A DNA stretch of 64,000 nt. Source: Closterium sp. NIES-65. Taxonomy: Eukaryota > Streptophyta > Zygnematophyceae > Desmidiales > Closteriaceae. The stretch is from positions 186,001 through 250,000 of the forward strand of contig CANXME010002074.1 of assembly GCA_948144175.1 (NCBI GenBank). Direction: 5' to 3'. A program made the translations under genes and the position numbers. Below the pieces are notes generated by a model. That model did no database searches and had not been told where the DNA came from. It worked only from the letters and a program-made list of their open reading frames with translations. Below are positions 1-64,000 of this stretch, in pieces. The stretch's first letter is position 1. Every line of letters starts with the position of its first letter.

Positions 1-2089
1 ACAAACCGCACTGGCAGCTCACTCAACTCCTTTCCCTCAATCCAGAAATCCGAGCGGTAGAGCACCTGTTCCTGCCAGGTACAAATTGTTGTACCTATCT
101 TGAATAGCAGCTCCATCCCCAGCAGAACATCATAATCCTCCGATTCCGTCAGCCCACATTGCACTCTTATCGTCGTTTCTCCCTTCTCTCCCGGCTGCAG
201 AGTAATCTCGATGGGGTCCTTAGTACAGGGCATCCACTTTGGTGCCCCTCCCTCGGCTGTCATGATCAGTATGCCTCTGTTCACTATTTCCAAGTCCCCT
301 TTCTCCCGTAACTGTTCTGTCAGCTTCCTTCCCAGCAGGACACTCTGTGCGCCTGTATTCACCACGGCGTTCTCCACTAATATGCCCCTGACAGCCACTG
401 CCTTAGGTTCTACCACCAGGGCCGTGGGTTGGCAGACGAGTCTCTCCTCAGGATGCCGTCGAGCCGTCCTCGGCTTATGGCTTTCTTCTTGTTGCCGAGG
501 GGTTCTCCTTTCAGGCTGCTTCTGCTCTGTCCTGCCATCCTTCCCGCCGCTGCGCAGCCCCAACTCCTCTCGGTCTCTAGGTGGTATGGCCATGGCCCCG
601 TACTCTGCCTCCTCTCTCTCATACTCCTCCTCTTCATCGTCCTCCCAAGCCAGCAATGCCTTCTCAGGGTCCTCACTAATCTCAGTCTTCTCCAACTGTC
701 CCTTCAGCTTCGCCACCTCTCTCTCTAACTGTAACTCCCTTGCCGATTTTCCTCGCATTCTCTCTCCCTTGCTGTAGCACCTGTCTTCAGTATGCCCCCT
801 TTTCCCACACCCGGTGCAGATAGGTGCCTTGGGGCAGTCACGTCTGAAATGTCCTTTCATCTTGCATGTGTCGCACACTATGTCTATGGCGCAGTCCTTC
901 CGCACGTGCCCCTTTTCGCCGCACTTGTAACACCTGCGTCTATCTTCAGACGGCCTCTCTCTTCGTTCCTCTTCCCCCTGTCTCCCTTCCACCGCTGCCC
1001 AAGCAGGCCTCCGACGTTCGCTCGGCCGACTGGAGCTTGACCCCCTCATTCCTTCGAAAAACCTCTTTCCATCCTCCACTTCTTTCGCCACCTGGTACAC
1101 CTGTCGCAGCTTCGCCCGTACCCCCAAGGAGTATAGTCGGCTTCTCATGTCTCGTATCAAGTCCCCATCCAGTCCGTTGACGAACTTGGTCACTAGGATG
1201 CGCTCCTCCACGCAGCCCATATCCTCTGCCAGCTCCAGTAAACGGTTATAGTAGGCCAACATCGACTCTGCCGGCGCTCTTCTGAAGTCTTGAAACTCCG
1301 CCATCCGGTCAGCCGAATGCCCCGGGAACTGCTCCTGCAGGCTTTCCAAGAAACGGTCCGTAATATCTGCCGGTAAGATATCTCCTCTGTTGCTCCGCAT
1401 CAGCAGCCCCTGCCTCTCCACGCGGTAATGAGTCAACGCCTCTCCTTTGAGAGTCCTCCCCAAGCCTCTGAAAAATTCAATAGGATCCAGTCGCTCCCTA
1501 TCCCAGCAGTAGCGAATGTCTTCAATCATCATCAGGTAGTTTTTCAGCGTGGGCTCCTCTCCGGGTGCCCCCGAGAAGCGGTCTGGTACCTCAATTTTGG
1601 GTGGTGTAGTACTCATCGACCTGCCTGTCCCCCAGCTTGTGTTCCCTCCTTCTCCACTCCCTGCAGGTCGCCCTGCTCTCCCGGCCTCCATGGCTTCGTA
1701 TCCTCCAGCAGAGAATCCGTGATATGCTTCCTTGCCTCGCTGACTTCGTCGTTCCACCGATTGATCGTCTCCTCCCCTCAGACTACGCCTTTCTTCACGT
1801 TGATCTTCTTCTCCTCTCTGACTCCGCCGTTCTTCTCGATGATCTTCCCCTCCCTTCTGACTTCGTCGATCTTCATGTTGATCGTCTCCTCCCAGATCTG
1901 GATTTCCTCGGCGAGATCCACTCCCCACAGGTCGCCCTCCACTCCTCTCCGCGGGCGAGTCGCATGCAGAGCTCGACTGTTGTTCTCCGTGTACACCTCG
2001 TTCTTCCTCCCGATCCCCGCCTTGGTTACCGCGCGAGATCGTCCCTCCTTCGCCCGCCCGAAATCCAGGCATCCTGACCGGCGGATCAC
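1..2089 (-). mobile_element. Ty3/gypsy-type gag-protease, cut by the left window edge
   Basis: Read on the minus strand, an MSTTPPKIEVPDRF-type gag start lies near 1612. It is followed by a retrotransposon gag domain (about 1450-1080), then three zinc knuckles in series at about 935-785 (CYKCGEKGHVRKDC, then CDTCKMKGHFRRDC, then CTGCGKRGHTEDRC). A charged linker leads to an aspartic-protease-like domain at about 390-60 with an NTGAQSVLLG motif and a later DYDVLLGMELL strand. Reverse transcriptase and integrase would lie beyond base 1. A charged, coiled-coil-like leader region extends back to about 2089. The triple CCHC plus retropepsin order is typical of the Ty3/gypsy family. Largely open, with about one break in the part seen. 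No LTR could be delimited, so its age is unknown. Confidence 0.85.
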
Positions 2090-3130
2090 GTCCCTCCATC
2101 ATCCTCGCCGGGAATCGGTGTCCAGAGCGCAGTTGATGAGTGTGAAGCTCACGGTCGAAATTACTCATTCCTCACGGTGCATCACCGTGGGCAACTCCAG
2201 GCAGTAGATCCTGCCACCTCTTCTCTCAACAATCGTAATCCTGACTACCCTTTTTGCTTGTATGAAACAAGACTTAACTCCCTCGCAAGGGCTCCGCCGA
2301 TTTGCTTCAGCTCCTCTCTACTGCTAGTTCCCCGTGGTTTAGGAAATCACAATTGCAGTAAACGAGAAACATACAAGCAAAAAGCAACGAGTCTGAGCGC
2401 TACCCCAGTCTACATCCCCTCCTGCCTAGGTGCCTTGTCCCGCAAGCTACCTCTACTCCTAAGCGCGAGTCAGCCGAGCTGATCGCGTAGGCTTCAAGGT
2501 GCTAGCTGGGTCCCACTCGGCCCAATAGGCATGCACCGCCTTCCAGCCTGGTGAATGGCGAATTGAATTCCCAGGCTGGCTGGAATCGAATTCGCCACCA
2601 ACCTCCCCCCCAACCACCTCGAAATCCTCAGCAGCTCGACTCTGTATAGTACAGTAACATTCCAAAAGAGCAAACAAAGTAAAATGCAAAAAGCAGTAAA
2701 CTATAGTACACCTCACCTTGGCTGCTGTGTAATTCACACTTAGTTGCCAGCTAAGTGTTAATCACGCGACAGCATTCAAAAGGATACGTCAACGGGGAAA
2801 ATAGTGTTGACGGAAGATACCGAAATGCAACAGGACAGAGATCGAAAACCAGCCGATGTGGAAGCAGGAACATAACGCAGAAGAGCAGAGGGGCATAGAA
2901 ATAAAGAGAGGGGCATCAAGGAAAAGCGAGGAACCTGGAAAACAAGGGGTAACTAGCAAAAGGGGAGTAACCATCAAAGAGGGAATAAACTGATATGGTG
3001 TATGGATTATAAGTTGCACAAATGTTATCAGAAAGGTGAAAGCAAGGACCGAGCATGGGATGGCAAGGATGAGTGGGTGAGAGCAGTGAGGGCGATAATA
3101 CTCACTCTGTTTGCTCTCAAGCGACTCCTC
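2090..3130. other. Non-coding stretch upstream of the gypsy gag
   Basis: This stretch has no convincing gene. It may hold the leader or LTR of the minus-strand gypsy element at 1-2089, but no TG...CA repeat pair or primer site could be recognised. At about 2540-2600 there is a local imperfect duplication around the words GAATTC and CCAGGCTGG. Reading frames here are short and lack domain-like composition. Confidence 0.4.
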
Positions 3131-3136
3131 TCATCC

Positions 3137-3765
3137 TTATTCTCTTCCATCCTTCATTGCTTCCCTCCTTTCCGCCTTCCTTGCTACCCGCAGCGACTCC
3201 TTCCTTTCTCCTCTCCTCTCCTCCAGTGCGGCTGCAAACACTGTGATGCTGTAGCTTTAACCATGCCTGTTCACTGATGGGAGGCAGAAGGGGAGACAAG
3301 GAGAGCCATGAGTACACAATGGTAGTGGGTGGATCCGCAGATGCTCAAGCAGGCGAATAGCGAAGGCAGAAACAAAACATTTGAGCACAAACATGGTATG
3401 ACCAACAACGGAGGATAGGAGTGGAAGATGAGATATGGTGGTCGCGATGAGGCTCACCTGGTGCAGCTGAAACCCCAAATTCTCTTCATTGTGCTGCCCA
3501 CGTATGCTTCTCCTGCCATTGCTGCTTCAGCCTGGCTGTAGGGAAGCAGGCCATCATAAGGGGAAAGGTAAAAGGGCGGCTGGAGAGGGGGGAGAGGACG
3601 TTGCAACTCAGTGGTCAGCAGAGAATGACAGATGAGAACCAGTGAGGCACCATTGGACATGAATGGGACTTACCTCTTTGGCATGAATTTCCAAGAAATA
3701 CTCGTCCTCTACATGATCCCAGTAGGCTGCTGTGCTGCCTTGCTCCTCCCAACCCAATCAGGCTC
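3137..3765 (-). other. Possible exon cluster of an unknown host gene
   Basis: Three short minus-strand segments look exon-like. The first, 3765-3674, carries a YWDHVEDEYFLEIHAKE-type reading followed by a GTAAGT donor. The second, 3535-3458, is preceded by CTTCCCTACAG and ends at CAG/GTGAGC. The third, 3231-3137, is preceded by TGTTTGCAG and reads as a Glu/Arg-rich helix ending in TAA. The splice signals are good, but the phases of the three segments do not combine into one open frame as I read them, so either the acceptors are mis-chosen or the gene is degraded. I do not recognise the product. Confidence 0.2.
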
Positions 3766-3916
3766 CTGCACAGACGCGGGAGAGGGACGGTGGAGGGAGC
3801 TGGAGGGGAGTGAGGGGGAGAACGGTAGGGGGAACGCAGGTCATTACAAAAAGCAGAAGGGGGTCATCAAGGGATAAACAAGCACAGGGAAGGCGGGAAC
3901 ATGAATCGCATGAAGC

Positions 3917-4064
3917 GAAGTCAAGGTGTATCAGATTGACTGTACCTAGAGCAGACTTCCTCTCTGCCAGCCAATCTTTTGAGGCGCCTCAAAAGACATG
4001 ACGTGAAGTCAAGATGTATCAGATTGACTGCACGTAGAGCAGACTTCCCCACTGCCAGACAATC
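3917..4064. repeat. Duplicated ~60-bp arms around a perfect 20-bp palindrome
   Basis: The arm at 3917-3974 is repeated at 4005-4064 with about 85-90% identity (shared words such as TATCAGATTGACTG and AGAGCAGACTTCC). Between the arms lies CTTTTGAGGCGCCTCAAAAG (3976-3995), which is its own reverse complement. No gene overlaps it convincingly. Confidence 0.8.
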
Positions 4065-4353
4065 CGGGCGTATATGTGTGTTACGAATGTGTGAACGGCC
4101 ATGGGATGGGATACACGTGCTCACATGCATGCATGCAGGGAGCAAGATTCGCTCACCTATGTAACCAGGACCAAGAGACGGGCCAGTACTCTCCTCTGAG
4201 GGCCAGTGACCATCCATGCCATTGCCTCTTCCCCTTCCAGCAACCTCCCTCCGCCCAGCACACACAAAGATCAGCGCACACAACAGAGCAACACGCACGC
4301 AGGAGAGTGCATCAGTAGCACGAAAGGGAACGGACTCAAAAGAACTCAAATTC

Positions 4354-6030
4354 AGGACTAAGATTTGCCGCGCGGCGACCTAGACTGATCTGCCCCACGG
4401 TAGACCCGCCAACCACTTACCATACTGCCATGGCGAGGTGCATTCTGAGACGGTTCAGAAGGCTGACCGCCGACACATGCATGACCCGACCCCGTGGTAG
4501 GACTGCTGACACGTGCACAGGCCTCAGACAAGGCGGCACGCACACCAGAGCAGCCAACACCACACAGAAACAAACACAGAGGAGAGTTGGTCAGAAGAAG
4601 TAGAGAGAACAGACTCCAAAACATCATGATTAGTAAGACTTGCCGCGCGGCGACCTAGTCTCCTCGGCCCCCCAAATAGACCCATCCAACAACTTACCGT
4701 ACTGCCATGGCGAGGTAGGTTCTCAAACGGTTCAGAAGGCTGACCCCTTGGCAGGTCTGCTGATACGTGCATGGGCCTCAAACAAGGTGCCGCGCACACC
4801 ACACCAGAGCAGAGCAGCCGACACAACACATAAACAAGCACAGAGGAGAGTTCGTCAGAAGCAGCAGAGGAGACGGGCATGGGAAATACAAATGTTTTCT
4901 AAGACTTGCCGCACGGCGACCTGGGACTTCTCTACCCCCCCAATAGACTCGCCCAACCACTTACCACACTGCCTATGGTGAGGCAGATTCTATGACGGCT
5001 GAGACGACGAGTTCCTTGTCGCAGAGATGCACCACACCAAGTCCCTTGCAGGTCTGTTGACGCGTCCATGGGCCTCAGTCATGGGCACGCACATTACACC
5101 AGAGCAGCCAACACACGACACAGAAACAAGGACAGAGGAGAGTTCGTCAGAAGCAGCTGAGGAAACAAACTCGGAAGAAACAAAATTGCCCTCTAAGACT
5201 TGCCACGCGGCAACCTAGACTGTGCTGCCCCCCCAACAAATGCGCCCAACCACTTACCATCCTGTCGTTGCGAGGCAGGTTTGAAGATTCCAAGACGGCT
5301 CAGAAGGCGGACTCCCACTCGCACAGCACCCTCCTGAGATGACACTGCATTGAGTCCCTTGGCAAGCCTGCTGACGCATCCATGGGCCTCAGTCAAAGAG
5401 GCACGCACATTACACCAGCAGCCAACACAACACAGAAACAAGCACACACAAAAAAATTGTCAGAAGGAACAGAGGAAATGGACACGGGAAGAAAACAAAT
5501 CCGATCTCTATGACTTGCCGCGCGGCGACCTAGACTGCTCCCTTGGCAGGCCTGCAGACGCGTCCGTGGGCCTCAGTCAAGGAGGCACGCACACCCGTGC
5601 AGAGAACACAACACAAACAAGCACGAAGGAAAGTTCGTCAGAAGCAGCAGAAGAAACGGACTCAGAAGCAAGAGAATTAGATTCTAAGACTTGCCGCACG
5701 GCGACCTAGACTGAAATCTCCCCCAAAGATTCGCCCAACCACTTACCATACTTCTGTGAGAGGCGGATTCTAAGGCGACTCAGAAGGCGGATTCCTACTC
5801 GCACAGCAGCTTCCTGCGATGTAACCACCTAGAGTCCCTTGGCAAGACTGTTACGCGTCCGTCCGTGGGTCTCGTTCTAAGGAGGCACGCTCACGAGAGC
5901 AGCCAACACAACACAGAAACAAACACAGAGGAGAGCTCGTCAGATAGGCAGGAAATGGACTCGGACAAAATAGAAAATAGCATCTAAGACTTGCCGCGCG
6001 GCGACCTAGACTGTTCTACCCCCCCCAGCA
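4354..6030. repeat. Tandem repeat, about seven copies of a ~280-bp unit
   Basis: The word GACTTGCCGCGCGGCGACCT (with small changes) recurs near 4361, 4638, 4905, 5196, 5513, 5689 and 5989. Each copy then has a C-rich patch, in most units CCAACCACTTACCATACTGCC, and then CTTGGCAGG...CCTCAG, GCACGCACACCAGAGCAGCC, and an A-rich AACACAGAAACAAGCACAGAGGAG segment. Spacing varies from about 176 to 317 bp. GCCGCGCGGC is itself palindromic. On the minus strand most units carry a well-formed splice-donor word GTAAGTGGTTGG, so the array could derive from a duplicated exon, though its frames are not conserved. Confidence 0.8.
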
Positions 6031-6054
6031 AAACTGCGAGCACGCACCTTCGTA

Positions 6055-6370
6055 TGTCCCTCTGCGCTGCCGTCAGTGAGCTCCGAATCCGCGTCGCCGC
6101 TTCCACACACGCCGTTGCTCTCAGGTCGGTCGTTCACCCCTCTATTGACAGTTTCTAGCTACCCTCGTTTCCTTGCAGTCAGTGTCCTCTGAACACGCTC
6201 CGCTGCCGTCAGTGTCCTCCGAATCCGCCCCGCGGCCGTCAGTGTCCTCCGAACACGCTCCGCTGCCGTCAGTGTCCAATCCGCGTCGCCGTTCTCATAC
6301 ACACTGCTGCTCGCAGGTCGATCCTTCACCCCTCGATTGCCAATGCCTGGCTACCATCGTAGCTCTGCGT
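6055..6370. repeat. 33-bp minisatellite inside a diverged ~100-bp direct duplication
   Basis: GTCAGTGTCCTCCGAA followed by CACGCTCCGCTGCC-like sequence is repeated at about 33-bp spacing between 6177 and 6280. Flanking it, a segment with ATCCGCGTCGCCG, then CTCGCAGGTCG, then TTCACCCCTC occurs near 6085-6170 and again near 6280-6360. From 6430 to 6670 a looser repeat of GGCAGCGAAACTCGG-like words continues. No gene is supported here. Confidence 0.7.
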
Positions 6371-6725
6371 CCCGTCGATCTTCTGCATATTTCGCCGTCT
6401 TTCCTCGAATCGTGAACGGCAGTCACTCGGTGAAGCAGCAAAGCGTAGGGAACGGTAGGGAAACCCGGCGAAGGGCAGGAAAACCCCGCGAATGGCATAG
6501 AGACCTAACGAACTGAAGCAGAAGATTCCTACGGAAGGCAGCAAAACTCAATAAACGCCAGCGAAGCTCGGCGACGGTAGAGAAAATCGTTGAAACGGCA
6601 GAGGAATACCGGGAACACCGACGGTGAAACGACGAACAGCAGCGAAACTCGGATAGCAGTAGGGAAACATGAACATCGGGATGAAAGGTTCCGTAGCGAC
6701 ATAAGACGCCAGCGTGTAGTACGGC

Positions 6726-6728
<3 letters not shown>

Positions 6729-6767
<39 letters not shown>
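6729..6767 (+). repeat. Poly(A) tract, 39 A
   Basis: An uninterrupted run of 39 adenines. It may be the tail of a retroposed copy on the plus strand or slippage-expanded microsatellite DNA. The sequence before it (6430-6728) is repeat-like and shows no recognisable LINE, SINE or gene body, and I saw no clear target duplication. Confidence 0.75.
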
Positions 6768-6768
<1 letters not shown>

Positions 6769-7423
6769 GTCCAGGGACCGCATGCTGAAGGTTGATGATG
6801 CACGTCCTAGAAACGCATTAGAAGAGTAGTGAGTCCATTTTGCCGCTTGGAAGTGTTTAGCAAGGTGGTCAATATATCCTGCGTAGAACCGCGTGTTAAG
6901 TTTGTTCAGCTATCTTGCATCACTAACCTTCGAAAGCCCTCCTGCGTTTAACGTCTACGATTATCCTGTCGTCCTCAGGATGGCCTGTCCAGAATAAAGA
7001 AATCGCGGCTCGAACTCATATTTACCCTAACAAGAAGAAGCGTCCATGCAGGCGGATTATTCTCTACCAGCTAAAATCGAGCGTAGGAGCTTGCACCATT
7101 GGAAGCTGGGCCAACATATGGGATGAAGCTACCAACAATGGGAAGAGGAAAGAGGAGGTAGCGAGGGAAAAAAAGCTGGCTGTGTGGTGCTTGAAAGAAG
7201 CTTGGAAGGAATCGTCAGCTGGGTGGGGGAAGGGATGGCTCTGTGTCAGAAGAAATGGCACCTCTGACAACCTCGAGAAGATTTGGCGGCGCTTTCGAGG
7301 CGCGAAGTGGTGGAACATGAAATAGAAACAGTGAAGAAAGATGTTGGCATAACATAATCACGAGCTGTTTTCCTGGAAGTATATACATAGTATGTATTAT
7401 ATCAATTTCCACATATTATATTT
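6768..7423. other. Unassigned DNA between the poly(A) tract and the DIRS element
   Basis: No gene, repeat or RNA could be supported. Reading frames here have low-complexity composition and no splice-site support. Confidence 0.4.
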
Positions 7424-7592
7424 TTTGAAAGTGTACTTTCTAAAATTTCGTTTTGTGAAAGCGAGGACGTGGCCAGCGCAGCAAAGGAAGCGGTGCGACG
7501 CTACTCACCCCTCTTTTCGTCTACAAAAGAGGGACGTGAGGCTATTCGCCTCACCCACGTTCTTCATTTCTAATTGTAGTTCTACTTTCCCG
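7424..7592 (+). repeat. Split direct repeat A1 of the DIRS-like element
   Basis: 169 bp beginning TTTGAAAGTGTACTTTCTAA and ending GTTCTACTTTCCCG. It matches 21351-21519 with about six differences. It contains CTCTTTTCGTCTACAAAAGAG, an imperfect hairpin, and GAGGCTATTCGCCTC, a second hairpin. Confidence 0.85.
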
Positions 7593-7683
7593 TTCTCGTC
7601 CAACCTGACGAAAACTCAATCACTTCCGCGGTTCAAGTCTCCGACGACCCTGCTTACTGACATACTTGAGCACAACCTCGCCA

Positions 7684-9885
7684 ATATGACGCCTGCTACG
7701 ACGACCCAGAATCGAGATGGCGACAAGTCTTCTACCCCGACTAATACTTCCGAGCCCGTTCATTCGCCCAGGAGACCCGACCGCCGTGGAAAGCGTCCTG
7801 CCGACGACAATGCTGGCGAGGGACCGAGCGCGGTGGACGTGTTACTCGGCGGTAACACCCGAGCGACCCCCGAAGAAGCACGAGCGACTGCAAAGCAGAC
7901 GCGCGTGCCCCCTGCTGAAGACCTCGCGGCTGCTGCAGGCCAGGCAGGCTCCACGTCCCAGAAACGTCAGAAAGCAGTAGCTTCGAGCGAAACTGCCCCA
8001 GTCAACACCCTCCCCTCATTGACCGCGCAGCAACTGCAAACTTTGCTGACGATGTTACAACAGAATGCCCCGGTTACAGCAGCAACTTCGTCCGACTATA
8101 TATCAGCTCCTGCAAAAATTGAAAACAACAAATAAGTCGTCTCGCCACCTCGCACCAACAAGACCCCTCGCGTCAACGCGACGGCCCCCGCGCCTTTACC
8201 CGCCCCGGCAAATGCTCCTGTCACCGTTCCTGACGACAGCGACGACTCTGACAACGATGACGGTGAGGCCCCCAACAACGTTGCTCGTCGTCGCATTTTT
8301 GCACCCGCACCCCCTCTCCCACCCCTCAACTCCACACCCGCAGCTACCACGTTCGTGCGCAAAGGCGTGCGCGACTAGGCGGAGGTCTTCTCTGCCATCC
8401 AGGCTCATCTGAAGCACATTGACTTCAAGCTCCAGCACGGAGACATCGAAGGCGTGTCAGTAGAGCTACACTGTGAGATCCTCGATCGATCCTAGGGGGG
8501 GTTACAGACGCGTTTGCATGGGGGGTTATGGGCGCACTGACCCGCTACTGAACCAAGCCCTTTTATCCCAGTGGTCTAGTGATTGTGATTTTGACATGGT
8601 ATCAGAGCGGTCTCGGGTTCGATTCCCGGTGTATGCACATGTAGGCCGTTGCCGCTGTGCTTAGTCCTGGGCCTCCCAGTGTGAGGGGGGTGTCAGTAGA
8701 TCTGCACTGTGGATGCCCGATTGATCCTGGACAGGGTTACATGCGCGTTCGCCTGGGGGGTTATGGGCGCACTGACCCGCTATTTAACAAGCCATTTTAT
8801 CCCAATTGTCTAGTGGTTGGGATTCTGACATGGTATCAGAGCGAAGGTCTCAGGTTCGAATCCTGGTGTATGCACATGTTGGCCGTTGCCATTGTGCTCA
8901 GTCCTGGGCCTCCCAGTGTGGGGGGGTGTTAGTAGAGCTACACTGTGAGATCCCCGATCGATCCTAGGGGGGGTTACAGGCGCGTTTGCCTGGGGGGTTA
9001 TGGGCGCACTGACCCGCTACTGAACCAAGCCCTTTTATCCCAGTGGTCTAGTGACTGGGATTCTGACATGGTATCAGAGCGGTCTCGGGTTCGATTCCCG
9101 GTGTATGCACATGTAGGCCGTTGCCGCTGTGCTTAGTCCTGGGCCTCCCGGTGTGAGGGGGGTGTCACTAGATCTGCACTGTGGATGCCCGATTGATCCT
9201 GGAGAGGGTTACAGGCGCGTTCGCCTGGGGGGTTATGGGCGCATTGACCCGCTACTTAACAAGCCCTTTTATCCCAATGGTCTAGTGGTTGGGATTCTGA
9301 CATGGTATCAGAGCGAAGGTCTCGGGTTCGAATCCCGGTGTATGCACTTCGGGCATCCCAGTGCGGGGGGGGTGTCAGAGGTCCACTGGTGATCCCCGAT
9401 TGATCCTAGGGAAGGGTTACAGAAATATTGGCCTGGGGGGTTGTGGGCGCATTGACTCGCTACTTAACAAGCCCTTTTATCTCAATGGTCTAGTGGTTGG
9501 GATTCTGACAAGGCGCCCTCACCAACGTAGCCGATATCGACACACTCATTAATAAGCGCTTTGAAGTCCTCTTGGTGGCGGACAAAGCCGGTTTTGAAGC
9601 CGCTGATCGTTTCCAGTTGTACCAGTCCAAGAGCGTCCTTACGTCATGCTCCTACAAGCTTGCGGTGGCCGACGTGGCGGCGCTCAAGCGTGCTCGCACT
9701 GGCTACACTCGCGGCGCACGCATGCCTACTCGGGATGGCGATACGGACGGCAAGAGCATGCCACCCACAAGCTGCCACGAGACCCGCTTCAAGGGAGTGT
9801 GCTTTCGCTGCGGCCAGCCCGGCCACATGGCAAACGCTTGCCCTATGGGAGGGCGTGGCGCGCAAGGCCCCTCACACGTGGTGTG
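7684..9885 (+). mobile_element. Gag-like region of the DIRS-like element, split by a TRIM array
   Basis: Left of the TRIM array is a Pro/Ala/Thr-rich, low-complexity protein beginning MTPATTTQNRDGDKSS near 7686, with a basic RRPDRRGKRP patch and a QQLQTLLTMLQQ helix. Right of the array (9511-9885) is a helical segment followed by a single zinc knuckle CFRCGQPGHMANAC near 9800-9840 and a stop near 9885. A nucleocapsid-like knuckle at the end of the first reading frame is typical of Ngaro/DIRS gag proteins. Broken. Confidence 0.65.
8455..9510 (+). mobile_element. Tandem TRIM array: five LTRs alternating with four tiny internal regions
   Basis: The LTRs are 8455-8596, 8691-8830, 8927-9068, 9163-9302 and 9373-9510 (138-142 bp). 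Most begin TGTCAG or TGTTAG and end CTGACA or TTGACA. The four internal regions are only 70-96 bp. Each starts with the primer-binding site TGGTATCAGAGC (initiator-Met-tRNA type) and ends in a G-rich polypurine tract just before the next LTR. The whole array is flanked by the 5-bp duplication AGGCG (8450-8454 and 9511-9515). LTRs 1 and 3 resemble each other, as do 2 and 4, so the array has a dimeric higher-order repeat. There is no coding capacity. Each unit has an A box TGGTCTAGTGG-like word before the LTR end and a perfect B box GGTTCGANTCC after the primer site. Confidence 0.9.
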
Positions 9886-9895
9886 AGGAGGTACA

Positions 9896-10242
9896 TGTCA
9901 GAGGTCCACTGGTGATCCCCGATTGATCCTAGGGAAAGGTTACAGGCACGTTGGCCTGGGGGGTTATGGGCGCACTTACCCGCTACACAAACAAGCCCTT
10001 TTATCCCAATGGTCTAGTGGTTGGGATTCTGACATGGTATCAGAGCGAAGGTCTCGGGTTCGAATCCTAGTGTCTGCACCTCGGGCATTCCAGTGCGGGG
10101 GGGTGTCAGAGGTCCACTGGTGATCTCCGATTGATCCTAGGGAAGGGTTACAGGCTTGTTGGCCTGGGGGGTTATGGGCGCACTTACCCGCTACACAAAC
10201 AAACCCTTTTATCCCCATGGTCTAGTGGTTGGGATTCTGACA
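9896..10242 (+). mobile_element. Single complete TRIM (miniature LTR element), 347 bp
   Basis: The 5' LTR is 9896-10034 and the 3' LTR 10104-10242, each 139 bp with about six differences (roughly 4%). The internal region of 69 bp begins with TGGTATCAGAGC (10035-10046) and ends with a CGGGGGGG-type polypurine tract. The target-site duplication GTACA lies at 9891-9895 and 10243-10247. It belongs to the same family as the 8455-9510 array and is closest to that array's last LTR. It has no coding region, so it must move with enzymes supplied by another element. Confidence 0.9.
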
Positions 10243-10305
10243 GTACATGGGGCAGCGCTCCTTGCCACTATGCCGAGGGGCGTAGGTGGATGCACCGATG
10301 GTGCT

Positions 10306-10497
10306 TGGCTCGTAGTTAGCCACGTGTGTTTATTGGCTCGTAGTTAGCCACGTATTTTATTGGCTCGTAGTTAGCCATGTGTGTTTATTGGCTCGTAGTT
10401 AGCCACGTGTGTTTACTGGCTCGTAGTTAGCCATATGTGTTTATTGGCTTGTAGTTAGCCATGGGTGTGTGGGCTAGTAGTTAGCCATGTGTGTGCT
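10306..10497 (+). repeat. Minisatellite of a TGGCTCGTAGTTAGCCA hairpin unit, seven copies
   Basis: Seven copies, spaced about 26-30 bp apart, of TGGCTCGTAGTTAGCCA followed by a GTGTTTAT-like spacer. Each unit's TGGCT and AGCCA arms pair around a CGTAGTT loop. It lies in the non-coding spacer of the DIRS-like element between the gag knuckle and the reverse transcriptase. Confidence 0.85.
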
Positions 10498-10593
10498 TCA
10501 GAGCCTTACACATCCTTGCCGTAGGGGCAGGATGGAGGTAGGCATAGGCCATGTACCCGGGTGTTGAGTTTGATTATTGAAAGCTTTACCAAA

Positions 10594-10954
<361 letters not shown>

Positions 10955-11377
10955 CGCATGTGGCTGGTTTGTTGGATGGCAGACGGCCAAACAGGATGGA
11001 GGGTACACAAGCAAGCAGTACACGACTTACAAAGAAGAGGTGAAAAAAAAAAAAAAAAATCAAAAGGGGGGAACGAAGAGACCTTATGAAGTCATTGATT
11101 AACCATGATATTCAACACCCAAATATGCCCCACCCTGGCCACCTTCCTATATGCAGGGGTGGGATGCGAGGGGACCGACATGGAGTGGGATCCATACGAG
11201 TACGCAATCACGGACGATGAAGTGACGATTATGTGCAACCGGTTGCGAAACCGGCTACACTGGTGGCTATCATGGTGCGAGAGCAGTTTTATCACCTCGA
11301 TCATTGCAAGAGGCTCCTGGTTGCCATGGAAGAACATGGAACCCCTGCCATTTGAGGCAACAAACCACGCAGGGGTC

Positions 11378-13314
11378 TGTCAAACACTATATGTGTTATT
11401 GTTGTGTAGGCTATAGTGGGTTAGCCTTTAGGGGGTACACAAAGCTAGGGTTTCCTACTTGTACTCCTAACTTTCATAGTGCAATCACTTCTTGTTCGTA
11501 ACATGGTTTCAGAGCAGGTCCTCCGCTATGACCGATTCTTAGGGCCCACCACTACTGTTGCCTACTAGCGCCCTCGTGCGCCCTACTGTCGGAGCGCCCT
11601 CGAGCGCCTCCCCCCCTAGCGCCCTCGTGCGCCTCATTTTCACGCCCCCCTAAGGCCCCGCGACCCGCGACCCGCCCCCCCTTAGCGACTCGCGCGCCGC
11701 CCCTTAGAGGCCCCGTCGACCCCGCTGGCCCCGCTTAGAGGCCCCGTCGGCCCCCTATACCACGCGCGCGCCCACCCTTTAGCGGCCCCGTCGGCCCCGT
11801 TGACCCCACGCGCCGCCCCTTAACGGCCCCGCTGGCCTCGTCGACCCCACGCGCCGCCCCTTAGCGGCCCCGCTAGCCCCGTCGACCCCGCGCGCGACCC
11901 TCTTAGAGGCCCCATCGGCCCCGTTTGCCCCGCGCGCGCCCACCCCTTAGCGGCCCCGTCGGCCCCCCCTCGACCAACGCGCCGCCCCTTAGCACCCCGC
12001 CGCGACACCCACGGCCCCACCAGAACGAGCCGCCCGAACCGAGCAGCCCGAACCGAGCCCCCCAGCCCGAACCGAGCCGCCCGAACCGAGCCGCCCAGCC
12101 CGAACCGAGCCGCGCCGCCCGAACCGAGCCGCGCCGCTCGTACTGGACCGAGCCGCCCTACCTGAGTCGCACTGCCTACTGTTTTGAGGGTGCACCTACT
12201 GCTGCTACTGCTACTCTACTGCTGCTCCTACTACTGCTATGGCTAGCCCTCCTGTGCTAACTTTCGATGCTGAGGGCCGCCCAGTGAAGTTCAAAACCTG
12301 GCTAGATGACCTACACCTCTTCCTACAGCTCACTGCCAAGGAGGACATCTCACTGTACGATCACGCCCTAGGCCATGCTACTGCTCCTCCTGCTACAGCT
12401 AACAGCACTGGCCGCTCACAGTGGCAGACTCGTGACGCCCATGCTCGCTTCGCTATTCGCAACTCCCTGCCGATAGACGAGCGCGAGCACTTTGGCCAGC
12501 ACAAGACTGCAAAGGCACTATACACCGCTGTCGTTGCCCGCTACTCCTCACCTGCCTCTGCCGCGCTAGGCCGTCTCTCACTCCCCTACATGTTTCCCGA
12601 CCTTGCCTCGTTCCACACAGTCGCTGACCTCATCACGCACCTCCGTACTAGTGAGGCCCGCTTCCGTGCCGCCATGCCCGATGAGTTTCTTGCCAAGAAC
12701 CCTCCCCCGCTCTGGCTCACTCTCTACCACCTAGTCACCCGCCTCCCTGACACTCTGCGCGCTGTCAGGGATCACTTCCTAGCTCGCTGCCCCACTGAGC
12801 TCACCATTGCCCTCCTCGAGAAGGAACTGCTTGCAGCTGAGGCTAGCATAGTCGCTGTAGGTGCCTCTCGTGGCGACCCCCGCACCCCTTTCTTTGAGGG
12901 GTGTTCCCCTTCCCCCCTTCTTCCCTCTGTAGCCTCTGATTCTGCTGTCGACCTCCTTGGTTCTGAGAAGGTCGGGGCTGCGTCTGCTTCGAGCGGGCGC
13001 CGCAGCGGCAAGGGCAAAGGGGGCAAGGGAGGCGGAGGTGACGGCGGGGGAGGCGGTGGTGGGGGTGGTGGCGGCGGTGGGGGTGGTGGTGGGACTGGTG
13101 GGGCTAGTGGCAGCGGTGGGGGTGGTGGCGGCAGCGGCGGGGGAGGTGGCAGGGGCGGGGGCGGTGGTGGGGGCGGCGGTGGACGCGGCGGCGGCAGGGG
13201 AGGAGGTGGTCGAGGAGGTGGCGGCGGCGGTGGTGGTCGTGGAGGCACTGGCGGTGGCCAGAGCCTGCAGCACTCTCCGTCGCCCCAGGAGCTCCGTGAG
13301 TGGTACGCTCAGCA

Positions 13315-13346
<32 letters not shown>

Positions 13347-16300
13347 GGCCTTAGCTGCACGTACGTCATCCGCACTGGTGACCGCGCTGGTCAGACGTGT
13401 GGGAGGGCGCACCCCACGCAGCGCTGCCTCTCACGCCTCAACGACGCTTGGCGTACTCAGTTCACTGACGCCACTGAGCTGCCCCGCTGGGCTGATCTGA
13501 TGAAGCAAAACATTGATATCTTTGCTCTAGAGTTTGATGCTATTCTCTCTGCCATGTATGTGATGTGTATTAGTGGAGAGGGTGCCCAGTACCTGCGTGT
13601 TCCGCCCGACCCGGGCATTCGAACCGGTGAGGCTGCCGCTCTTGGTGCTAGAGTGTCTGCTACCCGAGGTGCTGGTGAGGCTGCTGCTCTAGGTGCTGGT
13701 GCGTCTGCGCCCCCTGGTACTGAGTCGACTGAGGCACTGCACACCTTTACACTAGACTCAGGTGCCTCCCGCTGTTTCTTTCGTGACCGCACGGCTCTTG
13801 AGCAGCTTGCTCGACCCGTTGCAGTCTCTCTCGCTGACCCCTCTGGGGGTCCAGTCCTTGCAACCTCCTCCACTGTCCTCCCCTGTCCGGCCGTCTCGTC
13901 GGGCACACTGTCCGGTCTCTACCTCCCCTTGTTCTCCACGAACTTGGTGGCGGGTAGTGCGCTCCAGGACAGAGGTGTCCACCAGTTCACACCTGCCTAC
14001 GAACGCGTGACACACTGCACGTGTGCTCGGACGGGCCGTCACCTGGCGACCTTCACACGGCAGCCGGGGTCGGACCTGTACACACTGACTACTGAGTCCC
14101 CTAAGGTAGCTGCGTCTGCGTCTGCATCAGGTCAGCTGTCGGCCCCCTGCTCGTGCCGCTCTCTGGCGCACGAGACCGTCCTCTGGCACCACCGACTTGG
14201 TCACCCGTCCGTGCAGCGCCTTCGGGCAATGCACAAACGGTACCTTGTCTCTGGTCTTCCCAGAGTTCTCCCTCCCCTCCCACCCTCGCCTGCTCCTCCC
14301 TGTCTTCCCTGTGTCGAGGGGCGGCAGCGCGCTGCTCCTCACTCCTCCTCGTTTCCCCCGACGACTGCTCCCTTGCAGACGCTCCACATGGACGTGTGGG
14401 GCCCCGCCCGCGTCAGTGGTCAGGGTCAGGAGAGGTACTTCTTGATAGTTGTTGACGACTACTCGCGCTACACCACGGTCTTCCCCTTGCGCACCAAGGG
14501 TGAGGTCCCTGATGTTTTGATCCCTTGGATCCGCGCTTCTCGTCTTCAGCTCAGCGAGCGTTTCCACTCGGACTTTCCTGTCCTGCGCTTGCACTCTGAC
14601 AGAGGTGGTGAGTTCTCTTCCGACCTCTTGGCAGCCTACTGTGCGGAGCATGGCATCCGCCAGTCGTTCACGCTTCCGGCCTCTCCACAGCAGAATGGGG
14701 TTGCTGAGTGCCGCATTGGCTTGGTCATGGAGGTCGCTCGTACCTCCTTGATCCATGCGGCTGCCCCCCACTTTCTGTGGCCGTTTGCGGTCCGATACGC
14801 TGCGCATCAGCTCAACCTCTGGCCCCGTGTCTCCTTGCCGGAGACCTCCCCGACAGTGCGTTGGACGGGAGAGGTTGGCGATGCGTCGCGTTTTCGGGTC
14901 GGGGGATCCCGAGCTTTTGTTCGCGATATGTCCGCGGACATACTCTCCTCCCGCGCTGTTCCGTGTGTCTTCCTAGGCTTTGTTCCGGACGCGTCTAGTT
15001 CGCAGTTTTACCACCCCACCTCGCGCCGTGTCCTCGCCTCTCAGAACGTCACCTTTGACGAGTCGGTACCCTTCTACCGCCTCTTCCCCTACCGCACTGC
15101 CCCGCTCCCTCCCCCGCCTCTCTTCCTCGCGCCGGGTGCTGCTGTGGTAAACCCCCTCCCCCCTCAGGGTGCCGCTCCCTCAGGTGTGTCCCAGGCAGAC
15201 CCAGTTGAGCCTGTCGAGGTAGCTGTCGACTCTCGTCCTGCTCGGGATGCTGAGCCTGAGCGTGCGGAGCCTGGGGTTGCGGAGACTGGGGGTGCGGAGT
15301 CTGGGGGTGCTGAGCTTGGGAGTACGGAGCCTGCTTGTGCTGAGTCTGGGGTTGCTGAGCCTGGAAGTGCTACGCTTGGAGGAGCTCTCTCCTCACAGCA
15401 GCTGCGTGAGTGGTACTTACAGTACTGCAGCCTCAGGAGAGGTGCTTCTGGAGCTAGGAGTGCTGCTGGAGCTGGTGCTCGTGCTTCCTCTCCTAGGCGG
15501 GAGCTGCCCTCTCCCCAGCGACTTCGTGAGTGGTACGCACGGCACTGCAGTCTCAGGAGTGGCGCTCCTAGTGTCGCGGACCCTGCTACTGGTGCTGCGG
15601 ACCCTGGAGTTGGAGCTGCTGCTGCTGCTGCTGCTGCGGACCCGGGCGTTGGAGCTGCTGCTGGTGCTGCGGACCCTGGAGTTGGAGGTGCCGCTGGTGT
15701 TGCGGACCCTAGAGTTGGGGCTGCTTCTGGTGCTGCGGACCCGGGCGTTGGAGCTGCTGGAGCTGCTGGTCCTGGCGGTGCTGCGGGTGCTGATGGAGCT
15801 GCTGGAGGTTCTAGTGCTATCTCTGCTGCTGCAAGGGGCACCTCGCGGCCGCGGCCGTACTTCGTTCCACTCTTTCAGCAGGTTCTTGGTCAGTCACCTC
15901 CGCCTGGTCCCCCTCCCTCTGTAGAGTGTCCACCGCCGGTCCAGTCGCAGTCACAGCTACCACCTGCCTCGCCACTTCCTCGTCCTTCTCCCTACACTGG
16001 TCCTACAGGCGGTCTTACAGAGCGTCGTGAGCCTGAGTCTCGCCGTGTGTCGCCTGTGTCCCTTCCTGAGTCACCTGTTCGTACTACTTCCGCCAGTCGC
16101 CGTACTCCGCGTGAGCGTCCGCCACCAGTCCCTGGCACACATCAGATGTCACTGCGTCCCTCCACTGCTCCACAGCGTGTCCCTCTGCCGTCTCCTCCAG
16201 AGTCCTCTCTTCCTGCTCTTGCTGACCCTGAGTCTGACTCTCTTCATGCTGCCACTCCTACTGTCACGCGCCTCCTGGCCACTGCTGTCACTGACCCTTC

Positions 16301-18465
16301 GTTTGAGTCTGCTGCTGCATCTGCCCTAGTTGCTGAGCTTGTCGACTTTGCTGCTCGCTGTCGTCTAGACTACGCTGCTAGTCTTGTCGCTGAGTCTGAG
16401 TCTGTCTATCATCCGTCTGTCGGGGGTGAGTGTGCTCTTAGCACGGACGTCCTTGAGGACCGACAGGAGGATCTTGAGTGTCTTGCATCGTGTCCATGCT
16501 ACTTGCCCCTGAGGGAGACCCGGATGCACCAGACATCCCGACTCCTCGATCGTACGCTGAGGCGATCGAGGGTCCCTACTCCTCACAGTGGCAGTCAGCC
16601 ATGGACGCAGAGATGGCCTCCTGGAAGTCCACAGGCACCTACGTCGACGAGGTTCCCCCACCTGGGGCGAACATCGTCAGTGGCATGTGGATTTTCAGGG
16701 TGAAGCGGCCGCCGTGTTCTCTACCTGTCTTCAAGGCTCGTTACGTTGCTCGAGGCTTCAGTCAGCGAGAGGGAGTAGACTTCTTTCAGACCTTCTCCCC
16801 CACCCTGAAGATGACCACTCTTCGGGTACTACTGCACGTTGCTGCTCAGCGCGACTAGGAGCTTCACTCTCTTTACTTCAGCACAGCTTTCTTGCAGGGC
16901 AGTCTGCACGAGGAGATCTGGCTGCGCCGCCCTCCTGGCTTCACTGGGTCGTTTCCTCCTGGTACCCAGTGGAGCCTCCGGCGGCCGGTCTACGGTCTCC
17001 GCCAGGCGCCACGTGAGTGGCACGACACACTGAGGACTACGCTTGCGGCACTTGGGTTCTCGCCTTCTACTGCTGACCCGTCGCTGTTTCTACGCACCGA
17101 CACTTCGCTGCCGCCGTTCTACATCCTCGTGTACGTCGACGACTTGGTCTTTGCCAGAGCTGACACTGAGTCTCTCGCCCACGTGAAGTCGGAGCTGCAG
17201 AAGAGACACACGTGAACAGACCTGGGTGAACTGCGCAGCTACCTTGGCTTGCAGATCACCCGGGACAGAGCACGCCGCACCATTACCTTGACTCAGTCAC
17301 ACATGGTGCAGTAGGTCCTTCAGCGCTTCGGTTTCACCTGGTCCTCAGCACAGGCCACTCCTCTGGCTATAGGTCACTCGCTCTCAGCTCTGCCTTCGGA
17401 TGAGTCCGTAGAGTCGAGTGGTCCTTATCCAGAGCTAGTTGGTTGCCTCATGTACCTGATGACTTGCACTCGTCCTGACCTAACATACCCTCTTGGCCTT
17501 CTGGCTCGCTACGTGGCTCCTGGTCGTCACCGAAAGGTGCACTGGGATGCTGCAAAGAGGGTATTGCGCTACTTGTGCAGTACATTGGGCATGGGGCTCG
17601 TGCTTGGAGGAGGGAGCTCAGTTGTTCTCAGTGGGCACTCAGACGCTTCTTGGGTTGACGACCAGGCTACTGAGCGGTCGTCACAGGGTTACACCTTCAG
17701 CCTTGGCTCTGGTTCAGTTTCGTGGCGCTCTACGCGTTCGTCTTCAGTTCTCACCTCCAGTTGTGAGGCTGAGATCTACGCCACAGCCATGGCTGCACAG
17801 GAGTTACGCTGGCTCACCTACCTGCTGACCGACCTTGGAGAGTGGCCTAGTTCTCCTCCAGTGGTGCACGTCGACAACAAGGCTGCCATTGCCTTGTGTG
17901 AGGAGCACAGACTGGAGCACAGAACGAAGCACATCGCTCTCCGTTACTTCCTTGCTCGTGAGCTGCAGCAGCGTGGTCAGCTTCGTCTACGCTACGTGGC
18001 CTCTCAGGCCAACACCGCTGATATATTCACCAAGGCACTTCAGTCTGGTGATCATCAGCGCTTCTGTACTTTGTTGGGGCTGGTACCCACTTTGCCTCAC
18101 TTATTGTAGGCTTTGCCTGTACTGTGATCTCTATATATACTCCTGCCTGTTTGCTCTGCTAGGCTGAGATCACCTTTGCTGTCTGTACTACTTATATATA
18201 CTTTTCCATGTGAACTGGCCATGTGGCCCTTTGCTTGTGCTCGGAGTGTGTGGTTACATTGTGATCCACCCTGAGCTTGCTTGCCTTTCTTGACTGGTCT
18301 TATGACCCCTTGCTCTCCCCCACTTTGCCTATGGGGGTGTGTCAAACACTACATGTGTTATTGTTGTGTAGGCTATAGTGGGTTAGCCTTTAGGGGGTAC
18401 ATAAAGCTAGGGTTTCCTATTTGTACTCCAAACTTTCATAGTGCAATCACTTCTTCTTCGTAACA
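11378..18465 (+). mobile_element. Ty1/copia element inserted in the DIRS-like element
   Basis: 126-bp LTRs at 11378-11503 and 18340-18465 (five differences, about 4%). The target duplication GGGTC (11373-11377) / GGTTC (18466-18470) has one mismatch. Primer site TGGTTTCAGAGC lies at 11504-11515. A GC-rich leader runs from 11540 to 12235. Gag begins MASPPVLTFDAEGRP at 12239, carries a long poly-Gly tract, and leads to a C-x13-C-x3-H-x4-C motif. Pol follows with FTLDSGAS protease, HHRLGH and DVWGP integrase, a YVDDLVF reverse transcriptase and a HVDNKAA RNase H ending near 18108. The order PR-IN-RT-RH marks copia. The polypurine tract ATGGGGGTG precedes the 3' LTR. Broken roughly five times; older than the other full-length copia elements here. 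Confidence 0.95.
13000..13346 (+). repeat. Poly-Gly-coding GGN tract with a terminal G run
   Basis: GGC/GGT/GGG codon repeats encode an uninterrupted Gly-rich linker in the copia gag, ending in a pure G run at about 13317-13346. Similar tracts occur in the related elements near 57140-57400 and 63040-63300. The dense GGGG runs could form G-quadruplexes. Confidence 0.85.
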
Positions 18466-18470
18466 GGTTC

Positions 18471-20007
18471 CACGCACACAAGACGTTCACGCGAGATGCC
18501 ATTCGCGATCTCATATCCTCGGGCGCCGCACTGAAGGTTGCATCAAGGGCCGCACTCTCCTGCATAAGCCCACTTAATGTGGTGGAGCAGTGCGACAAGT
18601 GTCGACTTATCCTCGACCTACGGAAAGTCAATCAACACCTTCAAGTCCCCAGATTCAAGCATGAAGGACTGAATCGGGTCTCGAAACTAATTCGTTGCGA
18701 CGATTGGATGTTCACAATCGGCCTTAAGTCCGAATACCACCACGTCGAGATGCACCCCTCGTGAAGGAAGTTCCTGGGTTTCCAGCTTGATGGCGACTTC
18801 TACTGCTTCCGATCTCTGCCTTTCGGCCTGGCGACAGCACCTTTTGTCTTCACCCAGCTAATTAAACAACTGGCTAGAAGATGGCGTGCACGCGGCATCC
18901 GCATGGTCCCCTACGTGGACAACATGTTGTTCTTGTGCAACTCTGAGAAGAAGGCACGTGCGACGTGCATAGAAGTGCTACACGATCTCGAGGCAGCTGG
19001 CTTTGTGATCAATGCAAAGAAGTCGCACCTCCACCCCTCGCGCCAACTACACTTCTTGGGGTTGGAGCTCGACACCATATCTGGAATGTTTCGTGTCGGA
19101 GCTGAACGGTGTGAGCAGCTCCTGCAGACACTCCATATGCTCATCTCCAAGGGACACCGCGGCCAACAGGTTCCCATTCGGCACATAGCTCGGATCACCG
19201 GAATGCTGAGCTGTATGGCACTCGCAATGGGCACAACAGCGCGTGCCTTCAGCCAGGAATTGCTACAGCTGATCAATACAACAACATCTTGGCACTCCAA
19301 GGTTCAACTGCCACTAGCTGCAGTAGAAGAGTTAATTTTCTGGCAAGCGCACTTCGAACAATTTAACGGTGGCCGGTTCCACATAAATCACCAATTCGAT
19401 GCGGTCATCCACGTAGATGCCAGCGCACACAGCTGGGGTGCAAAATTGACCAAGTTTGCCGGTAAATCTTGTGACGCAAGCGCTTGCATGCCAAGCGAGC
19501 TCCTCCCAACCTCCAGCACCCAACAAGAGCTTGAGGGAGTCCTGTGGGCTCTAAAGACATTCGCAACCCAGATCGTGAACGACCATGTCCTCGTCCGCGT
19601 AGACAACCAAGGAGTTATGTTCATCCCGCCAACCCCGGCTAACAAGGACATGCCAAGCAATTATACAGTTCTGTCTCAATCGCTCCCGCCTGGTGATTGA
19701 ATCGATTCCGAGGGAGCTAAACGCCTACGCTGATGAACTCTCCAAGATCCAGGATATCGACGATTACTCCTTGCATGTTCCCTGGTTTCGCCTCATGGAA
19801 CACCGATGGGGAACCCATACAATTGACTTGTTCGCAAACGTCCACAGCAAGAAACTGGAACGTTTTTGCTCCAAAATACCACATCCAGACGCCATCGCCA
19901 TCGACACGTTCTCGATCTCTTGGAACGGCGAACGTTGCTTCGCGTTTCCACCCCCCAACCTGATCCCGGCGACGCTTAGCCACACGAAGCTTATGCAGAC
20001 CGGATGA
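18471..20007 (+). mobile_element. Reverse transcriptase and RNase H region of the DIRS-like element
   Basis: Reads LILDLRKVNQHL, then FRSLPFGLATAPFVFTQL, then VPYVDNMLF (the reverse-transcriptase active-site region), then HFLGLELDT. These are followed by an RNase H with IHVDASAHSWGA, TQQELEGVLWALK and VRVDNQG blocks. The tail with TIDLFANVHSKKLERFCS and AIAIDTFSISWNGERCFAFP is characteristic of DIRS-order elements. Broken. Confidence 0.8.
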
Positions 20008-20240
20008 CGCTGATTGTACCCCAGTGGCATGGAGCAGCATGGTGGCCACTACTAAAGCTATCGCCACAGATATGGGCCCCAAAGGTGGTGGCCCACCTAC
20101 CACACGCCCACGCAAGTCAATGCCTCAAACTAGGCTCTCATGCAGCAGCATTATCTGGACTCGGAATGCCACATAGCCCAATAATTGCCTTGCATGTAAA
20201 ATATATGTAATAAATATACATCGTACTTAACCATGACCCC

Positions 20241-21260
20241 GTGTATCTCTGTTCAGGACTAGTGCCCAAGCTCAAACAACAGTTGTTGCAAGTCATCCAT
20301 AATGTCCGTGCACCGTCTACGATCGAGACGTACCGGCCATACTGGCAAAAATTCAGAAACTTCTGTGTTCAAGTCAAACACACGTTCGTGCCAGCGACAG
20401 ACTTGACGTTAGCACTCTACCTCATCCACGCGCTGAACAACAAGGCAACCATCTCAGCAATCAGCCTCACGTGTTCTGCGGTGGCGTTCGCCCATCGGAT
20501 GGCAGGCGAAACCTCCCCCGCTAGCGGCCCACTCACCCTGCAAGTGAGAGAGTTTGCCAAACGACATGGCCCTCGGCCCACAAGGACCAAGGAGCCAGTG
20601 CCACTTCACCAGGTGCACGACATGGCTCGACCCTTCCTTGAATCAGCAGTCCCAGCAGAATATCAAATGGGTTTGATCCCTTTGCTCATGTTCGCAGCAT
20701 TCTTGCGCTACTCCGACCTCATCTCCCTACAATGGAATGACATACAGTTCGAGGAAGAGGCGATGTGGCTCCTCATCCCATACTCCAAGACAGACCAAGA
20801 AGGAAGGGGCACTTGGATCCCGGTGGCGGCGACTACAGGGCCCTACTGTGCAGTCAGATGCACAAGGAATTTCATTCGACTCGCAGGCCTCGCTAAGATG
20901 CCGCACGGGCCGCTGATACGAGTGTTTGCCAAAGGGGCACAAGCAACGCCGCACGACAAGTCACCCTCTTACCCAACCATCAGAAATTGGTGCCTCGAGG
21001 CTTGCAGCAAGGCGGGACTAGATGCCACGCACATCAGGACCCACTCCTTCAAGAAGGGTGCAGCGACAGCAGCAGCCAGCCTCGGCGTTCCTGATCGGCT
21101 CTTCAAACGCATGGGCCGACGATGGCGAAGCGATGGTGCCAAGGAACTCTACGTCACAATTGCCCAAAACCAACTCATCAACCTATCCACCCAGCTGCAG
21201 GATACATCCGCAGCCCCATCACCCACCAGGCACCAGCAGCCCATCGAGAGACACCGATGA
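20241..21260 (+). mobile_element. Tyrosine recombinase of the DIRS-like element
   Basis: A phage-integrase-type fold is suggested by an N-terminal SAM-like helical domain (TIETYRPYWQKFRNFCVQ), an FLRYSDLISLQWNDI block carrying the first catalytic Arg, PYSKTDQEGRGTW, and the C-terminal block THSFKKGAATAAASLGVP followed by GRRW and KELYV with the candidate nucleophile Tyr. The reading frame is open for about 340 residues. In DIRS elements this enzyme inserts a circular DNA intermediate, which explains the absence of a target duplication at the ends. Confidence 0.8.
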
Positions 21261-21284
21261 CCAAGAATGCACATGCATCAGAAG

Positions 21285-21658
21285 ACCCATTTGGAATGAA
21301 GCACGCTGCCTTTGCAAGAGGACTAAATGAGCTTTCACAATATTAAAAATTTTGATAGTGTACTTTCTAAAATTTCGTATTGTGAAAGCGAGGACATGGC
21401 CAGCACAGCAAAGGAAGCGGTGCGACGCTACTCACCCCTCTTTTCGTCTACAAAAGAGGGACGTGTGGCTATTCGCCTCACCCACGTTCTTCATTTCTAA
21501 TCGTAGTTCTACTTTCCCGCCACCCACCCCATTGTGTATCATTGTTATGGACGAGAACAATGTACTACCCATTTGGAACGAAGCACGGTGCCTTTGCCAT
21601 TTGGAAAGAAGCACGCTGCCTTTGCAAGAGGACTACCGTACCAAGTGAGCTTTCACAA
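21285..21658 (+). repeat. B1-A2-B2 terminal block of the DIRS-like element
   Basis: B1 (21285-21345) contains CCCATTTGGAATGAAGCACG and GAGCTTTCACAA. A2 (21351-21519) repeats A1. B2 (about 21598-21658) repeats B1, and a partial extra B-like copy lies at 21567-21599. This is the split-direct-repeat end expected for a PAT/Ngaro-like element. Confidence 0.8.
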
Positions 21659-21817
21659 CCCTCTAATTTCCTCATTGTTGTGCATATCAGTGCTGCTTGG
21701 TTTAATGATAGAATTGCACATTGGTATGTATGTCTGTTGCACGCTTGAATTGCACATTAGAATACTATATCTTGCACTCCAATCAAAACAAGTGACACAA
21801 AAACATCAATCCAGTAT
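21659..21817. other. Spacer and 3' flank of the aldolase gene
   Basis: About 160 bp between the DIRS-like right end and the aldolase stop codon. It would hold the aldolase 3' UTR on the minus strand. A tandem TTGCACATT word occurs twice. No other feature is seen. Confidence 0.5.
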
Positions 21818-24800
21818 TTACTTTCCAGCACCGCCAAGGCGCAGGGCCTGGAGAATGCGCCCCCCTCCAGGGGATGGGTGCGGGCCCTTGTACTTCCCAA
21901 GCTGAGCCTCTGAGTTGGCCTTTGCCAGCGCCACCAACCTCTCCTGAGCCGCTGCCTTGTTCTCCGGCTGAAAGCGGAAGGTAATGGTGGAGAGTTACAG
22001 GGTAAGGGGCAAACGTCATGGTGCTGTAATGGCACTGGTGACTACACTGACAGGCAGAAACAGTAATGAGCCTCGGAGCAACAGTATGAGTGTGCACACT
22101 TGTCCACACCAGGTAGCACAAAAAAGGTAGATCTACGAACCAGGGAGCAGTTTGAATGTGATTACTGGGAAAGTGCGAGATGGAAGAGGACCATGCAGGA
22201 GACTTTGGAGAGAAGAACGAATGGAGTGAGATGACAGGTAAGCATACAGTAATGCAAAGCAGAGGCATTGAAGAGAGCAGTACCTTGCCGGACCAGATCT
22301 TGAGGGTGGAAGCCTGTAGAGCCCGGCCGTACGAGAAGGTGAGCGACCAGGGGTGGGGGCCATAAGCCTGAATGCATGGGAAAGAACGAGATGAGGTGAT
22401 GAGAATTAGTATGTCAGCACGGGACACAGTCTGAAAGCAAGTTCATATCAAGCGTGATGCTATCAAGCGGCACAATAATGCCATGGGCCACTGCACTCAG
22501 GCTCACCTGCAGGGCGTTGAGGTTGTTCGTGGCCTCCTCCTCACTCATGCCCCCCGACAGGAAGTGCACGCCGGGCACAGCGGCAGGCACGCAACGGCGC
22601 ATGGTGCGCACCGTATAGCGCGCCACATCCTCTGGAGACGCGTTCGGGGCGTCAAGGCCTGCAGAGGGCACACATGGAGGGGAGGAAGGTTAAAAAGAGG
22701 TTTAAGGACACATCACGAAGTACGAAGGCTGAATGGTTCAAGCAGCGAGGACAAATGAGCAATAACAGCTTGACAGCAAGTACAATTGTGCCTGACAGCA
22801 CACGCTTTCATTGGATGGGCTTCCAATATTGGAGGCAGAAATTGCAATTAGGCGGAATGGGTATGCATACCTGGGAGGATCATGTTGGGCTTGAGCAGAA
22901 TGCCCTCCAGGATGATGCTGCGTGGATGGAGAACATCACAATGGGTGGGGGAGGAACAGTACAGTTGAAAACATGCTTCCGATATGTGTGTAAGTGCTGC
23001 ACTTGCTCACCCTTGCACATTCTTCCTCTATGATTTGATTGTGATGATGGTTCTACTCCCACATGGGATGGCTGTGGGTGTGGCTTCATGTGTGATTACT
23101 TTTGCAGCCAAAAAATCCCCAATGGCATGCATATCCACTTCCCTCCACCTGCCCGGTTCAGTCCCTTCACAATCAATCTCCCCATTCGCCTCTGACATGC
23201 AGCATGCACATGCCACATGGCGCGACTCACTTGTACTCGTTGAGCATGCGGAACACATGCGAGTAGACCATCTCCGACACATAGGCCGTACGCTCAATGC
23301 TGTAGTCGCCGTCGCCCAGAGTCACCTCAGGCTCCACGATGGGCACCAGCCCGTTCGCCTGAAGAGACAAGGGTCAAGGGTGCAAACGGGATGCATCCAG
23401 GAGAATCGTGAAAACCGTTGGGAAACGAATCCGGGGCTTTACAAAAAAAGACAGTGACCTGTCACAGGGATGCTGTAAGCAGCAGCTTGGGAGCGGTCAT
23501 GGGGAGGGGAGGAGGCATGTGGAGGCACGCACCTGGGCGATCTGCGCGTATCTGGCGAGCCCGTGGACGTTCTCGACGACGGCGCACGAGGTGGGGTGCT
23601 TGGCGTCGTCCACCTTGATCACCGCGCGCCACTTGGCGAACCGCGCTCCCTGCTGGTAGTACCTGAAATGGGGAGAGGGTCGAGGGGAGGGTTAATACGG
23701 GCAGTGGGTACGGGTAACATCTGAAAATTTGCTTCCCAGACGTCATGCAGCTATCTCACCATCAGTGGCACTCACGGGGGCGAAACAAACCCCTTCTTTC
23801 TTCCACAAGTCTACGCATTCCTTCCCACATCCATTCCCCAGCACCACTCCACGCAGGCGCGCACCTCTTGCAGCGGTCGGCAAGGCCGTCCAGCCCCTGC
23901 GTGGCGGTCTCGCCGTCGGTGCCGTCGATGGGCTGCAGGCCCGTGTCCACCTTGATGCCCGGCACGATGCCCTGCGCGCGCAGCACGTCCACGAACTGCT
24001 CCCCGCCCGCCGTCGACTGGTACAGCGTCTCGTCGAACAGAATGGCGCCGCTGATGTACTGCCGGGGGGAGCGGGGGAGTGGTGAGGGGGAGGGGAAAGA
24101 AGGGAGAAGGGGGGTGGGGGTGGGGCGCGGGGAGGAATGGAAGGGGGGAGGGAGAGAGACAAAAAGGATTGGAGAGCGCAGGGAGGGGTTGACACGGAAA
24201 AAGGGAAGAGAGAGCGTAAGGCGTGGGGAAGTGGGTCCGAAGGAAGGGATGAGATGAAAGAGGAATGAGACGCAACGGCAGGCGGGAGGTGGGAGGCGGA
24301 GGGGGCAACAGCAGAATGCCAGGCGCAAGGTTGCTGGAGAGCGAAGCGACGTACGTTGCCGAGGCCAGGGGCGGTGTAGAGCAGCTCTCTCCAGTCGCGC
24401 CTGTTGTCCTCCGTGTTCTCCACCCCCACGCTGTTCAGCCTGGTGACACGCACGGCGTCCCCACACATACACGGACAGAGACGCACGGAGAAAGGCGACG
24501 CAGGTTCATTACTCGTGTTGAAACGTGTATTTTGCACAAGAAAGATATCCGATGGTAACGCGAATGCGGGAACGCCGGCCATGTCAAGTCTTTTGAACAT
24601 GTTCAGCAATGCCAACCGTTTCCCGTTTCGTATCGTGGTACTCAGAACGCACCTCTTCCCGGTGGTGGCGTTGCTCTCGTCGGACGCGAGAATGCCCTTG
24701 CCGGGAGCCGCAATGTACGCCGCCGTCTTCTTCAGCTCCTCCGTGTAAGGATTCGTCTTCTCGAACTCTGACGTCATCACCACCGTGTTCGACGCCGTGG

Positions 24801-25194
24801 ATGCCGCCGAGACATTCGCGGCGGGCTTAGCGGCAAGACGCGCGCCAAAGAGGGAGGAGGTCAGGGCCGGTGTTGACACCGACGCCACCTTGCCTGGAAC
24901 AACGGGCATTCGGATACTTATCGTGAATGTAATGTCTCCGTAAGATAGTGATAATAACATTGCGTTACGCTAGCAATGACGACAGCAAACATCCATCTCA
25001 TGTCTCATGGTTACCAAAAATGTCATTTACGTTCTTATTGCCACAGTGAGAGAACGCAATGTGACGAAAGTCACGCGGTGAAAACCTCATGGTGAGCGAA
25101 CAATGTCATCATCCTATTTACCAGAGGCAGGGCAGTGCAGCTTCGCAGCGCTGCCAGCCGAGACGGCATTCATGTTGATGTTAGCAGTTGCCAT
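21818..25194 (-). CDS. FBA: Class I fructose-bisphosphate aldolase, plastid type (10 exons)
   Basis: Cleaves fructose-1,6-bisphosphate to dihydroxyacetone phosphate and glyceraldehyde-3-phosphate, and runs in reverse in the Calvin-Benson cycle. Exons on the minus strand: 25194-25122, 24893-24653, 24439-24355, 24058-23865, 23662-23533, 23358-23231, 22917-22871, 22658-22507, 22367-22284 and 21967-21818. All junctions are GT-AG and in phase, giving 427 aa. The N-terminus ([14 protein letters not shown], then Ser/Ala-rich to about residue 65) fits a plastid transit peptide. Family landmarks in order: [67 protein letters not shown] with the Schiff-base Lys at about 293, [11 protein letters not shown] and SYGRALQAS. 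The end GPHPSPGGG...RLGGAGK is a short C-terminal extension. The start is the first ATG before the leader. A recent gene duplicate cannot be excluded, but it looks functional. Confidence 0.95.
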
Positions 25195-25968
25195 GGCTGA
25201 AGGCAGAAGTGACGTTTCACACTGATTCCTCGAGTGACAACTTGACAATGGAGAAGTCACGAGGAATCTGTGAAGGAACAAGCAAATCTGTCAGCCGATG
25301 GAATATTTGCTAGCTGATGATACCGTAGCAATGCAAATGCTGTGACCAGCTGTGGCTGTATCCTGTCCTCAGTTTCCAATTCACGCAGAGAGGTCATTTC
25401 CCAGCGCGCTGGCGCCACGCCATGCGTATCGGATGGCTGGGTGGTGGTGGTGACTTGGCTAAACAGCGGGGCCTTGTGGTGAAGCACAGGTGGCAAATGC
25501 TTTGTGGTTTCAAGGGCAGTGTGTGTGATCTGGCAAAGTGCGCACAGGTCAATTCGCCACGCGGGCTCTCGACCATCCCGGATAATGATACACTTGGCTA
25601 TTGATTTCTGAAACGAGACAGTACCACACAGTCTCACTAACATATAAACAAGCAATTAAGAAACCTGTCACACAAGTGACCTTACAAAAGACATGAAACT
25701 ACAATGCCACTAATAAAACAAGGGCAGAACAGGCTACCGTTCCACTAACAACGCACTGAACAATGGCCTGTTACGGAATTTAGAAGTCCAGTGAGTCAGG
25801 TAATGGGAAGGAATAAACATAAGGGTTGCCTTGATGGCAAGTCTCGTTGGGTAAACACACACCCAGCAAGCCTGACCGGGGCTTCACTGCTGCAGCTGGG
25901 AAATGTTGAAATAGTGCAGGAATGCTGAAACAATAGAGTCTGGCTCCATGAGGACCATCTCATTACTG
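25195..25968. promoter_or_regulatory. Intergenic region holding the aldolase promoter (minus strand)
   Basis: 774 bp between the aldolase start codon and the stop of the next minus-strand gene. It must hold the aldolase 5' UTR and promoter and the neighbour's 3' end. I see no TATA box in a confident position. The small reading frames here have no domain-like features. Confidence 0.5.
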
Positions 25969-27625
25969 TCACACGCCCATGAATTGTTGATCACGGTGGA
26001 ACTTGCAATACTTGGCTCCACGTGCCAGCGGCCGAGCAGCATCAGCACAGCGGCCATGCAGCTTGTTCACTGACTCCTCTGTCAGCTTGCATCGGGCTCC
26101 GCTCTGTGTGCGTCCATGGCACCGCCGAGGGGCTGTGGGGTCGTCCTCAAAGGTGGTGGCGGTCCGAGCAACATTAACACCTGGCTGCTTCTTACCGCTG
26201 ACGCTGGGAGGAGGGGCGCGACCACCACTCCCTCCAACTTCAGCAGCCGGCTCACCAGTGAGAAGGGCTTTGAGGCCTCCATCCTTGCCCTGGAGTACGC
26301 AAAACAAGGACAGATTTCGACAAAGACGAAGGTCGAGGTAAACCATGAGCACCTCGCTGAATCAACACACGAAGCAGGGATGGAAAAAGAGGAAAAGAGA
26401 GCATGTAACACCTACGCACCTGCATCTCGCGGAAGGCGTGGACGATGCTGAGAAGGTCCATGACAATCTGGATGTTGTTCTGCATGACTGGGTCGAACTC
26501 CTCCATAATCCCCGAGCTTTCAACCACGTTGCTCAGGATGATGGTGTCCTCCAGTGACAGCGCATTCAGGTCAAGACGCAGGAACAGCGTCACCGCACGC
26601 GTGCACTTCAGAGCCAGGCGGTCGCGCGGCTGGTTGTGCACCCCTCCCGCCTCCGCATAGCGCTGTGCCTCGGATACTAGCCACGGGCCAAGGCTCTGCA
26701 GTAGACGAAGTGTCCAAGGAAAAGAAACTGAGCGACATGACGTGATGGTGCAGCCGGCTACCAACCGAACCGCAGTGACGACGAGACTGGATGTTGAACG
26801 AGGAACAGATCGACGAAGCAAGCAGGTAAGAACGGACAAGACGGACCTGCAGGACAAGAACTATGCTCTTGGCGTCAACGAAATCCTCGAAGAGCCGCTG
26901 GCTGCTGACGAGAGATGCGACGTCATCCCTCTCGCAGAAGAGCCGGAAGTTGTCCTTCAGCTCTTCTGGCGTGACGGGCACGCCTTGCCGTGCGTCCTCA
27001 GCATCAAGGAACCCCACGTCCTTGCGCATGTTGTCCATCACCCCGGCCAGCAGGCAGCTGAAAACGACGTAGTATAATGGTACGGTCAAAAGAACCAAAT
27101 GTTTAGGAGATTCAAAATCAAAAGGGTAGTGGAGAACTCACTGCAAAAGTGGAAAGTGGATGTGTAGGGAATTGGACAGGGATGTAAAAACGGTTTCAAA
27201 CAGCATGTAACCATCACGGCTGCTATCAGCTGCTTATTGTTATAAAAAAAACGAGCCGGAACGGACCAGATAGACGCGATGAATCAAACGAAGCTGAGCG
27301 AATCTTTGGATGAGAAAAGGCTGACGGGAGCGACGATAAACTGTGAACTAGAGGGCGCATAGCAGGACCCAGCGACGAGCGATTTAGAGCACTAGATACA
27401 TGAGTAGAGTGAACTATCCCAGTTCCAATACAACAACCGCACGAACTCTAAACGTCAAGCTGCACAGCCGCCTAACCTTGGTTCGCATGCCGTGGCGCCA
27501 TTGCAGTACTGGCAGACGATGTTATTGTGCTCATCCACCCAAAGCGGGATTGAGCCATAGGCCTTGTAGACTGTCTTCTGGTTCTCCGACAGGCGGGGAA
27601 CCGGATCTCCTAACCTGTGCGGCAT
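25969..27625 (-). CDS. Unrecognised 318-aa protein, 4 exons, with Cys/His-rich ends
   Basis: Exons 27625-27477, 27057-26847, 26695-26420 and 26289-25969 have GT-AG junctions in consistent phase (957 nt including the stop). The chosen ATG begins MPHRLGDPVPRLSENQ; an upstream exon cannot be excluded. The N-terminus has a CQYCNGATAC cluster, the middle (residues about 50-210) is a helical, acidic domain without a motif I know, then comes a Gly/Pro/Ser-rich linker. The C-terminus has RCHGRTQSGARC followed by GAKYCKFH, a pattern resembling small plant zinc-binding repeats (C-x-n-G-x-x-C ... YC-x-x-H) such as those in EFFECTOR OF TRANSCRIPTION-like proteins. That similarity is only suggestive. No signal peptide or membrane segment is seen. 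It is likely a real gene because splice sites, phase and codon composition agree, but the function is unknown. Confidence 0.7.
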
Positions 27626-28485
27626 GGCTGCGGGATATCTGCTCTGACGATGCTAAAGATGGCTCACAGACTAGAACAGTTTTGGGGCCGACACGGTAAT
27701 TCTGGATGTGTCCTTTAAGGACAAAAACGCTCCAATAAACGAGTTAACCGAAGGCAGTCTGATCTCTCTAGCTTTGGATTGATGCAGAGTGTTAGGATCA
27801 GCTCCTCGTGCAAATCAAGGTGATGGGACAGGAAGGGAAGCACAAGGTAGTCAAATGGCACTGGCACACTTGCTTCCTAGGGTTCGGGGGAAGGTCCTGA
27901 AGACGCGGAAGCGGAGGCTGAAAGAGAAGCGCTGGGGGGTGGTGGGGGGGAGAGAGGTCCAGGGAAAGCTTGGGGGCAGGTGCCAAGAGGAGGCTCGGTT
28001 TCAGCTTGGAATGAGGTTTAGGATTCACGAAGTCGTTTGGTCCGGGAAGGCGAATGCAATGCAACAGTACCCTCGACCGGTGTGTGTGTCTGTGGCTCAG
28101 TGAGTCAGTGCTGCAGGTCGTTCAGTCATATGTTGCCTCCACTGCACCATTGCTGTGCTGTAACCAGGCCTTGAGATGAGAGGTCAGCCACACGGATCTC
28201 TTGGAGCAAGGAGCGCGGGGATTGTTCCGTTAGAACTTGGGCTGTCTCGTCTCGATCGACTCTAGCGGGTGTCCAAGCTATGGCCGGTTCATCTGTACCC
28301 GCGCTTTCAGCGCCAGCTGTGGATGAGGCAAACCGTGTCCAAAAGTTTACAGATACTGTGCGTGAATCTCAAGACAATGACAGGTGGCGCCTCTTCAGCC
28401 ATGCGACGCACAGCCTATGACGTGGATATTCGTATCTCTGAGCATGAACAATCTGACGCTTGGTTTGGTCCCCTCCCAAACCAGC
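27626..28485. promoter_or_regulatory. Upstream region of the 318-aa gene with a possible divergent first exon
   Basis: No repeat is recognised. At 28280 an ATG in good context (AAGCTATGGCC) starts MAGSSVPALSAPAVDEANRV and runs about 35 codons to a donor-like CAG/GTGGCG at 28383. This could be the first exon of a divergently transcribed gene whose later exons were displaced by the elements at 28486-30865, but phase with downstream exon-like DNA could not be matched. Otherwise nothing is seen. Confidence 0.3.
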
Positions 28486-29050
28486 CTTAGGACGTGTGCA
28501 GATTGGGCGATCGTTCGCCTTAGATCGTCCAGTCAGGTCGGGTCGAGTCAGATTGCATGGGATTGCCCCGATCTGAGGCAATCTGTGGATTGCGTCCCGA
28601 GCCGCGCGATCAGACGATGAATTTCGGGAAAGTATATGAAAATCAGCCGCGAGGGCTCTGTGCAATTCACTCGTTCCTTACCTGCTGAGTTGGCGACACC
28701 AGGCGAAATCTCGAATCTCGTAATTACAGCGTAGCCCCTTTTAGGGGCCAGGCGTTTCTGGAAAGTCTGATATCGCGACATCCAATGGTGCTGCTAAAAT
28801 ATTTCGGCAGGGAAAGTTACCGTTCAAAAATTTCGCCAAACCCCGCGATCTGAGGCAATCTGTCGATCGCAAGAGATGCGTCCGATCGGGGCGATCGATC
28901 GCAATCGATCGGATTTCTGATCGCAATCGTCAGATTGCCCCCGATTGCATGCGATTGCTCTAAACACCTTTGCGGCTTCTTGGAAATGGTGGATTGCCCC
29001 AATCTGATGAAATCGCACTCAGATCGGGCCGATCTGCACCCAGTCCTTAG
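28486..29050. mobile_element. MITE-like element with imperfect terminal inverted repeats
   Basis: The left end CTTAGGACGTGTGCAGATTG and the right end (reverse complement CTAAGGACTGGGTGCAGATC) form imperfect inverted repeats of about 27 bp. The interior is rich in GATC and GATTGC words. CGATCTGAGGCAATCTGT occurs at about 28569 and 28849 and related words are inverted, so much of the 565 bp can fold back. There is no coding region. A target duplication could not be settled. It could also be a foldback-type satellite fragment. Confidence 0.45.
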
Positions 29051-29189
29051 CCAAGTCAACACTCATCATCCCACCACCACCCCACGGACTTTCTTTCACT
29101 TCACATCCTTAGAACGAATTTTGAACTACCCATGTGCTGTATATTACCACCCAACTCGCTTTTGTAAATGTTTTATGTTTTGTACTCAG

Positions 29190-29531
29190 TTTCAGTTGGC
29201 TGATGGTGCTTCTGTACTCTCACTATCACACAGTTTACCCCCAGACCCTCAAGAGGCAAGCACTGTAGTGCCGAGGTGGGGGCCACTGATCGTTGAACCT
29301 GGACAAAGCACTGTAGGAAAAAACGGTACAGCTTACAAGCTTTTCTACAGTAATGATCCCTGACTTAATTGGTCAGTACCTACCACTATACAAGGATATG
29401 TGCATTGCATAAAACCTAAACGTAAAGCCTATCTTCAAAACAAGCTTGATCCCCACCAATTATGGCGTAACTATCCATGCATCCCATTCCGTAATGCGCA
29501 TATTATGCACCCTTTGATTGTTAAAGTCAAG
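29190..29531 (+). pseudogene. AT-rich coding remnant of unknown origin
   Basis: After an acceptor-like TTATGTTTTGTACTCAG, one frame reads LADGASVLSLSHSLPPDPQ and on to YKLFYSNDP. It meets one in-frame TGA near 29361 and continues as LNWSVPTTIQGYVHCIKPKR to PLIVKVK and TAA at about 29531. The second half looks protein-like and its base composition is clearly more AT-rich than the neighbouring retroelements. I do not recognise the family. It could be the end of a host gene broken by one stop, or an exon with a read-through. The TRIM-like element at 29550 inserted about 20 bp after it. Confidence 0.35.
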
Positions 29532-29549
29532 TAATGAGGCCTAGAGTGA

Positions 29550-30865
29550 TGTTGGAAATATATTTGTGTGTTATTTATCTTGCAGTGCACTGTTCAAAGT
29601 GCAGAAGCGAAGCCCTCAATATCGGGGGTGATGACTCAAGTATCGAACTGCAGGGGCGCAACCGCGTACAGTGGTTGCGACCCGCGTGGCAGCCGAAGGG
29701 TCGAATTGAGCAAGAGGCAGCGTCTACAGTACGCGAAACCACCCTGGAGGCGCGGCAGAATACCGCGCCCTTGCCGAAGCTGAAAGGTCTCGCCAGTAAC
29801 TGGGCAACTGAAACGTTACAGCGCAACTGTAATACAGTTGCGCCTTGGTAACTGCCTCCCTGCTATGTTTCCTATATAACTCAATGTACTGCCATGCTAT
29901 CATTACACAATTCTCAAGCTTGTGTCCGGCCTACCCTCGGCCGCCGCTTTGGCACCAAGTTACAAGCCAGGAGAGCTACCTCTGAGTGACCATAGCCCCG
30001 CCGCTGGGACGTCGTTATTTCCTAGAGTATTTCCGCTACTCTAGCGACCTCCTAATTTCAACATGGTATCAGAGCAAGCGTTCAAACACTTGGACCTGTG
30101 GGAGCAGCTTCATTCAGTTTGGCTCACCACCTTTATCATCACCAGGAGCATCTCCTGGAGCAGGTCAGAACCTGCCACTACCCACGGAGAATTTCGTGGA
30201 GGAAATCTTCAACGCGCCGTCGCATAATTTTGGGCGACTTGGCAAGACGCATTTCAAGGCGTACCGGTGAAGTCCCTGACGAGGACTTCAGAATTTCAAC
30301 ATGGAGAATTTCATCTCTCTTGGATTCTACACTTCTAACAGTGGAGGGGAGTGTTGGAAATATATTTGTGTGTTATTTATCTTGCAGTGCACTGTTCAAA
30401 GTGCAGAAGCGAAGCCCTCAATATCGGGGGTGATGACTCAAGTATCGAACTGCAGGGGCGCAACCGCGTACAGTGGTTGCGACCCGCGTGGCAGCCGAAG
30501 GGTCGAATTGAGCAAGAGGCAGCGTCTACAGTACGCGAAACCACCCTGGAGGCGCGGCAGAATACCGCGCCCTTGCCGAAGCTGAAAGGTCTCGCCAGTA
30601 ACTGGGCAACTGAAACGTTACAGCGCAACTGTAATACAGTTGCGCCTTGGTAACTGCCTCCCTGCTATGTTTCCTATATAACTCAATGTACTGCCATGCT
30701 ATCATTACACAATTCTCAAGCTTGTGTCCGGCCTACCCTCGGCCGCCGCTTTGGCACCAAGTTACAAGCCAGGAGAGCTACCTCTGAGTGACCATAGCCC
30801 CGCCGCTGGGACGTCGTTATTTCCTAGAGTATTTCCGCTACTCTAGCGACCTCCTAATTTCAACA
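29550..30865 (+). mobile_element. TRIM-like element with two identical 514-bp LTRs
   Basis: LTRs at 29550-30063 and 30352-30865 begin TGTTGGAAATATA, end ATTTCAACA, and appear identical over 514 bp. The 288-bp internal region starts with the primer site TGGTATCAGAGC (30064-30075) and ends in GTGGAGGGGAG before the 3' LTR. The target duplication AGTGA lies at 29545-29549 and 30866-30870. The LTR holds TATATAACTC-like and Cys/Arg-rich-looking frames, but no gag or pol. The LTRs are long for a TRIM, so it is a small non-autonomous LTR element. Zero LTR differences mean a very recent insertion. Confidence 0.92.
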
Positions 30866-30870
30866 AGTGA

Positions 30871-31625
30871 GACAATTAGTTAAGCATGGCGTTGTTTTGT
30901 GAATGTAATAGTTTTTGTGCCCTATGTATTTAAAGTAAGTTGGTAAAGGCATGCCTTGGACCCAAAAAATGACTAGCGAGCATGAATGGAATAGTTTGAG
31001 TTGATTTATGCTACTAAAGAGCATTTGGTGAGAAGTACACAGAGTTCATTCATGCTACTAAGGAGTTATGATTCTACTCTTCTTCTTGGTTGTAAACAAT
31101 AATTTAGCGAGTACACTAGAGCCCAAAGCGGCTATTTTGCCTATAACGTTACAGTCGTCGGATGCTTTGTTACTGAATAATCCGACGGATATGAGCAATC
31201 TCTTCACACACCAAGGAAAGGATGCGACATGGCATAATATCTTCCGAGGAGCCTTGGTGTTTGAGGTACGTGCTGTTGCGGACTCTGCTGACGTGGCTGG
31301 CGCAGATAGCCAAAAGGAGCGCGAAAAGTCAGCATTTCCCACCGTGGACAGCTGTGTGCTACAAAGTGATATGTGTTGCCACATAGGCAGTACCCTGCCC
31401 GCAGGATAGCGATCGGCGCTCCCAGGACCTGCCACATAAGCGTACCTTTCATTTCACATGGGTGGACATGCTTAGTTGGCGCGGTTGACTGGATAACTTT
31501 CATCTCCAACCAATCCACCACCCATCAAGCAAGCAGTTATAACACCCAGAGATCTCCTTTTACAATCAATTAGTGCAAGCTTTTTCACTAAGTTCCTCTG
31601 CTCCTTTTCACTTCAGAAAAGGAAA
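30871..31625 (+). promoter_or_regulatory. RBCS upstream region
   Basis: 755 bp between the TRIM-like element and the RBCS start. Candidate sites near the gene: GATAA (31492-31496, the core of the I-box known from rbcS promoters), CCAAT (31510-31514) and a TATA-like TTATAA (31537-31542), about 85 bp before the ATG. Assignments rest on word matches only. Reading frames in this stretch are not supported as genes. Confidence 0.45.
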
Positions 31626-32262
31626 ATGGCTTCCATCACCTCCTCTGCCGTTGTTGCCCCCGTTGCCTTCAAGGCAGCTGTGCAGTCCTCCACTGCCTCC
31701 TCCAAGTCCGTGTCTTTCTCCGGTGTTGCCTCCAATGGCTTCGCCGCCAAGACCGTGTCCAACGGCAGCCGTGTCTCTTGCATGAAGGTCAGTGGTTTAG
31801 TGGTGTACTTGCGTGACTAGTTTTACCTTGGACAATGTACACCTCCCTTCCCTATATCTCGAGATTCCCTTGAAACAAGTGCTCACATCTGTTCGTTGAG
31901 GTGTGCAGGTGTGGAACCCCATCGGTAACCCCAGGTTCGAGACCCTGTCCTACCTCCCCGCTCTCACCGACGACATGATCGTCAAGGAGATCCGGTACAT
32001 GCTCAAGAATGGCTGGGTCCCCGCTATTGAGTTCGACGCCAGCGGTGTTGTGTACAGGGAGAACAACAGCGGCCCCGGTTACTATGATGGCCGCTACTGG
32101 ACGATGTGGAAGCTGCCCCTCTTCGGCTGCACTGATGCCTCCCAGGTGCTCAGGGAGATCAACGAGTGCAAGTCTTCCTACCCCGGTTGCTTCATCCGCG
32201 TTCTGGGCTTCGACAATGTGAAGCAGGTCCAGTGCATGTCTTTCATTGTCCACAAGCCCTAA
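31626..32262 (+). CDS. RBCS: Ribulose bisphosphate carboxylase small subunit precursor
   Basis: Small subunit of form I Rubisco, assembled with the plastid-encoded large subunit in the chloroplast stroma for CO2 fixation. Exon 1 is 31626-31787 and exon 2 is 31909-32262, with a GT-AG intron, giving 171 aa. Residues 1 to about 52 are a Ser/Ala/Val-rich transit peptide ([18 protein letters not shown]) ending RVSC before the mature start MKVWNP. The mature protein (about 119 aa) shows [27 protein letters not shown], the [20 protein letters not shown] hallmark, [20 protein letters not shown] and CMSFIVHKP. The intron falls after codon 2 of the mature protein, the conserved first-intron site of plant rbcS; the second intron known in many dicots is absent. 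An AATATAAA poly(A)-signal-like word follows at 32298. It appears intact. Confidence 0.98.
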
Positions 32263-33557
32263 ATCAGAGTTGGAATTACTTGTCGACGTAGCTCTCTAAT
32301 ATAAAACACATTTTTGCACTTGTTCTTGGATCAGTATAATGGTATCTTGATCAGCTAGCGACGCAGGCACTACCTTGGGATTTCTGCTATTTGTTCACAG
32401 CAATCCAAACGCCACATCTAACTACGTGATCGGCTAATGTTTGACATTCCTGAGCTTGTACCCATTACGATATGGGTGATCTGATCGGAATATGCTAGCA
32501 AGACTTTGGGCCTTTGAATCCAAACAGAGAAGAATAGGATAGAAGGAAAACAGTGCACCGCTCAGCACTGAGACATGCCATGCCAATCACACAGCATGGG
32601 GGAAGGCGTGAAGATGAGTGAGACCTGACAATGGATGCAGTCCAGTCCAGGCACCTTTGAGAAGCCACCATAATGTTGCCTTCTTTGCTCATCCCTGTAC
32701 CGCTATCCCTTCTCCGGCTCTTCCCTGTGATGCTACCTTCCTGTCTCACACTGAGAACCTACCTATACCCTTCTGAAACATTTACGGTACAGTGATATGA
32801 CCAGGGCCTCAAATTCATTTCAGGGTGGTCTGGTTTGTCAAACTTGCGATTAGCCATCTGGAAGATTGTTCAGAACTGCTTCCACTCCGACATGGAAAAG
32901 AGAAGGGCCTTAGATATCAGGGAAAAAACCGATTTTGGCAGCCGATTTTCAAGCTACCCTGAAAAGTTAGAGCTGGGATTTTTGTAGGACTGATCTTTCA
33001 GCGTTTTTTTATCGGCCACACTGATATTTCAGGTTTTTTGTTTTTTTTTTGGTACACTGATGCCACTACGTTGTAACGATACCGACACTGAAAGCGAATC
33101 TCACCTGTGCCATATCACCTCGACCGCAATTGCAGGGAATCTCAGATTCCCTGTATGTTGGCACCCCGTGGCGGGACCACCCATAGAAATGTTGCCTTAG
33201 GTTCACGTTGAGAGGTGTTTTTTTGGCGGGGCGCCTCACACCATTGGGCCGTTTCGCTGCAGCATCCAGTGTTGGCAAATCCGAACGTGGCAGACATGTG
33301 GTGCTGGCGGGCTGCCAAGGTTGCCCCGTACCCATCACATGCGATGCGTTAGGTTTGGGCTGTGCTGGCAAGCACCGTGCCATCCTCCACGCCGCCCAAC
33401 CCATCCACTGTTTCTGCCATCCAGGGGCCCCTTCCTCTCCAAGCTTTGCATCTGAAACTGGGTTTCCCTCGTTCACCCTAGTGTACCAAGAGGCAGCCAG
33501 CCGAGGCCTGTGTTTTGCGTTGGCTATCCCTTGCCTCTGCAGTTGTCACTAGGTTAG
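32263..33557. other. RBCS 3' flank; no gene seen
   Basis: Holds the RBCS 3' UTR (AATATAAA at 32298-32305) and then about 1.2 kb without a supported gene. There is a T-rich tract near 33025-33050. Frames on either strand at 33066-33552 overlap each other and show no domain. It ends at the target duplication of the copia element. Confidence 0.5.
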
Positions 33558-36500
33558 TGTCAGAATGAGGAATGGATGTTGCATTGATGTTGGTTGGGGT
33601 ACATATGACAAACCCTAACTTCTGTACCCCCTAAGACAAACCTCACTACAGGCTACAACATTTGACACACCCCCATAGCCTAAGTGAGGGGTGTCTAACA
33701 AAAACAAAAAACAAAAGTACGGTCACAAGACCAGTCCAAAAGAAACAAAGCTCAGGGTGGATCACAACGTCACCACACACTCTGAGCACAAGCAACAGTG
33801 GCCACAATGCCAGTCCAAGAGATCACAAGTATATATAGTAAGTGTACAGACGAAGCAGGCAATAAACTCAAGTCTACGCATGACTAGAACCTGTGTCAAC
33901 AAGGCCTAACTGCACACAACACCTCTGGTGGTCACAAGGCGGAAGCGCCTTGGTGAAGATGTCTGCAGTGTTGGCCTCGGACTCCACAAACTCGAAGCGA
34001 GCCTGTCCACGCCTCTGCAACTCTCGCAGAAGAAAGTACCTGACGTGAATGTGCTTCACCCTGCTCTCCAGTCGCGGCTCACGACAGAGGAGGATCGACG
34101 CCTTGTTGTCAGTAAACAAGGTCGGTGCAGAGCTCGGCCGCTCACCAAGGTCGGCGAGCAAGAAGGTCAACCACCGTAACTCCTCTGCCGCCATGGCACC
34201 AGCGTAAATCTCAGCCTCAGCTGTAGAGGTCGAGACAGAAGAGGAGCGCGTGGAACGCCAGGAAACAGCTCCAGAACCCAGACTGAAACAGTACCCCTGA
34301 GTAGACCTGTGAGTCTCAGCGTCGTCAGCGTAAGAGGAGTCACAGTGACCAGTGAGTACGACAGACTGCTGCCCTCCAAGAACTAGCCCCACGCCTGATG
34401 TAGTCGCTAGGTACTTCGCCACCCTCACAGCTGCCGTCCAGTGAACAGGACGGTGTCTCCCTGGCGCAACAAAGCGCGCAAGGATGCTGAGAGGGAAGGT
34501 GAGGTCCGGGCGAGTACAAGTCATCAGGTACATGAGGCAACCCACAAGCTCTGCGTACGGACCACTAGGCTCAAACGGCTCGTCAGGAAAGGGACCAGTG
34601 AGTCTGTGGTCAACAGCGAGAGGTGTGCGCTGTACGGTGGAGTGCTGAAGCCCGAACCGCTGAAGGACCTGCTGCACCATGTGTGACTGTGAGAGTGTAA
34701 TGGTGCGAGCGGCTCTGTCCCTGGTGATCTGCAGGCCAAGGTAGTGGCGCAGCTCACCAAGATCAGTGCACGTGTGTCTCTTCTGCAGTTCAGACTTCAC
34801 GTCTGCCAAAGCAACCCTGTCCGGAGTGGCGAAAACGAGGTCGTCGACGTAAACCAGAACAAAGAACGGTGTGGAGCCACGACGAACAAACAGCGACGGG
34901 TCGGCAGAAGACGGCTGGAACCCAAGGTCAGAGAGGGTAGAGCGCAGAGTGTCGTGCCACTCACGAGGGGCCTGGCGAAGACCGTAAACAGGTCGCCTCA
35001 GCCTCCACTGGGTCCAAGGAGGGAAGGTGCCAGTGAAGGCCGAGGGACGACGCAACCAGACCTCCTCGTGTAGGCTGCCCTGAAGGAAAGCAGTGGAGAA
35101 GTCGAGAGAGTGTAACTCGTAGTCTCTCTGTGCTGCTACGTGTAGTAACACCCGAAGAGTGGTCATCTTCGGGGTAGGTGCGAAGGTCTGAAAGAAGTCA
35201 ACTCCCTCGCGCTGACTCAAACCTCTAGCCACGTAGCGCGCCTTGAAGACCGGGGGAGATCCCGGTGGCCGCTTCACCCTGTAGATCCACATGCCGTCGA
35301 CTACGTTCGCCCCAGGGGGGGGAACCTCATCGACGTAGGTGCCTGTGGATCTGTAGGAGGCCATCTCTGCGTCCATGGCAGCTCTCCCCTGAGAGGCCCA
35401 AGGCCCTGACACTGCCTCAGCGTAAGTGCGAGGAGTCGGAATGTCAAGGGCGTCGGGGTCACCCTCAGGGGCGAGGAGCATGGCACAGAGATGAGGGGAA
35501 GCGGCCGCCAGGAACTCTAGCTCAAACTGCCTGTCCTCTAGGGCGTCACAGCCAAGGGCAGACACACCCCCGACGGCCAGAGGACTGGTAGGAGGAGCAG
35601 CCACAAGCGTGGTGGCGTAGTCAAGGCGGCGGGTAGAGGCAAAGTCAGTAACTGCGGCAGTAAGAGCGGACACAGAGGACACAGAGGCACGAGGGTGAGT
35701 AACAAGAGAGGCGAGAACACGAGAGAGAACAGGACGGTACGTGCGGTAGTAGTCAGTGACAGAAGTAGGGAGCGACACAGTGAGGGCCGACTCAGGAGGA
35801 GACGGAAGCACAGACTGAGACGGACGAGGTGGACTAGAAAGAAGGAAGGCAGTACGAAGGTCAGTGAAGGGAACAGGAGACGAGGGACGAGCACGAGGGG
35901 AGCGACGAGTAGCCCAAGAACGAGACGGAGGAGGAGAGGACAAAGGCGGAGAACTGGGGAAAACAGCGGGGGAGGAGTCAGGAGGAGGAAACGTGGGACC
36001 GTAGACAGGAGGAGAGGCGGAGGAGGGAGGAGAAGGGGAGGGGAGACCAAGGGTCCGAAGACCCGAGACAGGAGGAGGAAGTGGCTGCTGCTGCTGCTGC
36101 TGCGACTACTGCTGCTGCGGACGCGGCTGCTGCTGGGACTGCTGCTCCTACGGGTCCAGCTGCTGCTGCTGCTGCTGCTGCTGCTCCTGCGGCTCCAGCT
36201 GCTGCTGCTGCTCCTCCAACCGCTGTAACTCCCTCTCCTCTCTCTCCAACGCCAGCTGCTCGTCACGGGCACGGCGAACACGAGCCTGGTGCCTAGTCGG
36301 GTAGGGGTGGGGGGGTGGAGTAGTGTCCGAAGCAGCGGCAGCTCCAGAGTCCACCTCAGAAGAACTAGGCGCACCACCCCCAGAGGCAGCACTAACACCA
36401 GCTCCAGAACCCGGCTCACCTGAAACCGAAGGAGGCGCACCCTCACCCCCAGACGCAGCACCCCCAGTGTCCGCGCGGCCAGCACCAGCTCCCGGACGAC

Positions 36501-37937
36501 AAGAGTCCTCTGCACCCACCGGGTCAGCTCCAACTCCAGAACCAGAAACTCCAGCTCCAACCCCTGCTCCAACTCCGGCACCCCCAGAACCAGAAACTCC
36601 AGTGCCAACTCCAGCTCCAACTCCAGCTCCAACTCCAGCACCCCCAGAACCAGGAACCGGTACAGGAACAGGCGCCGCACCAACCTCTCGAGAGCTAGCA
36701 CCAGCGGCACGCTGCGAGGAGGACTGTGGGGAGGGAGGCTGTACCGGAGGGGTAGCCTGGGACACACCTGACGGGGCTGGACCAGGGGGGGGAGGCTGTA
36801 CCGGGGGAGCAGGAGGGGGAACGGCAGTCAGGAAGAGGGGGGGGAGGAGGAACCGGGAGACCTCGACTGGGGTACCTGACGTAGTACGGAGTGGACTCCT
36901 CGAAGCGGACGTCACGAGAGTCAAAGAACCGGTGAGAGGGAGGGTGGTAAAAGGTGAAGTCAGAGGAGTCCTCAGGGAAACCAAGGAAGACACAGGGGAC
37001 GGCACGAGGCAAGAGCTTGTCCGCGGAGGTGTCGCGGACAAGAGCCAAGCACCCCCAGACACGAAACCGCGACGCAACACCAGGGGACCCTGTCCAAAGA
37101 CTGGTCGGTGAAACCTCTGGTCGAGAGACACGCGGCCAGAGGTTCAGCTGGTGCGCGGCGTACCTGACCGCGTAGGGCCACAGAAAATGGGGGGCACAGG
37201 CGTGAGTCAGGGAGGTGCGGGCGATCTCCATGACCAGGCCTATGCGGCGCTCAGCAACCCCATTCTGCTGTGGGGACTCTGGAAGCGTCCAGGACTGACG
37301 AATGCCCTGCTCGCGACAGAATCCAGCGAGAATGCCGGAGCGAAACTCACCCCCACGGTCGGAGTGGAGACAGCTGACACGACGACCACGAGTGTCCTCA
37401 GTGGTGAGCAACCACCTGATCAGCGTAGAAGTCACCTCAGACTTCTTCGCCAGAGGGAACACTGTGGTGTAGCGGGAGAAGTCGTCAACTACCACCAGAA
37501 AGTAACGCCCACGCTCAGGGCCTAGACGAGGGGCTGGGCCCCAGACGTCCAAGTGAAGCGTCTCAAAAGGCTCGGTGGCCGGACGAAGGGAGGAGGAGTG
37601 AGGGGTGGCGCGCAGCCTACCCTCGACGCAGGGACGACACGGCGGCGCAGGCGAAGGCGGCAGCGACGGCAAGACACGTGGGAGGCCTAGGACAAGACGC
37701 TGACTAGACATAGCGCGCAGACGTGGAAGGGACGGGTGCCCCATCCGGTGGTGCCAAAGAACGGTGGGGTGGGCAAGCGATCGGCAGGAGCACGACGCAG
37801 CGACTGGAACAGACGTAGGAACCTGACACGACACAGACACCTGGGGGGACGTAGCAACCTGGTGAGACGCGGGGACCCGAACGGGGGGGGGAACCGGGGG
37901 CAGTGGCAGTAGGGGGGGCTGCTGGTGCGGCCGCTGG

Positions 37938-37973
<36 letters not shown>

Positions 37974-40758
37974 GGCTGCTGCTGCTGCTGTGGCTGCTGC
38001 TGCGGCGCACGCGGGCCAGTGTGAAGAGTGTAGAGACCCGAGCCCGGCTCAGCAGTAAAGGTAGCAAGAGGCTGGTAAGAGTCTCCGTCAACACACACCG
38101 CAGTCTCTCCAGAAGGCTCAAACCACACACCCACGTGCTGACTCACGAGGGGTCGCACGCCCACCAAGTTCCGGGAGAACGAGGGGACGTGAAACCCAGT
38201 GAGAGACCCGGAGGGAGCAGCAGGACACGGTAAAGTGGTAGTGTGACGTGCAGTGGCTGGTCCCGTAGTGGGATCAGCCAACGCTACAGAAACAGGCGCA
38301 GGAAGTGGTGTAAGTGTCGTGCTGTCCCGAAAGAAGCAGTGGGAGGCTCCAGAGTCCAGTGTGAACGACAGCGAAGCGTCCTCTGAGGTAGTCGCTGGTC
38401 TAGAGTCTACACAAGTACCTACACTAGCAACAGGCAACTGAGCAAGTCTAGCACCTAAGCTAACAACACCAGAGTAAACAGAGTCAGAAACACTAGAGTC
38501 AACAACAGCATACATAGCATGAGGAGCACTAATCAGATCAACTAACTGCTCAGCAGACATGCCCCACAGAGCGGAGCCGTAGCGCTGAACCAGAGGAAGC
38601 CAGTCAGGAGCAGGACCGCCAACCCCGTAGGTCAACCGGACCGTGTCAGTGAGCTGAGCAAAGCACTGACCAGGGGGTGAAAGCGGCCACAAGGGTGGCC
38701 CCGACGAGGACCTGTCTGAACCTGGTAGGGGCAGGGAGGGTAAGCAGCACCGCGCTGGGGCTGACGCAGCCCCGACCCCGGAGCGAGCTGCTGACGCTGC
38801 TGCTGCTGAGGCTGCTGGGAGGAAAGGAGCTGTTGCTGCTGCTGAAGGTGCTGCTGACGCTGAGCCTGGTACCACGCCGCTGCTCCACCTAGCGGGGCCG
38901 GCAGTACAGGAGGCGACTGACGAGCTCGAGGGTCGCCGCCACCAGCAGGTGCAGTGGAGTCGCCAGCCACTGCACGAGGGGTCTCTCCAGACGCTGCACT
39001 CCCACCACCGCCAGTCGCAACAGCACCCCCACTACCTCCGCTACCTCCGCCTCCACCTCCACCGGAACCACCTTTCTTGCCCCCCCTGCCGCGGGACCGC
39101 GACGCAGTCGTAACAGCAGCCGCAGTCGCGTCAGTAGCGGCAGTGGCAAGAGAGGCAGTGAAGGTGGGTAACTGCGGGACTGTGCACCCGTGGAAGAGTG
39201 GGGGGGACACAGTACCAGAGGCGGCAGCTACCGAACGAAGGTTGCTCTCGACGTCCTTGAGTGCAGACTCAAGGACCTCGATAGTCAGCTCACTAGGGTG
39301 CTTCAGCAGAAGCGCGTCACGAACGGAGGCAAGGCGGTCAGGGAGGCTAGTGGCGATGAAATAGACAGTAATCGCCATGGGGGGAGGAAGCAGTGCAAGC
39401 TGTGCCTCAGTGCAAGCAGCGCGGTAACTAGCGTCGAGCGAGCGGAGGTGAGCGATCAAGTCAGCAGAGCGCTCAAACGAGGCAAGATCAGGAAACAGGA
39501 ACGGGAGGAAAAGACGGCCGAGAGAGACAGTAGCGGGAGTAGAGTAGCGGGCCTTAATCGCAGTGAGGTACGCAGCAGCGGTGCAAACCTGAGTAAAGTG
39601 GACCTCCTCGGACTCAGGGAGGAGGCTGCTGAGTGCGATGCAGGCCGCAGCGTCACGCGACGTCCAAGCCGTCCGGTCAGCGCGCTGACGGGCAAAGCGA
39701 GCCGTAGCAGCGTCGTCAGGAGCAGGGCCTAAAGCGGTAGGCTCGGGGGGCTCGGGGAGGTCACCAGTAGCGTGTGACCAGAGGGTCTCGCCCCCCTGGA
39801 CCTGACTCTCTAACAGACGACGAGCGCGAAGAAGCCAGACCGAAAAGTCAAGGGGTCTACCATCAGCGTCGAAACGAAGAACTCGCGGAGTCGCCATAGT
39901 GAGAACCAACGCGAACGAACAGGCGAGTAACAACCGGGGGGGAAGAGGACTCAGTCGCAGCGGAAGAGCGGGCTAGGGCGACGGGCCAAAACGTAGGGTA
40001 GGGCAACGGGCCAGGGCCTAGGGAGGGCGACGGGCCAGGGCGTAGGGAGGGCGACGGGCCAGGGCCTAGGGAGGGCGACGGGCTAGGGCCTAGGGAGGGC
40101 GACGCGACGGGGGAAAGGGCGGGAGCGACGCGACGGGGCAGGGCGACGCGACGGGACAGGGCGACGCGACGGGGCAGGGCGGCGCGACGGAGCAGGGCGA
40201 CGGGACAGGGCAGGGCGACGCGACGGGGTAGGGCGACGCGACGAGACAGGGCGACGGGACGGGACGGGACGGGACAGGGCGACGCGACGGGACGGGATTG
40301 GGCGACGCGACGGGACAGGGCGACGGGACGGGACAGGGCGACGCGACGGGACAGGGCGACGGGACAAGGCAGGGCGACGCGACGGGACAGGGGGGGAACA
40401 GGCGGGCGCGACGCGACGGGGGGAACAGGCGCGACGCGACGGGGGGGAACGGGCGCGACGCGACGGGGGGAACGGGCGCGACGCGACGGGGGGAACGGGC
40501 GCGACGCGACGGGGGAGATGATGCTAGGCTCGGTACTAGGCGCGGTAACAACTAAACTGGTACGAACGAGAGGTAGGATCAGGCTCGGGAGGTACGAACG
40601 GAGAACGGTGGAACGGGATCCCACAGGATCCTAACCTAGCTGATACCATGTCAGAATGAGGAATGGATGTTGCATTGATGTTGGTTGGGGTACATATGAC
40701 AAACCCTAACTTCTGTACCCCCTAAGACAAACCTCACTACAGGCTACAACATTTGACA
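33558..40758 (-). mobile_element. Young Ty1/copia element (minus) near the 5' end of the hAT gene
   Basis: 110-bp LTRs at 33558-33667 and 40649-40758 are identical. The target duplication GTTAG lies at 33553-33557 and 40759-40763. Read on the minus strand: a primer site beginning TGGTATCAGC beside the LTR at about 40648, a repetitive leader (about 40530-39950), gag beginning MATPRVLRFDADGRP near 39896, a Gly-rich and Gln-rich gag tail, a protease FTLDSGAS near 38370, integrase (HHRMGH, LDVWGP, HSDRGGEF), Gln-rich CAG-repeat linkers, reverse transcriptase (YVDDLVF) and RNase H ending near 33874. The polypurine tract reads CTATGGGGGTG. Broken about three or four times although its LTRs are identical. 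It is closely related to the element at 41434-48702. Confidence 0.95.
39950..40530 (-). repeat. GC-rich minisatellite leader of the 33.6-40.8 kb copia element
   Basis: About 580 bp of degenerate short repeats built from GACGGGACAGGGCGACGCGA-like words (written on the plus strand), placed between primer site and gag. It creates Arg/Pro/Ser-rich reading frames in several frames that are not genes. Confidence 0.85.
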
Positions 40759-40763
40759 GTTAG

Positions 40764-41433
40764 ATGCGAGGCCGTCCGCGTTGCTTACCATGGTGGAGCA
40801 GCTTGACGGCACGGAAACAAGCGGCGAACACGCCGGTGATGCGCATCGCCAGCCGCATGCAGACCGTACCGAAGCTGTGACCGGCATCGATCTGTTGTTT
40901 TCGGGCTTAGCGCAGGTCGACGTCAATGAGAAGCAACCAGAACTCGAGCCGCCTGACAAGATACCGTTCGAGCGCATAGATGAGGGGCGTGCATCCCCGT
41001 CAGCGCCAGTCATCGAGCAAGATAGCTCACCACCTCCAGCTGAAAATACCGCTCCTGAACGAGTGGCCAACAAAACCGGCCGATACACGTAGTCAACGCT
41101 GCGATGGTTTCCTAAGGCCGCAGACGGCGGAGCTACCGTGCCTTCGCCAACCGACCAACGGTCGTCGCCCGTGATAGCCAAAATGCAGGAGTCGCCATCA
41201 GTTCCGGGTCCTTCGAAACAGTCTGGACGCGACGCGCTCTACGCCGAGGCTCTGTATAAGTACAAGACTGAGTGGCTGGACAAGTTTGAGTGGCTAATTC
41301 TACTGCGGCAATCTGACGGTCTCCCTGCTTTTAAATGCTCTATTTGTACCGAGCATGTAGGTTATGCTGGAAAGTGCGGGAAAGGCGGGAACGGCGCCAT
41401 AGACGTACAGACGCAGGCGTTCAAGAGGCACGC
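40764..41433 (+). pseudogene. hAT-like transposase gene, 5' segment with zinc finger
   Basis: A start ATG at 40790 (MVEQLDGTETSGEHAG) opens an acidic, Pro-rich N-terminus. The frame has a TAG at 41090-41092, then continues in the same frame through MQESPSVPGPSKQSGRDALY to KYKTEWLDKFEWLILLRQ and a zinc-finger-like FKCSICTEHVGYAGKCGKGG ... FKRHA. The WL..F.WL...DG..FC..C plan followed by a terminal HAxxTKHKEA is that of TTF/BED-type fingers in hAT transposases of the ZNF862/C17orf113 type. The copia element at 33558-40758 inserted about 26 bp before the ATG and the one at 41434-48702 splits the finger from its continuation at 48708. In-frame stops argue for a pseudogene rather than a domesticated gene. 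Confidence 0.65.
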
Positions 41434-44400
41434 TGTCAAAATGAGGAATGATGATGCCATTGATGTTGGTTGGGGTACATATAACAAACCCTAACTTCTG
41501 TACCCCCTAAGACAAACCTCACTACAGGCTACAACATTTGACACACCCCCATAGCCTAAGTGAGGGGTGTCTAGCAAAATAAAAAAAGAGTACGGTCACA
41601 AGACCAGTCCAAAAGAAAACAAAGCTCAGGGTGGATCACAACGTCACCACATTCTCTGAGCACAAGCAACAGTGGCCACAAGGCCAGTCCAAGAGATCAC
41701 AAGTATATATAGCAAGAGTACAGACGAAGCAGACAATAAACTCAAGCCTACACATGACTAGAACCTGTGTCAACAAGGCCTAACTGCACACAACACCTCT
41801 GGTGGTCACGAGGCGGAAGCGCCTTGGTGAAGATGTCTGCAGTGTTGGCCTCGGACTCCACAAACTCGAAGCGAGCCTGTCCACGCCTCTGCAACTCTCG
41901 CAGAAGAAAGTACCTGACGTGAATGTGCTTCACCCTGCTCTCCAGTCGCGGCTCACGACAGAGGAGGATCGACGCCTTGTTGTCAGTAAACAAGGTCGGT
42001 GCAGAGCTCGGCCGCTCACCAAGGTCGGCGAGCAAGAAGGTCAACCACCGTAACTCCTCTGCCGCCATGGCACCAGCGTAAATCTCAGCCTCAGCTGTAG
42101 AGGTCGAGACAGAAGAGGAGCGCGTGGAACGCCAGGAAACAGCTCCAGAACCCAGACTGAAACAGTACCCCTGAGTAGACCTGTGAGTCTCAGCGTCGTC
42201 AGCGTAAGAGGAGTCACAGTGACCAGTGAGTACGACAGACTGCTGCCCTCCAAGAACTAGCCCCACGCCTGATGTAGTCGCTAGGTACTTCGCCACCCTC
42301 ACAGCTGCCGTCCAGTGAACAGGACGGTGTCTCCCTGGCGCAACAAAGCGCGCAAGGATGCTGAGAGGGAAGGTGAGGTCCGGGCGAGTACAAGTCATCA
42401 GGTACATGAGGCAACCCACAAGCTCTGCGTACGGACCACTAGGCTCAAACGGCTCGTCAGGAAAGGGACCAGTGAGTCTGTGGTCAACAGCGAGAGGTGT
42501 GCGCTGTACGGTGGAGTGCTGAAGCCCGAACCGCTGAAGGACCTGCTGCACCATGTGTGACTGTGAGAGTGTAATGGTGCGAGCGGCTCTGTCCCTGGTG
42601 ATCTGCAGGCCAAGGTAGTGGCGCAGCTCACCAAGATCAGTGCACGTGTGTCTCTTCTGCAGTTCAGACTTCACGTCTGCCAAAGCAACCCTGTCCGGAG
42701 TGGCGAAAACGAGGTCGTCGACGTAAACCAGAACAAAGAACGGTGTGGAGCCACGACGAACAAACAGCGACGGGTCGGCAGAAGACGGCTGGAACCCAAG
42801 GTCAGAGAGGGTAGAGCGCAGAGTGTCGTGCCACTCACGAGGGGCCTGGCGAAGACCGTAAACAGGTCGCCTCAGCCTCCACTGGGTCCAAGGAGGGAAG
42901 GTGCCAGTGAAGGCCGAGGGACGACGCAACCAGACCTCCTCGTGTAGGCTGCCCTGAAGGAAAGCAGTGGAGAAGTCGAGAGAGTGTAACTCGTAGTCTC
43001 TCTGTGCTGCTACGTGTAGTAACACCCGAAGAGTGGTCATCTTCGGGGTAGGTGCGAAGGTCTGAAAGAAGTCAACTCCCTCGCGCTGACTCAAACCTCT
43101 AGCCACGTAGCGCGCCTTGAAGACCGGGGGAGATCCCGGTGGCCGCTTCACCCTGTAGATCCACATGCCGTCGACTACGTTCGCCCCAGGGGGGGGAACC
43201 TCATCGACGTAGGTGCCTGTGGATCTGTAGGAGGCCATCTCTGCGTCCATGGCAGCTCTCCACTGAGAGGCCCAAGGCCCTGACACTGCCTCAGCGTAAG
43301 TGCGAGGAGTCGGAATGTCAAGGGCGTCGGGGTCACCCTCAGGGGCGAGGAGCATGGCACAGAGATGAGGGGAAGCGGCCGCCAGGAACTCTAGCTCAAA
43401 CTGCCTGTCCTCTAGGGCGTCACAGCCAAGGGCAGACACACCCTCGACGGCCAGAGGACTGGTAGGAGGAGCAGCCACAAGCGTGGTGGCGTAGTCAAGG
43501 CGGCCGGTAGAGGCAAAGTCAGTAACTGCGGCAGTAAAAGCGGTCACAGAGGACACAGAGGCACGAGGGTGAGTAACAAGAGAGGCGAGAACACGAGAGA
43601 GAACAGGACGGTACGTGCGGTAGTAGTCAGTGACAGGCGTAGGGAGCGACACAGTGAGGGCCGACTCAGGAGGAGACGGAAGCACAGACTGAGACGGACG
43701 AGGTGGACTAGAAAGAAGGAAGGCAGTACGAAGGTCAGTGAAGGGAACAGGAGACGAGGGACGAGCACGAGGGGAGCGACGAGTAGCCCAAGAACGAGAC
43801 GGAGGAGGAGAGGACAAAGGCGGAGAACTGGGGAAAACAGCGGGGGAGGAGTCAGGAGGAGGAAACGTGGGACCGTAGACAGGAGGAGAGGCGGAGGAGG
43901 GAGGAGAAGGGGAGGGGAGACCAAGGGTCCGAAGACCCGAGACAGGAGGAGGAAGTGGCTGCTGCTGCTGCTGCTGCTGCTGCGACTGCTGTTGCTGCGG
44001 AAGCGGCTGCTGCTGGGACTGCTGCTCCTGCGGGTCCAGCTGCTGCTGCTGCTGCTGCTGCTGCTCCTGCGGCTCCAGCTGCTGCTGCTGCTCCTCCAGC
44101 CGCTGTAACTCCCTCTCCTCTCTCTCCAACGCCAGCTGCTCGTCACGGGCACGGCGAACACGAGCCTGGTGCCTAGTCGGGTAGGGGTGGGGGGGCGGAG
44201 TAGTGTCCGAAGCAGCGGTAGCTCCAGAGTCCACCCCCGAAGAACCAGGCGCACCACCCCCAGAGGCAGCACTAACACCAGCTCCAGACCCAGGCTCGCC
44301 AGAACCCCAAGGAGGCGCACTCTCACCCCCAGTGTCCGCGCGACCAGCACCAGCTCCCGGACGACAAGAGTCCTCTGCACCCACCGGGTCAGCTCCAACT

Positions 44401-47400
44401 CCAGAACCAGAAACTCCAGCTCCAACTCCAGCTCCAACCCCAGCACCCCCAGAACCAGAAACTCCAGTGCCAACTCCAGCTCCAACTCCAGCTCCAACTC
44501 CAGCTCCAACTCCACCACCCCCAGAACCAGAAACCGGTACAGGAACAGGCGCAGCACCAACCTCTCGAGAGCTAGCACCTGCGGCACGCTGCGAGGAGGA
44601 CTGTGGGGAGGGAGGCTGTACCGGAGAGGCTACCGAAGGAGGAGGGGTAGCCTGGGACACACCCGACGGGGCTGGACCAGGGGGGGGAGGCTGTACCGGG
44701 GGAACAGGAGGGGGAGCGGCAGTCAAGACGAGGGGGGGAGGAGGAACCTGGAGACCTCGACTGGGGTACCTGACGTAGTACGGAGTGGACTCCTCGAAAC
44801 GGACGTCACGGGAGTCAAAGAACCGGTGAGAGGGAGGGTGGTAAAAGGTGAAGTCAGAGGAGTCCTCAGGGAAACCAAGGAAGACACAGGGGACGGCACG
44901 AGGCGAGAGCTTGTCCGCGGAGGTGTCGCGGACAAGAGCCAAGCACCCCCAGACACGAAACCGCGACGCAACACCAGGGGACCCTGTCCAAAGACTGGTC
45001 GGTGAAACCTCTGGTCGAGAGACACGTGGCCAGAGGTTCAGCTGGTGCGCGGCGTACCTGACCGCGTAGGGCCACAGAAAATGGGGGGCACAGGCGTGAG
45101 TCAGGGAGGTGCGGGCGATCTCCATGACCAGGCCTATGCGGCGCTCAGCAACCCCATTCTGCTGTGGGGACTCTGGAAGCGTCCAGGACTGACGAATGCC
45201 CTGCTCGCGACAGAATCCAGCGAGAATGCCGGAGCGAAACTCACCCCCACGGTCGGAGTGGAGGCAGCTGACACGACGACCACGAGTGTCCTCAGTGGTG
45301 AGCAACCACCTGATCAGCGTAGAAGTCACCTCAGACTTCTTCGCCAGAGGGAACACTGTGGTGTAGCGGGAGAAGTCGTCAACGACCACCAGAAAGTAGC
45401 GCTCACGCTCAGGGCCTAGACGAGGGGTGGGGCCCCAGACGTCCAAGTGAAGCGTCTCAAAAGGCTCGGTGGCCGGACAAAGGGAGGAGGAGTGAGGGGC
45501 GGCGCGCAGCCGACCCTCGACGCAGGGACCACACGGCGGCGCAAGCGAAGGCGGCAGCGACGGCAAGACACGTGGGAGGCCTAGGACAAGACGCTGACTA
45601 GACATAGCGCGCAGACGAGGAAGGGACGGGTGCCCCATCCGGTGGTGCCACAGAACGGTGGGGTGGGCAAGCGACCGGCAGGAGCACGACGCAGCGACTG
45701 GAGCAGACGTAGGAACCTGACACGACACAGACACCTGGGGGGACGAAGCAACCTGGTGAGACGCGGGGACCCGAACGGGGGGGGGAACCGGGGGCAGTGG
45801 CAGTAGGGGCGGCTGCTGGTGCGACCGCTGGTGCAGCTGCTGCTGCTGCTGCTGCTGCGGCTGCGGCTGCTGCTGCTGCTGCGGCTGCTGCTGCGGTGCA
45901 CGCGGGCCAGTGTGAAGAGTGTAGAGACCTGAGCCCGGCTCAGCAGTAAAGGTAGCAAGAGGCTGGTAAGAGTCTCCGTCAACACACACCGCAGTCTCTC
46001 CAGAAGGCTCAAACCACACACCCACGTGCTGACTCACGAGGGGTCGCACGCCCACCAAGTTCCGGGAGAACGAGGGGACGTGAAACCCAGTGAGAGACCC
46101 GGAGGGAGCAGCAGGACAAGGTAAAGTGGTAGTGTGACGTGCAGTGACTGGTCGCGTAGTGGGATCAGCCAAAGCCACAGAAACAGGCGCAGGAAGTGGT
46201 GTAAGTGTCGTGCTGTCCCGGAAGAAGCAGTGTGAGGCTCCAGAGTCCAGCGTGAACGACAGCGAAGCGTCCTCTGAGGTAGTCGCTGGTCTAGAGTCTA
46301 CACAAGAACCTACACTAGCAACAGGCAACTGAGCAAGACTAGCACCTAAGCTAACAACACCAGAGTAAACAGAGTCAGAAACACTAGAGTCAACAACAGC
46401 ATACATAGCATGAGGAGCACCAATCAGATCAACTAACTACTCAGCAGACATGCCCCACAGAGCGGAGCCGTAGCGCTGAACCAGAGGAAGCCAGTCAAGA
46501 GCAGGACCGCCAACCCCATAGGCCAACCGGACCGTGTCAGTGAGCTGAGCAAAGCACTGACCAGGGGGGTGAAAGCGGCCACAAGGGTGGCCCCGACGAG
46601 GACCTGTCAGAACCTGATAGGTGCAGGGAGGGTAAGAAGCACCGCGCTGGGGCTGACGCAGCCCCGACCCCGGAGCCAGCTGCTGACGCTGCTGCTGCTG
46701 AGGCTGGCGGGAGGAAAGGGGCTGCTGCTGCTGCTGAAGGTGCTGCTGACGCTGAGCCTGGTACCACGCCGCTGCTCCACCTAGCGGGGTCGGCAGTACA
46801 GGAGGCGACTGACGAGCTCGGGGGTCGCCGCCACCAGCAGGCGCAGTGGAGTCACCAGCCGCTGCACGAGGGGTCTCTCCAGACGCTGCACTCCCACCAC
46901 CGCCACTCGCAACAGCACCCCCACTACCTCCGCTACCTCCACCTCCACCTCCACCAGAACTACCTTTCTTGCCCCCCTTGCCGCGGGACCGCGACGCAGT
47001 CGTAACAGCAGCCGCAGTCGCGTCAGTAGCGGTAGTGGCGAGAGAGGCAGTGAAGGTGGGTAACTGCGGGACTGTGCACCCGTGGAAGAGTGGGGGGGAC
47101 ACAGTACCAGAGGCGGCAGCTACCGAGCGAAGGTTGCTCTCGACGTCCTTGAGTGCAGACTCAAGGACCTCGATAGTCAGCTCACTAGGGTGCTTCAGCA
47201 GAAGCGCGTCACGAACGGAGGCTAGGCGGTCATGGAGGCTAGTGGTGATGAAATAGACAGTAATCGCCATGGGGGGAGGAAGCAGTGCAAGCTGTGCCTC
47301 AGTGCAAGCAGCGCGGTAACTAGCGTCGAGCGAGCGGAGGTGAGCGATCAAGTCAGCAGAGCGTTCAAACGAGGCGAGATCAGGAAACAGGAACGGGAGG

Positions 47401-48702
47401 AAAAGACGGCCAAGAGAGACAGTAGCGGGAGTAGAGTAGCGGGCCTTAATCGCAGTGAGGTACGCAGCAGCGGTGCGAACCTGAGTAAAGTGGACCTCCT
47501 CTGACTCAGGGAGGAGGTTGCTGAGTGCGATGCAGGCCGCAGCGTCACGCGACGTCCAAGCCGTCCGGTCAGCGCGCTGACGGGCAAAGCGAGCCGTAGC
47601 AGCGTCGTCAGGGGCAGAGCCTAAAGCTGTAGGCTCGGGGGGCTCGGGGAGGTCACCAGTAGCGTGTGACCAGAGGGTCTCGCCCCCCTGGACCTGACTC
47701 TCTAACAGACGGCGAGCGCGAAGAAGCCAGACGGAAAAGTCAAGTGGTCTACCGTCAGCGTCGAAACGAAGAACTCGCGGAGTCGCCATAGTGAGAACTA
47801 ACGCGAACGAACAGGCGAGTAACAATTGGGGAGAAGAGGCAAATTAGGGTTCAGGTGGGAAGGGGACTCAGTCGCAGCGGAAGAGCGGGCTAGGGCGACG
47901 GGCCAGGGCGTAGGGTAGGGCGACGGGCTAGGGCGTAGGGTAGGGCGACGGGCCAGGGCGTAGGGTAGGGCGACGGGCCAGGGCGTAGGGTAGGGCGACG
48001 GGCCAGGGCATAGGGTAGGGCGACGGGCCAGGGCGTAGGGTAGGGCAACGGGCCAGGGCGTAGGGTAGGGCGACGGGCCAGGGCGTAGGGTAGGGCGACG
48101 GGCCAGGGCGTAGGGACGGGACAGGGCGACGCGACGGGGCAGGGCGGCGCGATGGGGCAGGGTGACGGGACGGGGCAGGGCGACGCGACGGGGCAGGGCG
48201 ACGCGGCAGGGCAGGGTGACGGGACGGGGCAGGGCAACGCGACGGGGCAGGGCGACGGTACGGGGCAGGGCGACGCGACGGGACAGGGCGACGGGACGGG
48301 GGGGAAAGGGCGGGCACGACGTGATGGGGGGAACGGGCGCGACGCGACGGGGGGAAAGAGCGCTAGGCGACGGGGGGAAAGGGCGCGACGCGACGGGGGG
48401 GGGGGGGGGGGGGGAAAGGGCGCTAGGCGACGGGGAGAAAGGGCGCTAAGCGACGGGGGAGAGGGCGCTAGGCTCGGTACTAGGCGCGGTAACAACGGAA
48501 CCGGTACGAACGAGAGGTAGGATCAGGCTCGGGAGGGACGAACGGAGAACGGAGGAACGGGATCCCACAGGATCCTAACCTAGCTGATACCATGTCAAAA
48601 TGAGGAATGATGATGCCATTGATATTGGTTGGGGTACATATAACAAACCCTAACTTCTGTACCCCCTAAGACAAACCTCACTACAGGCTACAACATTTGA
48701 CA
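41434..48702 (-). mobile_element. Young Ty1/copia element (minus) inside the hAT gene
   Basis: 110-bp LTRs at 41434-41543 and 48593-48702 differ at one base. The target duplication CACGC lies at 41429-41433 and 48703-48707. On the minus strand: a primer site beside 48592, a 25-bp minisatellite leader, gag from about 47793 (MATPRVLRFDADGRP) to about 46440, then pol with protease, integrase, Gln-rich linkers, reverse transcriptase and RNase H to about 41748. Gag ends in C-x13-C-x3-H-x4-C. It looks nearly whole, with about one break. It is a sister copy of the 33558-40758 element with a slightly different LTR, so two subfamilies were active recently. Confidence 0.95.
47891..48118 (-). repeat. 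25-bp minisatellite, about nine copies, in the copia leader
   Basis: Plus-strand unit AGGGCGACGGGCCAGGGCG plus TAGGGT, about nine near-identical copies, followed to about 48480 by GACGCGACGGGGCAGGGC-type repeats and a short G run. It sits between primer site and gag, in the same place as the unrelated leader repeats of the other copia elements. Confidence 0.9.
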
Positions 48703-48707
48703 CACGC

Positions 48708-49234
48708 ATCAACGACCAAGCACAAGGAGGCGGTCAAGAACCAGGCGAAGCTTTTTGCTTAAGCTGGCCGGCAGCCGTGTATCAACGGTGACAACCTCGC
48801 TCGTAACACCGAGAAGGAGCGGGTCATCAAGCTGTGTGACTCCCTCATCTTCGTGACCAAGCAAGATGCACCCATAGAATTATGGGTGAACCTTGTTCGC
48901 TACCTCGCGGAGCCGAAGGTTCCGGGATTTCTCGCGAAAGGATACAGAACCTACTACACCACGTGAGTAAACACAAACTAATCATGTTCTTCATGTTGTG
49001 TGTGTTCAACATTCATACTCGCTCTAACCGTGATTCACATGCGCCACATGTACGGCTTTGGCCAACTAACACAGTCGATCGCGACATGGTTACACACAAC
49101 GCAGCTCCAGCACATCCTTGCGAGCCAGTACATCGGACTCACTTCTGACGAGAGCACAGACAGGTGTCGAGGAAAACACATGATCCTTTTCGTCACCTTC
49201 ATCCGTGAGAACCAACCGGTCACTGAGTTTCTGG
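48708..49234 (+). pseudogene. hAT-like transposase gene, middle segment
   Basis: Continues the 41433 frame as STTKHKEAVKNQAKLFA, meets a TAA, then reads NLARNTEKERVIKLCDSLIF, LWVNLVRYLAEPKVPGFLAK and YRTYYTT to a donor AC/GTGAGTAA at 48962. A second exon ending at 49234 reads MYGFGQLTQSIATWLHTTQL, SQYIGLTSDESTDRCRGKHM and ENQPVTEFL. The GLTSDESTD block is the first catalytic Asp region of this hAT subgroup. It is interrupted by the LTR element at 49235-50704. Confidence 0.65.
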
Positions 49235-50704
49235 TGTGAAAATAGGTAGTTAGAAGTAGGAGCCATAGTTAGGTCTTTCCTAGCTAGGCAAGAATAGTTA
49301 AGGCAAAAGAGAGGGATGCACTAGCAAGCAATAGGATACATATAGGAAACCCTAAAGGGTTGTACTCGCTATAGAGTACCCCACTGCAGGCTAGAGAACA
49401 AAGATAACATTTTGACACACCCCCATAGCCAAAGTGGGGTGTAATCAGCAGAGCAAGCAAAACAGAACAAGCTCAGGGTGGATCACAATGTCACCACACA
49501 TTCTGAGCACAAGTTCAAGAAGAAATAGTTTAAAGTTCACTATTATGAGCAAAGCTAGAGGCTATCGCATAGGGCAAGTAAGGAGGAGGAGGCGAGACTG
49601 TAAGAGGAGAGGAGATAGGAGGCAACGACTGAAGCAGCAGACACACGGGCTACAGGAGGCACACTGGCACAGCGGCTACCGGAACAGCGCTCCGGACTAC
49701 TGGAGTAACTGGCCCCGCGGCTAAAAGTAGCGGCAGACGAGCAACGGACCCACGGGCGACTGGCGCAGGTGGCTACTACTGGGCTACCGGAGCGACTCCC
49801 CGGACTACAGGTGCTGCTGGCGACACGACGACAACCTCCGATCAACCTCCCCAAACAGTCCCACCCCCCTTGACACACACCCGCTGCTTCACCCCTAGCT
49901 CCACTCCCCCTTCACCCCCCTTAGTACCACTCCGACGGCTCCAACAGGTCCACCCCCCCTCAGCGGCAGCTGCAGCACAGGGAGACGGAGGAGGAGGAGG
50001 AGCAGGGAATAGCACACAGTGGCTTCACCCCCATACCCCTCACCCCCAAACCCTAATTCAGGAGAACGGGCTGTAGGAGGGGTGGGGCTCCAGTAGAAGC
50101 ACGGGGGACAGCAGGGAGGGCAGGGGCAGCGAGGAAAGGGCCGCCCACGGGCCTGGCACAGCCGCCCGAACCGTGCGCAGGCGGCCCGAGCCGCGCGCGG
50201 GCCTGGCGCAGCCCGTACGGGCCGCGGACGGGTCTGGCGCGGCTCGTACGTGCCGCGCGCAGGCTGAACGGGCCGCGCGCAGGCCACGACGGGCGACGGG
50301 GGGCGACGCGGAGGTCCCCGTCGCCCGTCGCAGCGCCTCCCGAGAGCAGCGCGCGGCGTGACGGGGCAGTAACCCGCCGCGGGTCTCGGGGCGCACGGCG
50401 GGAAGAGAACCGCCGCGCGCCTCGGGGCGCACGGCGGGCAGAAAACCGCCGCGCGCCTAGCAGTTGCAATGGAAGGAGTGTGGTGGGGCCCACAGGCCCG
50501 GAGCTTACTGCTCTGATACCATGTGAAAATTGGTAGTTAGAAGTAGGAGCCATAGCTAGGTCTTTCCTAGCTAGGCAAGAATAGTTTAGGCAAAAGAGAG
50601 GGATGCACTAGCAAGCAACAGGATACATATCGGAAACCCTAAGGGGTTGTACTCGCTATAGAGTACCCCATTGCAGGCTAGAGAACAAAGATAACATTCT
50701 GACA
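49235..50704 (-). mobile_element. Short non-autonomous LTR element of copia type (minus)
   Basis: 183-bp LTRs at 49235-49417 and 50522-50704 (eight differences, about 4%). The target duplication TCTGG lies at 49230-49234 and 50705-50709. On the minus strand a perfect primer site TGGTATCAGAGC abuts the 5' LTR and the polypurine tract CTATGGGGGTG abuts the 3' LTR. The 1.1-kb interior keeps a GC-rich leader and the 3' block TGTGATCCACCCTGAGCTT shared with the full-length copia elements, but has no gag or pol. It is probably a deletion derivative mobilised in trans. Confidence 0.9.
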
Positions 50705-50709
50705 TCTGG

Positions 50710-51536
50710 CCCTGCTGACTGTGGAGAAGTGCAACGCAACATCTCTCCTCTCAGTGTTTCTGTCTCACCTGCAGGCTCTCGGCATCGACCTACACAGGAT
50801 CGCTGGTATAAGCACCGATGGGGCGAAGGTGATGATGGGGCGCAAGAACGGCCTCGTCGTACGACTTCGCCTCCGCATACCGCATCTCGTCTCAAGCCAC
50901 TGTGTTGCCCACAGGTACGTTTATTGTTGCACCATACTAAAGCTGCTTCTCTTCATCATCCTATGCTAATATCTCGTGTTGCTATTTTGTGTTGTGCTGT
51001 GCCTGCAGGGAGGCGCTCGCAGCAAAACATGCAGCGGTGGCCCTTCCCGAGTTCGACATGGTTGACAGCCTCATCAGTCAACTCGCAGAGCATCTCGACC
51101 GTTCCTGCCCATGGCATCAACGGTTTCTGGAGCTTCAAGAACTCTTCACGCGATCATCGTCATGCTGTACGAGTGGGACGAAACGCTGTACGAGCTCGCC
51201 ACGAGCTACAGGTTTCACTTCGTCTTGTACTTCCTGGCCGACGTGCTCGAGCGGCTGAACATCCTGACCAAGTCTTTCCAGCAGCGAGAGGTGAGCGACT
51301 TGTCGTTTCAGTGTGTGCTGCACTTGTCATGATGTCTTGTTATTGTATGTGTGGCTTCTGTGTGTGTATGTCAATGCAGTTCTATTGTTGACGGTTAAAC
51401 ACAACACTAATCGTCTGAGAAATCACCCCCTGGCTCGACTTCCTTGTGTCCCTCCATGTTATTTCTGTCGCCCAAACATAGCTTGACATTGTAGGTGTGC
51501 ACGCGCAGATCAGGAGAACCATCTCTTGTCAAACAC
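50710..51536 (+). pseudogene. hAT-like transposase gene, 3' segment
   Basis: Reads LLTVEKCNATSLLSVFLSHL, then GISTDGAKVMMGRKNGLVVR, then LRIPHLVSSHCVAHR to a donor CACAG/GTACGT at 50914. After an intron the frame resumes at 51009 with EALAAKHAAVALPEFDMVDS, SQLAEHLDRSCP and RFLELQELF, then shifts by one near 51150 to MLYEWDETLYELATSYRFHF and LERLNILTKSFQQRE with a GTGAGC donor at about 51291. A further exon-like piece ends at 51536 where a copia LTR begins. The GISTDGA...M.GR..G...RL....PHL...HC.AHR block is diagnostic of ZNF862-like hAT transposases. The dimerisation domain would lie beyond the window. Confidence 0.7.
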
Positions 51537-51886
51537 AATATATGTGTTATTGCTGTGTAGGCTATAGTGGGTTAGCCTTTAGGGAGTACACAACTTCAGG
51601 GTTTCATACTTGTACTGCAATGTTGTGTAGTTCAATCACTTCTTGATTCTAACATGATATTAAGAGCTTAGGTTCTAGACCTAAGGGCCCACCGTTCTGC
51701 TAGAGGTGCCCTCGTGCGCCTTTCCCCTAATGCGCCCTCGTGCGCTCTCCTCTCATGCTGCCCGTGTGTAGCCCGCTAGCAGCCCGAGCGCGGCCCCGCC
51801 GTTTTAGCGCACGTAAGAAAACCGCCGCCTAGGGCGGCCCGATTTCTCTCATGCGCCCCAGCAAACCGCCGCCCGTAGGCCCCTGC
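51537..51886 (+). mobile_element. 5' LTR and leader of a copia element, split by a gypsy insertion
   Basis: LTR 51537-51654 (118 bp, TGTCAAACAC...TTCTAACA) resembles the LTR of the 11378-18465 element but is diverged. A degenerate primer site TGATATTAAGAGC, a short hairpin and GGGCCCACC (51685-51693) follow, then a GC-rich leader that stops at the gypsy LTR. The rest lies beyond the window if present. Confidence 0.8.
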
Positions 51887-53517
51887 TGTGAGAGTACGAC
51901 GGCTTATGCCAGCTATGCTTGCTTGCCTTTACTTTATCATGCTATTTCTAGCATAGGATAATTATATGCATGCATGAATTGCTTGATTTCCTAGGCTAGG
52001 TGCTTTCCTATATTTTATTATAGTTATAGCACCGAGCTAGGTCGCGTGCACCGAATTCTGGCTTTTCGGTTGCCACCGAATTGCCTTCTACCGAATTCGG
52101 TGTGGATCTGTTCGGGACGCTACGCGGCCCGCGTAACCTTCGCGTAACACCTGGTTACGGGGCCTTGTGTCGAGCCTATATATAGCCTTGTGTTGTACCC
52201 AGGTGATAATTCAATTCGACTCAATTCTCATTCTCTTTTCTGAACTCGATCCTAGATCCTCACACTTGGTATAAGAGCCTGTTTAGACGCGAAGTTTTTC
52301 GAACGCTAAAACCTAGCTTTTAAAACCGCGGGGGCAACGACGGGAAGCGCCGATTTCGGGTACGTAAACCAGTTCCGCGCTATTTTCTAACGTCCCCCTC
52401 GAACCGGTTTTCAAACACTCCTCAGGTCCAGTGGCGAAAAAGTTGGAATTTTGACCGTCGGATCGATTCGAATCTCAACGGCCTCGAGAATTTCGCCCAA
52501 AGAAGTTGGAATTTGGAGCGTCGGATCGAATTTCTTCTCAACGGCCGAGATCAGACGCGAATTTCAACTAAGGGAGAATCACGCGACCTACAGAATCAGC
52601 CCTCGTCATTTCTGCAGTCAACTCGACTCACAGTAAGATGACCATCGCCTAAAATTCATTTATCTTCCTATAAATCGCCAAATGGAGGAAAACGCTGATA
52701 ATTCCGTACGGAAAATTACGGAGTTACACACCGGTTTGGACCAGACGCGAGCGGCACTCCAGCGAATAGAGGCGCTTCTCGCGAACCAGTCGGCAGCCGC
52801 CACAGCAGCAGCGACCACAGCGACTGCAGCACGACCGAGGCTCCCGGAGGCGTTCGATCCAAGCGCGAAGGGATCCGACGTCCGGCGATTCGTGGCCACC
52901 CTCGAAATTTACTTCGAGGCCATTGGCTGTTCGACCCCGCAACACGACGCAGCAAGGATTTGGCTCGCAGCGACACTGTTACGTGGACCGGCTCTCGAAT
53001 GGATTTACTACACCGACGTAGCCCGCGGGGAGAAAACGTGGCAGCAGTTTTGGGCAGATTTAATCGAGCGTTTTGAACCAATTAATACAACCTACATGGT
53101 GCGGCAGCAGATACACCGACACAAGCAATACAGTAGTGTAACACAGTACACGCAGCAGATGGAGTTACTGTTCAACCGCATCACCGACCTGACCGAAGGC
53201 AAAAAAATCCAGGCGTACACCGGAGGGTTAAAAATGGAGATTCGGCGGCAGGTGATTGCGGCGAATTACAACAGCTACAGAGACATCGTGCGTGCTGCCG
53301 AGCGATACGACGCGCTGACTCGAGGTCAACCCGAAACACGACGCTTCACGCCGAACCGTACATTCGGCACGGAGCGATCGGCACCCCCCACGTTCGCCGA
53401 ACCGATGGATATCGATAAATACGACGCGAAGCAGCAGCCGACAAAATGCGAATTTTGCGGCGCAGCAGGACATCAGTTTTTGTCGTGCTACAAAATGAAG
53501 AAAGCACTGTCAGAGTA
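51887..53517 (+). mobile_element. Ty3/gypsy element: 5' LTR, primer site and gag, split by a copia insertion
   Basis: LTR 51887-52264 (378 bp) begins TGTGAG and ends CTCACA, with a TATA-like CTATATATAGCC near 52177. The primer site TTGGTATAAGAGC follows at about 52267. Gag begins MEENADNSVRKITELHTGLD at 52682 and shows a retrotransposon-gag domain (LEIYFEAIGCS, LRGPALEWIYYTD, QQFWADLIERFEP, YTQQMELLFNRITDLTEGKK) and a zinc knuckle CEFCGAAGHQFLSC near 53447-53490. The visible gag is open up to the insertion. Pol lies beyond the window. Unlike its copia neighbours it is not GC-extreme. Confidence 0.88.
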
Positions 53518-53749
53518 TTATAGCTGATGCATGTTTGTAGGCTATAGTGGGGTAGCACATATGGGGTACAGGGTTTCTAGGGTTGTATTTGTACCCAATC
53601 TTTCCTTAGTCATTTCATTCCTGTTCACTTATTTCACATGGTATAGAGCGGGTCCTTCCTTAGGACCGTTTTTTTAGGGCCCACCGAAGCGCGCCCCGAG
53701 GCGCGCCCTTTTTTTTTTTTTTTTCAGCGACCCCTCGGGTCGCCATTTC

Positions 53750-54640
53750 CCTCGCGGCCCCGCTGTCCCTCAGACGCGGCCCCGCCACCCCTCCTGATCG
53801 CGGCCCCGCCGCCTGCTTGACGCGGCCCCGCCGCCGGCTCTGACGCGGCCCTGCCGCCCGCTTCGTCGCGGCCCCGCCGCCTGCTTGACGCGGCCCCGCC
53901 GCCTCCACTGACGCGGCCCCGCCGCCGGCTCTGACGCGGCCCTGCCGCCCGCTTCGTCGCGGCCCCGCCGCCTGCTTGACGCGGCCCCGCCGCCTCCACT
54001 GACGCGGCCCCACCGCCGGCTCCGCCGCTGCACCCTACGGCCCGCCGCCTCACCTGACGGCCCCGCCGCTGCACCTGCCGGCCCGCCGCTCACCTGCCGG
54101 CCTGCCGCTGCACCCAGCGGCCCGCCGCTTCACCTGACGGCCCCGCCGCTGCACCTGCCGGCCCGCCGCTGCACCCTACGGCCCGCCGCTGCACCCTACG
54201 GCCCGCCGCCTCACCTAGTCGGCCCGCCGCCTCACCTGCCGGCCCGCCGCTGCACCTGCCGGCCCGCCGCTGCACCCTACGGCCCGCTGCTGCACCCTAC
54301 GGCCCGCCACCTAACCTGGTCGGCCCGCCGCTGCACCCTACGGCCCCGCCGCTGCACCTGCCGGCCCGCCGCTGCACCGGTCGACCCGCCGCTGCACCTG
54401 ACGGCCCCGCCCCTGCATCTTCCGGCCAACCGCCCCAGCAGCAGAGCCGCCCCAGCAGCCGAACCGCCCGGGAGCCGAGCCGCCCAACGCCAAGCCGCCC
54501 GGGACCCGAGCCGCCCTGCCGCCGAGCCGCCCGGGAGCCGAGCCGCCCTGCACCCGAGCCGCCCTGCCGCCGAGCCGCCTGGGAGCCGAGCCGCTGTGCA
54601 CCCGAGCCGCCCGGTCGCTGAGCCGCCTTTCTGCGGAGCT
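53750..54640 (+). repeat. GC-rich repetitive leader of the outer copia element
   Basis: Built from GACGCGGCCCCGCCGCC-type units. A longer block of about 100-130 bp appears twice between 53810 and 54015, then CCCGCCGCTGCACCTGCCGG-type units follow, then GAGCCGCCC-type units near the gag start. It produces long Ala/Gly/Arg-rich frames on the minus strand that are not genes. Confidence 0.85.
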
Positions 54641-55146
54641 GCACGACCTGCCCTGCCTGGTGAGCACAGTCCCACTGACACTGCGAGCTCTTTCCCTACT
54701 GCTTGCACTGCGTCGCTGTCGTCGCCATGGCTACCCCTAGTGTCCTAGCTTTTGACGCTGAGGGTCGCGCCATTGATTTTGAGGTCTGGTTAGACGACCT
54801 GCAGCTGTTCTTACAGTGCGACAGGGCTGACGGCCTTTCTCTCTTTGACCTCACCTCTGGCGCCTCTCCTGCTCCTGCTACTGATGCTGATCCCACTGTC
54901 CGCTCTCAGTGGGCCACCCGCGATGCTGCTGCACGTCTTGCTGTGCGTCGCCACCTCCCTACCTCTGAGCGTGCGCACTTTAGTCAGTACAAGAGTGCTC
55001 AGACCTTGTACGACGCTGTAGTTGCGCGCTACTCCTCCCCTGCCACTGCTGCACTGAGCCGTCTCATGCTTCCCTACCTCTTTCCTGACCTCTCTGCCTT
55101 TCCCACTGTTGCTGACCTCATTACGCACCTCCGCACTAGTGACACT

Positions 55147-57430
55147 TGTCAGATTACTATAGCTTATACATGTTGTAGGCTGTAGTGGGGTAGCACATAA
55201 GGGGTACAACCCAATTAGGGTTGGTACTTGTACTGTTTTCATTTCATAGTTGATCATTCCTGTTCCTTACTTCCACATGGTATAGAGCGGGTTCCCTGTG
55301 GGAACTTCGCCTAGGGCCCACCGAAGCGCGCCCCGAGGCGCGCGATCGTTTTTTTTTTTTTTTTTTTTTTTTTTTTGCGACCCCCCGAGTCGCCCTTCCC
55401 CACGCGGCCCCGCTGCCCTTCACGCAGCCCCGCCGCCCTTCCTAGCGGTCCCGCCCACCCTTCGAGCGGCCCCGCCTCTCCTTCGCGGCCCCGCCGTCTA
55501 GTCGCGGCCCCACCACCTCCTCGCGGCCCCACTACGACGCGGCCCCGCCGCCTGCTCGGACGCGGCCCCGCCGCCTGCTCCGACACGGCCCCGCCGCCCG
55601 CTACGAAGCGGCCCCGCCGCCTGCTCAGACGCGGCCACGCCGCCTGCTCAACCGCGGCCCCGCCGCCCGCTACGACGCGGCCTCCGCCGCCTGCTCAGCC
55701 GCGGCCCCGCCGCCCTCTACGGCGCGGCCTCCGCCGCCTGCTCAGCCGCGGCCCCGCCGCCCGCTACTACGCGGCCCCGCCACCGGCTCAGTCGCGGGTG
55801 CTCCCAGCGGCCCGCCGCTGCACCTCTGCCGGCTCCGCCGTCTCCTGTCCCGGCCCCGCCGTCCCCTATCCCGGCCCCGCCGCTGCTCCCTGACGGCCCG
55901 CCGCTACGCCCTGACGGCCCGCCGCTGCACCTGTCCCGGCTCCGCCGCTGCACCCTGACGGCCCCGCCGTCCCCTGTCCCGGCCCCGCCGCTGCACCCTG
56001 ACGGCCCCGCCGTCCCTTGTCCCGGCCCCGCCACTACACTGCAGCCGAGCCGCCCAGCAGCAGCCGAACCGCCCAGCAGCAGCCGAGCCGCCCAGCAGCA
56101 GCCGAGCCGCCCAGCAGCAGCCGAGCCGCCCAGCAGCAGCCGAGCCGCCCAGCAGCAGCCGAGCCGCCCAGCAGCAGCCGAGCCGCCCAGCAGCAGCCGA
56201 GCCGCCCAGCAGCAGCCGAGCCGCCCGGTACCCAAGCCGCCCGAGCCGCCCAATCCGCCCGAGCCGCCCGAGCCGCCCGAGCCGCCCCACCAGCCCGAGC
56301 CGCCTGCTGCTGACCTACCCGACTCTCCTAGCCCGGTGAGACTTTCAGCTGCTGCCATGGCCACCCCCAATGTTCTTACTTTTGACGCTGAGGGGAGGGC
56401 CATTGACTTTGCCGTCTGGATCGAAGACCTGCAGCTGTACTTACTGTGTGATGCGATAGATGAGGTCTCTCTCTTTGACTTTGTCTCTGGCGCTGTCCCT
56501 GCCCCGCCTGCTGATGCTGACTCTGCCGTTCGCTCCAAGTGGGCGACCCGCGATGCTGCTGCACGTCTTGCTGTGCGTCGCCACCTCCCTTCCTCTGAGC
56601 GTGCCCACTTTAGTCAGTGCAAGACCGCTCAGGCCTTGTACGACGCTGTAGTTGCACGCTACTCCTCCCCTTCCTCCGCTACCCTTAGCCGCCTCATGCT
56701 ACCGTTTCTCTTCCCTGACCTCGCTTCCTTTCCCACTGTTGCTGACCTCGTTACCCACCTCCGCGCTAGTGACACCCGCTACCGCGCTGCCCTTCCTGCT
56801 GAGTTCCGCGCTGCGAACCCTCCTCCCATGTACATCACTCTCTACTTTCTCGTCACCCGTCTCCCTGAGTCCCTTCGTGTCGTTAGGGACCAGTTTCTCT
56901 CTGTCTGTCCCACCACTCTCACTGTCGACCTCCTTGAGGAGTCCCTGATAGCGGCTGAGAAGAGTATAGTCGCTGTAGGGGCCTCTCGGGGTGACCCTCG
57001 CACCCCCATCTTTGAGGGGTGTGGTCCTTCCCCCCTGCTGCCCTCTGTCGCCTCTGCCGCTGCGGCCGACCTCGCTGGTTTTGAGTCGGTCGGCGCGGCG
57101 TCTGCCCCCAGCGGCAGACGCCGCTCTGGCAAGGGCAAGGGGGGCAAGGGAGCGGGTGGAGCTAGAGGGGGCGGTGGAGGAGGCGGTGGGGGTGGAGGGG
57201 GGAGTGGGGGTGGCGGTGGGGGTGGTGGCGGGAGTGGAGGTACTGGTGGCGGCGGTGGAGGCGGAGGTGGCGGCGGAGGTGGTAGCGGAGGAGGCGGTGG
57301 GAGCGGTGGGGGCGACGGTCCTGGTGGGGGAGGTGGCGGTGGAGACGGGGGTGGCGGTGGAGGCGGGGGTGGCGGTGGAGGCGGGGGTCGGAGTGGCTCG
57401 TCCCAGCGGAGCAGCTCTGGGGGTGGTCAG

Positions 57431-57461
<31 letters not shown>

Positions 57462-60400
57462 CGCAGCAGCAGCCGCAGCAGCAGCAGCGCTCTCGCACCG
57501 TCCCCGGCCCTCAGCAGCTCCGTGAGTGGTACTTGCAGCGTCAGCGCGGTGGTGCGCTTGGTCCCTGCCCCTACGTTCTTCGCACTGGTGACCGTGCAGG
57601 GGAGAGGTGTGGAGGCGCCCACACAGCCCGTCGCTGCTTTGGCCGCCTGACCGACGCCTGGCGTCAGCAGTTTCCGGAGGCCGCTGAGATCCCCCGCTGG
57701 GGAGAGCTGTCTAGGGCTGGTGTAGCTATTTATGATCTTGACTTTGATGCTATTCTCTCTGCTATGTATGCTGTGACTGGTAGTGATGAGGATGACTGTT
57801 ACCGGTGTTTCCCGCCCGACCCGGGCATTGGTACTGCCGCGTCAGGTACTAGTGAGGCTGCTGCTCTAGGTGCCAGTGAGTCTGTGCTCTCAGGTACTGG
57901 TGAGTCCGCCCTCTCAGGTACTGTGTCGGCTTCGGCCTCTCACACCTTCACCCTTGACTCTGGGGCGTCTCGCTCCTTCTTTAGGGACCGCACCACTCTC
58001 ACGCCGCTGAGTCGGCCTGTTGCGGTGTCCCTGGCTGACCCCTCTGGGGGGCCTGTCCTGTCTCGCTTCTCCACTGTCCTCCCGTGTCCGGCGGCCCCCT
58101 CTGGCACCCTGACTGGTCTCTACCTCCCCTCGTTCTCGACGAACTTGGTGAGTGGTGCTGACCTCCAGGATGCGGGTGTCCACCAGTTCACCCCTGCTCG
58201 TCAGCGGGTGACCCACTGCACGGAGGCGAATACAGGTCGCCACCTGGCTACGTTTACACGTCGGCCAGGGTCGAGCCTGTACACACTGACCACTGCTTCT
58301 CCTCCAGGTACTGCGTCTGGTAGGGTCCCTTCGTCTGGTCAGGTGTTTGCTGCAGCGTCCAGGTCTGGTCCTGAGTCTGCCCCCTGTTCGTGTCGTTGTC
58401 TGTCTCACGAGACCCTCCTCTGGCACCACCGCCTTGGCCACCCCTCTCTGCTTCGGCTCAGAGGCATGGCCTCGCGAGTCCTTGTGTCTGGTCTTCCCCG
58501 GTCCCTCCCTCCCCTTCCTCCGGGCCCTGGCCCTGCCTGTGTCCCCTGTGTCGAGGGGCGCCAGCGTGCTGCCCCTCACTCCTCCCAGTTTCCTCCGACA
58601 GAGGCCCCGTTGCAGACGCTTCACATGGACGTGTGGGGCCCAGCCCGCGTCCGTGGACAGGGTCAGGAGCGCTACTTCCTGCTGGTGGTTGACGACTACT
58701 CGCGTTACACCACAGTCTTCCCCTTGCGCAGCAAGGGTGAGGTCACTGAGGTGTTGATCGACTGGATCCGCGCAGCTCGTCTTCAGCTTCGGAGGAGCTT
58801 TGGCTCTGACTTCCCTGTTTTGCGTCTGCACTCGGACAGAGGCGGAGAGTTCTCCTCTGCCCTCCTGAGTGCCTACTGTCGTGTGCGAGGCATCCGTCAG
58901 ACCTTCACGCTTCCGGACTCACCACAGCAGAATGGGATTGCTGAGCGCCGCATTGGCATGGTCATGGACGTCGCTCGTACGTCCATGATGCATGCGGCAG
59001 CTCCCCATTTTCTGTGGCCGTTTGCGGTCAGGTACGCTGCGCACCAGATCAACCTCCACCCCAGGGTCTCTCGACCGGAGACCTCCCCAGCTCTGCTGTG
59101 GACGGGGAAGGTTGGCGATGCGTCGGCGTTCCGGGTCTGGGGATCTCGGGCGTTTGTTCGCGACCTGTCTGCGGACAAGCTGTCCCCTTGTGCTTCTCCC
59201 TGCGTCTTCCTGGGGTTCCCCCCCGACGCCCCTGGGTGGCAGTTTTACCACCCCACCTCTCGACGTGTTCTGTCCTCCCAGGACGTCACGTTCGACGAGT
59301 CGGTACCCTACTACCGCCTCTTCCCCTACCGCACTCCGTCCCTCCCCCCACCCCCGCTCTTCTTGGTACCAGGTCCCCCCCCGGTAGTCCCCCTCCCCCC
59401 TCAGGGTCCTGCCCCTTCAGGTGTGTCCCAGGTAGACGCGGTTGAGCCTGTCGAGGTCACTGGTGACTCTGGTGCTGCTGCGGGAGCTGAGCCTGGGGGT
59501 GCGGAGCCTGGGGGTGCGGAGTCTGGGGGTGCTGTGCCTGGGGGTGCTGAGCCTGGAGGTGTCGAGCCTGGGGGTGCTGAGCCTGGGGGTGCTGTTCCTG
59601 GGGGTGCTGAGCCTGGGGGTGCTGTACCTGGGGGTGCTGAGCCTGGGGGTGCTGAGCCTGGGGGTGCTGTTCCTGGGGGTGCTGAGCCTGGGGGTGCTGT
59701 GCCTAGGGGTGCTTCGTCTCGCCGGGAGCCACTCTCCCCACAGGAGCTGCGTGAGTGGTTTGCCCGGCGCTGGAGGCGTGCTGCTGGAGCTGGTGGTTCT
59801 TCGACTGCAGAGGGTACTGCTGCCACGCGTCCTGGCGGTGCTCGTCCTGTGGGTGCTGGAGGTGCTGGGTCTGAGAGCTCTCTTGGAGCTGGTACTGCTG
59901 AGGGTGTTGACGCTGAGCCTGCAGTTGGAGGTCCGACTGACAGTACTCCTGGTGCTGCTGCTGGAGGTTCTGGAGCGTCTGGTGGTTCTGCTGGAGGTGC
60001 TGCTGGAGTGGGTGCTCCTGACGGGCCTGCTGGTGCTGTTCCTGCTGTTTCTGGCGTCACCGCGCGGCCCCGACCGTACTTCGTTCCGTTCCTGCAGCAG
60101 GTTCTTGGTCTTGCACCTCCTCCTCCTCCCTTAGAGGGTCCGCAGCCTGTCCGGTCACAGCCACAGCTACAGCCTGCCTCCCCTTTGCCTGCTCCTTCTC
60201 CCTACGCTGGTCCGACTGGAGGTCTTACTGAGCGTCGTGAGCCTGCGTCTCGTCCTGCGTCGCCTGTTCGTACTGAGCGCGCTAGTGGTCGCGGGTCGCG
60301 TCAGCGTCCTCCTCCTGTCCCTGGCACGCACCGGATGTCTTTGCGTCCGTCCACTGCTCCTCTGCGTGCCCCTTTACCTTCTCCTCCTGCTTCCTCTCTT

Positions 60401-62663
60401 CCTGCTCTTGCCGACCCGGAGTCGGACTCTCTTCGTGCTGCCAGTCCTACTGTCACGCGTCTCCTTGCTACTGCTGTCACTGACCCTTCCTTCGAGTCGT
60501 CTGCTGCGTCTGCCCTTGTCACTGAGCTTGTCGACTTTGCTGCGCGCTGTCGTCTAGACTACGCTGCTCGTCTTGTCACTGAGTCTGAGTCCGCCTGTCC
60601 TCCGTCCGTCGGGGGTGAGTGTGCCCTTGGCACGGACGTCCTTGAGGATAGGCAGGAGGAGTTCCAGTGTCTAGCCGCTGCTTCACCTCGTCTCGCGTCT
60701 GTATCGCTAGCCCCTGAGGGAGACCCGGATGCACCAGACATCCCGACTCCGCGCTCTTACGCGGAGGCGGTAGAGGGTCCCTACTCCTCTCAGTGGCAGG
60801 CAGCTATGGATGCAGAGATGGCTTCCTGGAAGTCCACAGGCACCTACGTTGACGCTGTTCCCCCTCCTGGGGCGAACATCGTCAGTGGCATGTGGATTTT
60901 CAGGGTGAAGCGGCCGCCGGGTTCTCCGCCTGTCTTCAAGGCGCGTTACGTGGCTCGTGGCTTCAGTCAGCGGCAGGGGGTTGACTACTTTCAGACCTTC
61001 TCCCCCACCCCGAAGATGACCACTCTTCGGGTTCTGCTGCACGTTGCTGCTCACCGTGACTACGAGCTGCACTCTCTCGACTTCAGCACAGCTTTCTTGC
61101 AGGGCAGCCTGCACGAGGAGATCTGGCTGCGTCGCCCACCTGGCTTCACTGGGTCTTTCCCTCCTGGTACCCAGTGGAGTCTCCGGCGTCCAGTCTACGG
61201 TCTCCGCCAGGCGCCACGTGAGTGGCACGACACACTGAGGACTACGCTCGCGGCACTTGGGTTTGCTCCTTCTACTGCCGACCCGTCGCTGTTTCTGCGC
61301 ACCGACACCTCTCTGCCGCCGTTCTACATCCTCGTGTACGTCGACGACTTGGTCTTTGCCACAGCTGACACTGCTGGACTCGCCTACGTGAAGTCCGAGC
61401 TGCAGAAGAGACACACGTGCACTGACCTGGGTGAACTGCGTAGCTACCTTGGCTTGCAGATCACCCGGGACAGAGCACGCCGCACCATTACCCTGACTCA
61501 GTCACACATGGTGCAGCAGGTCCTTCAGCGCTTCGGCTTCACGTACTCCTTGCCTCAGGCCACTCCTCTGCCTACTCGCCACTCGCTCTCAGCTCTGCCT
61601 TCGGATGAGTCCGTAGAGTTGAGTGGCCCGTACCCAGAGCTTGTTGGCTGCCTCATGTACCTGATGACCTGCACACGACCTAACCTCGCATACCCTCTTA
61701 GCATTCTCGCACGCTTTGTTGCTCCTGGGAGACACCGACCAGAGCACATGGCTGCAGCGAAGAGGGTGTTGCGTTACTTGTGTAGTACGTCGGGCATGGG
61801 GCTAGTGCTTGGAGGGCGCAGTCCAGTGGTCCTCACTGGGCACGCAGACGCTTCTTGGGCTGACGACCAGGCTACGCAGCGGTCGTCACAGGGTTACACC
61901 TTCAGCCTTGGTTCCGGCTCTGTCTCGTGGCGGGCTACCCGCTCGTCTTCTGTTCTCGGCTCCAGTTGTGAGGCTGAGATCTACGCTGGGGCTATGGCTG
62001 CGCAGGAGTTACGCTGGCTCACCTACCTGCTGACCGACCTTGGAGAGCAGCCTCGTTCTCCTCCAGTCCTGTACGTAGACAACAAGGCCATGCTGGCCTT
62101 GTGTCGAGAGCAGCGACTGGAGCACAGAACGAAGCACATTGCTCTCCGCTACTTTCTTGCTCGTGAGCTACAGCAGCGTGGACAGTTGCGACTTGCGTAC
62201 GTGGCCTCTGAGGCCAACACTGCTGATGTCTTCACCAAGGCACTTGCTCCTTGTGATCATCAGCGTTGTTGCACGCAGTTGGGTCTTGTGCCTGTCTTGC
62301 CTCACTTGCTCTCCTCTTGACCTTGCTTGTACCTTCGCCTATATATACTCTTGCTCTTGCTTGCTTGACTCTTGTATATCTCTATATATGATCTTGCATG
62401 TGAACTGGCCGTCTGGCCTTTGAACTTGTGCTCGGAATGCGTGGTGACTTTGTGATCCACCCTGAGCTTTGCTTTGCTTTGCTTGACTGGTCTTGTGACC
62501 CCTTGTTCTCCCCCACTTTGCCTATGGGGGTGTGTCAGATTACTATAGCTTATACATGTTGTAGGCTGTAGTGGGGTAGCACATAAGGGGTACAACCCAA
62601 TTAGGGTTGGTACTTGTACTGTTTTCATTTCATAGTTGATCATTCCTGTTCCTTACTTCCACA
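55147..62663 (+). mobile_element. Whole-looking, very young Ty1/copia element
   Basis: 131-bp LTRs at 55147-55277 and 62533-62663 are identical. The target duplication ACACT lies at 55142-55146 and 62664-62668. Primer site TGGTATAGAGC, leader with hairpins and GGGCCCACC, and a 19-bp minisatellite precede one open gag-pol frame from ATG 56357 to 62320 (1,987 aa). Parts by residue: gag 1-about 390 with a Gly-rich and Gln-rich tail and C-x13-C-x3-H-x4-C near 404-427; protease LDSGAS at about 533; integrase HHRLGH about 690, DVWGP about 757, HSDRGGEF about 826, QNGIAE about 860; reverse transcriptase YVDDLVF about 1661; RNase H YVDNKAM and NTADVFTKAL to about 1965. The polypurine tract CTATGGGGGTG precedes the 3' LTR. 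No break seen. Confidence 0.97.
55380..56310 (+). repeat. Minisatellite leader of the young copia element
   Basis: GCGGCCCCGCCGCC-type units (55400-55800), GACGGCCCGCCGCTGCACC-type units (55810-56040), then about ten copies of a 19-bp unit CCGAGCCGCCCAGCAGCAG (56044-56225). A T run of about 28 lies at 55349-55377. It lies between primer site and gag, as in the related elements. Confidence 0.88.
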
Positions 62664-64000
62664 ACACTCGCTACCGCGCCGCCCTTCCTGCTGAGTTCTG
62701 CGCTAAGAACCCACCCCCCATGTACATCGCTCTCTTCTACGTAGTCGCGCGCCTCCCTGACTCCCTTTGCGTCGTCAGGGACCACTTTCTCGCAGTCTGT
62801 CCCACCAACCTCACCGTCGACCTCCTCGAGAAGGCCCTCCTCGCAGCGGAGAAGAGCATAGTCGCTGTAGGTGCTTCTCGTGGTGACCCTCGCACCCCCA
62901 TCTTTGAGGGGTGCTCTCCTTCCCCCTTGCTGCCCTCTGTTGCCTCTGCTGCTGCTGCCGACCTGCTTGGTCTTGAGTCGGTCGGCGCGGCGTCTACCCC
63001 TAGTGGGAGACGTCGCTCCAGCAAGGGCAAGGGGGGCAAGGGCGCGGGTGGAGCTGGAGGGGGCGGTGGCGGTGGCGACGGTGGCGGTGGAGGGAGTGGG
63101 GGTGGCGGCGGGACTAGTGGCGGGGGTGGTGGTGGTGGTGGCAGCAGCGGCGGAGACGGTGGTGGTGGTGCCAGCGGTGGTGGTGGAGGCAGCGGCGGGG
63201 GTGGAGGCGGCGGAGGTGGAGGCGGTGGAGGCGGCAGCGGAGGAGGCGGTGGTGGTGGAGGAGGTGGAGCTGGTCGGGGTGGTACCCAGCAGCGTAGCGG
63301 CGGTGGTGGTGGCCAGCGCTCGCAGCGGCAGCAGCAGCAGCGCTCGCGGGACATCCCTCCGCCTCAGCAGCTTCGTGAGTGGTACGCTGGGCGTCAGAGG
63401 GGTGGGGGTACTGGTCCCTGCACCTACGTTCTTCGTTCCGGCGACCGCGCGGGTGAGCAGTGTGGGGGTGCCCACGCCACCCAGCGCTGCTTTGGCCGCC
63501 TGACGGACGCTTGGCATCGGCAGTTCCCTGGGGCTAGTGAGATCCCTCGCTGGGATGAGCTTCTAAGGGCTGGTGTAGCGATCTTTGATCTTGATTTTGA
63601 TGCTATCCTTGCTGCTATGTATGCTGTGGATTATAGTGAGGAGAATGAGGGTTACCGGTGTTTCCAGCCCGACCCGGGCATTGGTACTGCTGCGCTAGGT
63701 GCTTGTGAGGCTGCTGCTCTAGGTGCCAGTGCGTCTGTACTCTCAGGTACTGGTGAGACTGCGCTCTCAGGTACTGCGTCGTCCTCGTCCTCCCTCACTT
63801 TCACACTTGACTCCGGGGCTTCTCGCTCCTTCTTTCGAGACCGCACTACCCTTACGCCGCTCGGCCGGCCGGTTGCGGTCTCCCCCTCTGGGGGTCCTGT
63901 CCTTTCTCACTTCTCCACTGTCCTCCCGTGTCCGGCTGCCCCTTCGGGCACCCTGTCTGGTCTGTACCTTCCCTCGTTCTCTACGAACTTGGTGAGTGGA

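Follow-up and report, generated by a model that had tools for sequence, protein, structure and literature searches.

Organization of the locus

A tandem array of TRIM units and a single complete TRIM lie close to each other on the forward strand of the window, i.e., the whole 64-kb stretch of Closterium sp. NIES-65 DNA that was analyzed (Table 1). The single element (9896–10242) has the features by which a TRIM is recognized: it is shorter than 1000 bp and has two LTRs, a primer-binding site (PBS), a G7 tract presumed to serve as polypurine tract (PPT) and a TSD. Its reading frames are interrupted by stop codons in a six-frame translation, and one frame of 78 codons extends partly beyond the element. 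The PBS, TGGTATCAGAGC, is presumably of the initiator-Met type. In the array, the internal regions are 94, 96, 94, and 70 bp long. A gag-like frame becomes continuous once the flanks of the array are joined; it is interrupted by two stop codons before the array site, and the single TRIM sits directly after its final stop. The label gag-like refers to one zinc-knuckle word only (CFRCGQPGHMANAC), and the stretch 7353–8135 gave no Pfam match.

Table 1. Positions in the window of the TRIM units, their parts and the neighboring Copia elements.
Feature	Position	Strand	Remarks
Tandem array	8455–9510	+	5 LTRs, 4 internal regions; subtypes alternate
TSD of array, AGGCG	8450–8454 and 9511–9515	+	
Box pair, array unit 1	8572–8626	+	A box at 8572 (one base off), B box at 8616; spacing 44 bp
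Box pair, array unit 2	8806–8863	+	A box at 8806 (one base off), B box at 8853; spacing 47 bp
Box pair, array unit 3	9044–9098	+	A box at 9044 (one base off), B box at 9088; spacing 44 bp
Box pair, array unit 4	9278–9335	+	A box (9278), B box (9325), 47 bp
TSD of single TRIM, GTACA	9891–9895 and 10243–10247	+	
Single complete TRIM	9896–10242	+	LTR-internal-LTR, 347 bp; LTRs 95.7% identical (133/139); 5-bp TSD
5′ LTR, TGTCAGA...TTCTGACA	9896–10034	+	139 bp
CAA motif	9992–9994	+	Predicted Pol III start; in 7/7 LTRs
TTTT	9999–10002	+	Sole T4 run of the single-TRIM unit; copy in 3′ LTR (10207–10210) is the predicted terminator
Hairpin ATCCCAAT/GTTGGGAT	10003–10027	+	Predicted, 8 bp; loop holds most of A box
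A box, TGGTCTAGTGG	10010–10020	+	Within LTR
PBS, TGGTATCAGAGC	10035–10046	+	
B box, GGTTCGAATCC	10057–10067	+	Internal region, outside LTR
Seven-G run	10097–10103	+	Directly 5′ of 3′ LTR; presumed polypurine tract, by position
3′ LTR	10104–10242	+	139 bp
Copia elements	33558–40758 and 41434–48702	−	110-bp LTRs; integrase and reverse transcriptase domains

The two Copia elements of the window are flanked by 5-bp TSDs (CTAAC and GCGTG). The neighboring Copia reverse transcriptase has 7261 protein matches; among the 120 of them that were listed, 117 carry the name Closterium (NIES-53, NIES-54 or Yama58-4) and 3 are without a name, so that Closterium is the most likely host. A 154-bp repeat was considered as their LTR and rejected as too long, the LTRs being 110 bp. 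They resemble the TRIM in the ends of the LTR (TGTCA...TGACA), the start of the PBS (TGGTATCAG), the 5-bp TSD and the G-rich tract before the 3′ LTR, but differ in being long elements with integrase and reverse transcriptase domains and in having neither box. When the TRIM was used as a query against them, no similarity was found in the body of the LTR; the match was confined to 18 bases of LTR end and primer site. It is likely from these shared features that the TRIM is moved in trans by Copia elements.

A box pair at the junction of LTR and primer site

The initial annotation had assigned to each TRIM unit a tRNA-like A box before the LTR end, a perfect B box just after the primer site and an anticodon-arm-like stem formed by LTR terminus and primer site. 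In the single TRIM the two boxes do start at 10010 and 10057, 47 bp apart. The B box GGTTCGANTCC is exact in all five junction units, where its distance from the primer-site start is 19 or 22 bp, and a search of both strands of the window found none outside these junctions (five on the + strand, zero on the − strand). The A box is less uniform: the consensus TRGYNNARNGG holds exactly at two of the five junctions (four of the seven LTRs) and with one base off at the other three (three of the seven LTRs), array units 1 and 3 ending in GA in place of GG and unit 2 starting with TTG. The distance from A box to B box is 44, 47, 44, 47, and 47 bp at the five junctions. The stem TCTGA/TCAGA with its 7-base loop is exact at four of them and has one U·G pair at the fifth.

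How readily would such a pair arise by chance? In 40 first-order Markov simulations of one strand, an exact B box occurred on average 0.10 times per simulated window, and the combination of an exact B box with a suitably spaced A box having no more than one mismatch averaged 0.00; the five copies in the window are related and therefore count as one event. None of the four other TGGTATCAG primer sites of the window (30064 on the + strand; 50521, 48592, and 40648 on the − strand) is accompanied by either box, their best likenesses having two to three mismatches to the A box and two to four to the B box.

Probable origin of the boxes from a tRNA gene

A two-part tRNA-type word, GGTCTAGTGGTTAGGAT-(18–32)-GGTTCGANTCC, was scanned through IMG/VR and GTDB genome contigs, giving 4 and 14 matches, respectively, all 18 of which fall within tRNA genes called by ARAGORN (Gly, Val, Glu, or Asp). 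Compared with the search word, the left word of the TRIM has one changed base (GGTTGGGAT) in four of the seven LTRs, including both LTRs of the single TRIM, and two or three changed bases in the remaining three. The starts of the two words are 42–43 bp apart in the tRNA matches, 43 bp in array units 1 and 3, and 46 bp in the others. The exact TRIM junction had zero matches in the IMG/VR and GTDB genomes.

Local alignment of three of the five junctions to tRNAs gave scores of 52, 57, and 55 against shuffle maxima of 36, 42, and 34, with 0 of 100 shuffles reaching the score for each junction; the tRNA set was that of the matched loci (232 records, genes present twice) and had thus been picked in part by the same words, which favors high scores, and the shuffles share the set, not that choice. 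Array unit 3 aligns best with tRNA-Gly(GCC), the matching stretches being CAGTGGTCTAGTG and, separately, CGGGTTCGATTCCCGG plus ATGCA, whereas Val and Gly tRNAs are the best partners for array unit 4 and the single TRIM. Since the best partners differ, the source isotype is left among Gly (array unit 3) and Val or Gly (unit 4 and single TRIM). A comparison with eight tRNAs also points toward a tRNA origin.

Derivation of both boxes from a tRNA gene is well supported by the word matches and alignments, and the initial interpretation is supported in part; as dealt with below, the boxes did not show the conservation it had expected, and imitation of a tRNA for priming is not supported. We infer further that the junction descends from a tRNA gene, the former anticodon arm of which is now the LTR end plus primer site.

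Possible signals of Pol III transcription

In all seven LTRs the A box is preceded by CAA at a distance of 18 bp and by TTTT at 11 bp, both at fixed places. In tRNA numbering the CAA would lie at about −11 to −9, which we take to be the edge of its usual place. A T4 run is ordinary for this composition, 37.8% of simulated units having one, so that it is the constant position of TTTT that carries the argument; a further TTTT is present in array unit 1 (8589). According to a survey of plant tRNA genes, CAA in the first 10 upstream bases of Arabidopsis tRNA genes is said to act as the start, although only 36–45% of the surveyed plant tRNA genes have CAA there, and the terminators are T runs of four or more (PMC11700998). 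The TTTT of the 5′ copy is only 7–10 nt past the predicted start and might stop Pol III early.

Transcription by Pol III is likely and is the best reading of the box pair at the junction. In sum, the 347-bp element is a TRIM, and we consider it fairly probable that Copia elements move it and that its 5′ LTR/PBS junction, which carries A and B boxes of probable tRNA descent, is transcribed by Pol III as predicted.

Conservation of the boxes among copies

TRIM sequence was found in 24 + 119 = 143 predicted proteins, all named Closterium, so that the TRIM belongs to a multi-copy family. Conservation was scored at the protein level in these 143 proteins, using sliding five-residue windows anchored on both sides, with identities of 0.833–0.979 overall. 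The initial annotation had held that, if the boxes matter, they should be better conserved than the bases around them. For the A box this expectation failed, its codons being about as conserved as their neighbors: PNGLV 0.955 (n = 93), NGLVV 0.918 (n = 88), and GLVVG 0.915 (n = 40), with non-box windows reaching 0.96–0.976. For the B box it was borne out only marginally: LGFES is the top window at 0.979 (n = 28), and GLGFE stands at 0.975 (n = 24), but the non-box window GCQRS stands at 0.976 (n = 107) and the B-box window GFESQ at 0.931 (n = 78). The test is low in power, since young copies were compared and protein sequences hide synonymous changes. Among 35 copies spanning the junction, 31 have A-box-compatible codons, 25 have GFES, the B-box peptide, and 23 have both; the misses include single-residue changes and copies fused to other sequence.

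Are the boxes then a relic, brought in with a captured piece of a tRNA gene or SINE and carried along by young copies, while Pol II transcribes the element from an unrecognized LTR promoter? The level conservation of the A-box codons and their neighbors would fit such a history, as would the imperfect A boxes (3/7) and the identity of 0.9 or more in most windows, copies this young not being expected to show constraint. However, the seven LTRs have no TATAA/TATAT or AATAAA word, the spacing between the boxes is held at 44–47 bp, and the B box is exact at 5/5 junctions although the subtypes differ right beside it. Moreover, the T stem beside the B box shows a paired change, with G-C in array units 1, 3, and 4, A-T in unit 2 and G·U in the single TRIM, where the next pair is lost. 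Weighing these points, we regard the relic as the leading alternative, though an unlikely one.

A predicted hairpin at the A box

Most of the A box lies in the loop of a predicted 8-bp hairpin, which offers an alternative reason for conservation of the A-box region. What has been kept may accordingly be an RNA structure near the primer site, in which this hairpin abuts the 5-bp hairpin of LTR end and PBS, perhaps for primer loading or Copia packaging, with the A-box likeness secondary. With the two helices in register, 97.5% of their cells are paired, against 25.9–53.1% when slid (seven LTRs, five with the second helix), and two paired positions of the hairpin change together in 94 protein-level copies (N-V 74, S-T 8, N-T 5, S-V 3; four dropped), with a Fisher p of 2.3e-6 for the 90 copies retained. 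The two positions are only 12 bp apart, however, and linkage alone can yield such an association; 141 of 500 shuffles match the pairing and 124 of 500 the covariation score. Folding energies are ordinary (z of −0.41 to 1.39 for the five junctions and −0.51 for the predicted 218-nt RNA), and a structure of this kind would leave the B box and the match to tRNA genes unexplained. We therefore hold an RNA structure as the main kept feature to be improbable, well behind the relic.

An unlikely reading: the junction as a present-day tRNA mimic

The junctions do not form a cloverleaf that tRNA models recognize. The initial annotation had suggested a tRNA covariance model for this region; three Rfam scans up to E 10 list no tRNA at the junctions, one of the lists having left out three weaker tmRNA-clan matches. 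In Rfam the T arm of array unit 3 equals the T arm of the tmRNA model in 15/15 letters, at 9.7 bits, below the gathering threshold of 47, and a second scan gave a similar T-arm match at 4.6 bits. ARAGORN at default and 90% settings found no tRNA at the TRIM junctions, and its looser matches are at background level (411 in 64 kb).

The stem TCTGA/TCAGA is the LTR terminus opposite the primer site, and the same holds in the Copia element with its PBS at 40648, which shares four of its five pairs. It was rejected as mimicry on this ground. That Copia element carries the same ATTCTGACATGGTATCAG, and the one with its PBS at 48592 carries ATTTTGACATGGTATCAG. Another idea, that the B box prolongs the pairing with the primer tRNA, was rejected: complementing the T arm of plant iMet gives GGTTTCGATCC, but what stands in the element is GGTTCGA(A/T)TCC, farther from the primer site. 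The word of the element is presumably the sense word of elongator tRNAs. That the junction RNA imitates a tRNA so as to self-prime or to bind tRNA-handling proteins is highly improbable, since most of the anticodon-like stem is also found in a Copia element and, although both this stem and a T-arm-like stem are present, neither Rfam up to E 10 nor ARAGORN at default and 90% settings lists a tRNA and the acceptor halves are unpaired by eye.

A proposed model of a split promoter

Having weighed these alternatives, we return to Pol III transcription from the junction, for which the following course can be outlined from the positions of the motifs. The element would have incorporated a tRNA gene or a tRNA-derived SINE head, whose anticodon arm turned into LTR terminus and primer site; this would have left the A-box half on the LTR side and the B-box half on the internal side. 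TFIIIC would bind both boxes in the 5′ copy only. Pol III would start at CAA near 9993, read through the primer site, the internal region and then into the 3′ LTR, and stop at its TTTT near 10210. The product would be an RNA of 218 nt (9993 to 10210) with 5′ AAGCCCUUUU and 3′ AAACCCUUUU, the ends forming a 10-nt repeat for strand transfer that has one base different in the single TRIM. Initiator tRNA-Met would prime reverse transcription, with reverse transcriptase and integrase supplied by Copia proteins. With the B box located beyond the LTR, neither a solo LTR nor a 3′ LTR would have the promoter.

In its full form, the proposal is that a tRNA gene was rebuilt into a replication junction with a split Pol III promoter, where transcription can start solely from the 5′ end of an element that is complete, and one LTR word (CAA...TTTT) serves as the start on the left and the stop on the right, which yields a 10-nt terminal repeat; TRIMp3 would then include a split-promoter class, present in an alga related to land plants. 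We offer this tentatively, as a serious possibility that falls a little short of probable.

Relation to known elements

TRIMs with small-RNA promoters have been described as TRIMp3, of which Helenus is the tRNA type (PMC10886601; Kojima, 2024), and precedents of this kind are Helenus, Ajax, and Cassandra. As far as the sections of that article drawn on here go, Helenus and the Closterium TRIM share tRNA-derived boxes A and B, a PBS and a PPT; the TSD of Helenus is likewise 5 bp in plants and fungi, and its partner in fungi is of the Copia type; tandem arrays are reported for one of its families, and most families are not predicted to encode a working tRNA, both as here (PMC10886601). In contrast, Helenus is defined by a tRNA-derived sequence inside the LTRs (PMC10886601), whereas in Closterium the LTR contains only the half with the A box, the other half following the PBS; the A box is inside and the B box outside the LTR at all five junctions. 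The only plant named with Helenus in these sections is Selaginella moellendorffii, and Closterium is not mentioned in them (PMC10886601).

Cassandra is also described as a TRIM with a Pol III promoter and terminator, though these are only predicted in Closterium, and it too forms tandem arrays of LTR plus internal domain (PMC7215508; PMC10886601). The letters of its PBS, TGGTATCAGAGC, are those of the Closterium TRIM (PMC7215508), and its RNA has a terminal repeat of 18 bp (PMC10886601) against the 10 nt predicted here, both very short. The promoter of Cassandra is derived from 5S rRNA and lies in the LTR (PMC7215508; PMC10886601), whereas the predicted promoter of the Closterium TRIM is of the tRNA type and astride the LTR edge; 5S rRNA is absent among the three Rfam matches up to E 10 in 8000–10700.

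A tRNA-derived SINE (SINE2), as described in PMC10886601, resembles the TRIM in being short and, as far as the TRIM appears so, non-coding, with an A/B-box head of tRNA origin, but the TRIM has LTRs, a PBS, a G-rich tract and a 5-bp TSD and should thus move as an LTR element; a SINE is marked by target-primed reverse transcription and has no LTRs.

The general kind, a tRNA-type Pol III TRIM, is therefore known, and the split layout appears to be new: it is not described in the titles and abstract openings listed for LTR elements with Pol III boxes and primer sites, TRIMp3, Helenus, algal tandem TRIMs or Closterium retrotransposons.

Implications

If the model is true, an LTR element can hold a Pol III promoter that is partly outside its LTR, solo LTRs would be silent, and one word would have both start and stop roles. 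It would also extend tRNA-type TRIMs to a charophyte alga and suggest a route for their origin, in which a primer site evolves inside a tRNA-like promoter. The Closterium TRIM would then be a small system in which the supply of Pol III RNA to Copia replication can be tested.

The tandem array and its surroundings

The outer LTRs of the tandem array of TRIM relatives differ from each other (116 of 143 aligned columns identical), yet one TSD is common to both, and unit types alternate along the array. Since a single insertion is expected to leave identical outer LTRs, the array was probably rearranged after insertion. A Pfam search of 7353–8135, within the gag-like gene that hosts the array, gave no match. 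The single TRIM lies directly beyond the stop of this gene, and just past it, at 10297–10494, are seven tandem copies of a unit resembling TTGGCTCGTAGTTAGCCACGTGTGTTTA, spaced at 26–28 bp.

Features surrounding or compared with the TRIM sequences
Feature	Position	Strand	Basis
gag-like gene with in-frame stops, host of array 8455–9510	7353–9895		zinc-knuckle word only
Second short LTR element	~29550–30651		direct repeats and primer site
Copia element, related to the next	33558–40758	minus	110-bp LTRs, 5-bp TSD
Copia element, related to the preceding	41434–48702	minus	110-bp LTRs, 5-bp TSD

Other LTR elements and a contig rich in tRNA genes

The direct repeats of the second short element, at least 300 bp long and 100% identical, are 802 bp apart; it has the primer site TGGTATCAG at 30064 and TATATA upstream, and a search for the A and B boxes found neither. 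The Copia pair, with the TSDs CTAAC and GCGTG, has its LTR termini and the beginning of its primer site in common with the TRIM.

A contig labeled as a Maritimibacter MAG (L014) packs 45 tRNA genes into 8 kb, and the anticodons of several are of a kind typical of eukaryotes; it looks like a mislabeled or foreign contig.

TRIM sequence in gene models

Several annotated proteins among the Closterium predictions carrying TRIM sequence (P0122–P0145) have their start or a splice junction at the primer site of the TRIM, where TGGTATCAG|AGC is apparently used as a splice acceptor in these models. Closterium gene models thus seem to be contaminated by TRIM.
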